Assembly: GCA_017941345.1 (NCBI GenBank)
Contig: JAGAWQ010000151.1
Location: 1-36,019 of the forward strand
DNA length: 36,019 bases
From: Prevotella sp.
GTDB taxonomy: Bacteria > Bacteroidota > Bacteroidia > Bacteroidales > Bacteroidaceae
Reading direction: 5' to 3'
Shown here: in pieces, positions 1-36,019 of the stretch
How the letters are laid out: the number at the start of each line of letters is the position of its first letter
Numbering within the stretch: the stretch's first letter is position 1
Program-made: the position numbers and the translations under genes
The notes under the pieces: model-generated
The model's database searches: none
What the model saw: only the letters and a program-made list of their open reading frames with translations
What the model was told of the DNA's origin: nothing

Positions 1-2
1 CC

Positions 3-308
3 AAGGTTGAGGATATCATGGAACTTCTCAATAACACAACATCAGAGTGGACAATGCAAAACGGCGTAGACGGACGAAGGTTTACAGGTGCTAACGGCAA
101 CTCCATCTTCCTGCCAGTCACGGGCTACATTGATGGTGTGTTTTTATGTGGTCTGACACGTTACGGCCATTACCACTCTGCCTCGCTCTGGCAGGAATAT
201 CCGTGGAGCGCCCAGCTCTTGACGTTCTGGGAAAAAATGGTATATCCAGACTGCGACCTGCGCCGCAACATGGCATATCCTGTCCGTCCCGTGCAATACC
301 CCCATTGA
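3..308 (+). CDS. C-terminal part of a Fib_succ_major-like surface protein (5' end outside window)
   Basis: The reading frame is open to the left edge, so the ATG at 18 is probably internal and the gene begins before the window. The visible 102 codons contain GANGNSIFLPVTGYIDG, a YGHYHSASLW segment and a terminal YPVRPVQ. These match the end of the Fibrobacter succinogenes major paralogous domain, which usually ends in NGNSIFLPAAGYRDG...YWSS...SVRPV. This domain is common in secreted or lipid-anchored Bacteroidales proteins of unknown role, so surface location is inferred from the family. It lies 36 nt upstream of three lipoprotein genes and may belong to the same surface-protein locus. The N-terminus and any signal peptide cannot be seen. 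Confidence 0.7.
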   Translation, partial: KVEDIMELLNNTTSEWTMQNGVDGRRFTGANGNSIFLPVTGYIDGVFLCGLTRYGHYHSASLWQEYPWSAQLLTFWEKMVYPDCDLRRNMAYPVRPVQYPH

Positions 309-344
309 TTTTTTGACTATAAACATTTTAAAGATAATAAAACA

Positions 345-1958
345 ATGAAAACAAGACAGAACTTTCACACGCTCCTGGCATTGGTGATGCTGGCAGCAAT
401 GGCAGGACTCACAACGGCCTGCACGTCAAATGACGACAACCCCACACCCAGCGGCCCATCGGAGTCGGTTATCAAGGAGAAGATAGTGGGCAAGTGGAAA
501 GGCGCTACGCAAGATGGCACGGAACTTACTACAAACGGCAGAACTGTGTTAACCTTCAATGCCGACGGAACAAGAACCGTATCAACCTCTCGCTTTGAGA
601 GTAATGTAAATGAGTACCTCTTCCGAAATAAACAATCTGGAACATATGTCATCGAAGGTAGCCAACTGAAAAACTATCTAGACACAAACGACGGGTATGA
701 TGTAGCGATTTACAACATCGATGTCATTGACGACAGCCAGTTGGCAATGACAATGCAGAATTTAAACCCCGGCCGTAAGTCCGTCTATAAACGTGTCACA
801 GCAGACTACTCCGAGGACATCATCGGTCTCTGGGAAGTGACTGAAATGACGGGCGAGGAGACCTACAACGACGATAACGCCCGACTGGCGTTCCTGGCTG
901 ATGGCACCTATAGATATTACCGAAAGGATGACACTGGCGAATGGCAACTGGTAAGCACCCGAGACGTTGAGGAATATTTCGTTGACGGCGACTGGCTGGC
1001 TACCCGCTGGCAGGAGGCGGGCGGTGAGATGAACTACGAATGGTGGGACATCGACGAAATCAAGGATGGTCAGATGAAGTGGTCGGCCCTGCGCGAGCGT
1101 GAGGACGGCACCCGCTTCACTACCACCTTCACATGGAAAAAGGTAAGCGACATAGCTTTCCTCATCAACGAGGAGAACTTCCCTGATGCCACTCTGCGTA
1201 AAAAACTTACAACACCTGTTTATCACATCAAAGGAGACTATTCCCAGACTTACAACTTTGGTGACGATAGCGTTATAACAACCGAAGAGTTAGAGAAGGT
1301 TGACGGGCTTTATATCGGATATAGTAATATCGAAAACCTCGAAGGGATCGAACTGTTTACAGAGTTGAATTCACTGACCTGCATCCAAACGTCCATCAAG
1401 ACTTTCGACCTAAAACTCCCGAAACTGGAGTCGCTGGATTGCTCAGATTCGAAAGTGACCAAGATAGATATGTCGGGATGTCCAGAATTAAAAGTGTTGT
1501 ATTGTAAATCTTCTAATTCATTGGAATCGATTGACTTGTCGAAAAACACGAAGTTGGAACGTCTGGATTGTCAGTCATGTGCACTGACTACATTGGATGT
1601 GTCAAAATGCACAAATCTTATGAGTTTAGGTTGCATAGATAATAAGCTGTCGGCACTGGATGTTTCCAATCTGTCAAAGCTAGAGACACTGGCTTGTACG
1701 TCGAATCAGATGAGTGCGCTGAACGTGTCAGGTTGCACATCGTTAAGATTTTTAGACATCTCTCTTAATCAGTTAAAAGGTGAAGCCCTGGATGCTGTCA
1801 TCGCCAACCTTCCGTTAAAGAAGGAACTGCTGGGAACTCTTATGAGTGATTATGAGCAAAACGGGATTACAGAGTCACAGATAGCCGCTGCCAACGCTAA
1901 AGGCTGGACAGTCTATGCTGATGGTAAGAAGTATCCTGGCACGTTAGTTAATCAATAA
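345..1958 (+). CDS. Lipoprotein with lipocalin-like modules and leucine-rich repeats
   Basis: A 537-residue predicted lipoprotein. The signal peptide ends in the lipobox LTTAC, with lipidated Cys at 26, followed by a Ser/Asn/Asp/Pro-rich linker typical of surface-exposed Bacteroidetes lipoproteins. Residues about 42-150 and 155-270 look like two lipocalin-type modules (IVGKWKG and IIGLWEV openings, each followed by a DGT strand). Residues about 275-330 contain INEENFPDATLRKKL and an acidic stretch, as seen at the front of Bacteroidetes LRR domains. About seven 21-residue repeats follow, of the type LxLDCSxxxLTxLDVSxCTxL. The central block is nearly identical to that of the next gene, so the pair is a tandem duplication that diverged at both ends. 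Ligand and function are unknown; adhesion or binding is a guess from the repeats. Confidence 0.85.
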   Translation: MKTRQNFHTLLALVMLAAMAGLTTACTSNDDNPTPSGPSESVIKEKIVGKWKGATQDGTELTTNGRTVLTFNADGTRTVSTSRFESNVNEYLFRNKQSGTYVIEGSQLKNYLDTNDGYDVAIYNIDVIDDSQLAMTMQNLNPGRKSVYKRVTADYSEDIIGLWEVTEMTGEETYNDDNARLAFLADGTYRYYRKDDTGEWQLVSTRDVEEYFVDGDWLATRWQEAGGEMNYEWWDIDEIKDGQMKWSALREREDGTRFTTTFTWKKVSDIAFLINEENFPDATLRKKLTTPVYHIKGDYSQTYNFGDDSVITTEELEKVDGLYIGYSNIENLEGIELFTELNSLTCIQTSIKTFDLKLPKLESLDCSDSKVTKIDMSGCPELKVLYCKSSNSLESIDLSKNTKLERLDCQSCALTTLDVSKCTNLMSLGCIDNKLSALDVSNLSKLETLACTSNQMSALNVSGCTSLRFLDISLNQLKGEALDAVIANLPLKKELLGTLMSDYEQNGITESQIAAANAKGWTVYADGKKYPGTLVNQ

Positions 1959-1968
1959 GAATCAGAAC

Positions 1969-3474
1969 ATGATGAAGAAAAACAATTTCTATGCGCTCTT
2001 AGCATCAGTGATGCTGGCAGCGATGGCAGGACTTTTGACGTCCTGCACAAGTAACGATGACAACCCCACACCCAGCGGCCTGTCGGAGTCGGTTATCAAG
2101 GAGAAGATTTTGGGTAAGTGGAAACGTGTTAAAGAAGACGGTGAGGAACGGGGTACCAATAATCGGGGCGTTCTGACCTACTTTGCCGATGGAAAGATGA
2201 CTTATTCGCGTTCTTCATTCTCTGATTATTGGACAGGATATAAATGGTATAACGAGAATCCGTTTACTTACGTTGTCAGTGGCAATGTCGTTACACGTGA
2301 GGGAGTGGAGGAAAATGGACGTGTGAGGAAAACTTTTGAAGAGGTGGCAGTCCTCAGCGATAGCGAAATGAAGCTGATTTGTACAGGTTATCTCATGGAT
2401 GGTCAAAGTTACTCTCGCTACAAAGTAAATGAATTTAAACGTGTCGCTGTCGATTACTCCGAGGACATCATCGGAACGTGGGAGGGCGTGGAGATGACAG
2501 GCGACGAGACCTACGGCAACGCTGATGCTCGTATTGCTTATCTGCCCGACGGCACCTACCGCTATTATCAGAAGAACGACAGGGGCGAGTGGGAATTGAA
2601 GGCTGGTCAGGAAGTGTCAGAATACAATGTGGATGGTGATTGGTTGGCTACGCGCTGGCAGGAGAAAGGCGGCGAGATGAACTACGAATGGTGGGACATC
2701 GACGAGATCCAGGATGGTCAGATGAAGTGGTCAGCCCTGCGCGTGCGTGAGGACGGCACCCGCTTCACCACCACCTTCACATGGAAAAAGGTAGGCGACA
2801 TAGCTTTCATTATTGACGAGGAGCACTTCCCCGATGCCAATTTCCGTGCTGAGCTGATGAAGCAGGACTACGGCAAAGACGGCGTTGTCACCGAAGAGGA
2901 AAGAATGAACGTCTCTTCTATAAATGTGTCCAATTGCGGCATTCAGACGCTGAAAGGCATTGATTTGTTTACGGGGATAAGACGTTTGCACTGCTACGAA
3001 AACCAACTGACTTTGCTCGACCTGTCGAAGAACACGAATCTGACGGAACTTCAGTGTCATGCTAACCAACTTAAGGAACTCAACCTAGCCAACAATACAA
3101 GGTTGAGGACTGTGATATGCAGCGAGAATCAACTCACTTCGCTTAAAGTTGCCAGTCTAGGGATGAACGTTCTTATCTGTAATGACAACCAGTTGGAAAC
3201 CATCGACCTGACCGGTTGTAAAGCGCTCACACAGTTCTGGTGCTTCCACAACAGAATCAAGGGTGCCGGCATGGACGCCCTCATTGCGTCATCGGAACCC
3301 GACAACGGCTATATGACAGCAGTTGACACGAAGAGCGCCGACGAACAGAACGTGATAACGACGACACAGGTGGCTGCGGCCAAAGCCAGGAATTGGACCA
3401 TCTATGACTACAATGGCGGTGAGGGTATAAACCAAGGTAACCCCACCATTTACGAAGGCAGCGAACCACAATAG
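1969..3474 (+). CDS. Lipoprotein paralogue of the preceding gene (lipocalin-like plus LRR)
   Basis: A 501-residue lipoprotein starting 11 nt after the previous stop, so probably co-transcribed. The lipobox is LLTSC, with Cys at 26. The linker TSNDDNPTPSG and the ESVIKEKI opening of the first module are shared with the upstream paralogue. The second module (about residues 165-275) is almost identical at the DNA level to that paralogue, around 2457-2812 versus 825-1166. A spacer with IDEEHFPDANFRAEL and an acidic, EF-hand-like DYGKDGVVTEEE segment leads into about five LRR units (ELQCHANQLKELNLANNT type). The first module has diverged strongly from its partner, which suggests diversification or recombination around a conserved centre. 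MM at the start gives two possible initiation codons (1969 or 1972). Molecular function is unknown. Confidence 0.85.
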   Translation: MMKKNNFYALLASVMLAAMAGLLTSCTSNDDNPTPSGLSESVIKEKILGKWKRVKEDGEERGTNNRGVLTYFADGKMTYSRSSFSDYWTGYKWYNENPFTYVVSGNVVTREGVEENGRVRKTFEEVAVLSDSEMKLICTGYLMDGQSYSRYKVNEFKRVAVDYSEDIIGTWEGVEMTGDETYGNADARIAYLPDGTYRYYQKNDRGEWELKAGQEVSEYNVDGDWLATRWQEKGGEMNYEWWDIDEIQDGQMKWSALRVREDGTRFTTTFTWKKVGDIAFIIDEEHFPDANFRAELMKQDYGKDGVVTEEERMNVSSINVSNCGIQTLKGIDLFTGIRRLHCYENQLTLLDLSKNTNLTELQCHANQLKELNLANNTRLRTVICSENQLTSLKVASLGMNVLICNDNQLETIDLTGCKALTQFWCFHNRIKGAGMDALIASSEPDNGYMTAVDTKSADEQNVITTTQVAAAKARNWTIYDYNGGEGINQGNPTIYEGSEPQ

Positions 3475-3532
3475 TCATGGGGGCAGTCCCCTGGGTACAT
3501 ATTGCATTACTAACAAAAAACAGATAAATAAG

Positions 3533-4747
3533 ATGAAGAAAAAAGTTTTTTATTCGCTCCTGGCATCGGTGATGCTGGCAGCAACGGCAGGACTCATAAC
3601 AGCCTGCACAGCAATTGACGATCCAGTAAGTAACCCAACGTACGAGGAGGAAGACGTCTATGAGGCCCCCGAAGACCCGCTGGGCGACTTCATGGCCTAC
3701 TTCACCACCACCGACTCTCTGGGCAACACCGTGCTCGGCGGCTATGGCGAGGCACTCGACGAGGGCGACCCCACCGTGCTCAGCATCGGCGTGGAGTCGC
3801 TGGAGGATGCAGAAGACCTGTTCCGTATGTTTGTCACCGACACGCTCCATCTGACCAGTTACGTTGCGGGCAACCTGACCTACGCGCCCGTCAGCCGCGA
3901 CGGAAAGCAGCAGGGCGAAATCAGCTTTACTGCCGGAGCCGACGGCTGCATCGCCCGTGTCACCTTCAGCGACGACATCCCACAGGACTTGGTCAGCGAG
4001 GTGCGATTCATCGACAAGAAACTCTGGCCCAACAACGCAGAATCACCATACATCGTCGGCCACGAGTATCTTTTGATGACTGCTGAACCAATCTACAGTA
4101 ATGGCGAGTGGCACAATTTCTTAGTAGATATGGCCAAGGTGACAGAGAATATGAATATAAATGGATTTTTTTTACTCTGCATTGATAATGGTGACTACGG
4201 TGGGAGTCTCACTTTCTTCCGTTACAAATATTTATTTGGCAGCTCTAATGGCAAGTTCATTCCTCTGTCGTATAGGCACGACGGAGAGACTCGGGTCCAA
4301 TCTTATCAAAGTGGATACAGGGCATATGGATTCTGGACGACTAAGGTTAAGGGAGGAGGTGAGATAATACGTAATACCTGTAACTTCGATGATAATACTC
4401 CGGATTATGCCTTGCCATCACTTGCGGAACTGCAGAAAATTCATAATACTTTTGGGGATGAAGGCATCAAGAATGTGATTGACAAGGAGGCTCTGGACTA
4501 CTGGTTCTGGACCGACGAATACAACAAGAAAGGCCTTACGTTCAACTTGTATGCCTGGAACTTCAGCACAGGGAAGTCTAATTATTGGCGTGCGTACACT
4601 CACTTGGGGCTCTTGAGCGAAATGTTTTTCTTCTACGACAAAGAAAAAGCCTACAACGCTCTTCGTGAACCTGGCGAGATGACTCGGTGGGAAAAGGCAA
4701 TCTGGTATAAAAACCCAGGTTTTGGCAATCATAGTTGGGGTTTCTAA
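3533..4747 (+). CDS. Lipoprotein of unknown function with shared leader cassette
   Basis: A 404-residue predicted lipoprotein. The signal peptide (LLASVMLAATAGLITAC, Cys at 25) is nearly the same as in the two preceding genes, also at DNA level, but the mature protein is unrelated. After an acidic linker (EEEDVYEAPEDP) comes a domain of about 130 residues. The C-terminal half is rich in aromatic residues and contains LPSLAELQKIHNTFG and DYWFWTDEYN...AWNFSTG, which recall the closing motifs of Bacteroidales Fib_succ-like surface domains. I cannot assign a family with confidence. It is separated from the LRR pair by 58 nt containing a small GGGG/CCCC hairpin (3480-3491). Base composition shifts within the gene: 3660-4030 is GC-rich and 4090-4460 is AT-rich, which may reflect a mosaic origin. 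Confidence 0.75.
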   Translation: MKKKVFYSLLASVMLAATAGLITACTAIDDPVSNPTYEEEDVYEAPEDPLGDFMAYFTTTDSLGNTVLGGYGEALDEGDPTVLSIGVESLEDAEDLFRMFVTDTLHLTSYVAGNLTYAPVSRDGKQQGEISFTAGADGCIARVTFSDDIPQDLVSEVRFIDKKLWPNNAESPYIVGHEYLLMTAEPIYSNGEWHNFLVDMAKVTENMNINGFFLLCIDNGDYGGSLTFFRYKYLFGSSNGKFIPLSYRHDGETRVQSYQSGYRAYGFWTTKVKGGGEIIRNTCNFDDNTPDYALPSLAELQKIHNTFGDEGIKNVIDKEALDYWFWTDEYNKKGLTFNLYAWNFSTGKSNYWRAYTHLGLLSEMFFFYDKEKAYNALREPGEMTRWEKAIWYKNPGFGNHSWGF

Positions 4748-4802
4748 GCTCTCACATCGAGCAATCATTTCCCGATGCTAAAAGCCACCCTCTATAACCC
4801 GC

Positions 4803-4834
4803 CATCCCCCGCTCTCAACCAAGAGCGAGGGATG
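4803..4834 (+). other. Intergenic inverted repeat (13-bp stem, one mismatch)
   Basis: Arms 4803-4815 (CATCCCCCGCTCT) and 4822-4834 (AGAGCGAGGGATG) pair except for one C-A mismatch around a 6-nt loop. It lies between the third lipoprotein stop and the C13 protease start. There is no T-tract, so it is at best a weak or factor-assisted terminator, or an mRNA-stabilising structure. Confidence 0.5.
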
Positions 4835-4878
4835 ATGGTGTGGGGTGATGGGTATAAATAATTGACTAATAAAAGAAT

Positions 4879-7089
4879 ATGAAAAGAAGGCTACTCTTTA
4901 CGATGATGCTGGCGATGCTGACGATGGTGTCGGCAGAGGCCAGGAAGTTTAAGGTGGCGGTGGCGATGCCGAAGGCGCAGCAGACGCAGTTTGAGCGCAT
5001 GGCTGACTGGGCGCTCCAGACCATCGCCGCAGGACAGGCGGGCGCGAGCGACCCCGTGGAGTTGGAACTGGTGTGGTACGACGAGGACGTGATGGCGAAG
5101 AAGGACTATCAGGCCATCGCCAACGACCCGGAGATCATCGCCATGATTGGCCCGAAGACCTCCGTCCACGCCAAGGTGGCCGCCACGGCCTTCAACGCGA
5201 AGGAGAAGACACTGCTGCTGCCCGTAGCCACATCGACCGAACTGCAGCGCATCTACTCGGCCAAGCCCAACGTATTCTTCCTTTCGGAGAGCGACATGAC
5301 GCTGAGTTACCTTATGATAGGCGGCATCCTGCTGCACGGCATGAACCACGTCAGCCTGATTACGAGCGACGACGTCTATGGTCAGTCGTTCTCCGACTGG
5401 TTCGGCTACACGATGACCGAACTGGGCATGAAGACCGACATGGTGGGCATCTACCGTTCACAGGACGAACTGAAAGCCCTCATTGAGCAGTGGAAGGCTA
5501 TCTACGATGGCAGCACCGAGGCCGTGAAGCCCGCTCTGTTCTTCGCCCCAGGGACGGAGGACGACGGTGTGCTGCTTGACGGGATGCTGAGCGACGCCCA
5601 GGTGGAGTTGGTCTATTGCTCAGACATGATGATGTCGGCCACGTTGCCCGCCAAATTGTCACATAAATATAAAGGACTGGCCCCGAGCCTCGCCCCCGGT
5701 GTGGGCTTCAGCGAGGCTTACCGCGAACGGTTCGGCAGTGAGCCTGTGAACACCGAGGCCGCCGTCTATGATGCCCTGTCGCTGGTTGCTTATGCGGCTG
5801 CGGTACAGCAGCAAACCGGAAAGAGCATGAACGAGGCGATGGTGACGGCGATTGACGGACGCGATGCCTGCACCTCCTCCTGGCAGGACATGCGTGATGC
5901 CTTCGCACAGCTGCATGCTGGCAAGCATCCTGACGTGAAGGGCATCACGGGAGCGCTTGACTTCGACATTCTGCACCATGCCGCGCCGCTTTACTCCTTC
6001 TATTCGATGTGGCACTTGGAGAATGGTCAGTACAGCATCGAGCAGATAGTGAGCCGCAACCGCGATGATGCCGATCCGGAGACGCTGCAGGAGTGGGACA
6101 AACTGCGCGCCCAGCAACAACAGCAGCTGAACGAGGAGCAGGAAGACTTCAACTACCCGGAGTTGAAAGACAACTGGGCACTCGTCATCGGTGCCAGCGA
6201 CACGTGGGACAACTACCGCCACCAGGCCGACGCGCTGGCTATCTACCAGATGCTGAAGCGCCACGGCTATGACGACGACCACATCATCCTCATCCTGGCC
6301 GACAACATTGCCAACGACCCCAACAACATCTACCCCGGCGAGGTGTATGTGCGTCCGAAGGGCACAGAGGGGGCCGAGAACGTGTATAAGGATGTGGTGG
6401 TGGACTACCGCCTGAGCGACGTGGGTATCGGCGACCTGCGCAAGATTCTGTTAGGAGAGCGGTCGGAAAAATATCCCATTGTGATGGACTGCACAGAGCA
6501 CTCCAACATCTTCATCTACTGGTGTGGCCACGGCAATCGAGGCAAGGTGGCATGGGGCAGCAACTTGCAACTGACCACGGAGACCATGAGCGGAGGGTGG
6601 AAGCAGATTACCGATGCAAAGAAGTATCGCAAGATCTTTGCCGCCATCGATGCCTGCTATTCGGGCAGCATCGGAGAGGCCATCGTAGGACTGCCCGGTG
6701 TGCTCTACCTGACTGCTGCCAACGCCAACGAGCCGTCGAAGGCCGACATGCTCGACCCCGATATGCAGATATGGCTCTCAAACGGTTTCACCCGCGCCTT
6801 TGAGCAAGTGCTCTGGCGCGACCCGAGCATCAAGCTCCGCGACCTCTACCAGTATGTGGCCCGTCTGACCACCGGCTCGCATGCCTCCATCTACAACGAG
6901 GCCCACTACGGCAACCTGTTCCACAACTCGATAGCCGAGTTCCTGCCCGACCAGGTGGCCAGCGGCATCAGGGAGGTGCAGAGTGAGGGTGTGAATAGTG
7001 AAAAGTGGTACGACCTGCAGGGTCGTCAGGTATTGCAGCCCGGAAAGGGCATCTATATCCGCGACGGCAAGAAAATTGTGATAAAATAA
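4879..7089 (+). CDS. Periplasmic-binding-protein / legumain-type (C13) cysteine protease fusion
   Basis: A 736-residue exported protein with a signal peptide of about 22 residues (cleavage near SAEA-R). Residues about 24-395 resemble a type I periplasmic binding protein of the branched-chain amino-acid receptor class (KFKVAVAMPKA, PEIIAMIGPKTSVHAKVAA, VATSTELQRI, VSLITSDDVYGQSF). A Gln/Glu-rich linker (about 408-428) leads to a peptidase C13 domain. That domain begins NWALVIGASDTWDNYRHQAD and continues HIILILADNIANDP, YPGEVYVRPKGTE, YWCGHGN and AIDACYSGS, which parallels legumain and GPI8 closely. The predicted catalytic dyad is His551/Cys593. The tail (EKWYDLQGRQV...GIYIRDGKKIVIK) is the conserved Prevotella C-terminal element on secreted proteins. 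Substrate and ligand are unknown; one possibility is ligand-gated proteolysis at the cell envelope. Confidence 0.88.
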   Translation: MKRRLLFTMMLAMLTMVSAEARKFKVAVAMPKAQQTQFERMADWALQTIAAGQAGASDPVELELVWYDEDVMAKKDYQAIANDPEIIAMIGPKTSVHAKVAATAFNAKEKTLLLPVATSTELQRIYSAKPNVFFLSESDMTLSYLMIGGILLHGMNHVSLITSDDVYGQSFSDWFGYTMTELGMKTDMVGIYRSQDELKALIEQWKAIYDGSTEAVKPALFFAPGTEDDGVLLDGMLSDAQVELVYCSDMMMSATLPAKLSHKYKGLAPSLAPGVGFSEAYRERFGSEPVNTEAAVYDALSLVAYAAAVQQQTGKSMNEAMVTAIDGRDACTSSWQDMRDAFAQLHAGKHPDVKGITGALDFDILHHAAPLYSFYSMWHLENGQYSIEQIVSRNRDDADPETLQEWDKLRAQQQQQLNEEQEDFNYPELKDNWALVIGASDTWDNYRHQADALAIYQMLKRHGYDDDHIILILADNIANDPNNIYPGEVYVRPKGTEGAENVYKDVVVDYRLSDVGIGDLRKILLGERSEKYPIVMDCTEHSNIFIYWCGHGNRGKVAWGSNLQLTTETMSGGWKQITDAKKYRKIFAAIDACYSGSIGEAIVGLPGVLYLTAANANEPSKADMLDPDMQIWLSNGFTRAFEQVLWRDPSIKLRDLYQYVARLTTGSHASIYNEAHYGNLFHNSIAEFLPDQVASGIREVQSEGVNSEKWYDLQGRQVLQPGKGIYIRDGKKIVIK

Positions 7090-7133
7090 TCAGGAAGAGG
7101 TGCGGATTGTCGGAAACAATTCGTACCTTTGCA

Positions 7134-7142
7134 AACAGATAG
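7134..7142 (+). promoter_or_regulatory. Bacteroidetes -7 promoter element for the AraC-type regulator
   Basis: TACCTTTGC matches TAnnTTTGC and lies 9 nt upstream of the start codon. No clear TTTG occurs 19-21 nt further up. The very short leader implies a nearly leaderless mRNA, or that the downstream in-frame ATG is used. Confidence 0.6.
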
Positions 7143-7151
7143 GAGAAGGCG

Positions 7152-8213
7152 ATGATGACGACTTTGATTACTTGTTGCTTTGGTATTTGCATGGCAGTGT
7201 ATATGGCGTGCGGCATACTGCTATGGACGAAGCGCAAAGAGGTACAGGACCGTTCCAGACTGTATCTCTCCGTCTTTGGCATTGTGGCCAGCATCTGCTA
7301 TCTTGGCCGTATTGCCACTATGGCCAACAATCAGGAACTCAAGCCATATATGGAGCTGTTGCCCCCATTTTCTGTCATTGGCGGGCTGTTGGCTATCACC
7401 CTGTTCTTGCTCTATCCTATAGAGGTGATGCGCCCGCGATGGCTCAACGGATGGCGAGTGCTACTGCCGTTTTTGCCCATTGTTATCATTACAGCACCTA
7501 TGCTGTTGGGGCTTCGTTTCCAGCCACTATTGTCTATTTCCGACCTGTGGGAACACATGACAGAGGTAGATGTCGTACTTCGACTTTTTGGTGTCGTGAC
7601 GCTAACCTTCATATCCCTGCTCCTGCTCATCATTCCATACAACTGGCGGCAGTCGAGTGCCGACTATCACTGGGTGCGACGCACAACGCTGATGGCTCAG
7701 GTTATCAGTGCCCTGTATTTCGGTCTGATTCTGACCAATCTGGCTGTTTTCCAGATTCTCCACTCACTATGGTGCGCATTTGTGATTGCCTATTTCACCT
7801 ACAACGAGTTGTGGGTGCGCCTGGTACCTGTCGGGGTGCCCGAGTCGCTGGGCGACGGTGGCGACCTGTCTGTGGTGGAGAACAAGGACCTGTGGCAGCA
7901 GGTGTCGTATCTGATGGACATCAAGGAATACTGGCGCAACCCCGACACGACTGTTGCTTCCGTCAGTCAGACGCTCGGCACCAACCGCATCTACGTGGCG
8001 CGTTGCATCAAAGAGCATACGGGCATGACCTTCAACGACTACATGAACTCGAAGCGTGTGGACTTCATGGCCAACCTGCTGCGCCAGAATCCTACACAGA
8101 ACCAGAAGCAGCTCTTCTTTGCCGCAGGCTTCCGCAGTTATCCGACGGCTCACCGCAACTTCGTCAAGTTCAAGGGTTGCTCGCCTACGGAGTACGTCGG
8201 AAAGTTTAGTTAA
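7152..8213 (+). CDS. AraC-type regulator with N-terminal membrane domain
   Basis: A 353-residue protein. Residues 1-230 contain about six to seven hydrophobic helices (for example CCFGICMAVYMACGILLW, PPFSVIGGLLAITLFLLYP, LLPFLPIVIITAPMLLG, FISLLLLIIPYNW). The last 100 residues form an AraC-type double helix-turn-helix: TTVASVSQTLGTNRIYVARCI, then QLFFAAGFRSYPTAHRNFVKFKGCSPTEY. Polytopic membrane AraC regulators of this layout are frequent in Bacteroidetes; the signal sensed and the target are unknown here. It has its own -7 element and AGGAGAAGG just before the start. Two adjacent ATGs (7152, 7155) are possible starts. It sits directly upstream of the trp promoter but is separated by that promoter region, so a link to trp control is only positional. 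Confidence 0.85.
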   Translation: MMTTLITCCFGICMAVYMACGILLWTKRKEVQDRSRLYLSVFGIVASICYLGRIATMANNQELKPYMELLPPFSVIGGLLAITLFLLYPIEVMRPRWLNGWRVLLPFLPIVIITAPMLLGLRFQPLLSISDLWEHMTEVDVVLRLFGVVTLTFISLLLLIIPYNWRQSSADYHWVRRTTLMAQVISALYFGLILTNLAVFQILHSLWCAFVIAYFTYNELWVRLVPVGVPESLGDGGDLSVVENKDLWQQVSYLMDIKEYWRNPDTTVASVSQTLGTNRIYVARCIKEHTGMTFNDYMNSKRVDFMANLLRQNPTQNQKQLFFAAGFRSYPTAHRNFVKFKGCSPTEYVGKFS

Positions 8214-8227
8214 GTAACCATATTTGT

Positions 8228-8240
8228 TGCAAAGTGTCAG
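8228..8240 (+). promoter_or_regulatory. Candidate operator TGCAAAGTGTCAG upstream of trp
   Basis: This 13-mer is identical to 14973-14985 upstream of gltB and lies at almost the same distance from the -7 box (62 nt between the two elements here, 61 there). The core GCAAAGTGTC recurs twice upstream of glnK. I found the core only in these intergenic regions. The binding protein is unknown. Confidence 0.55.
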
Positions 8241-8276
8241 ACATGGAATTTTTTTTGTGAAAAAAGTAAGCAAAAA

Positions 8277-8309
8277 TTTGTTTTTTTCAGCAAAATGTAC
8301 TACTTTTGC
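8277..8309 (+). promoter_or_regulatory. trp operon promoter
   Basis: TTTG at 8277-8280, a 20-nt spacer, then TACTTTTGC at 8301-8309 fit the Bacteroidetes sigma consensus well. The -7 box forms the right arm of a dyad with GCAAAA at 8291-8296. Transcription should begin near 8313-8318, giving a leader of about 190 nt before trpB. Confidence 0.8.
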
Positions 8310-8341
8310 ACCCGAATAGTTATAAAAAGTAGAAAATAGAT

Positions 8342-8398
8342 ATGATTAGAACAGCAAACTTTTGGTGGTGGCAGTGCTCAAGATTCAAAAAATCGTGA
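8342..8398 (+). CDS. trpL: trp leader peptide with three tandem Trp codons
   Basis: An 18-codon ORF, MIRTANFWWWQCSRFKKS, starts about 27 nt after the predicted transcription start and ends at TGA 8396-8398. Codons 8-10 are TGG TGG TGG. The Trp-codon stretch 8364-8372 can pair with 8406-8415 (nine pairs, one bulged G at 8411), which is the position of a 1:2 stem in a classical attenuator. An intrinsic terminator follows at 8442-8473. When charged tRNA-Trp is scarce, a ribosome stalling on the Trp codons would disrupt this stem. A clear competing antiterminator was not resolved by eye. The peptide has no other expected function. No Shine-Dalgarno is visible, which is usual in this phylum. Confidence 0.85.
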   Translation: MIRTANFWWWQCSRFKKS

Positions 8399-8441
8399 GA
8401 AGATAGCCGCGTACCTGTAAGTTTGTAAAAGAGATACTCCG

Positions 8442-8473
8442 GAGGCCTGTCGTTCTTGCGACGGGCCTCTTTT
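8442..8473 (+). terminator. trp attenuator (intrinsic terminator in the leader)
   Basis: Arms 8442-8452 (GAGGCCTGTCG) and 8459-8469 (CGACGGGCCTC) form an 11-bp stem with one G-U pair around a TTCTTG loop, followed by TTTT. It lies after the Trp-rich leader ORF and 32 nt before trpB, so it should act as a conditional terminator for the operon. Confidence 0.85.
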
Positions 8474-8505
8474 AGTTGATAATTGATAATTAATAAAGAA
8501 TAATT

Positions 8506-9711
8506 ATGGGAAATTTTCAAGTTGACAAAAACGGTTTCTACGGTGAGTTCGGAGGCGCGTATGTGCCAGAGATACTCTACAAGTGTGTGCATGACCTGCA
8601 GGAGGCTTATCTGCCAATTGTTGAGAGTGCAGAGTTCAAAGCCGAGTATCATGCGCTGTTGAAGGACTATGTGGGACGGCCCTCACCGCTCTACTATGCC
8701 CGTAGGATGAGCGAGAAGTACGGCTGCCAGCTGTATCTGAAGCGTGAAGACCTGAACCACACGGGCGCTCACAAGATCAACAACACCATCGGACAGATTC
8801 TGCTGGCGAAGCGGATGGGCAAGACGCGCATCATTGCCGAGACGGGAGCCGGACAGCACGGCGTGGCTACGGCAACGGTGTGTGCCCTGATGGACATGAA
8901 GTGTGAGGTATTCATGGGGGCGACAGATGTGGAGCGTCAGCACACCAACGTGGAGCGAATGAAGATGCTGGGTGCCGAGGTGCATCCCGTCCGCACGGGC
9001 AACATGACGCTGAGCGATGCCTGCTCGGAGGCTATCCGCGACTGGTGCTGCCATCCTGCAGACACCTTCTATATCGTAGGTTCGACGATGGGGCCTCATC
9101 CCTATCCCGACCTCGTGGCGAGGATGCAGAGTGTCATCAGCGAGGAGATCAAGTGGCAGTTGGAGGAGCAGGTTGGCCGCGACTATCCTGATTATCTGAT
9201 TGCCTGCATCGGAGGCGGAAGTAACGCTGCTGGCACCATCTATCACTATATGGACGATGAGCGCGTAAAAATTGTGTTGGCTGAAGCTGGCGGACACGGC
9301 TGGGATACCGACTACACCGCAGCTACGATACATCGCGGCACGACGGGAATCCTGCACGGAGCGAAGATGCTGGTGATGCAGGACGAGGACGGACAGATTC
9401 AGGAGGCGTTTACCATCTCCGCAGGTCTCGACTACCCTGGTGTAGGTCCGATGCATTGCAACATGGCGAAGAAGGGTCGTACGCAGGTGCTGAGCATCAA
9501 TGACGACGAGGCCATCTACGGCGGCTACGAGCTGACGCGCATGGAGGGCATCATCCCTGCCATCGAGAGTGCCCACGCCATTGCGGCGCTTTCCAAACTA
9601 AGTTTCAAGAAGGACGATGTGGTGGTGCTGACGGTCAGCGGGCGTGGCGACAAGGATGTGGAGACGTATTTGAAGAATAAAGAAATGGCTAAAGAATATG
9701 GAAATTTTTAA
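8506..9711 (+). CDS. trpB: Tryptophan synthase beta chain
   Basis: A 401-residue PLP enzyme that condenses indole with serine to give tryptophan; it works as the alpha2-beta2 complex with TrpA in the cytoplasm. The N-terminal GEFGGAYVPEIL, the PLP lysine K90 in HTGAHKINN, ETGAGQHGVA, the phosphate-binding GGGSNA and the HRGTTGILHG segment all match TrpB1, and the length is normal. It is the first structural gene of the operon, after the attenuator, and its last 14 nt overlap trpE, which suggests translational coupling. The spacer before it (8476-8505) holds AT-rich repeats of the type TTGATAATTGATAATTAAT that recur elsewhere in the window. Start ATG 8506 gives the family N-terminus. Confidence 0.97.
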   Translation: MGNFQVDKNGFYGEFGGAYVPEILYKCVHDLQEAYLPIVESAEFKAEYHALLKDYVGRPSPLYYARRMSEKYGCQLYLKREDLNHTGAHKINNTIGQILLAKRMGKTRIIAETGAGQHGVATATVCALMDMKCEVFMGATDVERQHTNVERMKMLGAEVHPVRTGNMTLSDACSEAIRDWCCHPADTFYIVGSTMGPHPYPDLVARMQSVISEEIKWQLEEQVGRDYPDYLIACIGGGSNAAGTIYHYMDDERVKIVLAEAGGHGWDTDYTAATIHRGTTGILHGAKMLVMQDEDGQIQEAFTISAGLDYPGVGPMHCNMAKKGRTQVLSINDDEAIYGGYELTRMEGIIPAIESAHAIAALSKLSFKKDDVVVLTVSGRGDKDVETYLKNKEMAKEYGNF

Positions 9712-11089
9712 ATATCAAACAACAAGCAAAACTATTCTGGCGGATCTGTATACCCCAGTTGGCGTGTATATGCGGTTGCGCGACCTCTATCCGCAGAGTG
9801 CGCTGATGGAGAGCTCGGACTATCACGACCAGAGCAATTCGCGTTCGTTTATCGGTATCAATCCCATGGCTAGCGTAGCTATCGGGCACGGGGTCGCTAC
9901 GGTCAACTATCCCGACGGAACTACGATGAGCCAGGCGTTAACTGTAGGCTTCGGTTCTGCCGAAGCCATCCACGCCCTTATTGACCGCATCGAGGTCAGT
10001 GGCGATGATGCAGCCGTCTGCGGGCTCTACGGCTACACCTCGTTCAACGCCGTGCGCTATTTCGAGGACATCGCCGTGAAGGACGAGACGCAGGAGAAGA
10101 ACGATGCTCCCGACGTGCTGTATATATTATATAAGGTGGTGATAGTGTTCGACCATCATAACAGTCAGCTGAAAATCGTGTCGTTGGGTGATGCTGCTGA
10201 CATCGATGTAATCTACCGTGCGATGAACAAGGCCAATGTGCAGGCATACGATTTCCATCCCGTAGGCGATGTGCGCTCGACGCTGACAGATGAAGAGCAC
10301 AAGGCGAATATCCGCCGCGGCATCCGGCATTGTCTGCGCGGCGACGTGTTCCAGATTGTGCTCAGCCGTCGCTTTATTCAGCAGTACGAGGGTGATGACT
10401 TCAAGCTCTATCGTGCTTTAAGGAGCATCAATCCGAGTCCGTACCTGTTCTACTTCGACTTCGGTGGGTTCAGGATATTCGGAAGCAGTCCTGAAACGCA
10501 TTGCAGGATTGAGGGACGTCGCGCTTACATCGACCCCATTGCCGGCACGACGAAGCGCACGGGCGATGCAGAGGCAGACCGCAAAGGAGCAGAGTATCTG
10601 CGCAGCGACCCCAAGGAGAATGCTGAACACGTGATGCTGGTAGACCTGGCGCGTAATGACCTGAGTCGCAATTGTCATGACGTAAAGGTCGATTTCTACA
10701 AGGACTTGCAGTACTATTCGCACGTGATTCATCTCGTGTCGCGAGTCAGCGGTGAGCTCGATGCTGATAAAGACCCTATCAAGGCATTTATTGACACCTT
10801 CCCCGCCGGTACGCTCAGCGGTGCGCCTAAGGTGCGTGCCATGCAGCTTATTTCTGAGTATGAGCCGCACAACCGCGGTGCCTACGGTGGTTGCATTGGG
10901 TACATCGGTTTGGATGGCTCGCTGAATCAGGCCATCACCATTCGCACCTTCGTCTCGCGCAATGGCGAGCTGTGGTTCCAGGCCGGCGGCGGCATTGTGG
11001 CCAAGAGCGACGAGGAGTATGAACTGCAGGAAGTAAACAATAAACTGGGAGCCCTTCGCAAGGCAATCATTAAAGCTTCAGAATTATGA
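9698..11089 (+). CDS. trpE: Anthranilate synthase component I
   Basis: A 463-residue chorismate-binding enzyme that makes anthranilate from chorismate with ammonia supplied by TrpG. The N-terminal half has the LMESSD motif, the equivalent of the LLES element that binds feedback-inhibiting tryptophan. The C-terminal half has VLSRRF, FGSSPETH, PIAGTTKRTGD, HVMLVDLARNDL, FPAGTLSGAPKVRAM and QAGGGIVAKSD, which cover the chorismate and Mg2+ site. It overlaps trpB by 14 nt and trpG by 4 nt (ATGA), so B, E and G are probably translated in a coupled way. Length is normal for a stand-alone TrpE. Confidence 0.97.
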   Translation: MEIFKYQTTSKTILADLYTPVGVYMRLRDLYPQSALMESSDYHDQSNSRSFIGINPMASVAIGHGVATVNYPDGTTMSQALTVGFGSAEAIHALIDRIEVSGDDAAVCGLYGYTSFNAVRYFEDIAVKDETQEKNDAPDVLYILYKVVIVFDHHNSQLKIVSLGDAADIDVIYRAMNKANVQAYDFHPVGDVRSTLTDEEHKANIRRGIRHCLRGDVFQIVLSRRFIQQYEGDDFKLYRALRSINPSPYLFYFDFGGFRIFGSSPETHCRIEGRRAYIDPIAGTTKRTGDAEADRKGAEYLRSDPKENAEHVMLVDLARNDLSRNCHDVKVDFYKDLQYYSHVIHLVSRVSGELDADKDPIKAFIDTFPAGTLSGAPKVRAMQLISEYEPHNRGAYGGCIGYIGLDGSLNQAITIRTFVSRNGELWFQAGGGIVAKSDEEYELQEVNNKLGALRKAIIKASEL

Positions 11090-11649
11090 AAATAGTTATC
11101 ATCGACAATTACGACTCGTTTACCTACAACTTGAGTCATTTGGTGAAGGAGCTGGGCGCTGAGGTCGCCGTTGTGCGCAACGACCAGTTCCGCCTCGACG
11201 AAATCGAGGCGTACAGTAAGATTATCCTTTCGCCCGGGCCTGGAATTCCGTCGGAGGCAGGTCTGCTGCTCGACGTCATCCGCACCTACGCCGGTCGCAA
11301 GCCAATCCTTGGCGTGTGTTTGGGCCATCAGGCCATCGGTGAGGTATTCGGTGCGAAATTAGAGAACCTCAGCGACGTATTTCACGGTGTGGCGACCCCT
11401 TGCCATATCATTACTGACGACCCCATCTTCAGTGGCATTTCTCGTGACATTACCATCGGACGCTATCATTCATGGGTTGTCGCTCGCGAGGACCTGCCTG
11501 ACTGTCTTGAGGTTACGGCAGTCTCCGACGAGGGCCAGATCATGGCTCTCCGCCATCGCAATCTGAACGTTCGTGGCATACAATTCCATCCCGAGAGCGT
11601 GCTGACCCCCGATGGCAAGAAGATGCTCCAAAACTGGCTCTTCCTTTAA
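11086..11649 (+). CDS. trpG: Anthranilate synthase glutamine amidotransferase component
   Basis: A 187-residue class I glutamine amidotransferase that hydrolyses glutamine and passes ammonia to TrpE. The catalytic triad is visible as Cys78 in GVCLGHQ and His168/Glu170 in IQFHPES; the oxyanion-type LSPGPGIPSEAG segment precedes them. It starts inside the trpE stop region (ATGA overlap), consistent with stoichiometric synthesis. Its family also includes PabA, and in some bacteria one subunit serves both enzymes; position in the trp operon supports TrpG. A 31-nt spacer of AATTGTCAAATATCAATTAATT type separates it from trpD. Confidence 0.95.
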   Translation: MKIVIIDNYDSFTYNLSHLVKELGAEVAVVRNDQFRLDEIEAYSKIILSPGPGIPSEAGLLLDVIRTYAGRKPILGVCLGHQAIGEVFGAKLENLSDVFHGVATPCHIITDDPIFSGISRDITIGRYHSWVVAREDLPDCLEVTAVSDEGQIMALRHRNLNVRGIQFHPESVLTPDGKKMLQNWLFL

Positions 11650-11680
11650 TTATCAATTGTCAAATATCAATTAATTTAAT

Positions 11681-12691
11681 ATGGAACAGACAATGAAAGG
11701 CTATCTCTTCCGCCTGTTGAATCACGAAGAGCTCTCCCGCGAGGAGATGAAAAACATCCTGATTGGCATCACCCAGAGTGAATATCCCAACGAGCAGATT
11801 ACCGCCCTGCTGACGTGTCTGCAGATGCGCGGCGTCACCGTCGACGAGCTGCTTGGCTTCCGCGATGGCATCCTCGAGACCGGTGTATCGGCCATCCTGC
11901 AGGCCGACCGTTACATCGATGTTGTAGGTACCGGTGGCGACCGTAAGAACACCTTTAACATCTCGACGACGAGTTGTTTCGTCATCGCCGGAGCTGGCTA
12001 CAAGGTGGCAAAACACGGTAACTATGCCGCCACTTCCGTTTCTGGCGCTTCAAATGTCATTGCCCATCATGGCATCAAGTTTACTGACGACATCGACCGC
12101 CTGAACCGCTCGCTCAACGAGGCCGGCATCGTGTATCTGCATGCCCAGCTCTTCGCTAAGGCAATGAAGTTCGTCGGCCCTATCCGCAAGGCGTTGCAGT
12201 TCCCCACCATCTTCAATCTCCTTGGTCCTATCGTCAACCCCTCGCAGCCTAAATGCCAGCTGCTCGGCGTAGCCAACCTCGACCAGATGCGCCTCTACCA
12301 TCAGGTCTATCAGAAGTTGGGTATCGACTATGGCATTGTGAATAGCATCGACGGCTACGATGAGATATCGCTGACGGGCGATTTCAAGGTCACCACCAAG
12401 GACTACGAGCGCATCTTCTCGCCAAAAGACTTAGGCTTCGACATCGCCAAGCCGGAAGAACTTGTAGGCGGAGCCACCGAAGAAGAGGCTGCCCAGATTT
12501 TCGACTCCGTACTCGAGAATCGCGCCCTGCCCGCCCAGAAGAACATCGTGCTGGCCAATGCCGCCTTCGGTATTCAGGTCATGGAGCGCGGCCAGAAGAG
12601 CGTCGAGGAGTGCATCGAGATTGCCCGCGAGAGCATCGACAGCGGAACGGCATTACGGACATTCAAGAAGTTCGTCGAGTTAAATTCGTAA
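11681..12691 (+). CDS. trpD: Anthranilate phosphoribosyltransferase
   Basis: A 336-residue enzyme that transfers phosphoribose from PRPP to anthranilate. The glycine-rich PRPP loop GTGGD (residues 83-87) and the following KNTFNIST, KHGNYAATSVSGASNV and NLLGPIVNP motifs are all present, as is the N-terminal helical domain (RLLNHEELSREEMKNIL). It is a stand-alone enzyme, not fused to TrpG. Start ATG 11681 is used here; a second in-frame ATG at 11693 is possible and would shorten it by four residues. The 29-nt spacer to trpC has no hairpin. Confidence 0.96.
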   Translation: MEQTMKGYLFRLLNHEELSREEMKNILIGITQSEYPNEQITALLTCLQMRGVTVDELLGFRDGILETGVSAILQADRYIDVVGTGGDRKNTFNISTTSCFVIAGAGYKVAKHGNYAATSVSGASNVIAHHGIKFTDDIDRLNRSLNEAGIVYLHAQLFAKAMKFVGPIRKALQFPTIFNLLGPIVNPSQPKCQLLGVANLDQMRLYHQVYQKLGIDYGIVNSIDGYDEISLTGDFKVTTKDYERIFSPKDLGFDIAKPEELVGGATEEEAAQIFDSVLENRALPAQKNIVLANAAFGIQVMERGQKSVEECIEIARESIDSGTALRTFKKFVELNS

Positions 12692-12720
12692 TATCGATAC
12701 CACGTCATAACGAAAAGAAT

Positions 12721-13470
12721 ATGCAAGACATCCTACAACAAATTATTGCCCACAAACGTGAGGAAATGGTTGCTCTCTATGCAAAAAAAAACTCCCTACG
12801 TGAGGCCCTGAAACAAAGTGAAACAGGTATCATCGCCGAGTTCAAGCGCCGCTCACCCTCAAAGGGTTGGATTAAGGAAGAGGGACGTGCCGACATTATC
12901 CCACTGTCGTACCAGCAGAATGGTGCCGCCGCCCTGAGCATCCTCACCGACGAGCACTACTTTGGTGGAAATGACGACTTCATTCGTCAGGCGCGCCAGA
13001 GCGGTGTTACCCTTCCCATCCTCTATAAGAATTTCGTCATCGACGAGGCCCAGCTCTATGCCGCTGCTCTCTGCGGAGCCAGTGCCGTGCTGCTCATTGC
13101 CGCCTGCCTGTCGAAACAGAAGTGCAAAACACTCCTGCACAGTGCGCATGAGTTGGGACTTGAAGTTCTTCTGGAGATGCACTCCGAAGCAGAACTCGAA
13201 TACGCAGAACTCGGCCCCGACCTCTGTGGCATCAACAATCGCAACCTTGGCTCGTTTGTCACCGATGTCGATAACTCTTTCCGTCTCGCCGAGCTTCTGC
13301 CGAAGGATGCGGTAAAAGTCAGCGAGAGTGGTATCAGCGACCCCGTTACTGTCCGCGCCCTCCGTCAGGCCGGTTTCCGTGGCTTCCTCATTGGTGAGAC
13401 CTTCATGAAGACTCCATCCCCAGGCCAGGCACTTGCCGACTTCGTCGGTAAATTAACAATTGACAATTGA
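12721..13470 (+). CDS. trpC: Indole-3-glycerol phosphate synthase
   Basis: A 249-residue TIM-barrel enzyme that closes the indole ring of CdRP. Catalytic residues are visible as Glu40 and Lys42 in IIAEFKRRSPSKG, Lys103 in ILYKNFVID and Glu152 in VLLEMHSE; GINNRNL and VSESGI form the phosphate-binding side. The frame is open further upstream through a GTG at 12610 inside trpD, but ATG 12721 gives the normal N-terminus (MQDILQQIIAHKREE), so the longer version is rejected. It is not fused to TrpF, which follows 5 nt later. Confidence 0.95.
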   Translation: MQDILQQIIAHKREEMVALYAKKNSLREALKQSETGIIAEFKRRSPSKGWIKEEGRADIIPLSYQQNGAAALSILTDEHYFGGNDDFIRQARQSGVTLPILYKNFVIDEAQLYAAALCGASAVLLIAACLSKQKCKTLLHSAHELGLEVLLEMHSEAELEYAELGPDLCGINNRNLGSFVTDVDNSFRLAELLPKDAVKVSESGISDPVTVRALRQAGFRGFLIGETFMKTPSPGQALADFVGKLTIDN

Positions 13471-13475
13471 TAATT

Positions 13476-14101
13476 ATGATTACCAGGAATTTTCTCATTA
13501 AGGTATGCGGCATGTGCGATGCTGACAATATCCGTGAGGTGGAGAAGTTAGGCATTGACTGGATGGGCTTCATCTTCTGGCCGAAGTCCAGCCGATACGT
13601 CAGTGAGCGCCCCGCCTATCTGCCACAGAAGTGCAAGCGCGTCGGTGTGTTCGTAGATGAAGATATGGAGACCATCAAGAAGATTGCAGACGATTATGCT
13701 TTGGATTTTATCCAGCTACATGGTCATGAATCACCAGAACAACTCTTCACTCTTCACTCTTCACTGTCTCACTCGTCAAGGCCTTCAACATCGCCACGAA
13801 AGAGGATTTAGATGCAACAGCCGCCTACGCAGGCCTCGTCGATTACTTCCTCTTCGACACTAAGGGCAAGAGTGTTGGCGGCAGTGGCGAGAAGTTCGAT
13901 TGGAGTGTCCTCGAAGCCTACAATGGCGACACGCCCTTCCTACTCAGCGGCGGTATAGGCCCCGATGATGCAGTACGCGTCAAGTCGTTCCGGCACCCCA
14001 GGTGCATCGGCATCGACCTCAACTCTCGTTTCGAGATTGAGCCAGGAATAAAAGATATTACGAAATTAAAAACATTTTTGAATGATGACCAACAAGATTA
14101 A
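13476..14101 (+). pseudogene. trpF: Phosphoribosylanthranilate isomerase, frameshifted at a 7-bp repeat
   Basis: TrpF converts PRA to CdRP. The first part runs from ATG 13476 (MITRNFLIKVCGMCDADNIRE, FWPKSSRYVS, VGVFVDED, FIQLHGHESPEQLF) and ends prematurely at TAG 13809-13811. The rest of the enzyme continues in another frame from about 13739 to TAA 14099-14101 (VKAFNIATKEDLDATAAYAG, VDYFLFDTKGKSVGGSGEKFDW, LLSGGIGPDDA, CIGIDLNSRFE). The break coincides with three copies of ACTCTTC (13742-13762). One or four copies would restore one continuous TrpF. Conserved motifs on both sides are intact, so the lesion is recent, reversible, or a sequencing error. It overlaps trpA by 20 nt. A TTG at 13467 in the same frame is an unlikely start. 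Confidence 0.85.
13742..13765 (+). repeat. 7-bp tandem repeat ACTCTTC x3 plus ACT inside trpF
   Basis: Three perfect tandem copies occupy 13742-13762, with a partial fourth to 13765. The unit length is not a multiple of three, so gain or loss of a unit changes the trpF frame. The encoded segment falls in the variable loop between the QLHGHESPE and VKAF motifs, where length changes are tolerated in the family. Confidence 0.85.
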
Positions 14102-14870
14102 TAAGCTCTTTGCTGAGCAACCCCAGGATAAAAAGTTCCTTTCACTCTATTTCTGTGCCGGCTGTCCTACACTCGACGGCACGGGCGATGTAATTCTCAC
14201 CATGCAGCGCCGTGGCATCGACTTCATCGAGGTTGGTATCCCCTTCAGCGATCCTCTCGCTGACGGCCCCGTCATCCAGAGTGCCGCCACTCAGGCCCTC
14301 AAGAACGGCATGACCCTGTCGAAACTCTTCACCCAACTAAAGGCCATTAAAGGGCAAGTGCAGATTCCACTTATCCTCATGGGCTATCTCAACCCCATCC
14401 TGCACTACGGCATCGAGGCCTTCTGCAAAAGCTGCGTAGAGAGCGGTGTAAGCGGTGCCATCATTCCCGACCTGCCTTTCGATGACTATCTGAACATCGT
14501 GAAACCTGTAGCAGACAAATACGACCTGCGTATCATCATGCTCATCACCCCTGAGACCAGCGACGAGCGCATCCGATTTATCGACAACAACACCGACGGC
14601 TTCATCTATATGGTCAGTTCTGCCGCCATCACCGGTGCCCAGCAGTCGTTCGACGATGCCAAGCAAGCCTACTTCCGTCGCATCGACCAGATGAACCTGC
14701 GCAATCCCCGCATGATTGGCTTCGGCATCAGTAATCGTCAGACACTCCAGTCTGCCCAGCAGAATGCCGCTGGTGCCATCATCGGTTCCAAGTTCGTCAC
14801 GCTCCTCAACGACACTAACGGTGATACCGACGAGGCTCTCAACCGCCTCTTTGCTGCCTTGTCGGAATAA
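14082..14870 (+). CDS. trpA: Tryptophan synthase alpha chain
   Basis: A 262-residue TIM-barrel subunit that cleaves indole-3-glycerol phosphate and channels indole to TrpB. The catalytic Glu and Asp are seen in FIEVGIPFSDPLADGP (Glu50 and Asp61 from the first ATG; starting at the second ATG, 14085, they become 49 and 60, as in the Salmonella enzyme). PLILMGYLNPI, IIPDLPFDDY, LITPETSDERI, FIYMVSSAAITGA and a FGISNRQTL barrel strand are conserved. It overlaps the end of trpF and is the last gene of the operon. No strong intrinsic terminator follows; a 10-bp inverted repeat (14903-14949) lies downstream. Confidence 0.96.
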   Translation: MMTNKINKLFAEQPQDKKFLSLYFCAGCPTLDGTGDVILTMQRRGIDFIEVGIPFSDPLADGPVIQSAATQALKNGMTLSKLFTQLKAIKGQVQIPLILMGYLNPILHYGIEAFCKSCVESGVSGAIIPDLPFDDYLNIVKPVADKYDLRIIMLITPETSDERIRFIDNNTDGFIYMVSSAAITGAQQSFDDAKQAYFRRIDQMNLRNPRMIGFGISNRQTLQSAQQNAAGAIIGSKFVTLLNDTNGDTDEALNRLFAALSE

Positions 14871-14902
14871 TACAAAAAGCGTTTCTTTGAGGACGAAATG
14901 TC

Positions 14903-14949
14903 AAAGTGTAAGATATGGTAGGCAAAGACGGACGGAATGCTTACACTTT
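14903..14949 (+). other. Inverted repeat AAAGTGTAAG ... CTTACACTTT between trpA and gltB
   Basis: Perfect 10-bp arms at 14903-14912 and 14940-14949 with a 27-nt spacer. The arms contain AAAGTGT, the core of the box found at 14974-14983. It could be part of a multi-site operator for gltB or a weak terminator of trp; there is no T-tract directly after the second arm. Confidence 0.5.
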
Positions 14950-14972
14950 TGATGGGAAATTGGTGGTTTTGA

Positions 14973-14985
14973 TGCAAAGTGTCAG
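14973..14985 (+). promoter_or_regulatory. Candidate operator TGCAAAGTGTCAG upstream of gltB
   Basis: Identical to the 13-mer at 8228-8240 upstream of trp and placed 61 nt before the gltB -7 box. The sequence from here to the -7 box aligns with the trp promoter region, which suggests one regulator for both operons. Confidence 0.55.
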
Positions 14986-15020
14986 AAAGGACGATTTTGA
15001 AGATAAAAAGGAAGCGGAAT

Positions 15021-15053
15021 TTTGTTAGATTAAGCAGAATGTCGTAATTTTGC
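15021..15053 (+). promoter_or_regulatory. gltBD promoter
   Basis: TTTG 15021-15024, a 20-nt spacer and TAATTTTGC 15045-15053 fit the Bacteroidetes consensus. The segment GCAGAATGTCGTAATTTTGC is very close to the glnK promoter core GCAAAGTGTCGTAACTTTGC. The leader to gltB is about 35 nt. Confidence 0.8.
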
Positions 15054-15093
15054 AGCTGATAATGAGCAAAAAGAAAGAAAAAGTAAGGATAAT

Positions 15094-18000
15094 ATGGCAA
15101 AACGTAAACTTCAAACATCGGAAAGATTGCAAAAAGAAGCACATTCGCATCAAGGATTTTACCAGAGCCAGTACGAGCATGATGCCTGCGGCGTGGGAAT
15201 GGTTGTGAACATCCACGGCGGAAAGAGTCATGAACTAGTGGACAATGCCCTGAGGGTGCTGGAAAACATGGAGCATCGCGGCGCAGAGACGCGCGACAAG
15301 ACGGGTGATGGTGCTGGTATCATGGTACAGATTCCGCATGAGTTTATTCTGTTGCAGGGTATCCCCGTGCCGGAGAAGGGTAAGTATGGTACAGGACTGG
15401 TGTTCTTGCCAAAAGACGAGAAGGTGCAACAGGGTATTCTGAGCGTGATGATTGAGGAGATTGAGCGCGAAGGACTGACGCTGATGCACCTGAGGGCTGT
15501 GCCTACAAATCCCGAGGTGCTGGGTGCGGCTGCCCGTGAGGTTGAGCCCGACATCAAGCAGATTTTCGTGACGGGTATTGCTGACGAACAGGTGCCTGTG
15601 TTCGAGCGTATACTATATAAGGTACGCAAGCGTATTGAGAATCGCATCGACGATGAGGATTTTTATATCTGTTCGTTGTCAAACAAGAACATTATCTATA
15701 AGGGAATGCTGACCAGCGGACAGCTGCGACGCTACTTCCCTGACCTTTCGAACGACTACTTTACAAGCGGACTGGCGCTGGTCCATTCAAGATTCTCAAC
15801 CAACACATTCCCCAAATGGAAACTAGCCCAGCCCTTCCGCTTGCTGGCCCACAATGGTGAGATTAACACCATCCGTGGCAACCGTGGCTGGATGAAGGCT
15901 CGTGAGAGCGTACTGAACAGCGAGGCCTTAGGCGACATCAAGGACCTGCGCCCCATCGTGCAGGAGGGCATGAGTGACTCAGCCAGCCTCGACAACGTGT
16001 TTGAGTTTCTGATGTTGAGCGGACTGTTGCTGCCGCAGGCGATGGCGATATTGGTGCCGGAGAGCTTCAATGACAAGAACCCTATCAGCGAGGATTTGAA
16101 GGCGTTCTATGAATACCACTCAATATTGATGGAGCCGTGGGACGGTCCTGCCGCACTGCTGTTCAGCGACGGACGCTATGCCGGCGGTATGCTGGACAGA
16201 AACGGACTGCGCCCCAGTCGCTACACCATTACCAAGAGCGGTATGATGGTTGTGGCCAGTGAGGTCGGCGTGATGGATTTTGAGCCGGGCGACGTGGTGT
16301 CGAAAGGCCGCCTGCAGCCCGGTAAGATTCTGCTGATTGACACCCAGGAAGGTAAGATATACTACGATGGCGAAATCAAGGAGCAGTTGGCGAAGGCGCA
16401 TCCCTATCGCGAGTGGCTGAACGAGAACCGTGTGCAGCTGGAGAAGTTGAAGAGCGGTCGCCACATAGATAACGGTGTGGTCGATTTAGAGCGCAAATTG
16501 GTGACCTTTGGTTTCGGTCAAGAGGATATCGACAAGACCATCATCCCCATGGCTACAGCAGGTCAGGAACCTGTTGCTGCGATGGGTAACGATACGCCGC
16601 TGGCCGTCATCTCAGACCGTCCTCAGGTGTTGTTCAACTACTTCCGTCAGCAGTTTGCCCAGGTGACGAACCCTGCCATCGACCCGATTCGCGAGGAATT
16701 GGTGATGAGCCTGACGGAGTACATCGGGGCGGTGGGGACGAACATCCTGACGCCGGACGCGAGCAACTGTAAGATGGTTCGCCTGCCACAGCCCGTATTG
16801 ACCAACACACAACTCGATATATTATGTAACATCCGCTATAAGGGATTCAACACCAAGAAGCTCTCCATTCTCTTCGAAATGAGTAAGGGCGAGGAAGGCT
16901 TGTGTCAGGCATTGGACGACCTGTGTCATCAGGCCGAGGCCAGTGTGGACGAGGGGGTGAACTACATTATTCTCTCTGACCGCGATATCGATGAGACACA
17001 TGCTGCCATCCCATCGCTGTTGGCTGTATCGGCTGTTCACCACTATCTGATTAGCGTAGGCAAGCGGGTGCAGACGGCGCTGATTGTGGAGAGCGGTGAG
17101 ATACGCGAGGTGATGCACGCGGCGCTGTTGTTGGGCTATGGTGCCTCAGCGCTGTGTCCCTATATGACATTTGCCGTGCTTGATGATTTGGTGAAAAGAG
17201 GAAAAATTCAGGAGGAGTATGCTACAGCCGAGAAGAACTATATCAAGGCGGTGGATAAAGGATTAAAGAAGATAATGAGTAAGATGGGCATATCGACCAT
17301 CCGCTCTTATCGTGGCGCCAAGATTTTCGAGAGCATCGGACTGAGCGAGGACCTGTTGCGCCGCTACTTCGGTACAGAGGTGAGCACTATCGGTGGTGTA
17401 GGTTTGAAGGAGATTGCACGCGATGCCATCCGTCTGCATGAGATGGGTCGCTGTGACACAGCGACATACTTGACCAATCAGGGACAGTTTGCATGGCGCA
17501 AGGATGGCATCAAGCACGCCTGGAACCCGGAGACAATCGCTCAGTTGCAGCTGGCCACCCGTCAGGGCAATTACGATAAATTCAAGGATTGGGCAAAGAT
17601 TGTCGACGAGAAGGAATCGCCCATCTTCATCCGCGACTTCTTAAAGTTCAAGAAGGCTGCCAAACCAACACCTATCGACGAGGTGGAGCCTGTGGAGAGC
17701 ATCGTGAAGCACTTCGTAACGGGTGCCATGTCGTTTGGCGCGCTGAGCATTGAGGCCCATGAGGCCTTGGCTCTGGCGATGAACAAACTGGGGGCACGCT
17801 CGAACACGGGTGAGGGTGGCGAGGACAATGCCCGCTATCACTCGGAGGTGGACGGCGTGAGCCTATCGAGCAAGACCAAACAGATCGCATCAGGACGATT
17901 TGGCGTGACGGCTGAATACTTGGTGAATGCTGAGGAGATACAGATTAAGGTGGCGCAGGGAGCGAAGCCCGGTGAGGGCGGACAGCTGCCCGGCTTTAAA

Positions 18001-19626
18001 GTGAACGAGATTATTGCTAAGACGCGTAACGCCATACCTGGCATCAGTCTGATAAGCCCTCCGCCGCATCACGACATCTACTCGATTGAGGACTTGGCGC
18101 AGCTCATCTTCGACCTGAAGAATATCAACCCGACAGCGGCTGTCAGCGTGAAGCTCGTGGCAGAGAGCGGCGTGGGAACTATCGCCGCCGGTGTGGCAAA
18201 GGCCAAGGCGGACCTGATTGTTATCTCCGGTGCCGAGGGTGGTACGGGTGCAAGTCCTGCCAGCTCAATGCGCTTCGCCGGTATCTCGCCTGAAATCGGT
18301 CTCGCTGAGACGCAGCAGACGCTGGTCATCAACGGCCTGCGTAATCAGGTACGCCTGCAGACCGACGGACAGTTGAAAACCGCGAAGGATGTCATCATCA
18401 TGGCGATGCTGGGCGCTGATGAGTTCTCGTTTGGCACGCTGCCGCTGATTGTGCTGGGCTGTGTGATGATGCGTAAGTGCAATACGAATACTTGTCCGAT
18501 GGGTGTGGCCACCCAGAACCCCGAACTGCGCAAGCACTTCGAAGGTCGCGCGGAGTATGTCGTGAACTACTTTACCTTCCTCGCCCAACAGGTACGCGAG
18601 TATCTCACTGAGATTGGCGTGCACAGCCTGAAGGAGATTATCGGTCACACGGAGCTCATCGAGGTTGGTGTGCCCGACGGTTCTGCCGTCGAGAAATGGA
18701 AGACCATCGACTTTGCCCGCCTGCTCCATAAGCCCGAGACGGATAAGGCTCTCTATTGGGACCGCGGGGCATTCACCAAGGTCAGCGGCGTAAAGGACGA
18801 GGAGATTATCAAGGCAGCCGAGAAGGCCATCAACGACGGCGAGGAGGTGACGCTCGACTACGCCATCAAGAATACCGACCGTGCCGTGACGACGATGCTC
18901 AGCGGTGTCATTGCGAAGAAATATGGCGAGGCTGGTCTGCCCTACAATACGATAAACATCAAGTTCAAGGGCTCGGCGGGTCAAAGCTTTGGCGCCTTCG
19001 CCGTTCGTGGACTGAACCTTAAGCTGGAGGGCGAGTGTAACGATTACTTCGGAAAAGGACTCTCGGGCGGTCGCATCTCGATTCTGCCTCCTGCCCGCAG
19101 TGGTGAGGATTTCCATGCTGAGGAGAATATCATCGCCGGTAACACCGGATTGTATGGCGCCACCTCCGGCGAACTCTATATCAATGGCAAGGTGGGCGAG
19201 CGTTTTGGCGTGCGCAACTCAGGTGCCATCGCCGTCATCGAGGGTGCGGGCGACCATTGTTGCGAGTACATGACCGGCGGACGCGTCGTGGTGCTAGGCA
19301 AAACGGGCCGCAACTTCGCCGCCGGTATGTCGGGCGGCGTGGCCTATGTCTACGACCCCGACCACACGTTCGACTTCTTCTGCAATATGGACATGGTCGA
19401 GCTCTCGCTGGTCGAGGACAGCGTGTCGCGCAAGGAATTGCTCGAACTCATTCGCCAGCACTACCTGCACACGGGCTCGGCGCTGGCAGGACGGATGCTC
19501 GACAACTGGCACCGCTACATCGAGGACTTCATCCAGGTGGTGCCCATCGAGTATAAGCGTGTGCTGCAGGAAGAGCAGAACAAGAAACTGCAGGAGAAGA
19601 TTGCCAACATCCAGCGCGACTACTGA
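15094..19626 (+). CDS. gltB: Glutamate synthase large subunit (NADPH-GOGAT alpha)
   Basis: A 1510-residue enzyme that makes two glutamates from glutamine and 2-oxoglutarate with GltD. A 31-residue propeptide precedes Cys32 in EHDACGVGMVV, the N-terminal nucleophile of the class II glutamine amidotransferase domain; processing at this Cys is known for the family. HSRFSTNTFPKW, LAHNGEINTIRGN and DRNGLRPSR belong to that domain. The central and FMN domains follow (SFGALSIEAHEALA, RSNTGEGGED, KPGEGGQLPG, SGAEGGTGASP). The 3Fe-4S cysteines are C1123, C1129 and C1134 in CVMMRKCNTNTCPMG. A C-terminal beta-helix domain (GLSGGRISI, GATSGELYINGKVGERF, GGRVVVLG) closes it. Full length. It forms a unit with gltD 105 nt downstream. 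Confidence 0.97.
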   Translation: MAKRKLQTSERLQKEAHSHQGFYQSQYEHDACGVGMVVNIHGGKSHELVDNALRVLENMEHRGAETRDKTGDGAGIMVQIPHEFILLQGIPVPEKGKYGTGLVFLPKDEKVQQGILSVMIEEIEREGLTLMHLRAVPTNPEVLGAAAREVEPDIKQIFVTGIADEQVPVFERILYKVRKRIENRIDDEDFYICSLSNKNIIYKGMLTSGQLRRYFPDLSNDYFTSGLALVHSRFSTNTFPKWKLAQPFRLLAHNGEINTIRGNRGWMKARESVLNSEALGDIKDLRPIVQEGMSDSASLDNVFEFLMLSGLLLPQAMAILVPESFNDKNPISEDLKAFYEYHSILMEPWDGPAALLFSDGRYAGGMLDRNGLRPSRYTITKSGMMVVASEVGVMDFEPGDVVSKGRLQPGKILLIDTQEGKIYYDGEIKEQLAKAHPYREWLNENRVQLEKLKSGRHIDNGVVDLERKLVTFGFGQEDIDKTIIPMATAGQEPVAAMGNDTPLAVISDRPQVLFNYFRQQFAQVTNPAIDPIREELVMSLTEYIGAVGTNILTPDASNCKMVRLPQPVLTNTQLDILCNIRYKGFNTKKLSILFEMSKGEEGLCQALDDLCHQAEASVDEGVNYIILSDRDIDETHAAIPSLLAVSAVHHYLISVGKRVQTALIVESGEIREVMHAALLLGYGASALCPYMTFAVLDDLVKRGKIQEEYATAEKNYIKAVDKGLKKIMSKMGISTIRSYRGAKIFESIGLSEDLLRRYFGTEVSTIGGVGLKEIARDAIRLHEMGRCDTATYLTNQGQFAWRKDGIKHAWNPETIAQLQLATRQGNYDKFKDWAKIVDEKESPIFIRDFLKFKKAAKPTPIDEVEPVESIVKHFVTGAMSFGALSIEAHEALALAMNKLGARSNTGEGGEDNARYHSEVDGVSLSSKTKQIASGRFGVTAEYLVNAEEIQIKVAQGAKPGEGGQLPGFKVNEIIAKTRNAIPGISLISPPPHHDIYSIEDLAQLIFDLKNINPTAAVSVKLVAESGVGTIAAGVAKAKADLIVISGAEGGTGASPASSMRFAGISPEIGLAETQQTLVINGLRNQVRLQTDGQLKTAKDVIIMAMLGADEFSFGTLPLIVLGCVMMRKCNTNTCPMGVATQNPELRKHFEGRAEYVVNYFTFLAQQVREYLTEIGVHSLKEIIGHTELIEVGVPDGSAVEKWKTIDFARLLHKPETDKALYWDRGAFTKVSGVKDEEIIKAAEKAINDGEEVTLDYAIKNTDRAVTTMLSGVIAKKYGEAGLPYNTINIKFKGSAGQSFGAFAVRGLNLKLEGECNDYFGKGLSGGRISILPPARSGEDFHAEENIIAGNTGLYGATSGELYINGKVGERFGVRNSGAIAVIEGAGDHCCEYMTGGRVVVLGKTGRNFAAGMSGGVAYVYDPDHTFDFFCNMDMVELSLVEDSVSRKELLELIRQHYLHTGSALAGRMLDNWHRYIEDFIQVVPIEYKRVLQEEQNKKLQEKIANIQRDY

Positions 19627-19633
19627 GCGAAGG

Positions 19634-19693
19634 CTCGTGAAGGGTTCGCGAACGAGAAAAACTTCTCTGGCAGGCTCGCGAAGGGTTCGCGAG
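19634..19693 (+). repeat. Two tandem hairpins between gltB and gltD
   Basis: Two similar units, 41 nt apart, each have the form CTCGyGAA-GGG-TTCGCGA. The second (19675-19693) is a perfect 8-bp stem, CTCGCGAA with TTCGCGAG, around GGG. The first (19634-19656) is imperfect. There is no T-tract. A role in mRNA stability or in setting the GltB:GltD ratio is possible. Confidence 0.7.
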
Positions 19694-19731
19694 ACCGAAA
19701 AATGACTTTTTAACGAAAAAAAGATAGAAAT

Positions 19732-21120
19732 ATGGGAAATCCGAAAGCATTTTTAGAGATACACCGCCAGGAGGCGGGCTACCGTCCGATTCACGACAGA
19801 ATCCACGACTTTGGCGAGGTCGAGCAGACGCTCAACACCCGCGAACGCAAGCTGCAGGCCTCGCGCTGCATGGACTGCGGCGTACCCTTCTGCCACTGGG
19901 CCTGTCCGCTGGGCAACAAAGCCCCCGAGTGGAACGACGCCCTGTATAAAGGCGATTGGGAGTTGGCCTATCGCCTGCTGAACAGCACCAACCCTTTCCC
20001 CGAGTTCACCGGTCGCATCTGTCCAGCCCTGTGCGAGAAGGCCTGTGTGCTCAACCGTTTCAACCATGAGCCCACCACCAACCGCGAGGACGAGTGCGCC
20101 ATCACTGAGGCAGCCTTCCGCGAGGGTTACATCCAGCCCCACACCGACATCGTGCGCCGCGGCAAGAAGGTGGCAGTCATCGGTGCCGGTCCTGCCGGAC
20201 TCGCCGCTGCCAACGATCTGAACCTGATGGGCTACAGCGTAACCGTATTCGAGAAAAACGAGGCCGCCGGCGGTTTGCTCCGCTACGGCATCCCCAACTT
20301 CAAGCTGAATAAGGCCATCATCGACCGCCGCATCAAGCTGCTAGAGCAGGAAGGCATAGAGTTCCGCTACGGCGAAGCTGTCGAGTATGCTGCGATACTA
20401 TCGCAGCCCACAGAACAATACGATGCCGTCGTCATCGCCACGGGCACACCTACCGCCCGCGACCTCAAAGCCCCCGGTCGCGAACTGAAGGGTGTCCACT
20501 TCGCCCTCGATATGCTCTCCCAGCAGAACCGCATACTGGCTGGTATGGAGTTCTTGCCAGAGGCAAGCGGCAAAGCCGAGCGTTCGAAGGATGAACGCAT
20601 CACCGCTAAAGGCAAGGATGTCCTTGTGATTGGTGGCGGCGATACAGGCTCCGACTGCATCGGAACGGCCCATCGCCAGGGATGCAAGAGCGTCACTCAG
20701 ATTGAGATTATGCCCCGTCCCGTTGAAGGCCCCGACGACCCGCAGAACCCCTGGCCCAACTGGCCCCGTACCCTCAAGACAACATCAAGTCATGAGGAGG
20801 GCTGTACCCGTCGCTGGAACATCAACACCCTCGAGTTCCTGGGCGAGAACGGCAAACTGACTGGAGTCAAAGTACAGGAAATCGATTGGAAACCCAATCC
20901 CGACGGTGGTCGCCCCATCATGGTCGAGAAGGGTAAGCCTGAAATCATCAAGGCTGAGCTCGTCCTCCTCGCCATGGGATTCCTCAAACCCGAGCATCCA
21001 GAATACCCAGCGAATGTCTTCGTCTGCGGCGACTCCGCCAATGGTGCCTCTCTCGTAGTCCGCGCGATGGCCAGCGGCAAGCAGACAGCTCTGAAAGTAG
21101 ATGAGTTCTTATCGAAATAA
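19732..21120 (+). CDS. gltD: Glutamate synthase small subunit (GOGAT beta)
   Basis: A 462-residue FAD/NADPH and Fe-S protein that feeds electrons to GltB. N-terminal cysteine motifs CMDCGVPFCHWACPLGN and CPALCEKAC bind two 4Fe-4S clusters. Then come the FAD-binding GAGPAGLAAA, the YGIPNFKLNK loop and the NADPH-binding VIGGGDTGSDC, and near the end the FAD-contact VFVCGDSANGASLVVRA. The length and motif order are those of bacterial GltD. The related N-terminal subunit of dihydropyrimidine dehydrogenase shares this fold, but adjacency to gltB settles the call. No separate promoter is visible; it is probably co-transcribed with gltB through the hairpin-containing spacer. Confidence 0.97.
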   Translation: MGNPKAFLEIHRQEAGYRPIHDRIHDFGEVEQTLNTRERKLQASRCMDCGVPFCHWACPLGNKAPEWNDALYKGDWELAYRLLNSTNPFPEFTGRICPALCEKACVLNRFNHEPTTNREDECAITEAAFREGYIQPHTDIVRRGKKVAVIGAGPAGLAAANDLNLMGYSVTVFEKNEAAGGLLRYGIPNFKLNKAIIDRRIKLLEQEGIEFRYGEAVEYAAILSQPTEQYDAVVIATGTPTARDLKAPGRELKGVHFALDMLSQQNRILAGMEFLPEASGKAERSKDERITAKGKDVLVIGGGDTGSDCIGTAHRQGCKSVTQIEIMPRPVEGPDDPQNPWPNWPRTLKTTSSHEEGCTRRWNINTLEFLGENGKLTGVKVQEIDWKPNPDGGRPIMVEKGKPEIIKAELVLLAMGFLKPEHPEYPANVFVCGDSANGASLVVRAMASGKQTALKVDEFLSK

Positions 21121-21143
21121 CGATATAACGTAATAACGAGAAT

Positions 21144-21968
21144 ATGAGTAAGATAAGATTCACCAAGATGCACGGCTGCGGCAACGACTACATCTACGTC
21201 GATGCCATGCAGCACTCCATCGCTGACCCTGTCCAGGCATCCATCCTTTGGAGCGACCGCCATAAGGGTATCGGTAGCGACGGACTGGTGCTGATTGATA
21301 AGTCGCCAATCCCCGAGGCTGACTACAGCATGCGTATCTTCAATGCTGATGGCTCTGAGGCCATGATGTGCGGCAATGCATCGCGGTGTATCGGGAAGTA
21401 TCTCTATGAGCGAGCCCTCACGACAAAGACCCATATCAGATTGCTGACCAAGTCGGGCATCAAGACGCTCAATCTCCACGTCCGAGACGGCATGGTGGAG
21501 AGTGTCACCGTCGACATGGGCGCACCTCAGCTCGAGAACCCGGAACAGTTCGTCGTTTCTCGTGGACTGAATCAAGGAACATTTGTCTCCATGGGCAATC
21601 CCCACTACGTCATCTTCACAGACAATGTGGACCAAGTGGCAGAAAAGGGGCGGGCTTTAGAGCATCACCCCGCCTTCCCGCAACGCTGCAATATCGAATT
21701 CGCCCGCGTGGATACTGTGGTCGACGGTTTTGCCGTCGACACCGTCATCCGCACCCGCGTCTGGGAACGTGGCAGCGGCATCACCCAGGCCTGTGGCACA
21801 GGTGCCTGCGCTACGGCAGTGGCCGCCTTCATCACCGGTCGTGCCGGTCGCCAGTCGCAGATTGTCATGGACGGCGGCACGCTCAACATAGAACTCCGCG
21901 AGAGTGACAACCACGTCTACATGACCGGCCCTGCCGCCTTCGTCTTCGACGGAGAAATAGAATTATGA
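21144..21968 (+). CDS. dapF: Diaminopimelate epimerase
   Basis: A 274-residue PLP-independent epimerase that converts LL- to meso-diaminopimelate, for lysine and peptidoglycan. The two catalytic cysteines are Cys76 in [11 protein letters not shown] and Cys217 in [12 protein letters not shown]. The substrate-binding [15 protein letters not shown] start and MGNPHYVIF are also typical. It follows gltD by 23 nt, so it may extend the gltBD transcript, and it precedes dapL, which makes its substrate. ATG 21144 gives the usual N-terminus. Confidence 0.96.
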
Positions 21969-22123
21969 ATTATGAAGTTGGAATTATGATGTATTCTCGC
22001 TTCGCTGCGAGTTTGAGCTTTGAAGGTGGAAGGTTGATGTTACTTCGAACTTTATACTTCCTACTAGTGAAACGACACATTGTACTTCGTACATCCTACT
22101 TCTCAATAAAAATATAGAAAAAT
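21969..22123 (+). other. dapF-dapL spacer with small hairpin and low-complexity repeats
   Basis: The spacer starts with AATTATGAATTATGA-type repeats, then has a hairpin with CTCGC (22000s) pairing to GCGAG around TTCGCT, then ACTTCGAAC and GTACTTCGTAC segments. Such spacers are common in Bacteroidales operons. No promoter of the TAnnTTTG type was found, which favours read-through from dapF. Confidence 0.45.
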
Positions 22124-23356
22124 ATGGCATTAGTAAACATCCACTTCCTGAATCTCCAGAACAACTACCTGTTCGCAGACATCGCCAAGAAGGTCAACGC
22201 CTTCAAGGTGATGCATCCCGGTGCTGACGTCATCTCGCTCGGCATTGGCGACGTCACCCAACCGCTGTGTCCTGCCGTCACAGAGGCCATGCACAAAGCC
22301 GTCGATGAGATGGCTTCCGCCGAGGGATTTCGCGGCTACGGTCCTGAGCAGGGCTACGACTTCTTGCGCGAAGCGATATTGAAGAACGACTTCCTGCCGC
22401 GTGGCATTCGCCTCGACATCGACGAGGTCTTCATCAACGACGGTGCGAAGTCAGACACGGGCAATTTCCAGGAACTGCTCCACTGGGATAACTTCATCGG
22501 TGTGACCGACCCCATCTATCCCGTCTATATCGACTCGAACGTGATGATAGGTCGCTGCGGTGTCTTCAAAGACGGTCGCTGGACCAACGTACGCTACATG
22601 CCCACTAAGGCTGAGAATGGTTTCGTGCCGGAACTGCCCAAGGGTCGCCCTGTCGATGTCATCTACCTGTGCTACCCCAACAACCCCACGGGTACGGTTA
22701 TCTCGAAGCAGGAACTGCGCAAGTGGGTGAACTACGCCTTGAAGAACGACGCCCTCATCCTCTACGATGCCGCCTATCAGGCCTACATCCAAGACCCGAA
22801 GATACCACACTCCATCTACGAGATTCGCGGAGCCCGCAAGTGCGCCGTCGAGTTCCGTTCCTATTCCAAAACGGCAGGCTTTACGGGTGTACGCTGCGGT
22901 TATACCATCGTGCCGAAGGAAGTCAGCGTTGCCACTTTCGAGGGCGAGCGTATCTCACTTAATCAATTGTGGTTGCGTCGCCAGTGCACCAAGTTCAACG
23001 GCTGCAGCTACATCTCCCAACGTGCCGCCGAGGCCATCTACACGCCCGAAGGCAAGGCTCAGGTCAAGGCCACCATCGAATACTACATGCAGAACGCCAA
23101 AAAGATGTTGGAAACCCTGCGTGCGCTCGGCTACGAGTGCTACGGCGGCGAGAATGCCCCCTACGTCTGGATGCGTACCCCCGACGGCATGTCGTCCTGG
23201 CAATTCTTCGAGGCTCTGCTCTACGGCGCCAACGTCGTCTGCACCCCCGGTGTCGGCTTCGGTCCCAGCGGCGAGGGCTACGTCCGCTTCACCGCCTTCG
23301 GCAGTCACGAAAAAACAGAAGAAGCATTACGTCGCATAAAAGCTTGGAGCAAATAA
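22124..23356 (+). CDS. dapL: LL-diaminopimelate aminotransferase
   Basis: A 410-residue class I/II PLP aminotransferase that converts tetrahydrodipicolinate directly to LL-DAP using glutamate, bypassing the succinylase and acetylase routes. Family features are the start NIHFLNLQNNYLFADIAKKV, SLGIGDVTQPLCPAV, GYDFLREAI, FINDGAKSDTGN and YPNNPTGTV. The PLP lysine is K249 in SYSKTAGFTGVRCGYT. Its product feeds DapF next door, and its glutamate comes from the gltBD operon just upstream. The TAA stop lies inside the loop of the following terminator hairpin, so this is the end of the transcription unit. Confidence 0.96.
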   Translation: MALVNIHFLNLQNNYLFADIAKKVNAFKVMHPGADVISLGIGDVTQPLCPAVTEAMHKAVDEMASAEGFRGYGPEQGYDFLREAILKNDFLPRGIRLDIDEVFINDGAKSDTGNFQELLHWDNFIGVTDPIYPVYIDSNVMIGRCGVFKDGRWTNVRYMPTKAENGFVPELPKGRPVDVIYLCYPNNPTGTVISKQELRKWVNYALKNDALILYDAAYQAYIQDPKIPHSIYEIRGARKCAVEFRSYSKTAGFTGVRCGYTIVPKEVSVATFEGERISLNQLWLRRQCTKFNGCSYISQRAAEAIYTPEGKAQVKATIEYYMQNAKKMLETLRALGYECYGGENAPYVWMRTPDGMSSWQFFEALLYGANVVCTPGVGFGPSGEGYVRFTAFGSHEKTEEALRRIKAWSK

Positions 23357-23373
23357 CTCCAAGCCTTTTTTTT
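23342..23373 (+). terminator. Intrinsic terminator after dapL
   Basis: GCTTGGAG (23342-23349) and CTCCAAGC (23357-23364) form a perfect 8-bp stem around CAAATAA, followed by C and eight T. The dapL stop codon is in the loop, so the last codons are part of the stem. Confidence 0.93.
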
Positions 23374-23442
23374 ATTTTATCAAGAACATCTCCCCTTGGA
23401 TTTACACCGTTTCCCCGATTAACGGGGCAACTCAAATGTGTG

Positions 23443-23465
23443 CGATAACAATTTGCGACGAAATG
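23443..23465 (+). promoter_or_regulatory. Conserved upstream block shared with glnN
   Basis: This 23-nt block matches 26087-26109 upstream of glnN at 19 positions (blocks CGATAACA, TTG and ACGAAATG conserved). A related AATAACAAATTGTAAC lies in the glnK leader at about 23610-23625. Probable regulatory site or conserved element; the binding factor is unknown. Confidence 0.5.
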
Positions 23466-23522
23466 ATAGGTTTCAAGTGCAAAGTGTCATCAAAATGCAA
23501 GTAAAGTATGTCTTTTAATTTA

Positions 23523-23560
23523 CGTTTTGTTATTTGTTTACGTTTTTAACAAACAAAACG
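23523..23560 (+). promoter_or_regulatory. Inverted repeat containing the 19-mer shared with glnN
   Basis: CGTTTTGTT (23523-23531) and AACAAAACG (23552-23560) form a perfect 9-bp inverted repeat. The right part, GTTTTTAACAAACAAAACG (23542-23560), is identical to 26186-26204 upstream of glnN. It sits 34 nt before the -7 box (35 nt at glnN), a suitable place for an activator. Confidence 0.65.
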
Positions 23561-23583
23561 AAATGGATGTAAGAAATAATCAA

Positions 23584-23603
23584 GCAAAGTGTCGTAACTT
23601 TGC
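23584..23603 (+). promoter_or_regulatory. glnK-amtB promoter core
   Basis: TAACTTTGC (23595-23603) is a good -7 box. The preceding GCAAAGT forms a perfect 7-bp dyad with ACTTTGC. No TTTG is seen at the -33 position, suggesting dependence on an activator. Two GCAAAGTGTC boxes occur, at 23479-23488 and 23584-23593. Confidence 0.7.
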
Positions 23604-23668
23604 ATCGTGAAATAACAAATTGTAACCCAACGAGAGGGTTTAGTATTAATTTAATAAGGTATTAAGGT

Positions 23669-24016
23669 ATGAAAAAGATTGAAGCAATTATCCGCAAGAC
23701 GAAGTTCGAGGAGGTGAAAGCTGCTTTGCTGTCATCCGACATCGACTGGTTTGAGTACCACGACGTGCACGGCATAGGCCAGAGCCGTCAGGAGCGTATA
23801 TATCGTGGCGTCCAGTATTCTACCGATGTCATCGAACGTGTAGCCATCACCATCGTATGCCGCGACATCATTGTCGACCCGACGGTGAAGGTGATTCTAA
23901 AGGTGGCCCATACAGGTGAAGTAGGCGACGGTCGCATCTTCGTGAGTGACGTGATTGACACGTGGTCTATTCGTACAGGCGAAAACGGTGACACCGTACT
24001 GAGAGACAAAAAGTAA
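23669..24016 (+). CDS. glnK: P-II nitrogen regulatory protein
   Basis: A 115-residue PII protein. PII trimers sense 2-oxoglutarate and ATP/ADP and control ammonium transport by binding AmtB. Visible features are MKKIEAIIRKTKFEEVKAAL, a T-loop GIGQSRQERIYRGVQY with Tyr50 at the position of the uridylylated Tyr51, the B-loop HTGEVGDGRIFV and the C-loop IRTGE. The T-loop is one residue shorter than in E. coli GlnB, and VIERV replaces the usual FLPKV. The gene lies 30 nt before amtB, the standard GlnK-AmtB arrangement. The upstream region (23357-23668, 312 nt) carries the terminator, the shared boxes and the promoter, plus a small AACCC/GGGTT hairpin at 23624-23640. Confidence 0.95.
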   Translation: MKKIEAIIRKTKFEEVKAALLSSDIDWFEYHDVHGIGQSRQERIYRGVQYSTDVIERVAITIVCRDIIVDPTVKVILKVAHTGEVGDGRIFVSDVIDTWSIRTGENGDTVLRDKK

Positions 24017-24046
24017 AAAGGTAAAATAGTAAAAAGGTAAAAGGTT

Positions 24047-25300
24047 ATGAACGAAATAGGATTATCACTCGATACTGTATGGATGCTATTGGCAGCCATG
24101 TTGGTTTTCTGGATGCAGCCGGGCTTTGCGCTGTGTGAGGCAGGTTTTACACGTAGCAAGAACACAGCGAATATCCTGATGAAGAACTTTGTCGACTTTA
24201 TGTTCGGCTCGTTGTTGTTCTTCTTCCTCGGCTTCGGATTTATGTTCGGCAGCGACGGCGCAGGATTCATTGGTATGCCCAACTGGGGCGACCTGAGTTT
24301 CTACAAGGGCGACTTGCCCGTAGAGGGTTTCTTGATTTTCGAGACAGTATTCTGTGCCACCTCTGCCACCATCGTCAGCGGTGCAATGGCTGAGCGCACG
24401 AAGTTCTCGATGTACTTGATTTATAGTGCAGTCATCTCTTTGTTCATCTACCCGATTGAGGGTCACTGGACGTGGGGCGGCGGCTGGCTCTGCAACGATG
24501 CTGCCGACGGGTTTATGATGACGATATTTGGTGATGTGTTCCACGACTTTGCGGGTTCTGCCATCGTGCATAGTGTGGGTGGTGTGCTGGCTCTGATTGG
24601 TGCTTTGGCACTGGGGCCTCGTATCGGTAAGTATGGCAATGACGGCAAGAGTCGTGCCATTCCCGGTCACAATCTCGCGATGGCTGCGCTGGGTGTCTTC
24701 ATCCTCTGGCTCGGTTGGTTTGGCTTCAACCCCGGTTCACAGTTGGCCGCCTCGGGTGAGGTGAATCGCATCGCCATCTCGCACGTATTCCTGACGACAA
24801 ACCTCGCCGCTGCGGCAGGTGGTGTCGCTACGATGTTCCTCACCTATATCAAGTACGGTAAGCCGTCACTCTCACTCACCTTGAACGGTGTGCTGGCAGG
24901 TTTGGTAGGCATCACCGCAGGTTGCGACCTTGTATCACCTGTTGGAGCCATCATCATTGGGCTGGTATGTGGTATCGTGTTGGTTTATGCCATAGAGTTT
25001 ATTGACCACCGTCTGCATATCGACGATCCCGTTGGTGCCTCGTCTGTGCATGGTGTCTGCGGTATCTTAGGTACGCTGATGACGGGTCTGCTGTCTACTT
25101 CTAATGGTGCGTTCTATGGTCATGGCTGGGGATTCTTCGGTGCTGAGTGCTTCGGCATCCTGGTCATCGACCTCTGGGCTGCTGCCTGTGGTTTCGCCCT
25201 GTTCTACGGCATCAAGAAGCTGCATGGCCTGCGTGTCGACAAGCGCATCGAAGAAGAGGGTCTCGATGTGTATGAGCACGGAGAATTGTGCTACAACTAA
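24047..25300 (+). CDS. amtB: Ammonium transporter
   Basis: A 417-residue polytopic inner-membrane channel for ammonium. Eleven hydrophobic segments are apparent, beginning with TVWMLLAAMLVFWMQPGFALCEAG. The key residues are Asp167 and His175 in FHDFAGSAIVHSVGG and His335 in SVHGVCGILG; these correspond to Asp160, His168 and His318 of E. coli AmtB. There is no cleavable signal peptide, as in some family members. It follows glnK closely; the spacer consists of AAAAGGTAAAAT-type repeats. A porin gene begins 18 nt after it, so glnK-amtB-porin looks like one operon for ammonium capture. Confidence 0.96.
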   Translation: MNEIGLSLDTVWMLLAAMLVFWMQPGFALCEAGFTRSKNTANILMKNFVDFMFGSLLFFFLGFGFMFGSDGAGFIGMPNWGDLSFYKGDLPVEGFLIFETVFCATSATIVSGAMAERTKFSMYLIYSAVISLFIYPIEGHWTWGGGWLCNDAADGFMMTIFGDVFHDFAGSAIVHSVGGVLALIGALALGPRIGKYGNDGKSRAIPGHNLAMAALGVFILWLGWFGFNPGSQLAASGEVNRIAISHVFLTTNLAAAAGGVATMFLTYIKYGKPSLSLTLNGVLAGLVGITAGCDLVSPVGAIIIGLVCGIVLVYAIEFIDHRLHIDDPVGASSVHGVCGILGTLMTGLLSTSNGAFYGHGWGFFGAECFGILVIDLWAAACGFALFYGIKKLHGLRVDKRIEEEGLDVYEHGELCYN

Positions 25301-25318
25301 AAGTAAAAAAGTAAAGGT

Positions 25319-26023
25319 ATGAAAAAGATTGTTTTATTTGCAATGAGTGTGCTGAGCGGTTTTGCCGCGCAGGCCCAAGATATCGTGGAAACAACGGTAG
25401 CAGCCGATTTCGTTAGTAGTTATATCTGGCGCGGTCAGGACTTGGGAAGTGCTGCTGTTCAGCCGACGCTGGGCGTAGAGTATAAAGGTCTGTCGCTGAC
25501 TGCGTGGGGCAGCTATGGACTAGTGAACACCGCCGACACGAAGGAGTTTGACCTGACGCTGGCTTACACCACGGGAGGCTTCAATATCGGCGTCACAGAC
25601 TATTGGTTCAGTGCAGGACTTGATCCGGATGGAAGATATTTCAAGTACGACGCCCACGGCACAAACCACATATTCGAGGCAAACATCGGCTACGACTTCG
25701 GTCCTCTGAGCCTGCAATGGTTCACCAACTTCGCTGGCAACGATGGCACCAATAAAGACGACAAGCGGGCCTATAGCAGTTACTTCGAAGCAGTTGTCCC
25801 CTTCAGCCTTGCTGGCATCGCATGGACTGCTACGGCCGCTGCCGTCCCTTGGGCCACCACCTCCTATGGCACTACGGGCTTTGCCGTCACCAACCTGTCA
25901 CTGAAAGCCACCAAGGACATCAAGGTGACCGACACATTCTCGATACCCGTCTTCGGACAGATTGTTGGCAACCCTTGTTCACAGAAAGCCTACCTGGTCT
26001 TTGGGTTTACGCTGCAACCCTAA
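25319..26023 (+). CDS. Outer-membrane beta-barrel protein (TorF/Gcw_chp-like putative porin)
   Basis: A 234-residue exported protein: signal peptide MKKIVLFAMSVLSGFAAQAQ, then alternating aromatic and polar strands (VSSYIWRGQDLGSAAVQPTLGVEYKG, LTAWGSYGLVN, FDLTLAYTTGGFNIGVTDYW, FEANIGYDFGPLSLQWFTNF) and a terminal YLVFGFTLQP barrel strand. SYIWRGQ is characteristic of the Gcw_chp/TorF putative porins. It lies 18 nt after amtB and is followed by a terminator hairpin, so it is the last gene of the glnK-amtB operon. The context suggests a channel letting ammonium or small nitrogen compounds through the outer membrane; that role is inferred. Confidence 0.8.
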   Translation: MKKIVLFAMSVLSGFAAQAQDIVETTVAADFVSSYIWRGQDLGSAAVQPTLGVEYKGLSLTAWGSYGLVNTADTKEFDLTLAYTTGGFNIGVTDYWFSAGLDPDGRYFKYDAHGTNHIFEANIGYDFGPLSLQWFTNFAGNDGTNKDDKRAYSSYFEAVVPFSLAGIAWTATAAAVPWATTSYGTTGFAVTNLSLKATKDIKVTDTFSIPVFGQIVGNPCSQKAYLVFGFTLQP

Positions 26024-26037
26024 TCTTACAGGTACGC

Positions 26038-26070
26038 ATCCTCCCCTTGTTACGATGACAGGGGGAGGAT
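26038..26070 (+). terminator. Hairpin after the glnK-amtB-porin operon
   Basis: Arms 26038-26050 (ATCCTCCCCTTGT) and 26058-26070 (ACAGGGGGAGGAT) make a 13-bp stem with one G-T pair. The following TATTCAATT is only a weak U-tract, so termination efficiency is uncertain. Confidence 0.7.
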
Positions 26071-26086
26071 TATTCAATTGTGTGTT

Positions 26087-26109
26087 CGATAACAGATTGT
26101 AACGAAATG
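26087..26109 (+). promoter_or_regulatory. Conserved upstream block shared with glnK
   Basis: Nineteen of 23 positions match 23443-23465. In both places the block is the first recognisable element after the terminator of the preceding unit and lies more than 100 nt before the -7 box. Confidence 0.5.
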
Positions 26110-26185
26110 GCCGTTATTATGAGCAAATTGATAGCAAATAGAAACGATAAATACTTATTTGCTTTACAAAATGATAGTTGATAAT

Positions 26186-26204
26186 GTTTTTAACAAACAA
26201 AACG
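26186..26204 (+). promoter_or_regulatory. 19-mer shared with glnK (candidate activator site)
   Basis: GTTTTTAACAAACAAAACG is identical to 23542-23560 and lies 35 nt before the glnN -7 box. Just upstream is another inverted repeat, AGCAAATA (26133-26140) and TATTTGCT (26156-26163). Confidence 0.65.
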
Positions 26205-26226
26205 TAAGCAAAATGCGATATTATTC

Positions 26227-26271
26227 TGTCAATTTGTAGTAACTTTGCATCGTGATTCAAGCAAATTGACA
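26227..26271 (+). promoter_or_regulatory. glnN promoter flanked by a 10-bp inverted repeat
   Basis: The -7 box TAACTTTGC is at 26240-26248, and the following ATCGTGA matches the glnK promoter. Perfect inverted arms TGTCAATTTG (26227-26236) and CAAATTGACA (26262-26271) bracket the box, an arrangement that could serve repression or an RNA hairpin. There is no clear -33 TTTG. Confidence 0.65.
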
Positions 26272-26295
26272 TTTCAAAATTAAATAGGTAACAAT

Positions 26296-28545
26296 ATGGA
26301 AGCATTAAGATTTCAGGTTGTCGGTGAGGCCTTCAAGAAGAAGCCACTCGACGTAAAAGCACCCAATGAAAGGCTACGGGTAGGCGAGCAAAGCTCGGGA
26401 ATGAGGCCTTACGAGTATTTTGGCAAGAAGGTCTTCAACCGTGAGAAGATGTACAAGTACCTGCCCAAGCAGGTCTATGAGAAGATGATAGACGTGATGG
26501 ATAACGGAGCCCGTCTCGACCGTGACATCGCTGACGCTGTAGCTGCCGGTATGAAGCAGTGGGCTGTAGAGAATGGTGTCACCCACTATACCCACTGGTT
26601 CCAGCCGCTGACCGAGGGAACAGCCGAGAAGCACGACTCATTTATCGAGCATGACGGCAAGGGCGGTATGGTGGAGGAGTTCACCGGCAAGCTGCTCGTT
26701 CAGCAGGAGCCAGACGCCTCGTCGTTCCCTTCTGGTGGTATCCGCTCCACCTTCGAGGCCCGTGGCTACTCTGCATGGGACCCCACATCACCTGTGTTTA
26801 TCATCGACGATACCCTGTGTATTCCCACCGTATTTATATCGTATAGTGGTGAGGCCCTTGACTATAAGGCTCCTCTGCTCCGTGCCTTGCATGCTGTCAA
26901 CGTGGCTGCTACGGAGGTGTGCCATTACTTCGACCCCAGCGTGAAGAAGGTGACTTCTAACCTCGGTTGGGAACAGGAGTACTTCCTTGTCGACGAGGGA
27001 TTGTATGCTGCCCGTCCTGACTTGCTACTGACAGGTCGCACCCTGATGGGACACGACTCTGCCAAGAACCAGCAGATGGACGACCACTACTTTGGCAGCA
27101 TCCCTGAGCGTGTGGCTGCCTTTATGCGCGACCTGGAGATTCAGGCGCTGGAGTTGGGTGTTCCCTGTAAGACGCGCCACAACGAGGTGGCTCCCAACCA
27201 GTTTGAGCTGGCTCCTATCTTCGAGGAGACCAACCTGGCTGTCGACCACAACATGATGCTGATGTCGCTGATGAAGCGTGTGGCCCGCAAGCACGGCTTC
27301 CGTGTGCTGCTCCATGAAAAGCCTTTTGCAGGCATCAACGGTAGCGGTAAGCACAACAACTGGAGCCTGTCTACCGACAACGGCATTCTGCTGCATGCTC
27401 CCGGCAAGACGGCGGAGCAGAACCTGCGCTTTGCCACGTTTATCGTAGAGACGCTTATGGGTGTCTATCGTCACAACGGACTGTTGAAAGCCTCTATTAT
27501 GAGTGCCACCAACGCCCACCGTCTGGGTGCCAACGAGGCTCCTCCTGCCATCATCAGCTCGTTCCTTGGCAAACAGCTCAGCGAACTGCTCGACCATATC
27601 GAGAAAGCTGACAAGGACAATATTTTCTCGATGGACGGCAAGCAGGGCATGAAGATGGACATCCCTGAGATTCCTGAACTGCTCATCGATAACACCGACC
27701 GCAACCGCACGTCACCCTTCGCCTTCACCGGCAACCGCTTTGAGTTCCGCGCTGTAGGCAGCGAGGCTAACTGTGCCAGTGCCATGATTGCCTTGAATAG
27801 TGCCGTAGCAGAAGCCCTTGTCAGCTTCAAGAAGCGTGTGGATGCCAAGATTCCTGAGTACGAGAAAAAGCTGGCAGGTACTGAGCACAGCGCCACGTTC
27901 CATGCCATCATCGACGTGCTGCGTGAGGATATCAAGACCTGCAAGCCCATCCGCTTCGACGGCAATGGCTACTCTGACGAGTGGGTATTGGAGGCTGCCA
28001 AGCGTGGTCTCGACGTCGAGAAGTCATGCCCGAAAATCTTTGAGCGCTACCTCGACGAGGAGAGCATTCAGATGTTCGAGAGCCTGGGTGTGATGACGAA
28101 GAAAGAGCTCGAAGCCCGCAACGAGGTGAAGTGGGAGACCTACACGAAGAAGATTCAGATAGAGGCCCGTGTGCTGGGCGACCTCTCGATGAACCATATC
28201 ATCCCCGTGGCCACCCGCTATCAGAGTCAACTGTTGAAGAACGTCGAAAATATGGCATCCGTATTCTCCGTCGACAAGGCTGAGAAGCTGAACGCCCGTA
28301 ACATCAAGATTATCGAGGAGATTGCTGAGCGTACCTCAGCCATCGAGAAGGGTGTCGAAGAACTGGTCAATGCCCGCAAGTTGGCCAACAAGATTGGCGA
28401 CGAGCACGACAAGGCCATTGCCTACCACAATACCGTTGAGCCAAAGCTCGATGAGATACGTTACGAGATTGACAAGCTGGAGCTCATCGTCGACGACGCT
28501 CTGTGGCCACTGCCCAAATATCGTGAGCTGCTATTCATAAGATAA
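26296..28545 (+). CDS. glnN: Glutamine synthetase type III
   Basis: A 749-residue GSIII, the large dodecameric glutamine synthetase typical of Bacteroidetes; it makes glutamine from glutamate, ammonia and ATP in the cytoplasm. The GSIII-specific N-terminus (NERLRVGEQSSGMRPYEYFGKKVFN, THYTHWFQPLTEGTAEKHDSF) is present. Active-site elements are GWEQEYFLVD (Glu226, Glu228), ARHNEV-type KTRHNEVAPNQFE, NGSGKHNNWS and NRTSPFAFTGNRFEFRAVGS (Glu483, Arg485). The C-terminal helical extension (AERTSAIEKGVEELVNARKLAN) is complete. It is a single-gene unit between its own promoter and terminator, and is probably induced with glnK-amtB under nitrogen limitation, as judged from the shared promoter elements. 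Confidence 0.97.
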   Translation: MEALRFQVVGEAFKKKPLDVKAPNERLRVGEQSSGMRPYEYFGKKVFNREKMYKYLPKQVYEKMIDVMDNGARLDRDIADAVAAGMKQWAVENGVTHYTHWFQPLTEGTAEKHDSFIEHDGKGGMVEEFTGKLLVQQEPDASSFPSGGIRSTFEARGYSAWDPTSPVFIIDDTLCIPTVFISYSGEALDYKAPLLRALHAVNVAATEVCHYFDPSVKKVTSNLGWEQEYFLVDEGLYAARPDLLLTGRTLMGHDSAKNQQMDDHYFGSIPERVAAFMRDLEIQALELGVPCKTRHNEVAPNQFELAPIFEETNLAVDHNMMLMSLMKRVARKHGFRVLLHEKPFAGINGSGKHNNWSLSTDNGILLHAPGKTAEQNLRFATFIVETLMGVYRHNGLLKASIMSATNAHRLGANEAPPAIISSFLGKQLSELLDHIEKADKDNIFSMDGKQGMKMDIPEIPELLIDNTDRNRTSPFAFTGNRFEFRAVGSEANCASAMIALNSAVAEALVSFKKRVDAKIPEYEKKLAGTEHSATFHAIIDVLREDIKTCKPIRFDGNGYSDEWVLEAAKRGLDVEKSCPKIFERYLDEESIQMFESLGVMTKKELEARNEVKWETYTKKIQIEARVLGDLSMNHIIPVATRYQSQLLKNVENMASVFSVDKAEKLNARNIKIIEEIAERTSAIEKGVEELVNARKLANKIGDEHDKAIAYHNTVEPKLDEIRYEIDKLELIVDDALWPLPKYRELLFIR

Positions 28546-28575
28546 TCAAACTCGAATGCAAGTTCTGGTTTGTGT

Positions 28576-28606
28576 GGAACCCGAAGCTGTGACAGTCTCG
28601 GGTTCC
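28576..28606 (+). terminator. Hairpin between convergent glnN and lrp
   Basis: GGAACCCGA (28576-28584) and TCGGGTTCC (28598-28606) form a perfect 9-bp stem with a 13-nt loop, followed by TATATGTTTAG. The stem can form in RNA from either strand and ends at the lrp stop codon, so it may serve both genes. Confidence 0.75.
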
Positions 28607-29073
28607 TATATGTTTAGTCCGTAGCTCTGTTTCACTTCACTCATCACAAAAGTACTCTCAATAGAGGCCAGGTTCTCAATCTCCCCTAATTTATTGAGTA
28701 CAAACTCCTGGTATTGCTTCATGTCACGTGCACGTACCTTTAATAGATAGTCGTATGCACCTGAGGTGTTGTAGCACTCTGTCACCTCCGGAATACGCAT
28801 GATTCGCCGCGAAAAGGCATCTGCTATCTCGTGGTTGATTTGCTTCAGTTTCACCTTACAGTATACCTGCAAGCCAAGATTTAGCTTCTCTGGGTCCAGT
28901 ACTGCCACATACTTCTTAATATATCCTTTCTTTTCCAACCGTTTCTGGCGTTCAAACACGGGCGTTGGAGTCAGATGGACGGCGTCAGCCAACTCTTTTG
29001 TGGTCAATTTGGCATTTTTTTGCAGCGTTTTCAGTATCTGCAGGTCGATTTCGTCTAAGATTTCTGCCATCAT
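28606..29073 (-). CDS. Lrp/AsnC-family transcriptional regulator
   Basis: A 155-residue regulator. Residues 5-65 hold the AsnC helix-turn-helix (ILDEIDLQILKTLQKNAKLTTKELADAVHLTPTPVFERQKRLEKKGYI). Residues 75-150 form the RAM ligand-binding domain (LQVYCKVKLK, ECYNTSGAYDYLLKVRARDM, STFVMSEVK). Such proteins form octamers that respond to amino acids. It is convergent with glnN and divergent from metY, with facing promoters in the 180-nt spacer. Regulation of metY or of the nitrogen genes is plausible from position but unproven. Two adjacent ATGs are possible starts. Confidence 0.92.
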   Translation of the reverse strand: MMAEILDEIDLQILKTLQKNAKLTTKELADAVHLTPTPVFERQKRLEKKGYIKKYVAVLDPEKLNLGLQVYCKVKLKQINHEIADAFSRRIMRIPEVTECYNTSGAYDYLLKVRARDMKQYQEFVLNKLGEIENLASIESTFVMSEVKQSYGLNI

Positions 29074-29138
29074 TTAGAATTTTATTCTGTTTGGAGGTCG
29101 TTGAAGGGTCTCCGGTGGAAAGATTTTCTTTCTCAGCT

Positions 29139-29147
29139 GCAAAATTA
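29139..29147 (-). promoter_or_regulatory. Promoter -7 element for the lrp-type gene
   Basis: On the minus strand this reads TAATTTTGC, matching the consensus. A CTTG about 20 nt upstream (29168-29171) is a near match to the -33 TTTG. The leader would be about 60 nt. Confidence 0.6.
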
Positions 29148-29174
29148 GTGATATTTTCTGAAATATGCAAGAAA

Positions 29175-29207
29175 TTTGGAGGATATTTCCAAACTTCGTA
29201 CCTTTGC
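29175..29207 (+). promoter_or_regulatory. metY promoter
   Basis: TTTG 29175-29178, a 20-nt spacer and TACCTTTGC 29199-29207 fit the consensus. The leader is only about 40 nt, too short for a SAM riboswitch. Confidence 0.8.
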
Positions 29208-29253
29208 ACCCAGAAAATACAATTAATAACAAATAAAAAGAAAGGATAAGATT

Positions 29254-30543
29254 ATGAGTACAAAGAATTACAAGTTTGAGACACTGCAACTCCATGTAGG
29301 CCAAGAACAGGCTGACCCCGCAACCGACGCACGCGCCGTGCCCATCTATCAGACCACGTCGTACGTGTTCCGTAACTCACAGCATGCTGCCGACCGTTTT
29401 GGTCTTCGCGATGCAGGTAATATCTATGGTCGTCTGACCAACTCCACACAAGGTGTGTTCGAAGACCGTGTCGCTGCCCTCGAAGGCGGTGTGGCAGGTC
29501 TGGCTGTTGCCTCTGGTGCTGCTGCCATCACCTACGCCCTGCAAAATATTGTGCAGGCCGGCGACCATATCGTTGCTGCTGACAATCTCTATGGCGGTTC
29601 GTACAACCTGATTACCCACACGCTCTCGACGCAGGGCATCACGAATACCATTATTAATGTCAACGACCTCGAAGCCCTCGATGCCGCCATCAAACCCAAC
29701 ACAAAAGTAGTATATGCAGAGACCTTCGGTAACCCCAACTCCGATGTGCTCGACCTCGAAGGCGTAGCCGCTGTGGCACATAAGCATGGCATCCCCTTCA
29801 TCGTCGACAACACCTTCGGAACGCCTTATCTCATCCGTCCGCTGGAGCACGGAGCAGACATTGTGGTACACTCGGCAACAAAATTCCTCGGTGGTCACGG
29901 CAGTTCTCTGGGTGGTGTCATTGTCGATGGCGGCAAGTTCGACTGGAAGGCTAATCCTGACAAGTTCCCCACACTGGCTAAGCCCGACCCAAGCTATCAC
30001 GGCATCGTGTTTGCCGACGCAGTAGGTGCTGCGGCTTTCGTCACCCGCATCCGTGCCGTCATCCTGCGCGATACTGGTGCTGCCATCTCGCCGTTCAATG
30101 CCTTCATCCTGTTGCAGGGTGTTGAGACGCTGAGCCTGCGTGTGGAGCGTCATGTGGAGAATGCCCTGAAGGTGGTCGACTTCCTCAGTAAGCACCCCAA
30201 GGTAGCTGCCGTGCATCACCCCGCTCTTGAGAGTCATCCTGACCACGCACTCTACAAGAAGTACTATCCCAACGGTGCTGCCAGCATCTTTACCTTCGAA
30301 GTGAAGGGCGGACAGGAAGAGGCCTGGCGCTTCATCGATGCCCTGCAAATCTTCTCGCTGCTGGCTAATGTGGCTGACGTGAAGAGTCTGGTCATCCATC
30401 CCTATACCACCACCCACTCACAACTGTCGCCTGAGGAACTGGCTGAGCAGCACATCACACCTGCCACCGTACGCCTCTCCATCGGTACTGAGCACATCGA
30501 CGACATCATCGACGACCTCGCCCAAGCCCTCGACAAGATTTAA
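29254..30543 (+). CDS. metY: O-acetylhomoserine aminocarboxypropyltransferase (sulfhydrylase)
   Basis: A 429-residue PLP enzyme of the Cys/Met metabolism family that makes homocysteine from O-acetylhomoserine and sulfide. The start FETLQLHVGQEQADPATDARAVPIYQTTSYVF is typical of MetY, and the length of about 430 residues distinguishes it from the shorter MetB/MetC. ASGAAAI, NLYGGSYNL, AETFGNP and VDNTFGTPYL are conserved, and the PLP lysine is K210 in SATKFLGGHG. The closing VRLSIGTEHIDDIIDDL is also standard. It has its own promoter divergent from the Lrp-type gene, and RBS-like AAAGGATAAG before the start. With cysK nearby it indicates sulfide-based assimilation of sulfur into amino acids. 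Confidence 0.94.
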   Translation: MSTKNYKFETLQLHVGQEQADPATDARAVPIYQTTSYVFRNSQHAADRFGLRDAGNIYGRLTNSTQGVFEDRVAALEGGVAGLAVASGAAAITYALQNIVQAGDHIVAADNLYGGSYNLITHTLSTQGITNTIINVNDLEALDAAIKPNTKVVYAETFGNPNSDVLDLEGVAAVAHKHGIPFIVDNTFGTPYLIRPLEHGADIVVHSATKFLGGHGSSLGGVIVDGGKFDWKANPDKFPTLAKPDPSYHGIVFADAVGAAAFVTRIRAVILRDTGAAISPFNAFILLQGVETLSLRVERHVENALKVVDFLSKHPKVAAVHHPALESHPDHALYKKYYPNGAASIFTFEVKGGQEEAWRFIDALQIFSLLANVADVKSLVIHPYTTTHSQLSPEELAEQHITPATVRLSIGTEHIDDIIDDLAQALDKI

Positions 30544-30592
30544 CCACATGGTTATTTTTGACCGCGGATTAGGCAAATTACACGAATTTTAG

Positions 30593-30601
30593 TATCTTTG
30601 C
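30593..30601 (+). promoter_or_regulatory. Promoter -7 element before the tcdA-like gene
   Basis: TATCTTTGC matches TAnnTTTGC and lies 18 nt before the start codon. No -33 TTTG at the right distance is visible. Confidence 0.6.
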
Positions 30602-30619
30602 ACCCAAAATGTGTGAAGT

Positions 30620-31153
30620 ATGGCTATGGAACAGGCAATATTCCAAAGGGCAGAACAGCTGTTGGGCAAAGAGACTATAGAGGTAATAGCCCGAAAACGG
30701 GTCATCTTGAAGGAACGGCTGCTCAGCATCAACCCCTCGGCAGAGATTACTGCACGGAAAGAGGTCTTTTCGCAAGAAACGGCAGCGCTTTTCGACCTCA
30801 ACGGCTATGACTACATCATCGATGCCATCGATTCGTTGAAAGACAAGGCATTGCTTATCCTGATGGCGACACAGACGCAGGCCAAGTTCTACTCGTCGAT
30901 GGGGGCAGCCCTGAAGCTTGACCCTACCCGCATCAAAACGGCTGAATTCTGGAAGGTGACTGGCGACCCCCTGGCACGCGCTCTCCGCAACCGTTTCAAG
31001 CGTGAAAAGGTGTTTCCCAAACGGAAGTTCCAGTGCGTCTACTCCGACGAACTCTTGCAGCCACATGGTGAAGGCAAAGGTTCCATCGTACATATCACCG
31101 CCATTTTTGGCTTTGTGCTGGCGGGACTGGTTATTCAAGATATTATAAAATAA
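30620..31153 (+). CDS. TcdA/CsdL-like tRNA t6A dehydratase lacking its nucleotide-binding loop
   Basis: A 177-residue E1-like protein. TcdA enzymes are usually about 240-250 residues; they adenylate t6A37 in tRNA to form the cyclic derivative. The normal start ([21 protein letters not shown]) is joined directly to the later [19 protein letters not shown]. The segment that should lie between, with the ATP-binding GxGGVGS loop, the VDxD strand and the NxNRQ motif, is missing (about 55 residues) at residues 29/30, near 30706. The rest is well conserved: [45 protein letters not shown] and the hydrophobic C-terminal [16 protein letters not shown]. The frame is kept, so it may be expressed, but adenylation is unlikely. 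An in-frame deletion or an assembly error are the alternatives. Confidence 0.82.
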
Positions 31154-31167
31154 AAAAAGATAAGACT

Positions 31168-32115
31168 ATGACAAAGATTGCAAAACAGCTGACCGAGCTC
31201 GTCGGCAACACCCCACTCTTAGAGCTCAACAAGTATTCACGGGCAAAGGGTCTGGAGACCCCAGTGATTGCCAAAGTAGAGTTTTTCAACCCCGGCGGCA
31301 GCGTGAAAGACCGTATCGCACTGGCGATGATTGAGGATGCTGAGCAGAAGGGAATCCTGAAGCCGGGTGCAACCATCATCGAACCCACCAGCGGCAACAC
31401 AGGCGTAGGACTGGCACTGGTATCAGCCGTCAAGGGCTACCATCTTATCCTTACCATGCCTGAGACCATGAGCGTAGAACGCCGCAACCTTGTGAAGGCT
31501 TACGGTGCCGAGGTACGCCTCACCTCTGGTAAAGACGGTATGCCAGGTGCCATCCGTGCCGCTGAGGAACTGCGTGACTCCATCCCCGGAGCAGTCATCC
31601 TGCAACAGTTCGAGAATGCTGCCAACCCCGCCAAGCACTATGCCACTACAGGTCCTGAAATTTGGCGCGACACCGACGGACAGGTGGATATCTTCATTGG
31701 CGGTGTAGGTACTGGCGGTACTATCAGCGGTACAGGTAAATACCTGAAGGAGCAGAACCCCAACGTGAAGATTATCGCTGTAGAGCCTAAGTCGTCGCCC
31801 GTGCTGAACGGCGGTCAGAGCGGTCCTCATAAGATTCAGGGCATCGGAGCCGGTTTCGTGCCCAAGACCTACGATGCTAACATCATCGACGAGGTGTTCG
31901 ACGTCGAGAACGACGATGCCATCCGTACGGGTCGTGAGATAGCCCAGCAGGAAGGTCTGCTGGTTGGTATCTCTGCCGGTGCAGCCCTCTTCGCAGCCAT
32001 CGAGGTGGCTAAGCGTCCGGAGAACAAAGGCAAGAAGATTGTCGTTCTGCTGCCCGATACCGGCGAGCGCTACCTCTCTACGGTGCTCTATGCCTTCGAG
32101 GACTATCCACTATAA
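31168..32115 (+). CDS. cysK: Cysteine synthase A (O-acetylserine sulfhydrylase)
   Basis: A 315-residue PLP enzyme that makes cysteine from O-acetylserine and sulfide. The PLP lysine is K47 in [11 protein letters not shown]. The substrate loop [12 protein letters not shown], the phosphate-binding [18 protein letters not shown] and VGISAGAA, and the [14 protein letters not shown] end are all present, and the length is standard. It starts 14 nt after the tcdA-like gene, so the two are probably co-transcribed. CysM is the closest alternative, but the GIGAGFVP segment and the overall match favour CysK. Confidence 0.95.
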
Positions 32116-32121
32116 TACTGA

Positions 32122-32156
32122 ACCAAAATTTTTTGAATCCATGCTTGGATTTTGGT
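32122..32156 (+). other. Nested inverted repeats after cysK (possible terminator or operator)
   Basis: AATCCA (32136-32141) and TGGATT (32146-32151) form a perfect stem around TGCT, nested in ACCAAAAT (32122-32129) and ATTTTGGT (32149-32156). ACCAAAAT recurs at 32163-32170, overlapping the next start codon. It may terminate cysK or bind a regulator of the following cassette. Confidence 0.4.
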
Positions 32157-32168
32157 GTTAATACCAAA

Positions 32169-33026
32169 ATGGTAGAGACGAAATATTACAATGTTGCAGG
32201 ACATATGTTCGGCATCAGCTGCGATGCAGAGTGCTTCGCGCTGATGCCGAACTATGTGCCTTTTGGCTGTACCGGTAGTAAGCCTGACTTCGTGCTGAGT
32301 ATTGGAAGTGGCAAGGAGCCGGAATACACGGAAGAATACCGGCAGGAGGAAGAGGGGCAGGTCATCGTCTGCGGAAAGACTGCTGACGGTATGCCTGTCT
32401 TTGAATTTGTCTGGTGGGGCACGACGGCGGGGTTTCTGGTTTGTCATGCCGACTACCGTGAAGGCAGGCTCATCACGACGGGACATCACACGAAGCTGGC
32501 GATAGACAATGCGCTGATGATTCTGTACGCCTTGGCAACGGCCCTGGAGGGCACCGTGTTGTTCCATGCTGCTGTGGTGAGTCATCAGTGTAGGGGATAT
32601 ATGTTCTTGGGACCCAGCGGTACAGGCAAGAGCACGCATGCCAGCCTGTGGCAGAAATATATCGATGGTACGGCATTGGTGAACGACGACAACCCCGTGG
32701 TTCGTATCGGTGACGATGGTCGCGCCGTAGTCTATGGCTCGCCTTGGAGTGGCAAGACACCGTGCTATCGTAATGTGAGCTATCCCCTTGACGGTATCGT
32801 GCTGCTGAGTCAGGCGCCTTACAACAAGATACGTCGACTGAGCGGTCTGGAGGCATACGCTTCGCTTGTAGCCAGCATCAGCGGGATGCGATGGGACAAG
32901 CACATTGCTGACGGGCTGCATTGGAGTGAGAATCAGCTGGCCTCGCATGTACGGACGTGGCATCTGGAGTGTCTGCCCGATGAAGAAGCGGCGAGGGTGT
33001 GCTTTGAAATAATTAGTAATGAGTAA
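32169..33026 (+). CDS. HPr kinase/phosphorylase-like P-loop ATPase
   Basis: A 285-residue protein from ATG 32169; the frame also opens at a TTG at 32133, which is less likely. Residues 130-185 resemble the catalytic core of HPr kinase: VLFHAAVVSHQCRGYMFLGPSGTGKST with P-loop Lys154, then LVNDDNPVV, and GSPWSGKTP. The first 110 residues are not the usual HprK N-domain (FALMPNYVPFG, FEFVWWGTTAGFLV), so this is the short HPrK-like type that accompanies PqqD-like proteins and exporters in RiPP-type clusters, including some lasso-peptide loci. Phosphorylation of a peptide or partner protein is a reasonable guess. It is 2 nt from the next gene and starts a four-gene operon. Confidence 0.78.
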   Translation: MVETKYYNVAGHMFGISCDAECFALMPNYVPFGCTGSKPDFVLSIGSGKEPEYTEEYRQEEEGQVIVCGKTADGMPVFEFVWWGTTAGFLVCHADYREGRLITTGHHTKLAIDNALMILYALATALEGTVLFHAAVVSHQCRGYMFLGPSGTGKSTHASLWQKYIDGTALVNDDNPVVRIGDDGRAVVYGSPWSGKTPCYRNVSYPLDGIVLLSQAPYNKIRRLSGLEAYASLVASISGMRWDKHIADGLHWSENQLASHVRTWHLECLPDEEAARVCFEIISNE

Positions 33027-33029
33027 TTA
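33010..33029 (+). repeat. 20-nt AT-rich repeat, inverted copy of 33737-33756
   Basis: TAATTAGTAATGAGTAATTA spans the stop of the HPrK-like gene and reaches the A of the next start codon. It is an exact reverse complement of 33737-33756, so the two copies bracket the S26-like and PqqD-like genes. Confidence 0.8.
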
Positions 33030-33457
33030 TGATTACTGATGCTGAGATATTGCAGGAGACTATCCGACTGGTGGAGGATTGGGTCAGTGTGACGCTGCCA
33101 GTGAATGGGCAGAGCATGCTGCCGTTTATCATTGGCGGCAAAGAGAGTGTCATCCTGCAAAAGCCGATTCTTCCGAAGGTGGGTAATGTGGTGCTGGCGT
33201 GGGTCGACGGCTCGCGCTATGTGGTTCATCGTATTATCCGTATCGACGGTGATGACGTGACGTTGATGGGCGACGGCAATGTGGCTGGTACGGAGCATTG
33301 CACCAGGAGCGACATCAAAGCCGTAGCGACGCATGTGGTCGGTGCTGACGGAAGGATTTATTATTTGAATAGCAGGTGGAGAAAGTTGACGGCAAAGCTG
33401 TGGTATCGACTGCTCCCCATTAGAAGATATTTATTGGCAATTTATAGAAGATTATGA
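33029..33457 (+). CDS. S24/S26 signal-peptidase-like protein, ER-type Ser/His
   Basis: A 142-residue protein. The VNGQSMLPFI motif gives a nucleophile candidate Ser29 (SxxP box). VVHRIIRIDGDDVTLMGDGN has His67 where bacterial type I signal peptidases have the general-base Lys, followed by GDGN. This Ser/His form with a GDxN box is that of ER-type enzymes (Sec11, SipW). There is no N-terminal membrane anchor, so it may be cytoplasmic or attached to the exporter. Its position between an HPrK-like ATPase and a PqqD-like protein suggests leader-peptide cleavage of an exported, modified peptide. It overlaps the next gene by 4 nt (ATGA). Catalytic activity is inferred. Confidence 0.75.
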   Translation: MITDAEILQETIRLVEDWVSVTLPVNGQSMLPFIIGGKESVILQKPILPKVGNVVLAWVDGSRYVVHRIIRIDGDDVTLMGDGNVAGTEHCTRSDIKAVATHVVGADGRIYYLNSRWRKLTAKLWYRLLPIRRYLLAIYRRL

Positions 33458-33726
33458 GAATCAAGAACGGATTTGTGCTGCGCGAGGTGTGCGGCGAACA
33501 TGTGATTACAGGTGAGGGACTTGGTGCCGTCAACTTTGGAAAGCTGTTGGCTCTTAACGAGTCGGCGGCATGGCTGTGGAAACAGGCACAGGAGATGGGC
33601 GACTTCACCGTCGAGGCGCTGGCTGGGAAATTGTGTGAGGAGTACGACGTGGCTCCCGATGAGGCGAAAACTGATGTTGCCGCCATCGTCAGCGAGTGGG
33701 AAAAAGTCGGAGTCATTTCAGAGTAA
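33454..33726 (+). CDS. PqqD-family peptide-binding protein
   Basis: A 90-residue protein with the PqqD/RRE fold pattern: a beta start (FVLREVCGEHVITGEG), VNFGKLLALNESAAWLWKQAQ, then helices TVEALAGKLCEEYDVAPDEAKTDVAAIVSEWEKVGVI. PqqD proteins bind RiPP leader peptides and present them to modifying enzymes. It overlaps the upstream S26-like gene by 4 nt and is followed by an exporter, but no radical-SAM, cyclase or YcaO partner is seen in the window. The downstream neighbour is separated only by three copies of an AT-rich 14-mer. Confidence 0.82.
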   Translation: MRIKNGFVLREVCGEHVITGEGLGAVNFGKLLALNESAAWLWKQAQEMGDFTVEALAGKLCEEYDVAPDEAKTDVAAIVSEWEKVGVISE

Positions 33727-33731
33727 TCATA

Positions 33732-33773
33732 ATTACTAATTACTCATTACTAATTACTCATTGCAAATTACTC
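33732..33773 (+). repeat. Three tandem copies of a 14-mer before the ABC exporter
   Basis: ATTACTAATTACTC occurs at 33732-33745 and 33746-33759, with a degenerate third copy, ATTGCAAATTACTC, at 33760-33773, ending directly at the ATG. The repeat contains the 20-nt segment found inverted at 33010-33029. Similar AT-rich spacers lie before trpB, trpD and trpF. Confidence 0.85.
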
Positions 33774-35357
33774 ATGATGAACTACGTCAGTTGGTTATGG
33801 CATAACTCGCGGGGCATCCGCTGGAACACGGTGGTACGCATCGTGGTGGGCATCGGGCAGATTACGCTCGGTCTGCTGATGGTATGGCTCAGTCGGCGGT
33901 TTATCGACGAGACCATCCGTACGGGGTCTGCTGACGATGTCGTGCAGATGGTGGTGTGGCTGGTGCTGACCGTGGTTGGCGGCGTGGCCTTGCGTCAGGT
34001 GTATTACTACATGACCACCACAGCCAGCATCCGACAGTCGAACGCTCTCCGGCTGCGCATCTTCAGCCGCTTGTTCCGCCGTCAGCTCTACACGGAGAAG
34101 GAGCTGCACTCGGGTGATGTCTCGTCACGACTGGCAAAGGACATCGAACAGGTGAACACCACGACCACCGACACGCTGCCACAGATGCTCGTCACCATCA
34201 TTCAGCTCTGCGGTGCCTTCCTGCTGATGCGATGGTTCGATGCACGCCTGGCATGGGCGCTGCTGTTGCTGACACCCCTTGCCATCGTCTTCGGAAAACT
34301 CATCGCCCGACGGCTGCGACAGATGACACTCGACATCCGACAGGACGAGAGCCGCATACAGATGCAGGTGCAGGAGAGCATGGAGCATAATGCCATACTC
34401 CGCTCACTTGGCAGCGAACAATGGGTGACAGGGCGACTCGACGCGATGCAGCAGCGACTGCATGGCAATGTGATGCGACGCACATGGTTTACCGTCACGG
34501 CAAGGCTTATCATGGGCTGTGCCTTCGGGTTGGGCTACCTGCTGGCATTCGTCTGGGGTGGTCTGCAACTGCGCACGGGAGCCATCACATTCGGTGTGAT
34601 GACCTCGTTCCTGCAACTGGTAGGCATGATTCAGCACCCTATCCTGCAACTGCTCAACATGGTGCCTGCCGTGATACATACCACCGCAAGCATTGACCGT
34701 CTGGAGGAGATTTCTGCGGAATCAAAACCAGCTGCAAAGTCGGTCATTGCTGACAAATCAGGCTCCATCCGCTTCACCGACGTCAGCTTCCACTATGCCG
34801 ACGGCGACCGGTATGTCATCAACCACTTCACTCACCACTTCAAACCAGGCTCGAAGACAGCCATCATGGGCGAGACGGGCATCGGAAAGACCACCCTGTT
34901 CCGGATAATCCTCGGTTTTATCGAACCGACAAGCGGAACAGTTGAAGTTGGAGGCGAACTGTGTTTCGTGCCGCAGGGCAACACCCTGATGAGTGGCTCG
35001 CTGCGCTACAACCTGCAACTGGCTAAGCCCGATGCCACCGACGAGGAACTGCATGAGGTGCTGCACAGGGCCTGTGCCGACTTCGTCTTCGACCTGCCTA
35101 AGGGCTTGGACACCGAACTCGGAGAACGGGGCGGCGGGCTCAGCGAGGGTCAGGCACAGCGCATAGCCATTGCCCGAGGACTGCTGCACGGCGGCGACAT
35201 TTTCCTGTTCGACGAAATCAGCAGCTCGCTCGATGAAGAGACCGAACGCGAGCTTTACCAACGTCTCTTCTCGTCATATCCCGACAAGACCATGCTCATC
35301 ATCACCCACCGCAAAGCCGTCGTCGACTTATGTGATGAGCCCATTACACTTTGCTGA
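33774..35357 (+). CDS. ABC transporter, fused membrane and ATP-binding domains
   Basis: A 527-residue half-transporter. The frame is open from a GTG at 33696, but that start would translate the AT-rich repeat, so ATG 33774 (or 33777) is chosen. About six membrane helices cover residues 20-300 (VVRIVVGIGQITLGLLMVWL, MVVWLVLTVVGGVAL, LAWALLLLTPLAIVF). The ATPase domain follows: Walker A GETGIGKTT with Lys372, a Q-loop at CFVPQGNTL, the ABC signature as LSEGQ (residues 456-460, not LSGGQ), Walker B DIFLFDEISSSLDEE and the H-loop ITHRK. It has no C39 protease domain. Probably exports the product of the cassette, with leader removal left to the S26-like protein. Confidence 0.9.
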   Translation: MMNYVSWLWHNSRGIRWNTVVRIVVGIGQITLGLLMVWLSRRFIDETIRTGSADDVVQMVVWLVLTVVGGVALRQVYYYMTTTASIRQSNALRLRIFSRLFRRQLYTEKELHSGDVSSRLAKDIEQVNTTTTDTLPQMLVTIIQLCGAFLLMRWFDARLAWALLLLTPLAIVFGKLIARRLRQMTLDIRQDESRIQMQVQESMEHNAILRSLGSEQWVTGRLDAMQQRLHGNVMRRTWFTVTARLIMGCAFGLGYLLAFVWGGLQLRTGAITFGVMTSFLQLVGMIQHPILQLLNMVPAVIHTTASIDRLEEISAESKPAAKSVIADKSGSIRFTDVSFHYADGDRYVINHFTHHFKPGSKTAIMGETGIGKTTLFRIILGFIEPTSGTVEVGGELCFVPQGNTLMSGSLRYNLQLAKPDATDEELHEVLHRACADFVFDLPKGLDTELGERGGGLSEGQAQRIAIARGLLHGGDIFLFDEISSSLDEETERELYQRLFSSYPDKTMLIITHRKAVVDLCDEPITLC

Positions 35358-35365
35358 TACATGCG

Positions 35366-35397
35366 AAAAAGACCGACACCCACGACGGATGCCAGTC
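35366..35397 (-). terminator. Minus-strand intrinsic terminator
   Basis: On the minus strand, GACTGGCATCC and GGGTGTCGGTC form an 11-bp stem with three G-U pairs around GTCGT, followed by TTTTT (35370-35366). In the plus-strand RNA those three positions are A-C mismatches, so it is built for leftward transcription. It lies just downstream of the minus-strand frame ending at 35411. Confidence 0.7.
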
Positions 35398-35410
35398 TTT
35401 CTTTTGAGAG

Positions 35411-35632
35411 CTACTTGATGGTCAGCCATACGGCCTCGCCTCGGTCTTGGGCCTCGACGAGATACTGGCATATCATCTGTATTCCCTGCAGCCGCACCAC
35501 TCGTCTCACCGCATCGTGAATACGCCACGCTTCCGCTTCGTCAAGTTCCGGGTGAACGAAATGGAACAGTTCTTCGTTCCGCTCCCGTTTCCTGGTGTAC
35601 GCCTCGTCCTCGGTTTTCCAGCACCTAAATAT
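35411..35632 (-). pseudogene. Possible small minus-strand gene or remnant (about 73 codons, no ATG start)
   Basis: The leftward frame is open from 35632 to TAG 35413-35411 and reads as plausible protein: ELFHFVHPELDEAEAWRIHD, AVRRVVRLQGIQMICQYLVE, AQDRGEAVWLTIK. A well-formed leftward terminator begins 13 nt after the stop, which supports a real transcription unit. However, the only in-frame ATG is near the end (35476), and an in-frame TAA lies at 35635-35633. It is therefore either a remnant that lost its start or a gene with an unusual start. A TACTTTTG -7-like box lies at 35643-35636, perhaps too close. I do not recognise the family. This is the main content of the 401-nt gap 35358-35758. 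Confidence 0.35.
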
Positions 35633-35682
35633 TTACAAAAGTAGAAATACGGACACAAAATGAAAGTTTTTATCCCATTTTG

Positions 35683-35714
35683 TTTGTTGGTATAAATATT
35701 TTTTGTATCTTTGC
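35683..35714 (+). promoter_or_regulatory. Promoter of the AAA ATPase gene
   Basis: TTTG 35683-35686, a 19-nt spacer and TATCTTTGC 35706-35714 fit the Bacteroidetes consensus, with a leader of about 40 nt to the ATG at 35759. Confidence 0.75.
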
Positions 35715-35758
35715 AAAAGTAATGACGGTTACAGTAATAACGAATACTATTTGAAGGT

Positions 35759-36019
35759 ATGAAATTCTACGATAGGGAAAACGAGCGACAGGTGCTTGGC
35801 GAGGTTTTGCAGCAGAGCCGACGTGAAGCAAGGATGACGGTGTTGATGGGACGCAGACGTATTGGAAAGACAGAACTGTCACAGCGATGTGGTGATGACA
35901 CTGTACTTTATTTCTTTGTAGGAAAGAAAGCGGAGGCGCTGCTGTGCCAGGACTATGTACGTGAGATACGTGAGAAGCTGGATGCACCGATTCTTGGTAC
36001 ACCAACCTCCTTCTCCGAA
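35759..36019 (+). CDS. AAA ATPase of the archaeal-ATPase/DUF234 type (partial, runs off window)
   Basis: The first 87 codons are visible. MKFYDRENERQVLGEVLQQS leads to MTVLMGRRRIGKTEL, with P-loop Lys37, then TVLYFFVGKKAEALLCQDY and IREKLDAP. This start (FYxRExE plus GRRRxGKT) is that of the ATP-binding proteins with a C-terminal DUF234 or restriction-endonuclease-like domain that are very common and mobile in Prevotella and Bacteroides; their role is not established. The gene has its own promoter and is not part of the preceding cassette. The C-terminus lies beyond the window. Confidence 0.82.
   Translation, partial: MKFYDRENERQVLGEVLQQSRREARMTVLMGRRRIGKTELSQRCGDDTVLYFFVGKKAEALLCQDYVREIREKLDAPILGTPTSFSE

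Follow-up and report, generated by a model that had tools for sequence, protein, structure and literature searches.

Phased 13-bp palindromes at the glnK-amtB and glnN promoters of a Prevotella sp.: a predicted operator array for an AsnC-like regulator

The window, by which we mean the whole stretch of DNA analysed (36,019 nucleotides of a Prevotella sp. contig, forward strand), carries in order gltB (from 15094), gltD, dapF, dapL, glnK, amtB, a gene for a 234-amino acid protein, glnN and, on the opposite strand, an Lrp-like gene. The following genes and promoter elements are central to the analysis:

23669–24016, + strand: glnK (PII), Pfam PF00543
24047–25300, + strand: amtB, Pfam PF00909
25319–26023: 234-amino acid protein, between amtB and glnN
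26296–28545, + strand: glnN, type III glutamine synthetase (name from the initial annotation; NCBIfam glutamine synthetase matches are weak and below the cut-off)
28606–29073, − strand: Lrp-like regulator gene adjoining glnN, disfavoured below as the regulator
23595–23602, + strand: −7 box TAACTTTG of the glnK-amtB promoter, from sequence
26240–26247, + strand: −7 box TAACTTTG of the glnN promoter, from sequence

We take the last two elements to be −7 boxes on the basis of the Bacteroidetes −7 consensus. Homologues of glnN were present in 197 of 201 genomes of the family. The 234-amino acid protein matched no Pfam or NCBIfam model, and also adjoins amtB in many relatives. It is probably the counterpart of PRU_1977, which in P. 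ruminicola is 58-fold ammonium-responsive according to the accessible part of the source (PMC5552732).

The initial annotation had proposed that the glnK-amtB and glnN promoters share a nitrogen-regulon architecture, and the elements it described are present. The 19-mer GTTTTTAACAAACAAAACG occurs exactly at 23542, upstream of glnK, and at 26186, upstream of glnN; TAACTTTGCATCGTGA stands at both promoters (23595 and 26240); the two 23-nt blocks, which start at 23443 and 26087, are identical at 19 of 23 positions, as counted by eye; and the 19-mer precedes the −7 box by 34 nt at glnK and 35 nt at glnN. The longest string common to the two upstream regions is the 19-mer itself, at 19 nt. In 2000 dinucleotide-preserving shuffled pairs the longest common string was 15 nt, reached once, indicating that the sharing is above chance. 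Two exact copies of the 19-mer were found in the genome (2.05 Mb; the assembly is ∼60% complete). Allowing three mismatches added two more, and a backwards-pattern control likewise gave two.

The initial annotation had missed a palindrome, its phased copies and a perfect copy downstream of the promoter, at 23613–23625. The proposed operator is a 13-bp palindrome, TNACA-N3-TGTNA, of which the window copies match 5 to 8 of the 8 key bases. With the −7 box alone as anchor and its T taken as position 0, copies occur in both promoters at eight positions, about −146, −136, −115, −104, −72, −41, −10 and +22. The successive spacings are 10–11, 21, 11, 31–32, 31, 31 and 31–32 bp, all near whole helical turns. 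The individual sites, with the number of matching key bases, are as follows:

23446–23458, + strand: glnK site −146, TAACAATTTGCGA, 7/8, inside the 23-nt block; the offset recurs in genus promoters
23456–23468, + strand: glnK site −136, 5/8, sharing 3 bases with site −146
23477–23489, + strand: glnK site −115, GTGCAAAGTGTCA, 6/8
23488–23500, + strand: glnK site −104, 5/8
23520–23532, + strand: glnK site −72, TTACGTTTTGTTA, 7/8
23542–23560, + strand: 19-mer at glnK, comprising conserved TTTTAACAA and most of site −41 (23551–23563, 5/8)
23582–23594, + strand: glnK site −10, AAGCAAAGTGTCG, 5/8, abutting the −7 box
23613–23625, + strand: glnK site +21, TAACAAATTGTAA, 8/8, in the presumed 5′ untranslated region
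26090–26102, + strand: glnN site −147, TAACAGATTGTAA, 8/8
26100–26112, + strand: glnN site −137, 5/8
26121–26133, + strand: glnN site −116, 5/8
26132–26144, + strand: glnN site −105, 5/8
26164–26176, + strand: glnN site −73, TTACAAAATGATA, 7/8
26186–26204, + strand: second copy of the 19-mer, at glnN, with most of site −42 (26195–26207, 6/8)
26227–26239, + strand: glnN site −10, TGTCAATTTGTAG, 6/8
26259–26271, + strand: glnN site +22, AAGCAAATTGACA, 5/8

The lattice scores of the glnK and glnN promoters were 48 and 47, respectively, against means of 27.4 and 28.4 and maxima of 38 and 39 in 5000 shuffles. Of 121 positions tried when the lattice was slid along the sequence, the true phase shared the top rank with one other. 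In each window promoter, four of the sites match just 5 of the 8 key bases. The 23-nt block holds one palindrome site and the greater part of another, weaker site. The 19-mer, which had been read as a single operator, is instead the −41 site plus the conserved TTTTAACAA upstream of it, within an eight-site array that reaches +22. This TTTTAACAA element, at −53 to −44 and just 5′ of the −41 site, is conserved in the window glnK promoter and in genus promoters and lies outside the palindrome pattern; it is possibly an upstream RNA polymerase contact. We also considered, and rejected, one inverted repeat with the 19-mer at its centre: glnN lacks this repeat, and what would be its left arm, near 23523, is in fact the −72 site.

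To follow these elements through the genus, the DNA of 23357–26295 was searched against 398 genomes, of which 333 matched. We extracted 89 glnK and 13 glnN upstream regions from 90 loci (L145–L234, L145 being the window). Approximately half of these keep a block of the form TTTACAnnnTGTCA, ∼8 nt, TTTTAACAAwCAAAATGAAAG, ∼20 nt, CAAAATGTCG-TAnnTTTGC, with fixed geometry, the start of the 23-nt motif lying 53–54 nt from the −7 box. The common architecture is thus kept in relatives at a fixed distance from the −7 box. The exact palindrome TNACAN3TGTNA was present in 66 of the 102 genus upstream regions, window included, compared with a mean of 0.9 and a maximum of 4 in 100 shuffles. Conservation of the 19-mer at orthologues, the footprinting that the initial annotation had called for, was found in a degenerate form: the core CAAA.[TC]G occurs at −41/−42 in 49 of 92 genus promoters. 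Over the same 92 promoters, this core peaks at +22 (24 occurrences), −10 (44), −41 (37), −72 (21), −104 (14), −115 (32) and −136 (11). The commonest distances between pairs of cores were 31 (46 pairs) and 32 bp (35 pairs), the mean being 2.6 pairs per distance. The best conserved member of the array is site −72, which matches at least 6 of 8 key bases in 78 of 93 genus promoters. In the genus site at −73, positions 3–5 and 9–10 are conserved above 90%, and the three central bases are a mixture of A, T, C and G. Promoters of glnK and glnN in other genera of the family had little in common with these.

These data bear on the earlier proposal that the missing −33 contacts are replaced by a single activator at the 19-mer. 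The identity of the 19-mer in two promoters of one genome is consistent with such an activator, as is the conservation of TTTTAACAA-CAAAATG in genus promoters, 53–54 nt before the −7 box. The window promoters do lack a −33 box, as had been claimed: in the 26 nt examined before each −7 box there is no −33-like TTG, and the lone TTG in these stretches lies in the glnN promoter, 5–7 nt ahead of the −7 box. However, a TTG is retained at the −33 position (−25 to −19) in 35 of 93 genus glnK/glnN promoters, and the palindrome recurs at seven other phased offsets, including downstream of the promoter. Sites over and downstream of the −7 box are a poor fit to a simple activator of this kind, so the proposal is unsupported as it was stated. 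We consider a single activator improbable as the whole explanation. At best, replacement of −33 contacts would be part of the control, and repression or mixed control is no less likely than single activation.

To define the regulon, we built a sequence-only profile, R1, of 118 positions (−86 to +31) from 46 glnK/glnN promoters. Weak R1 matches are ordinary promoters because the profile includes the −7 box. The top matches in the Prevotella sp. genome were glnN (71.6 bits), glnK (61.2 bits), trpB (40.2 bits) and pyrG (35.8 bits), followed by a sigma-factor-like gene (30.4 bits; start as judged here), gltB (29.8 bits) and then matches of 24.6 bits or less. Two of these lie elsewhere in the window:

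8221–8330, + strand: incomplete array upstream of the trp operon, whose trpB is at 8506; strongest site 8227–8239, 7/8; R1 40.2 bits
14973–15064, + strand: gltB promoter; R1 29.8 bits

The lattice at trpB is marginal, its score of 33 being reached by 145 of 5000 shuffles, and that at gltB is non-significant in the window, its score of 28 being reached by 2010 of 5000.

R1 was then applied to 16 hand-picked relatives, a match of 34 bits or more being counted as strong. The 42 strong matches comprised 10 glnK, 7 glnN, 4 amt2, 3 pyrG, 2 asnB, 6 dapF, 6 gltB, 2 trpB, one PII paralogue and one ABC ATPase. Of the 17 matches at glnK/glnN, many belong to the training set or are close to it, and these are no proof alone. 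Outside glnK/glnN, 24 of the 25 strong matches precede nitrogen or amino-acid genes; the sole exception is the ABC ATPase (genome G543, 34.1 bits), and below ∼32 bits other genes mix in. A strong match at a nitrogen gene was present in 13 of the 16 genomes; G543, G315 and G117 had none of 34 bits or more. According to Pfam, the N-terminal fragments named pyrG, dapF, gltB and PII bear out those names. The asnB fragments showed glutamine-amidotransferase domains only, and the trpB fragments a PALP match only, below the cut-off, while the TrpB of the window passes the trpB model. The name amt2, for a second amt, was given because neighbouring copies are ∼30% similar to AmtB by tblastn; the 70-residue amt2 N-terminus had no Pfam match.

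Beyond these relatives, the array was found in Segatella copri iA622 at glnK (51.6 bits) and upstream of an asnB-like gene for a 595-amino acid protein (36.9 bits); both promoters have sites near −135, −103, −71, −41 and +22. Other Bacteroidales gave weak R1 matches of 19.9–26.6 bits, and the named Bacteroides records L372, L377, L379 and L380 gave no R1 match at E 1e-3.

An independent test of the lattice was made in the region −200 to −90, upstream of the reach of R1, in 29 promoters other than those of glnK/glnN. These were 23 of the 24 non-training strong matches at nitrogen genes (gltB at G546:C63 was left out), three weaker ones (pyrG at L315 and gltB at L332 and L335, 31.5–32.1 bits) and three from the Prevotella sp. 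genome (pyrG, trpB and gltB). Of the 30 sites matching at least 7 of 8 key bases, 24 fell within one base of −146, −136, −115 or −104, compared with 3.3 expected. Three hundred random offset sets gave a mean of 3.4 and a maximum of 20 of 30, and 300 shuffled-sequence sets gave a mean of 0.32 on-lattice sites and a maximum of 3. With all eight offsets, 53 of 61 sites in the same promoters were on the lattice versus 6.0 expected, a figure to which R1 contributed by helping to pick the promoters. Because the 29 promoters were chosen with R1, independence can be claimed for the four upstream offsets but not for the sites at −72, −41, −10 and +22. A control set of 799 TAnnTTTGC boxes proved to be contaminated, because the loci it was drawn from include promoters of the regulon: it showed enrichment at lattice offsets, with values such as 0.15 at −72 and 0.12 at −10 where the mean was 0.012. 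Within-sequence controls were used in its place.

The regulon resembles the ammonium response of P. ruminicola 23, in which, according to the accessible part of the report, amtB, glnK, asnB, glnN, dapF, gltB, gltD and pyrG changed at least 4-fold, with glnK and amtB changed 46- and 69-fold, respectively (PMC5552732). This list overlaps the genes found with R1. The accessible text states the direction both ways, as induction by limitation and as induction by excess, and contains no mention of Lrp, AsnC, a promoter or a transcription factor (PMC5552732). The nitrogen genes gdhA, glnA, purN and purT of that paper were not among the annotated R1 matches.

Two other explanations were considered. 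Since the sites are A/T-rich and stand at whole helical turns, they might be phased A-tracts that confer intrinsic curvature or attract a general nucleoid protein. Against this, the TNACA/TGTNA flanks are fixed and the centre is variable, and 24 of the 25 strong matches outside the training genes lie at genes for nitrogen or amino-acid functions. We consider curvature without a specific regulator quite improbable. Another known regulator could also be invoked. GlnR/TnrA recognizes TGTNAN7TNACA, so the half-site TGTNA of the array also occurs within that box; the patterns for Crp/Fnr and NtcA are TGTGAN6TCACA, TTGATN4ATCAA and GTAN8TAC, and sigma-54 promoters carry −24/−12 elements with NtrC boxes. 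However, exact searches of the 102 genus upstream regions with these consensus patterns gave one GlnR/TnrA match (shuffle mean 1.1), two for NtcA (7.6), none for FNR (0.1) and none for CRP, sigma-54 or NtrC. All were at or below chance and were rejected, and control by GlnR/TnrA, NtcA, NtrC with sigma-54, or Crp/Fnr is highly improbable.

The form of the array points to a different family. Lrp/AsnC proteins bind as dimers within octamers to 13-bp palindromes at a 30–31-bp periodicity, and the FL11 consensus is of the 5-3-5 type, ATAAA ATT TTTAT, according to the accessible part of the source (PMC8707732). A 5-3-5 palindrome phased at ∼31 bp fits these proteins. The assembly, at 60% completeness, contains two Lrp/AsnC genes (PF01037). 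One encodes the Lrp-like protein of the window (28606–29073; 123.1 bits with the Lrp model versus 61 with AsnC) and the other lies outside the window (P0001, at G000:C85:2619–3080; 138.2 bits with AsnC versus 65.9 with Lrp); neither reaches the cut-off of its model. The 138.2 bits of P0001 fall below the cut-off of 227 of NCBIfam NF008384, the E. coli AsnC equivalog, and the protein is therefore classed as AsnC-like only. Its closest solved structure is E. coli AsnC (2cg4, E 2.5e-28). All 120 genus genomes gave a match to P0001 at E 1e-3, and 116 did so at E 1e-50 or better.

The upstream regions of the two genes differ in the presence of the site. We examined the promoters of the P0001 orthologues in the best 30 of 120 genomes, 29 of which had a −7 box. 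A site matching at least 7 of 8 key bases stands at +12 in 18 of these 29 (mean 0.08 and maximum 2 in 2000 shuffles), with a weaker site peak at −30. Within 230 nt upstream, such sites precede 20 of these best 30 AsnC-like genes versus none of 16 Lrp-like orthologues; the corresponding numbers of weaker, 6/8 sites were 63 and 20. The AsnC-like promoter scores just 12.0 bits with R1.

The Lrp-like protein has the right fold and its gene adjoins glnN, so it could be the one that binds an Lrp/AsnC-type array. However, its gene lacks the site upstream, and at E 1e-30 no orthologue of it was found in 9 of 25 genomes. Two of these nine, G459 and G389, carry strong arrays (65 and 68 bits) and have close AsnC-like orthologues. 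It is thus an unlikely regulator. As judged from sequence, the best and most likely candidate is the AsnC-like protein at G000:C85:2619–3080. Overall, we favour the interpretation that the phased 13-bp palindromes are an array for an oligomeric Lrp/AsnC-type regulator, most likely this AsnC-like protein, and put its probability at roughly two in three. That some Lrp/AsnC protein, whether AsnC-like or Lrp-like, lies behind the array is more probable still. We file the array under Lrp/AsnC operator arrays on the basis of site form, period, the presence of the protein and the site before its own gene, with binding as the predicted element.

Under the AsnC-like interpretation, in which regulator, ligand and direction of control are all inferred, dimers of one oligomer would occupy successive sites on one face of the helix. 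The oligomer would wrap roughly 170 bp, from about −146 to past the promoter. When nitrogen is scarce, the filled upstream sites might support RNA polymerase at a promoter that has no −33 box. An amino acid-bound form might fill the −10 and +22 sites and so shut the promoter. Asparagine or glutamine would be natural guesses for the ligand, which, like the sign of control, is guessed.

Other elements were observed near these genes. In 17 glnK upstream regions from other genera of the family (g13, g19, g22 and g27; loci L074, L083, L086, L090–L093, L100, L103, L104 and L113–L119), a short reading frame rich in Gln/Asn codons, such as MFIGFKNITTVQLNNNQQQNNQNQNNQVPMVIPFDRSGM, lies up to ∼270 nt before glnK-amtB. 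In 16 of the 17 it is followed, before glnK, by a strong, terminator-like hairpin of 11–12 bp with a T-run, with a possible competing pairing. A loose search of other glnK regions gave shorter or weaker hairpins in 17 of 49. The leader and hairpin are a candidate attenuator that may sense glutamine/asparagine; a literature search, at the level of search results, returned no case of Gln/Asn-leader attenuation at glnK-amtB. The window itself contains a trp leader, the reading frame MIRTANFWWWQCSRFKKS at 8342–8398 with three consecutive Trp codons, and a 13-bp hairpin with a T-run before trpB, at about 8441–8470; read from sequence, this is the layout of a classical trp attenuator. Finally, in L082, L088 and L094–L098 (genus g9 and others) a conserved palindrome, TTGACATATATCAA / TTGATNTATGTCAA, lies between divergent dapF and glnK, ∼70–80 nt before the glnK −7 box, and is Fnr-like by look only.

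A broader proposal is that, in Prevotella-type Bacteroidota, an AsnC-like master regulator of central nitrogen assimilation replaces NtrC, GlnR or NtcA by means of an eight-site, nucleosome-like lattice through the promoter, and that in neighbouring genera its place at the glnK-amtB operon has been taken by ribosome-mediated attenuation, through a leader peptide with Gln/Asn codons. We hold this tentatively and think it somewhat likelier to fail than to stand. If true, glutamine and asparagine status would be sensed for a single operon by two unrelated mechanisms. Bacteroidota are the main ammonium users of the rumen and gut, and the switch of their nitrogen genes has no named regulator in the searchable literature; our searches on Bacteroides and Prevotella, largely at the level of search results in the open literature, returned none. 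For nitrogen control, the present analysis offers one candidate gene along with a site, its fixed geometry and a regulon, the array being found in Segatella copri as well.

Several known systems resemble the proposed one in part. E. coli AsnC responds to asparagine and regulates asnA as well as its own gene. It is the closest solved structure and the best NCBIfam model for P0001; by contrast, P0001 is below the equivalog cut-off and its target set in Prevotella would be central ammonium assimilation. According to the accessible part of the source, Sa-Lrp of Sulfolobus acidocaldarius is a glutamine-responsive, Lrp-like protein that wraps DNA and binds the control regions of gltB, gdhA and glnA (PMC3584215). 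It shares with the proposed system the protein family, the nitrogen-gene targets and the wrapping, but is archaeal and, in that text, uses two A/T-rich sites per gltB promoter without a fixed palindrome. A further parallel is the Lrp-activated gltBDF operon of E. coli, also a nitrogen-assimilation operon. In the accessible text, its three Lrp sites lie at −152, −215 and −246, with intervals of 63 and 31 bp that match the lattice, and their helical phase matters: a 5-bp insertion cuts expression 3–7-fold and one of 10 bp has no effect (PMC1784095). By analogy, the Prevotella array may work like the Lrp nucleoprotein complex at gltBDF, with binding predicted. The two differ in that the gltBDF sites, as described there, lie far upstream with IHF between, whereas the Prevotella array places up to eight sites of another sequence through and past the promoter, and serves many nitrogen genes.
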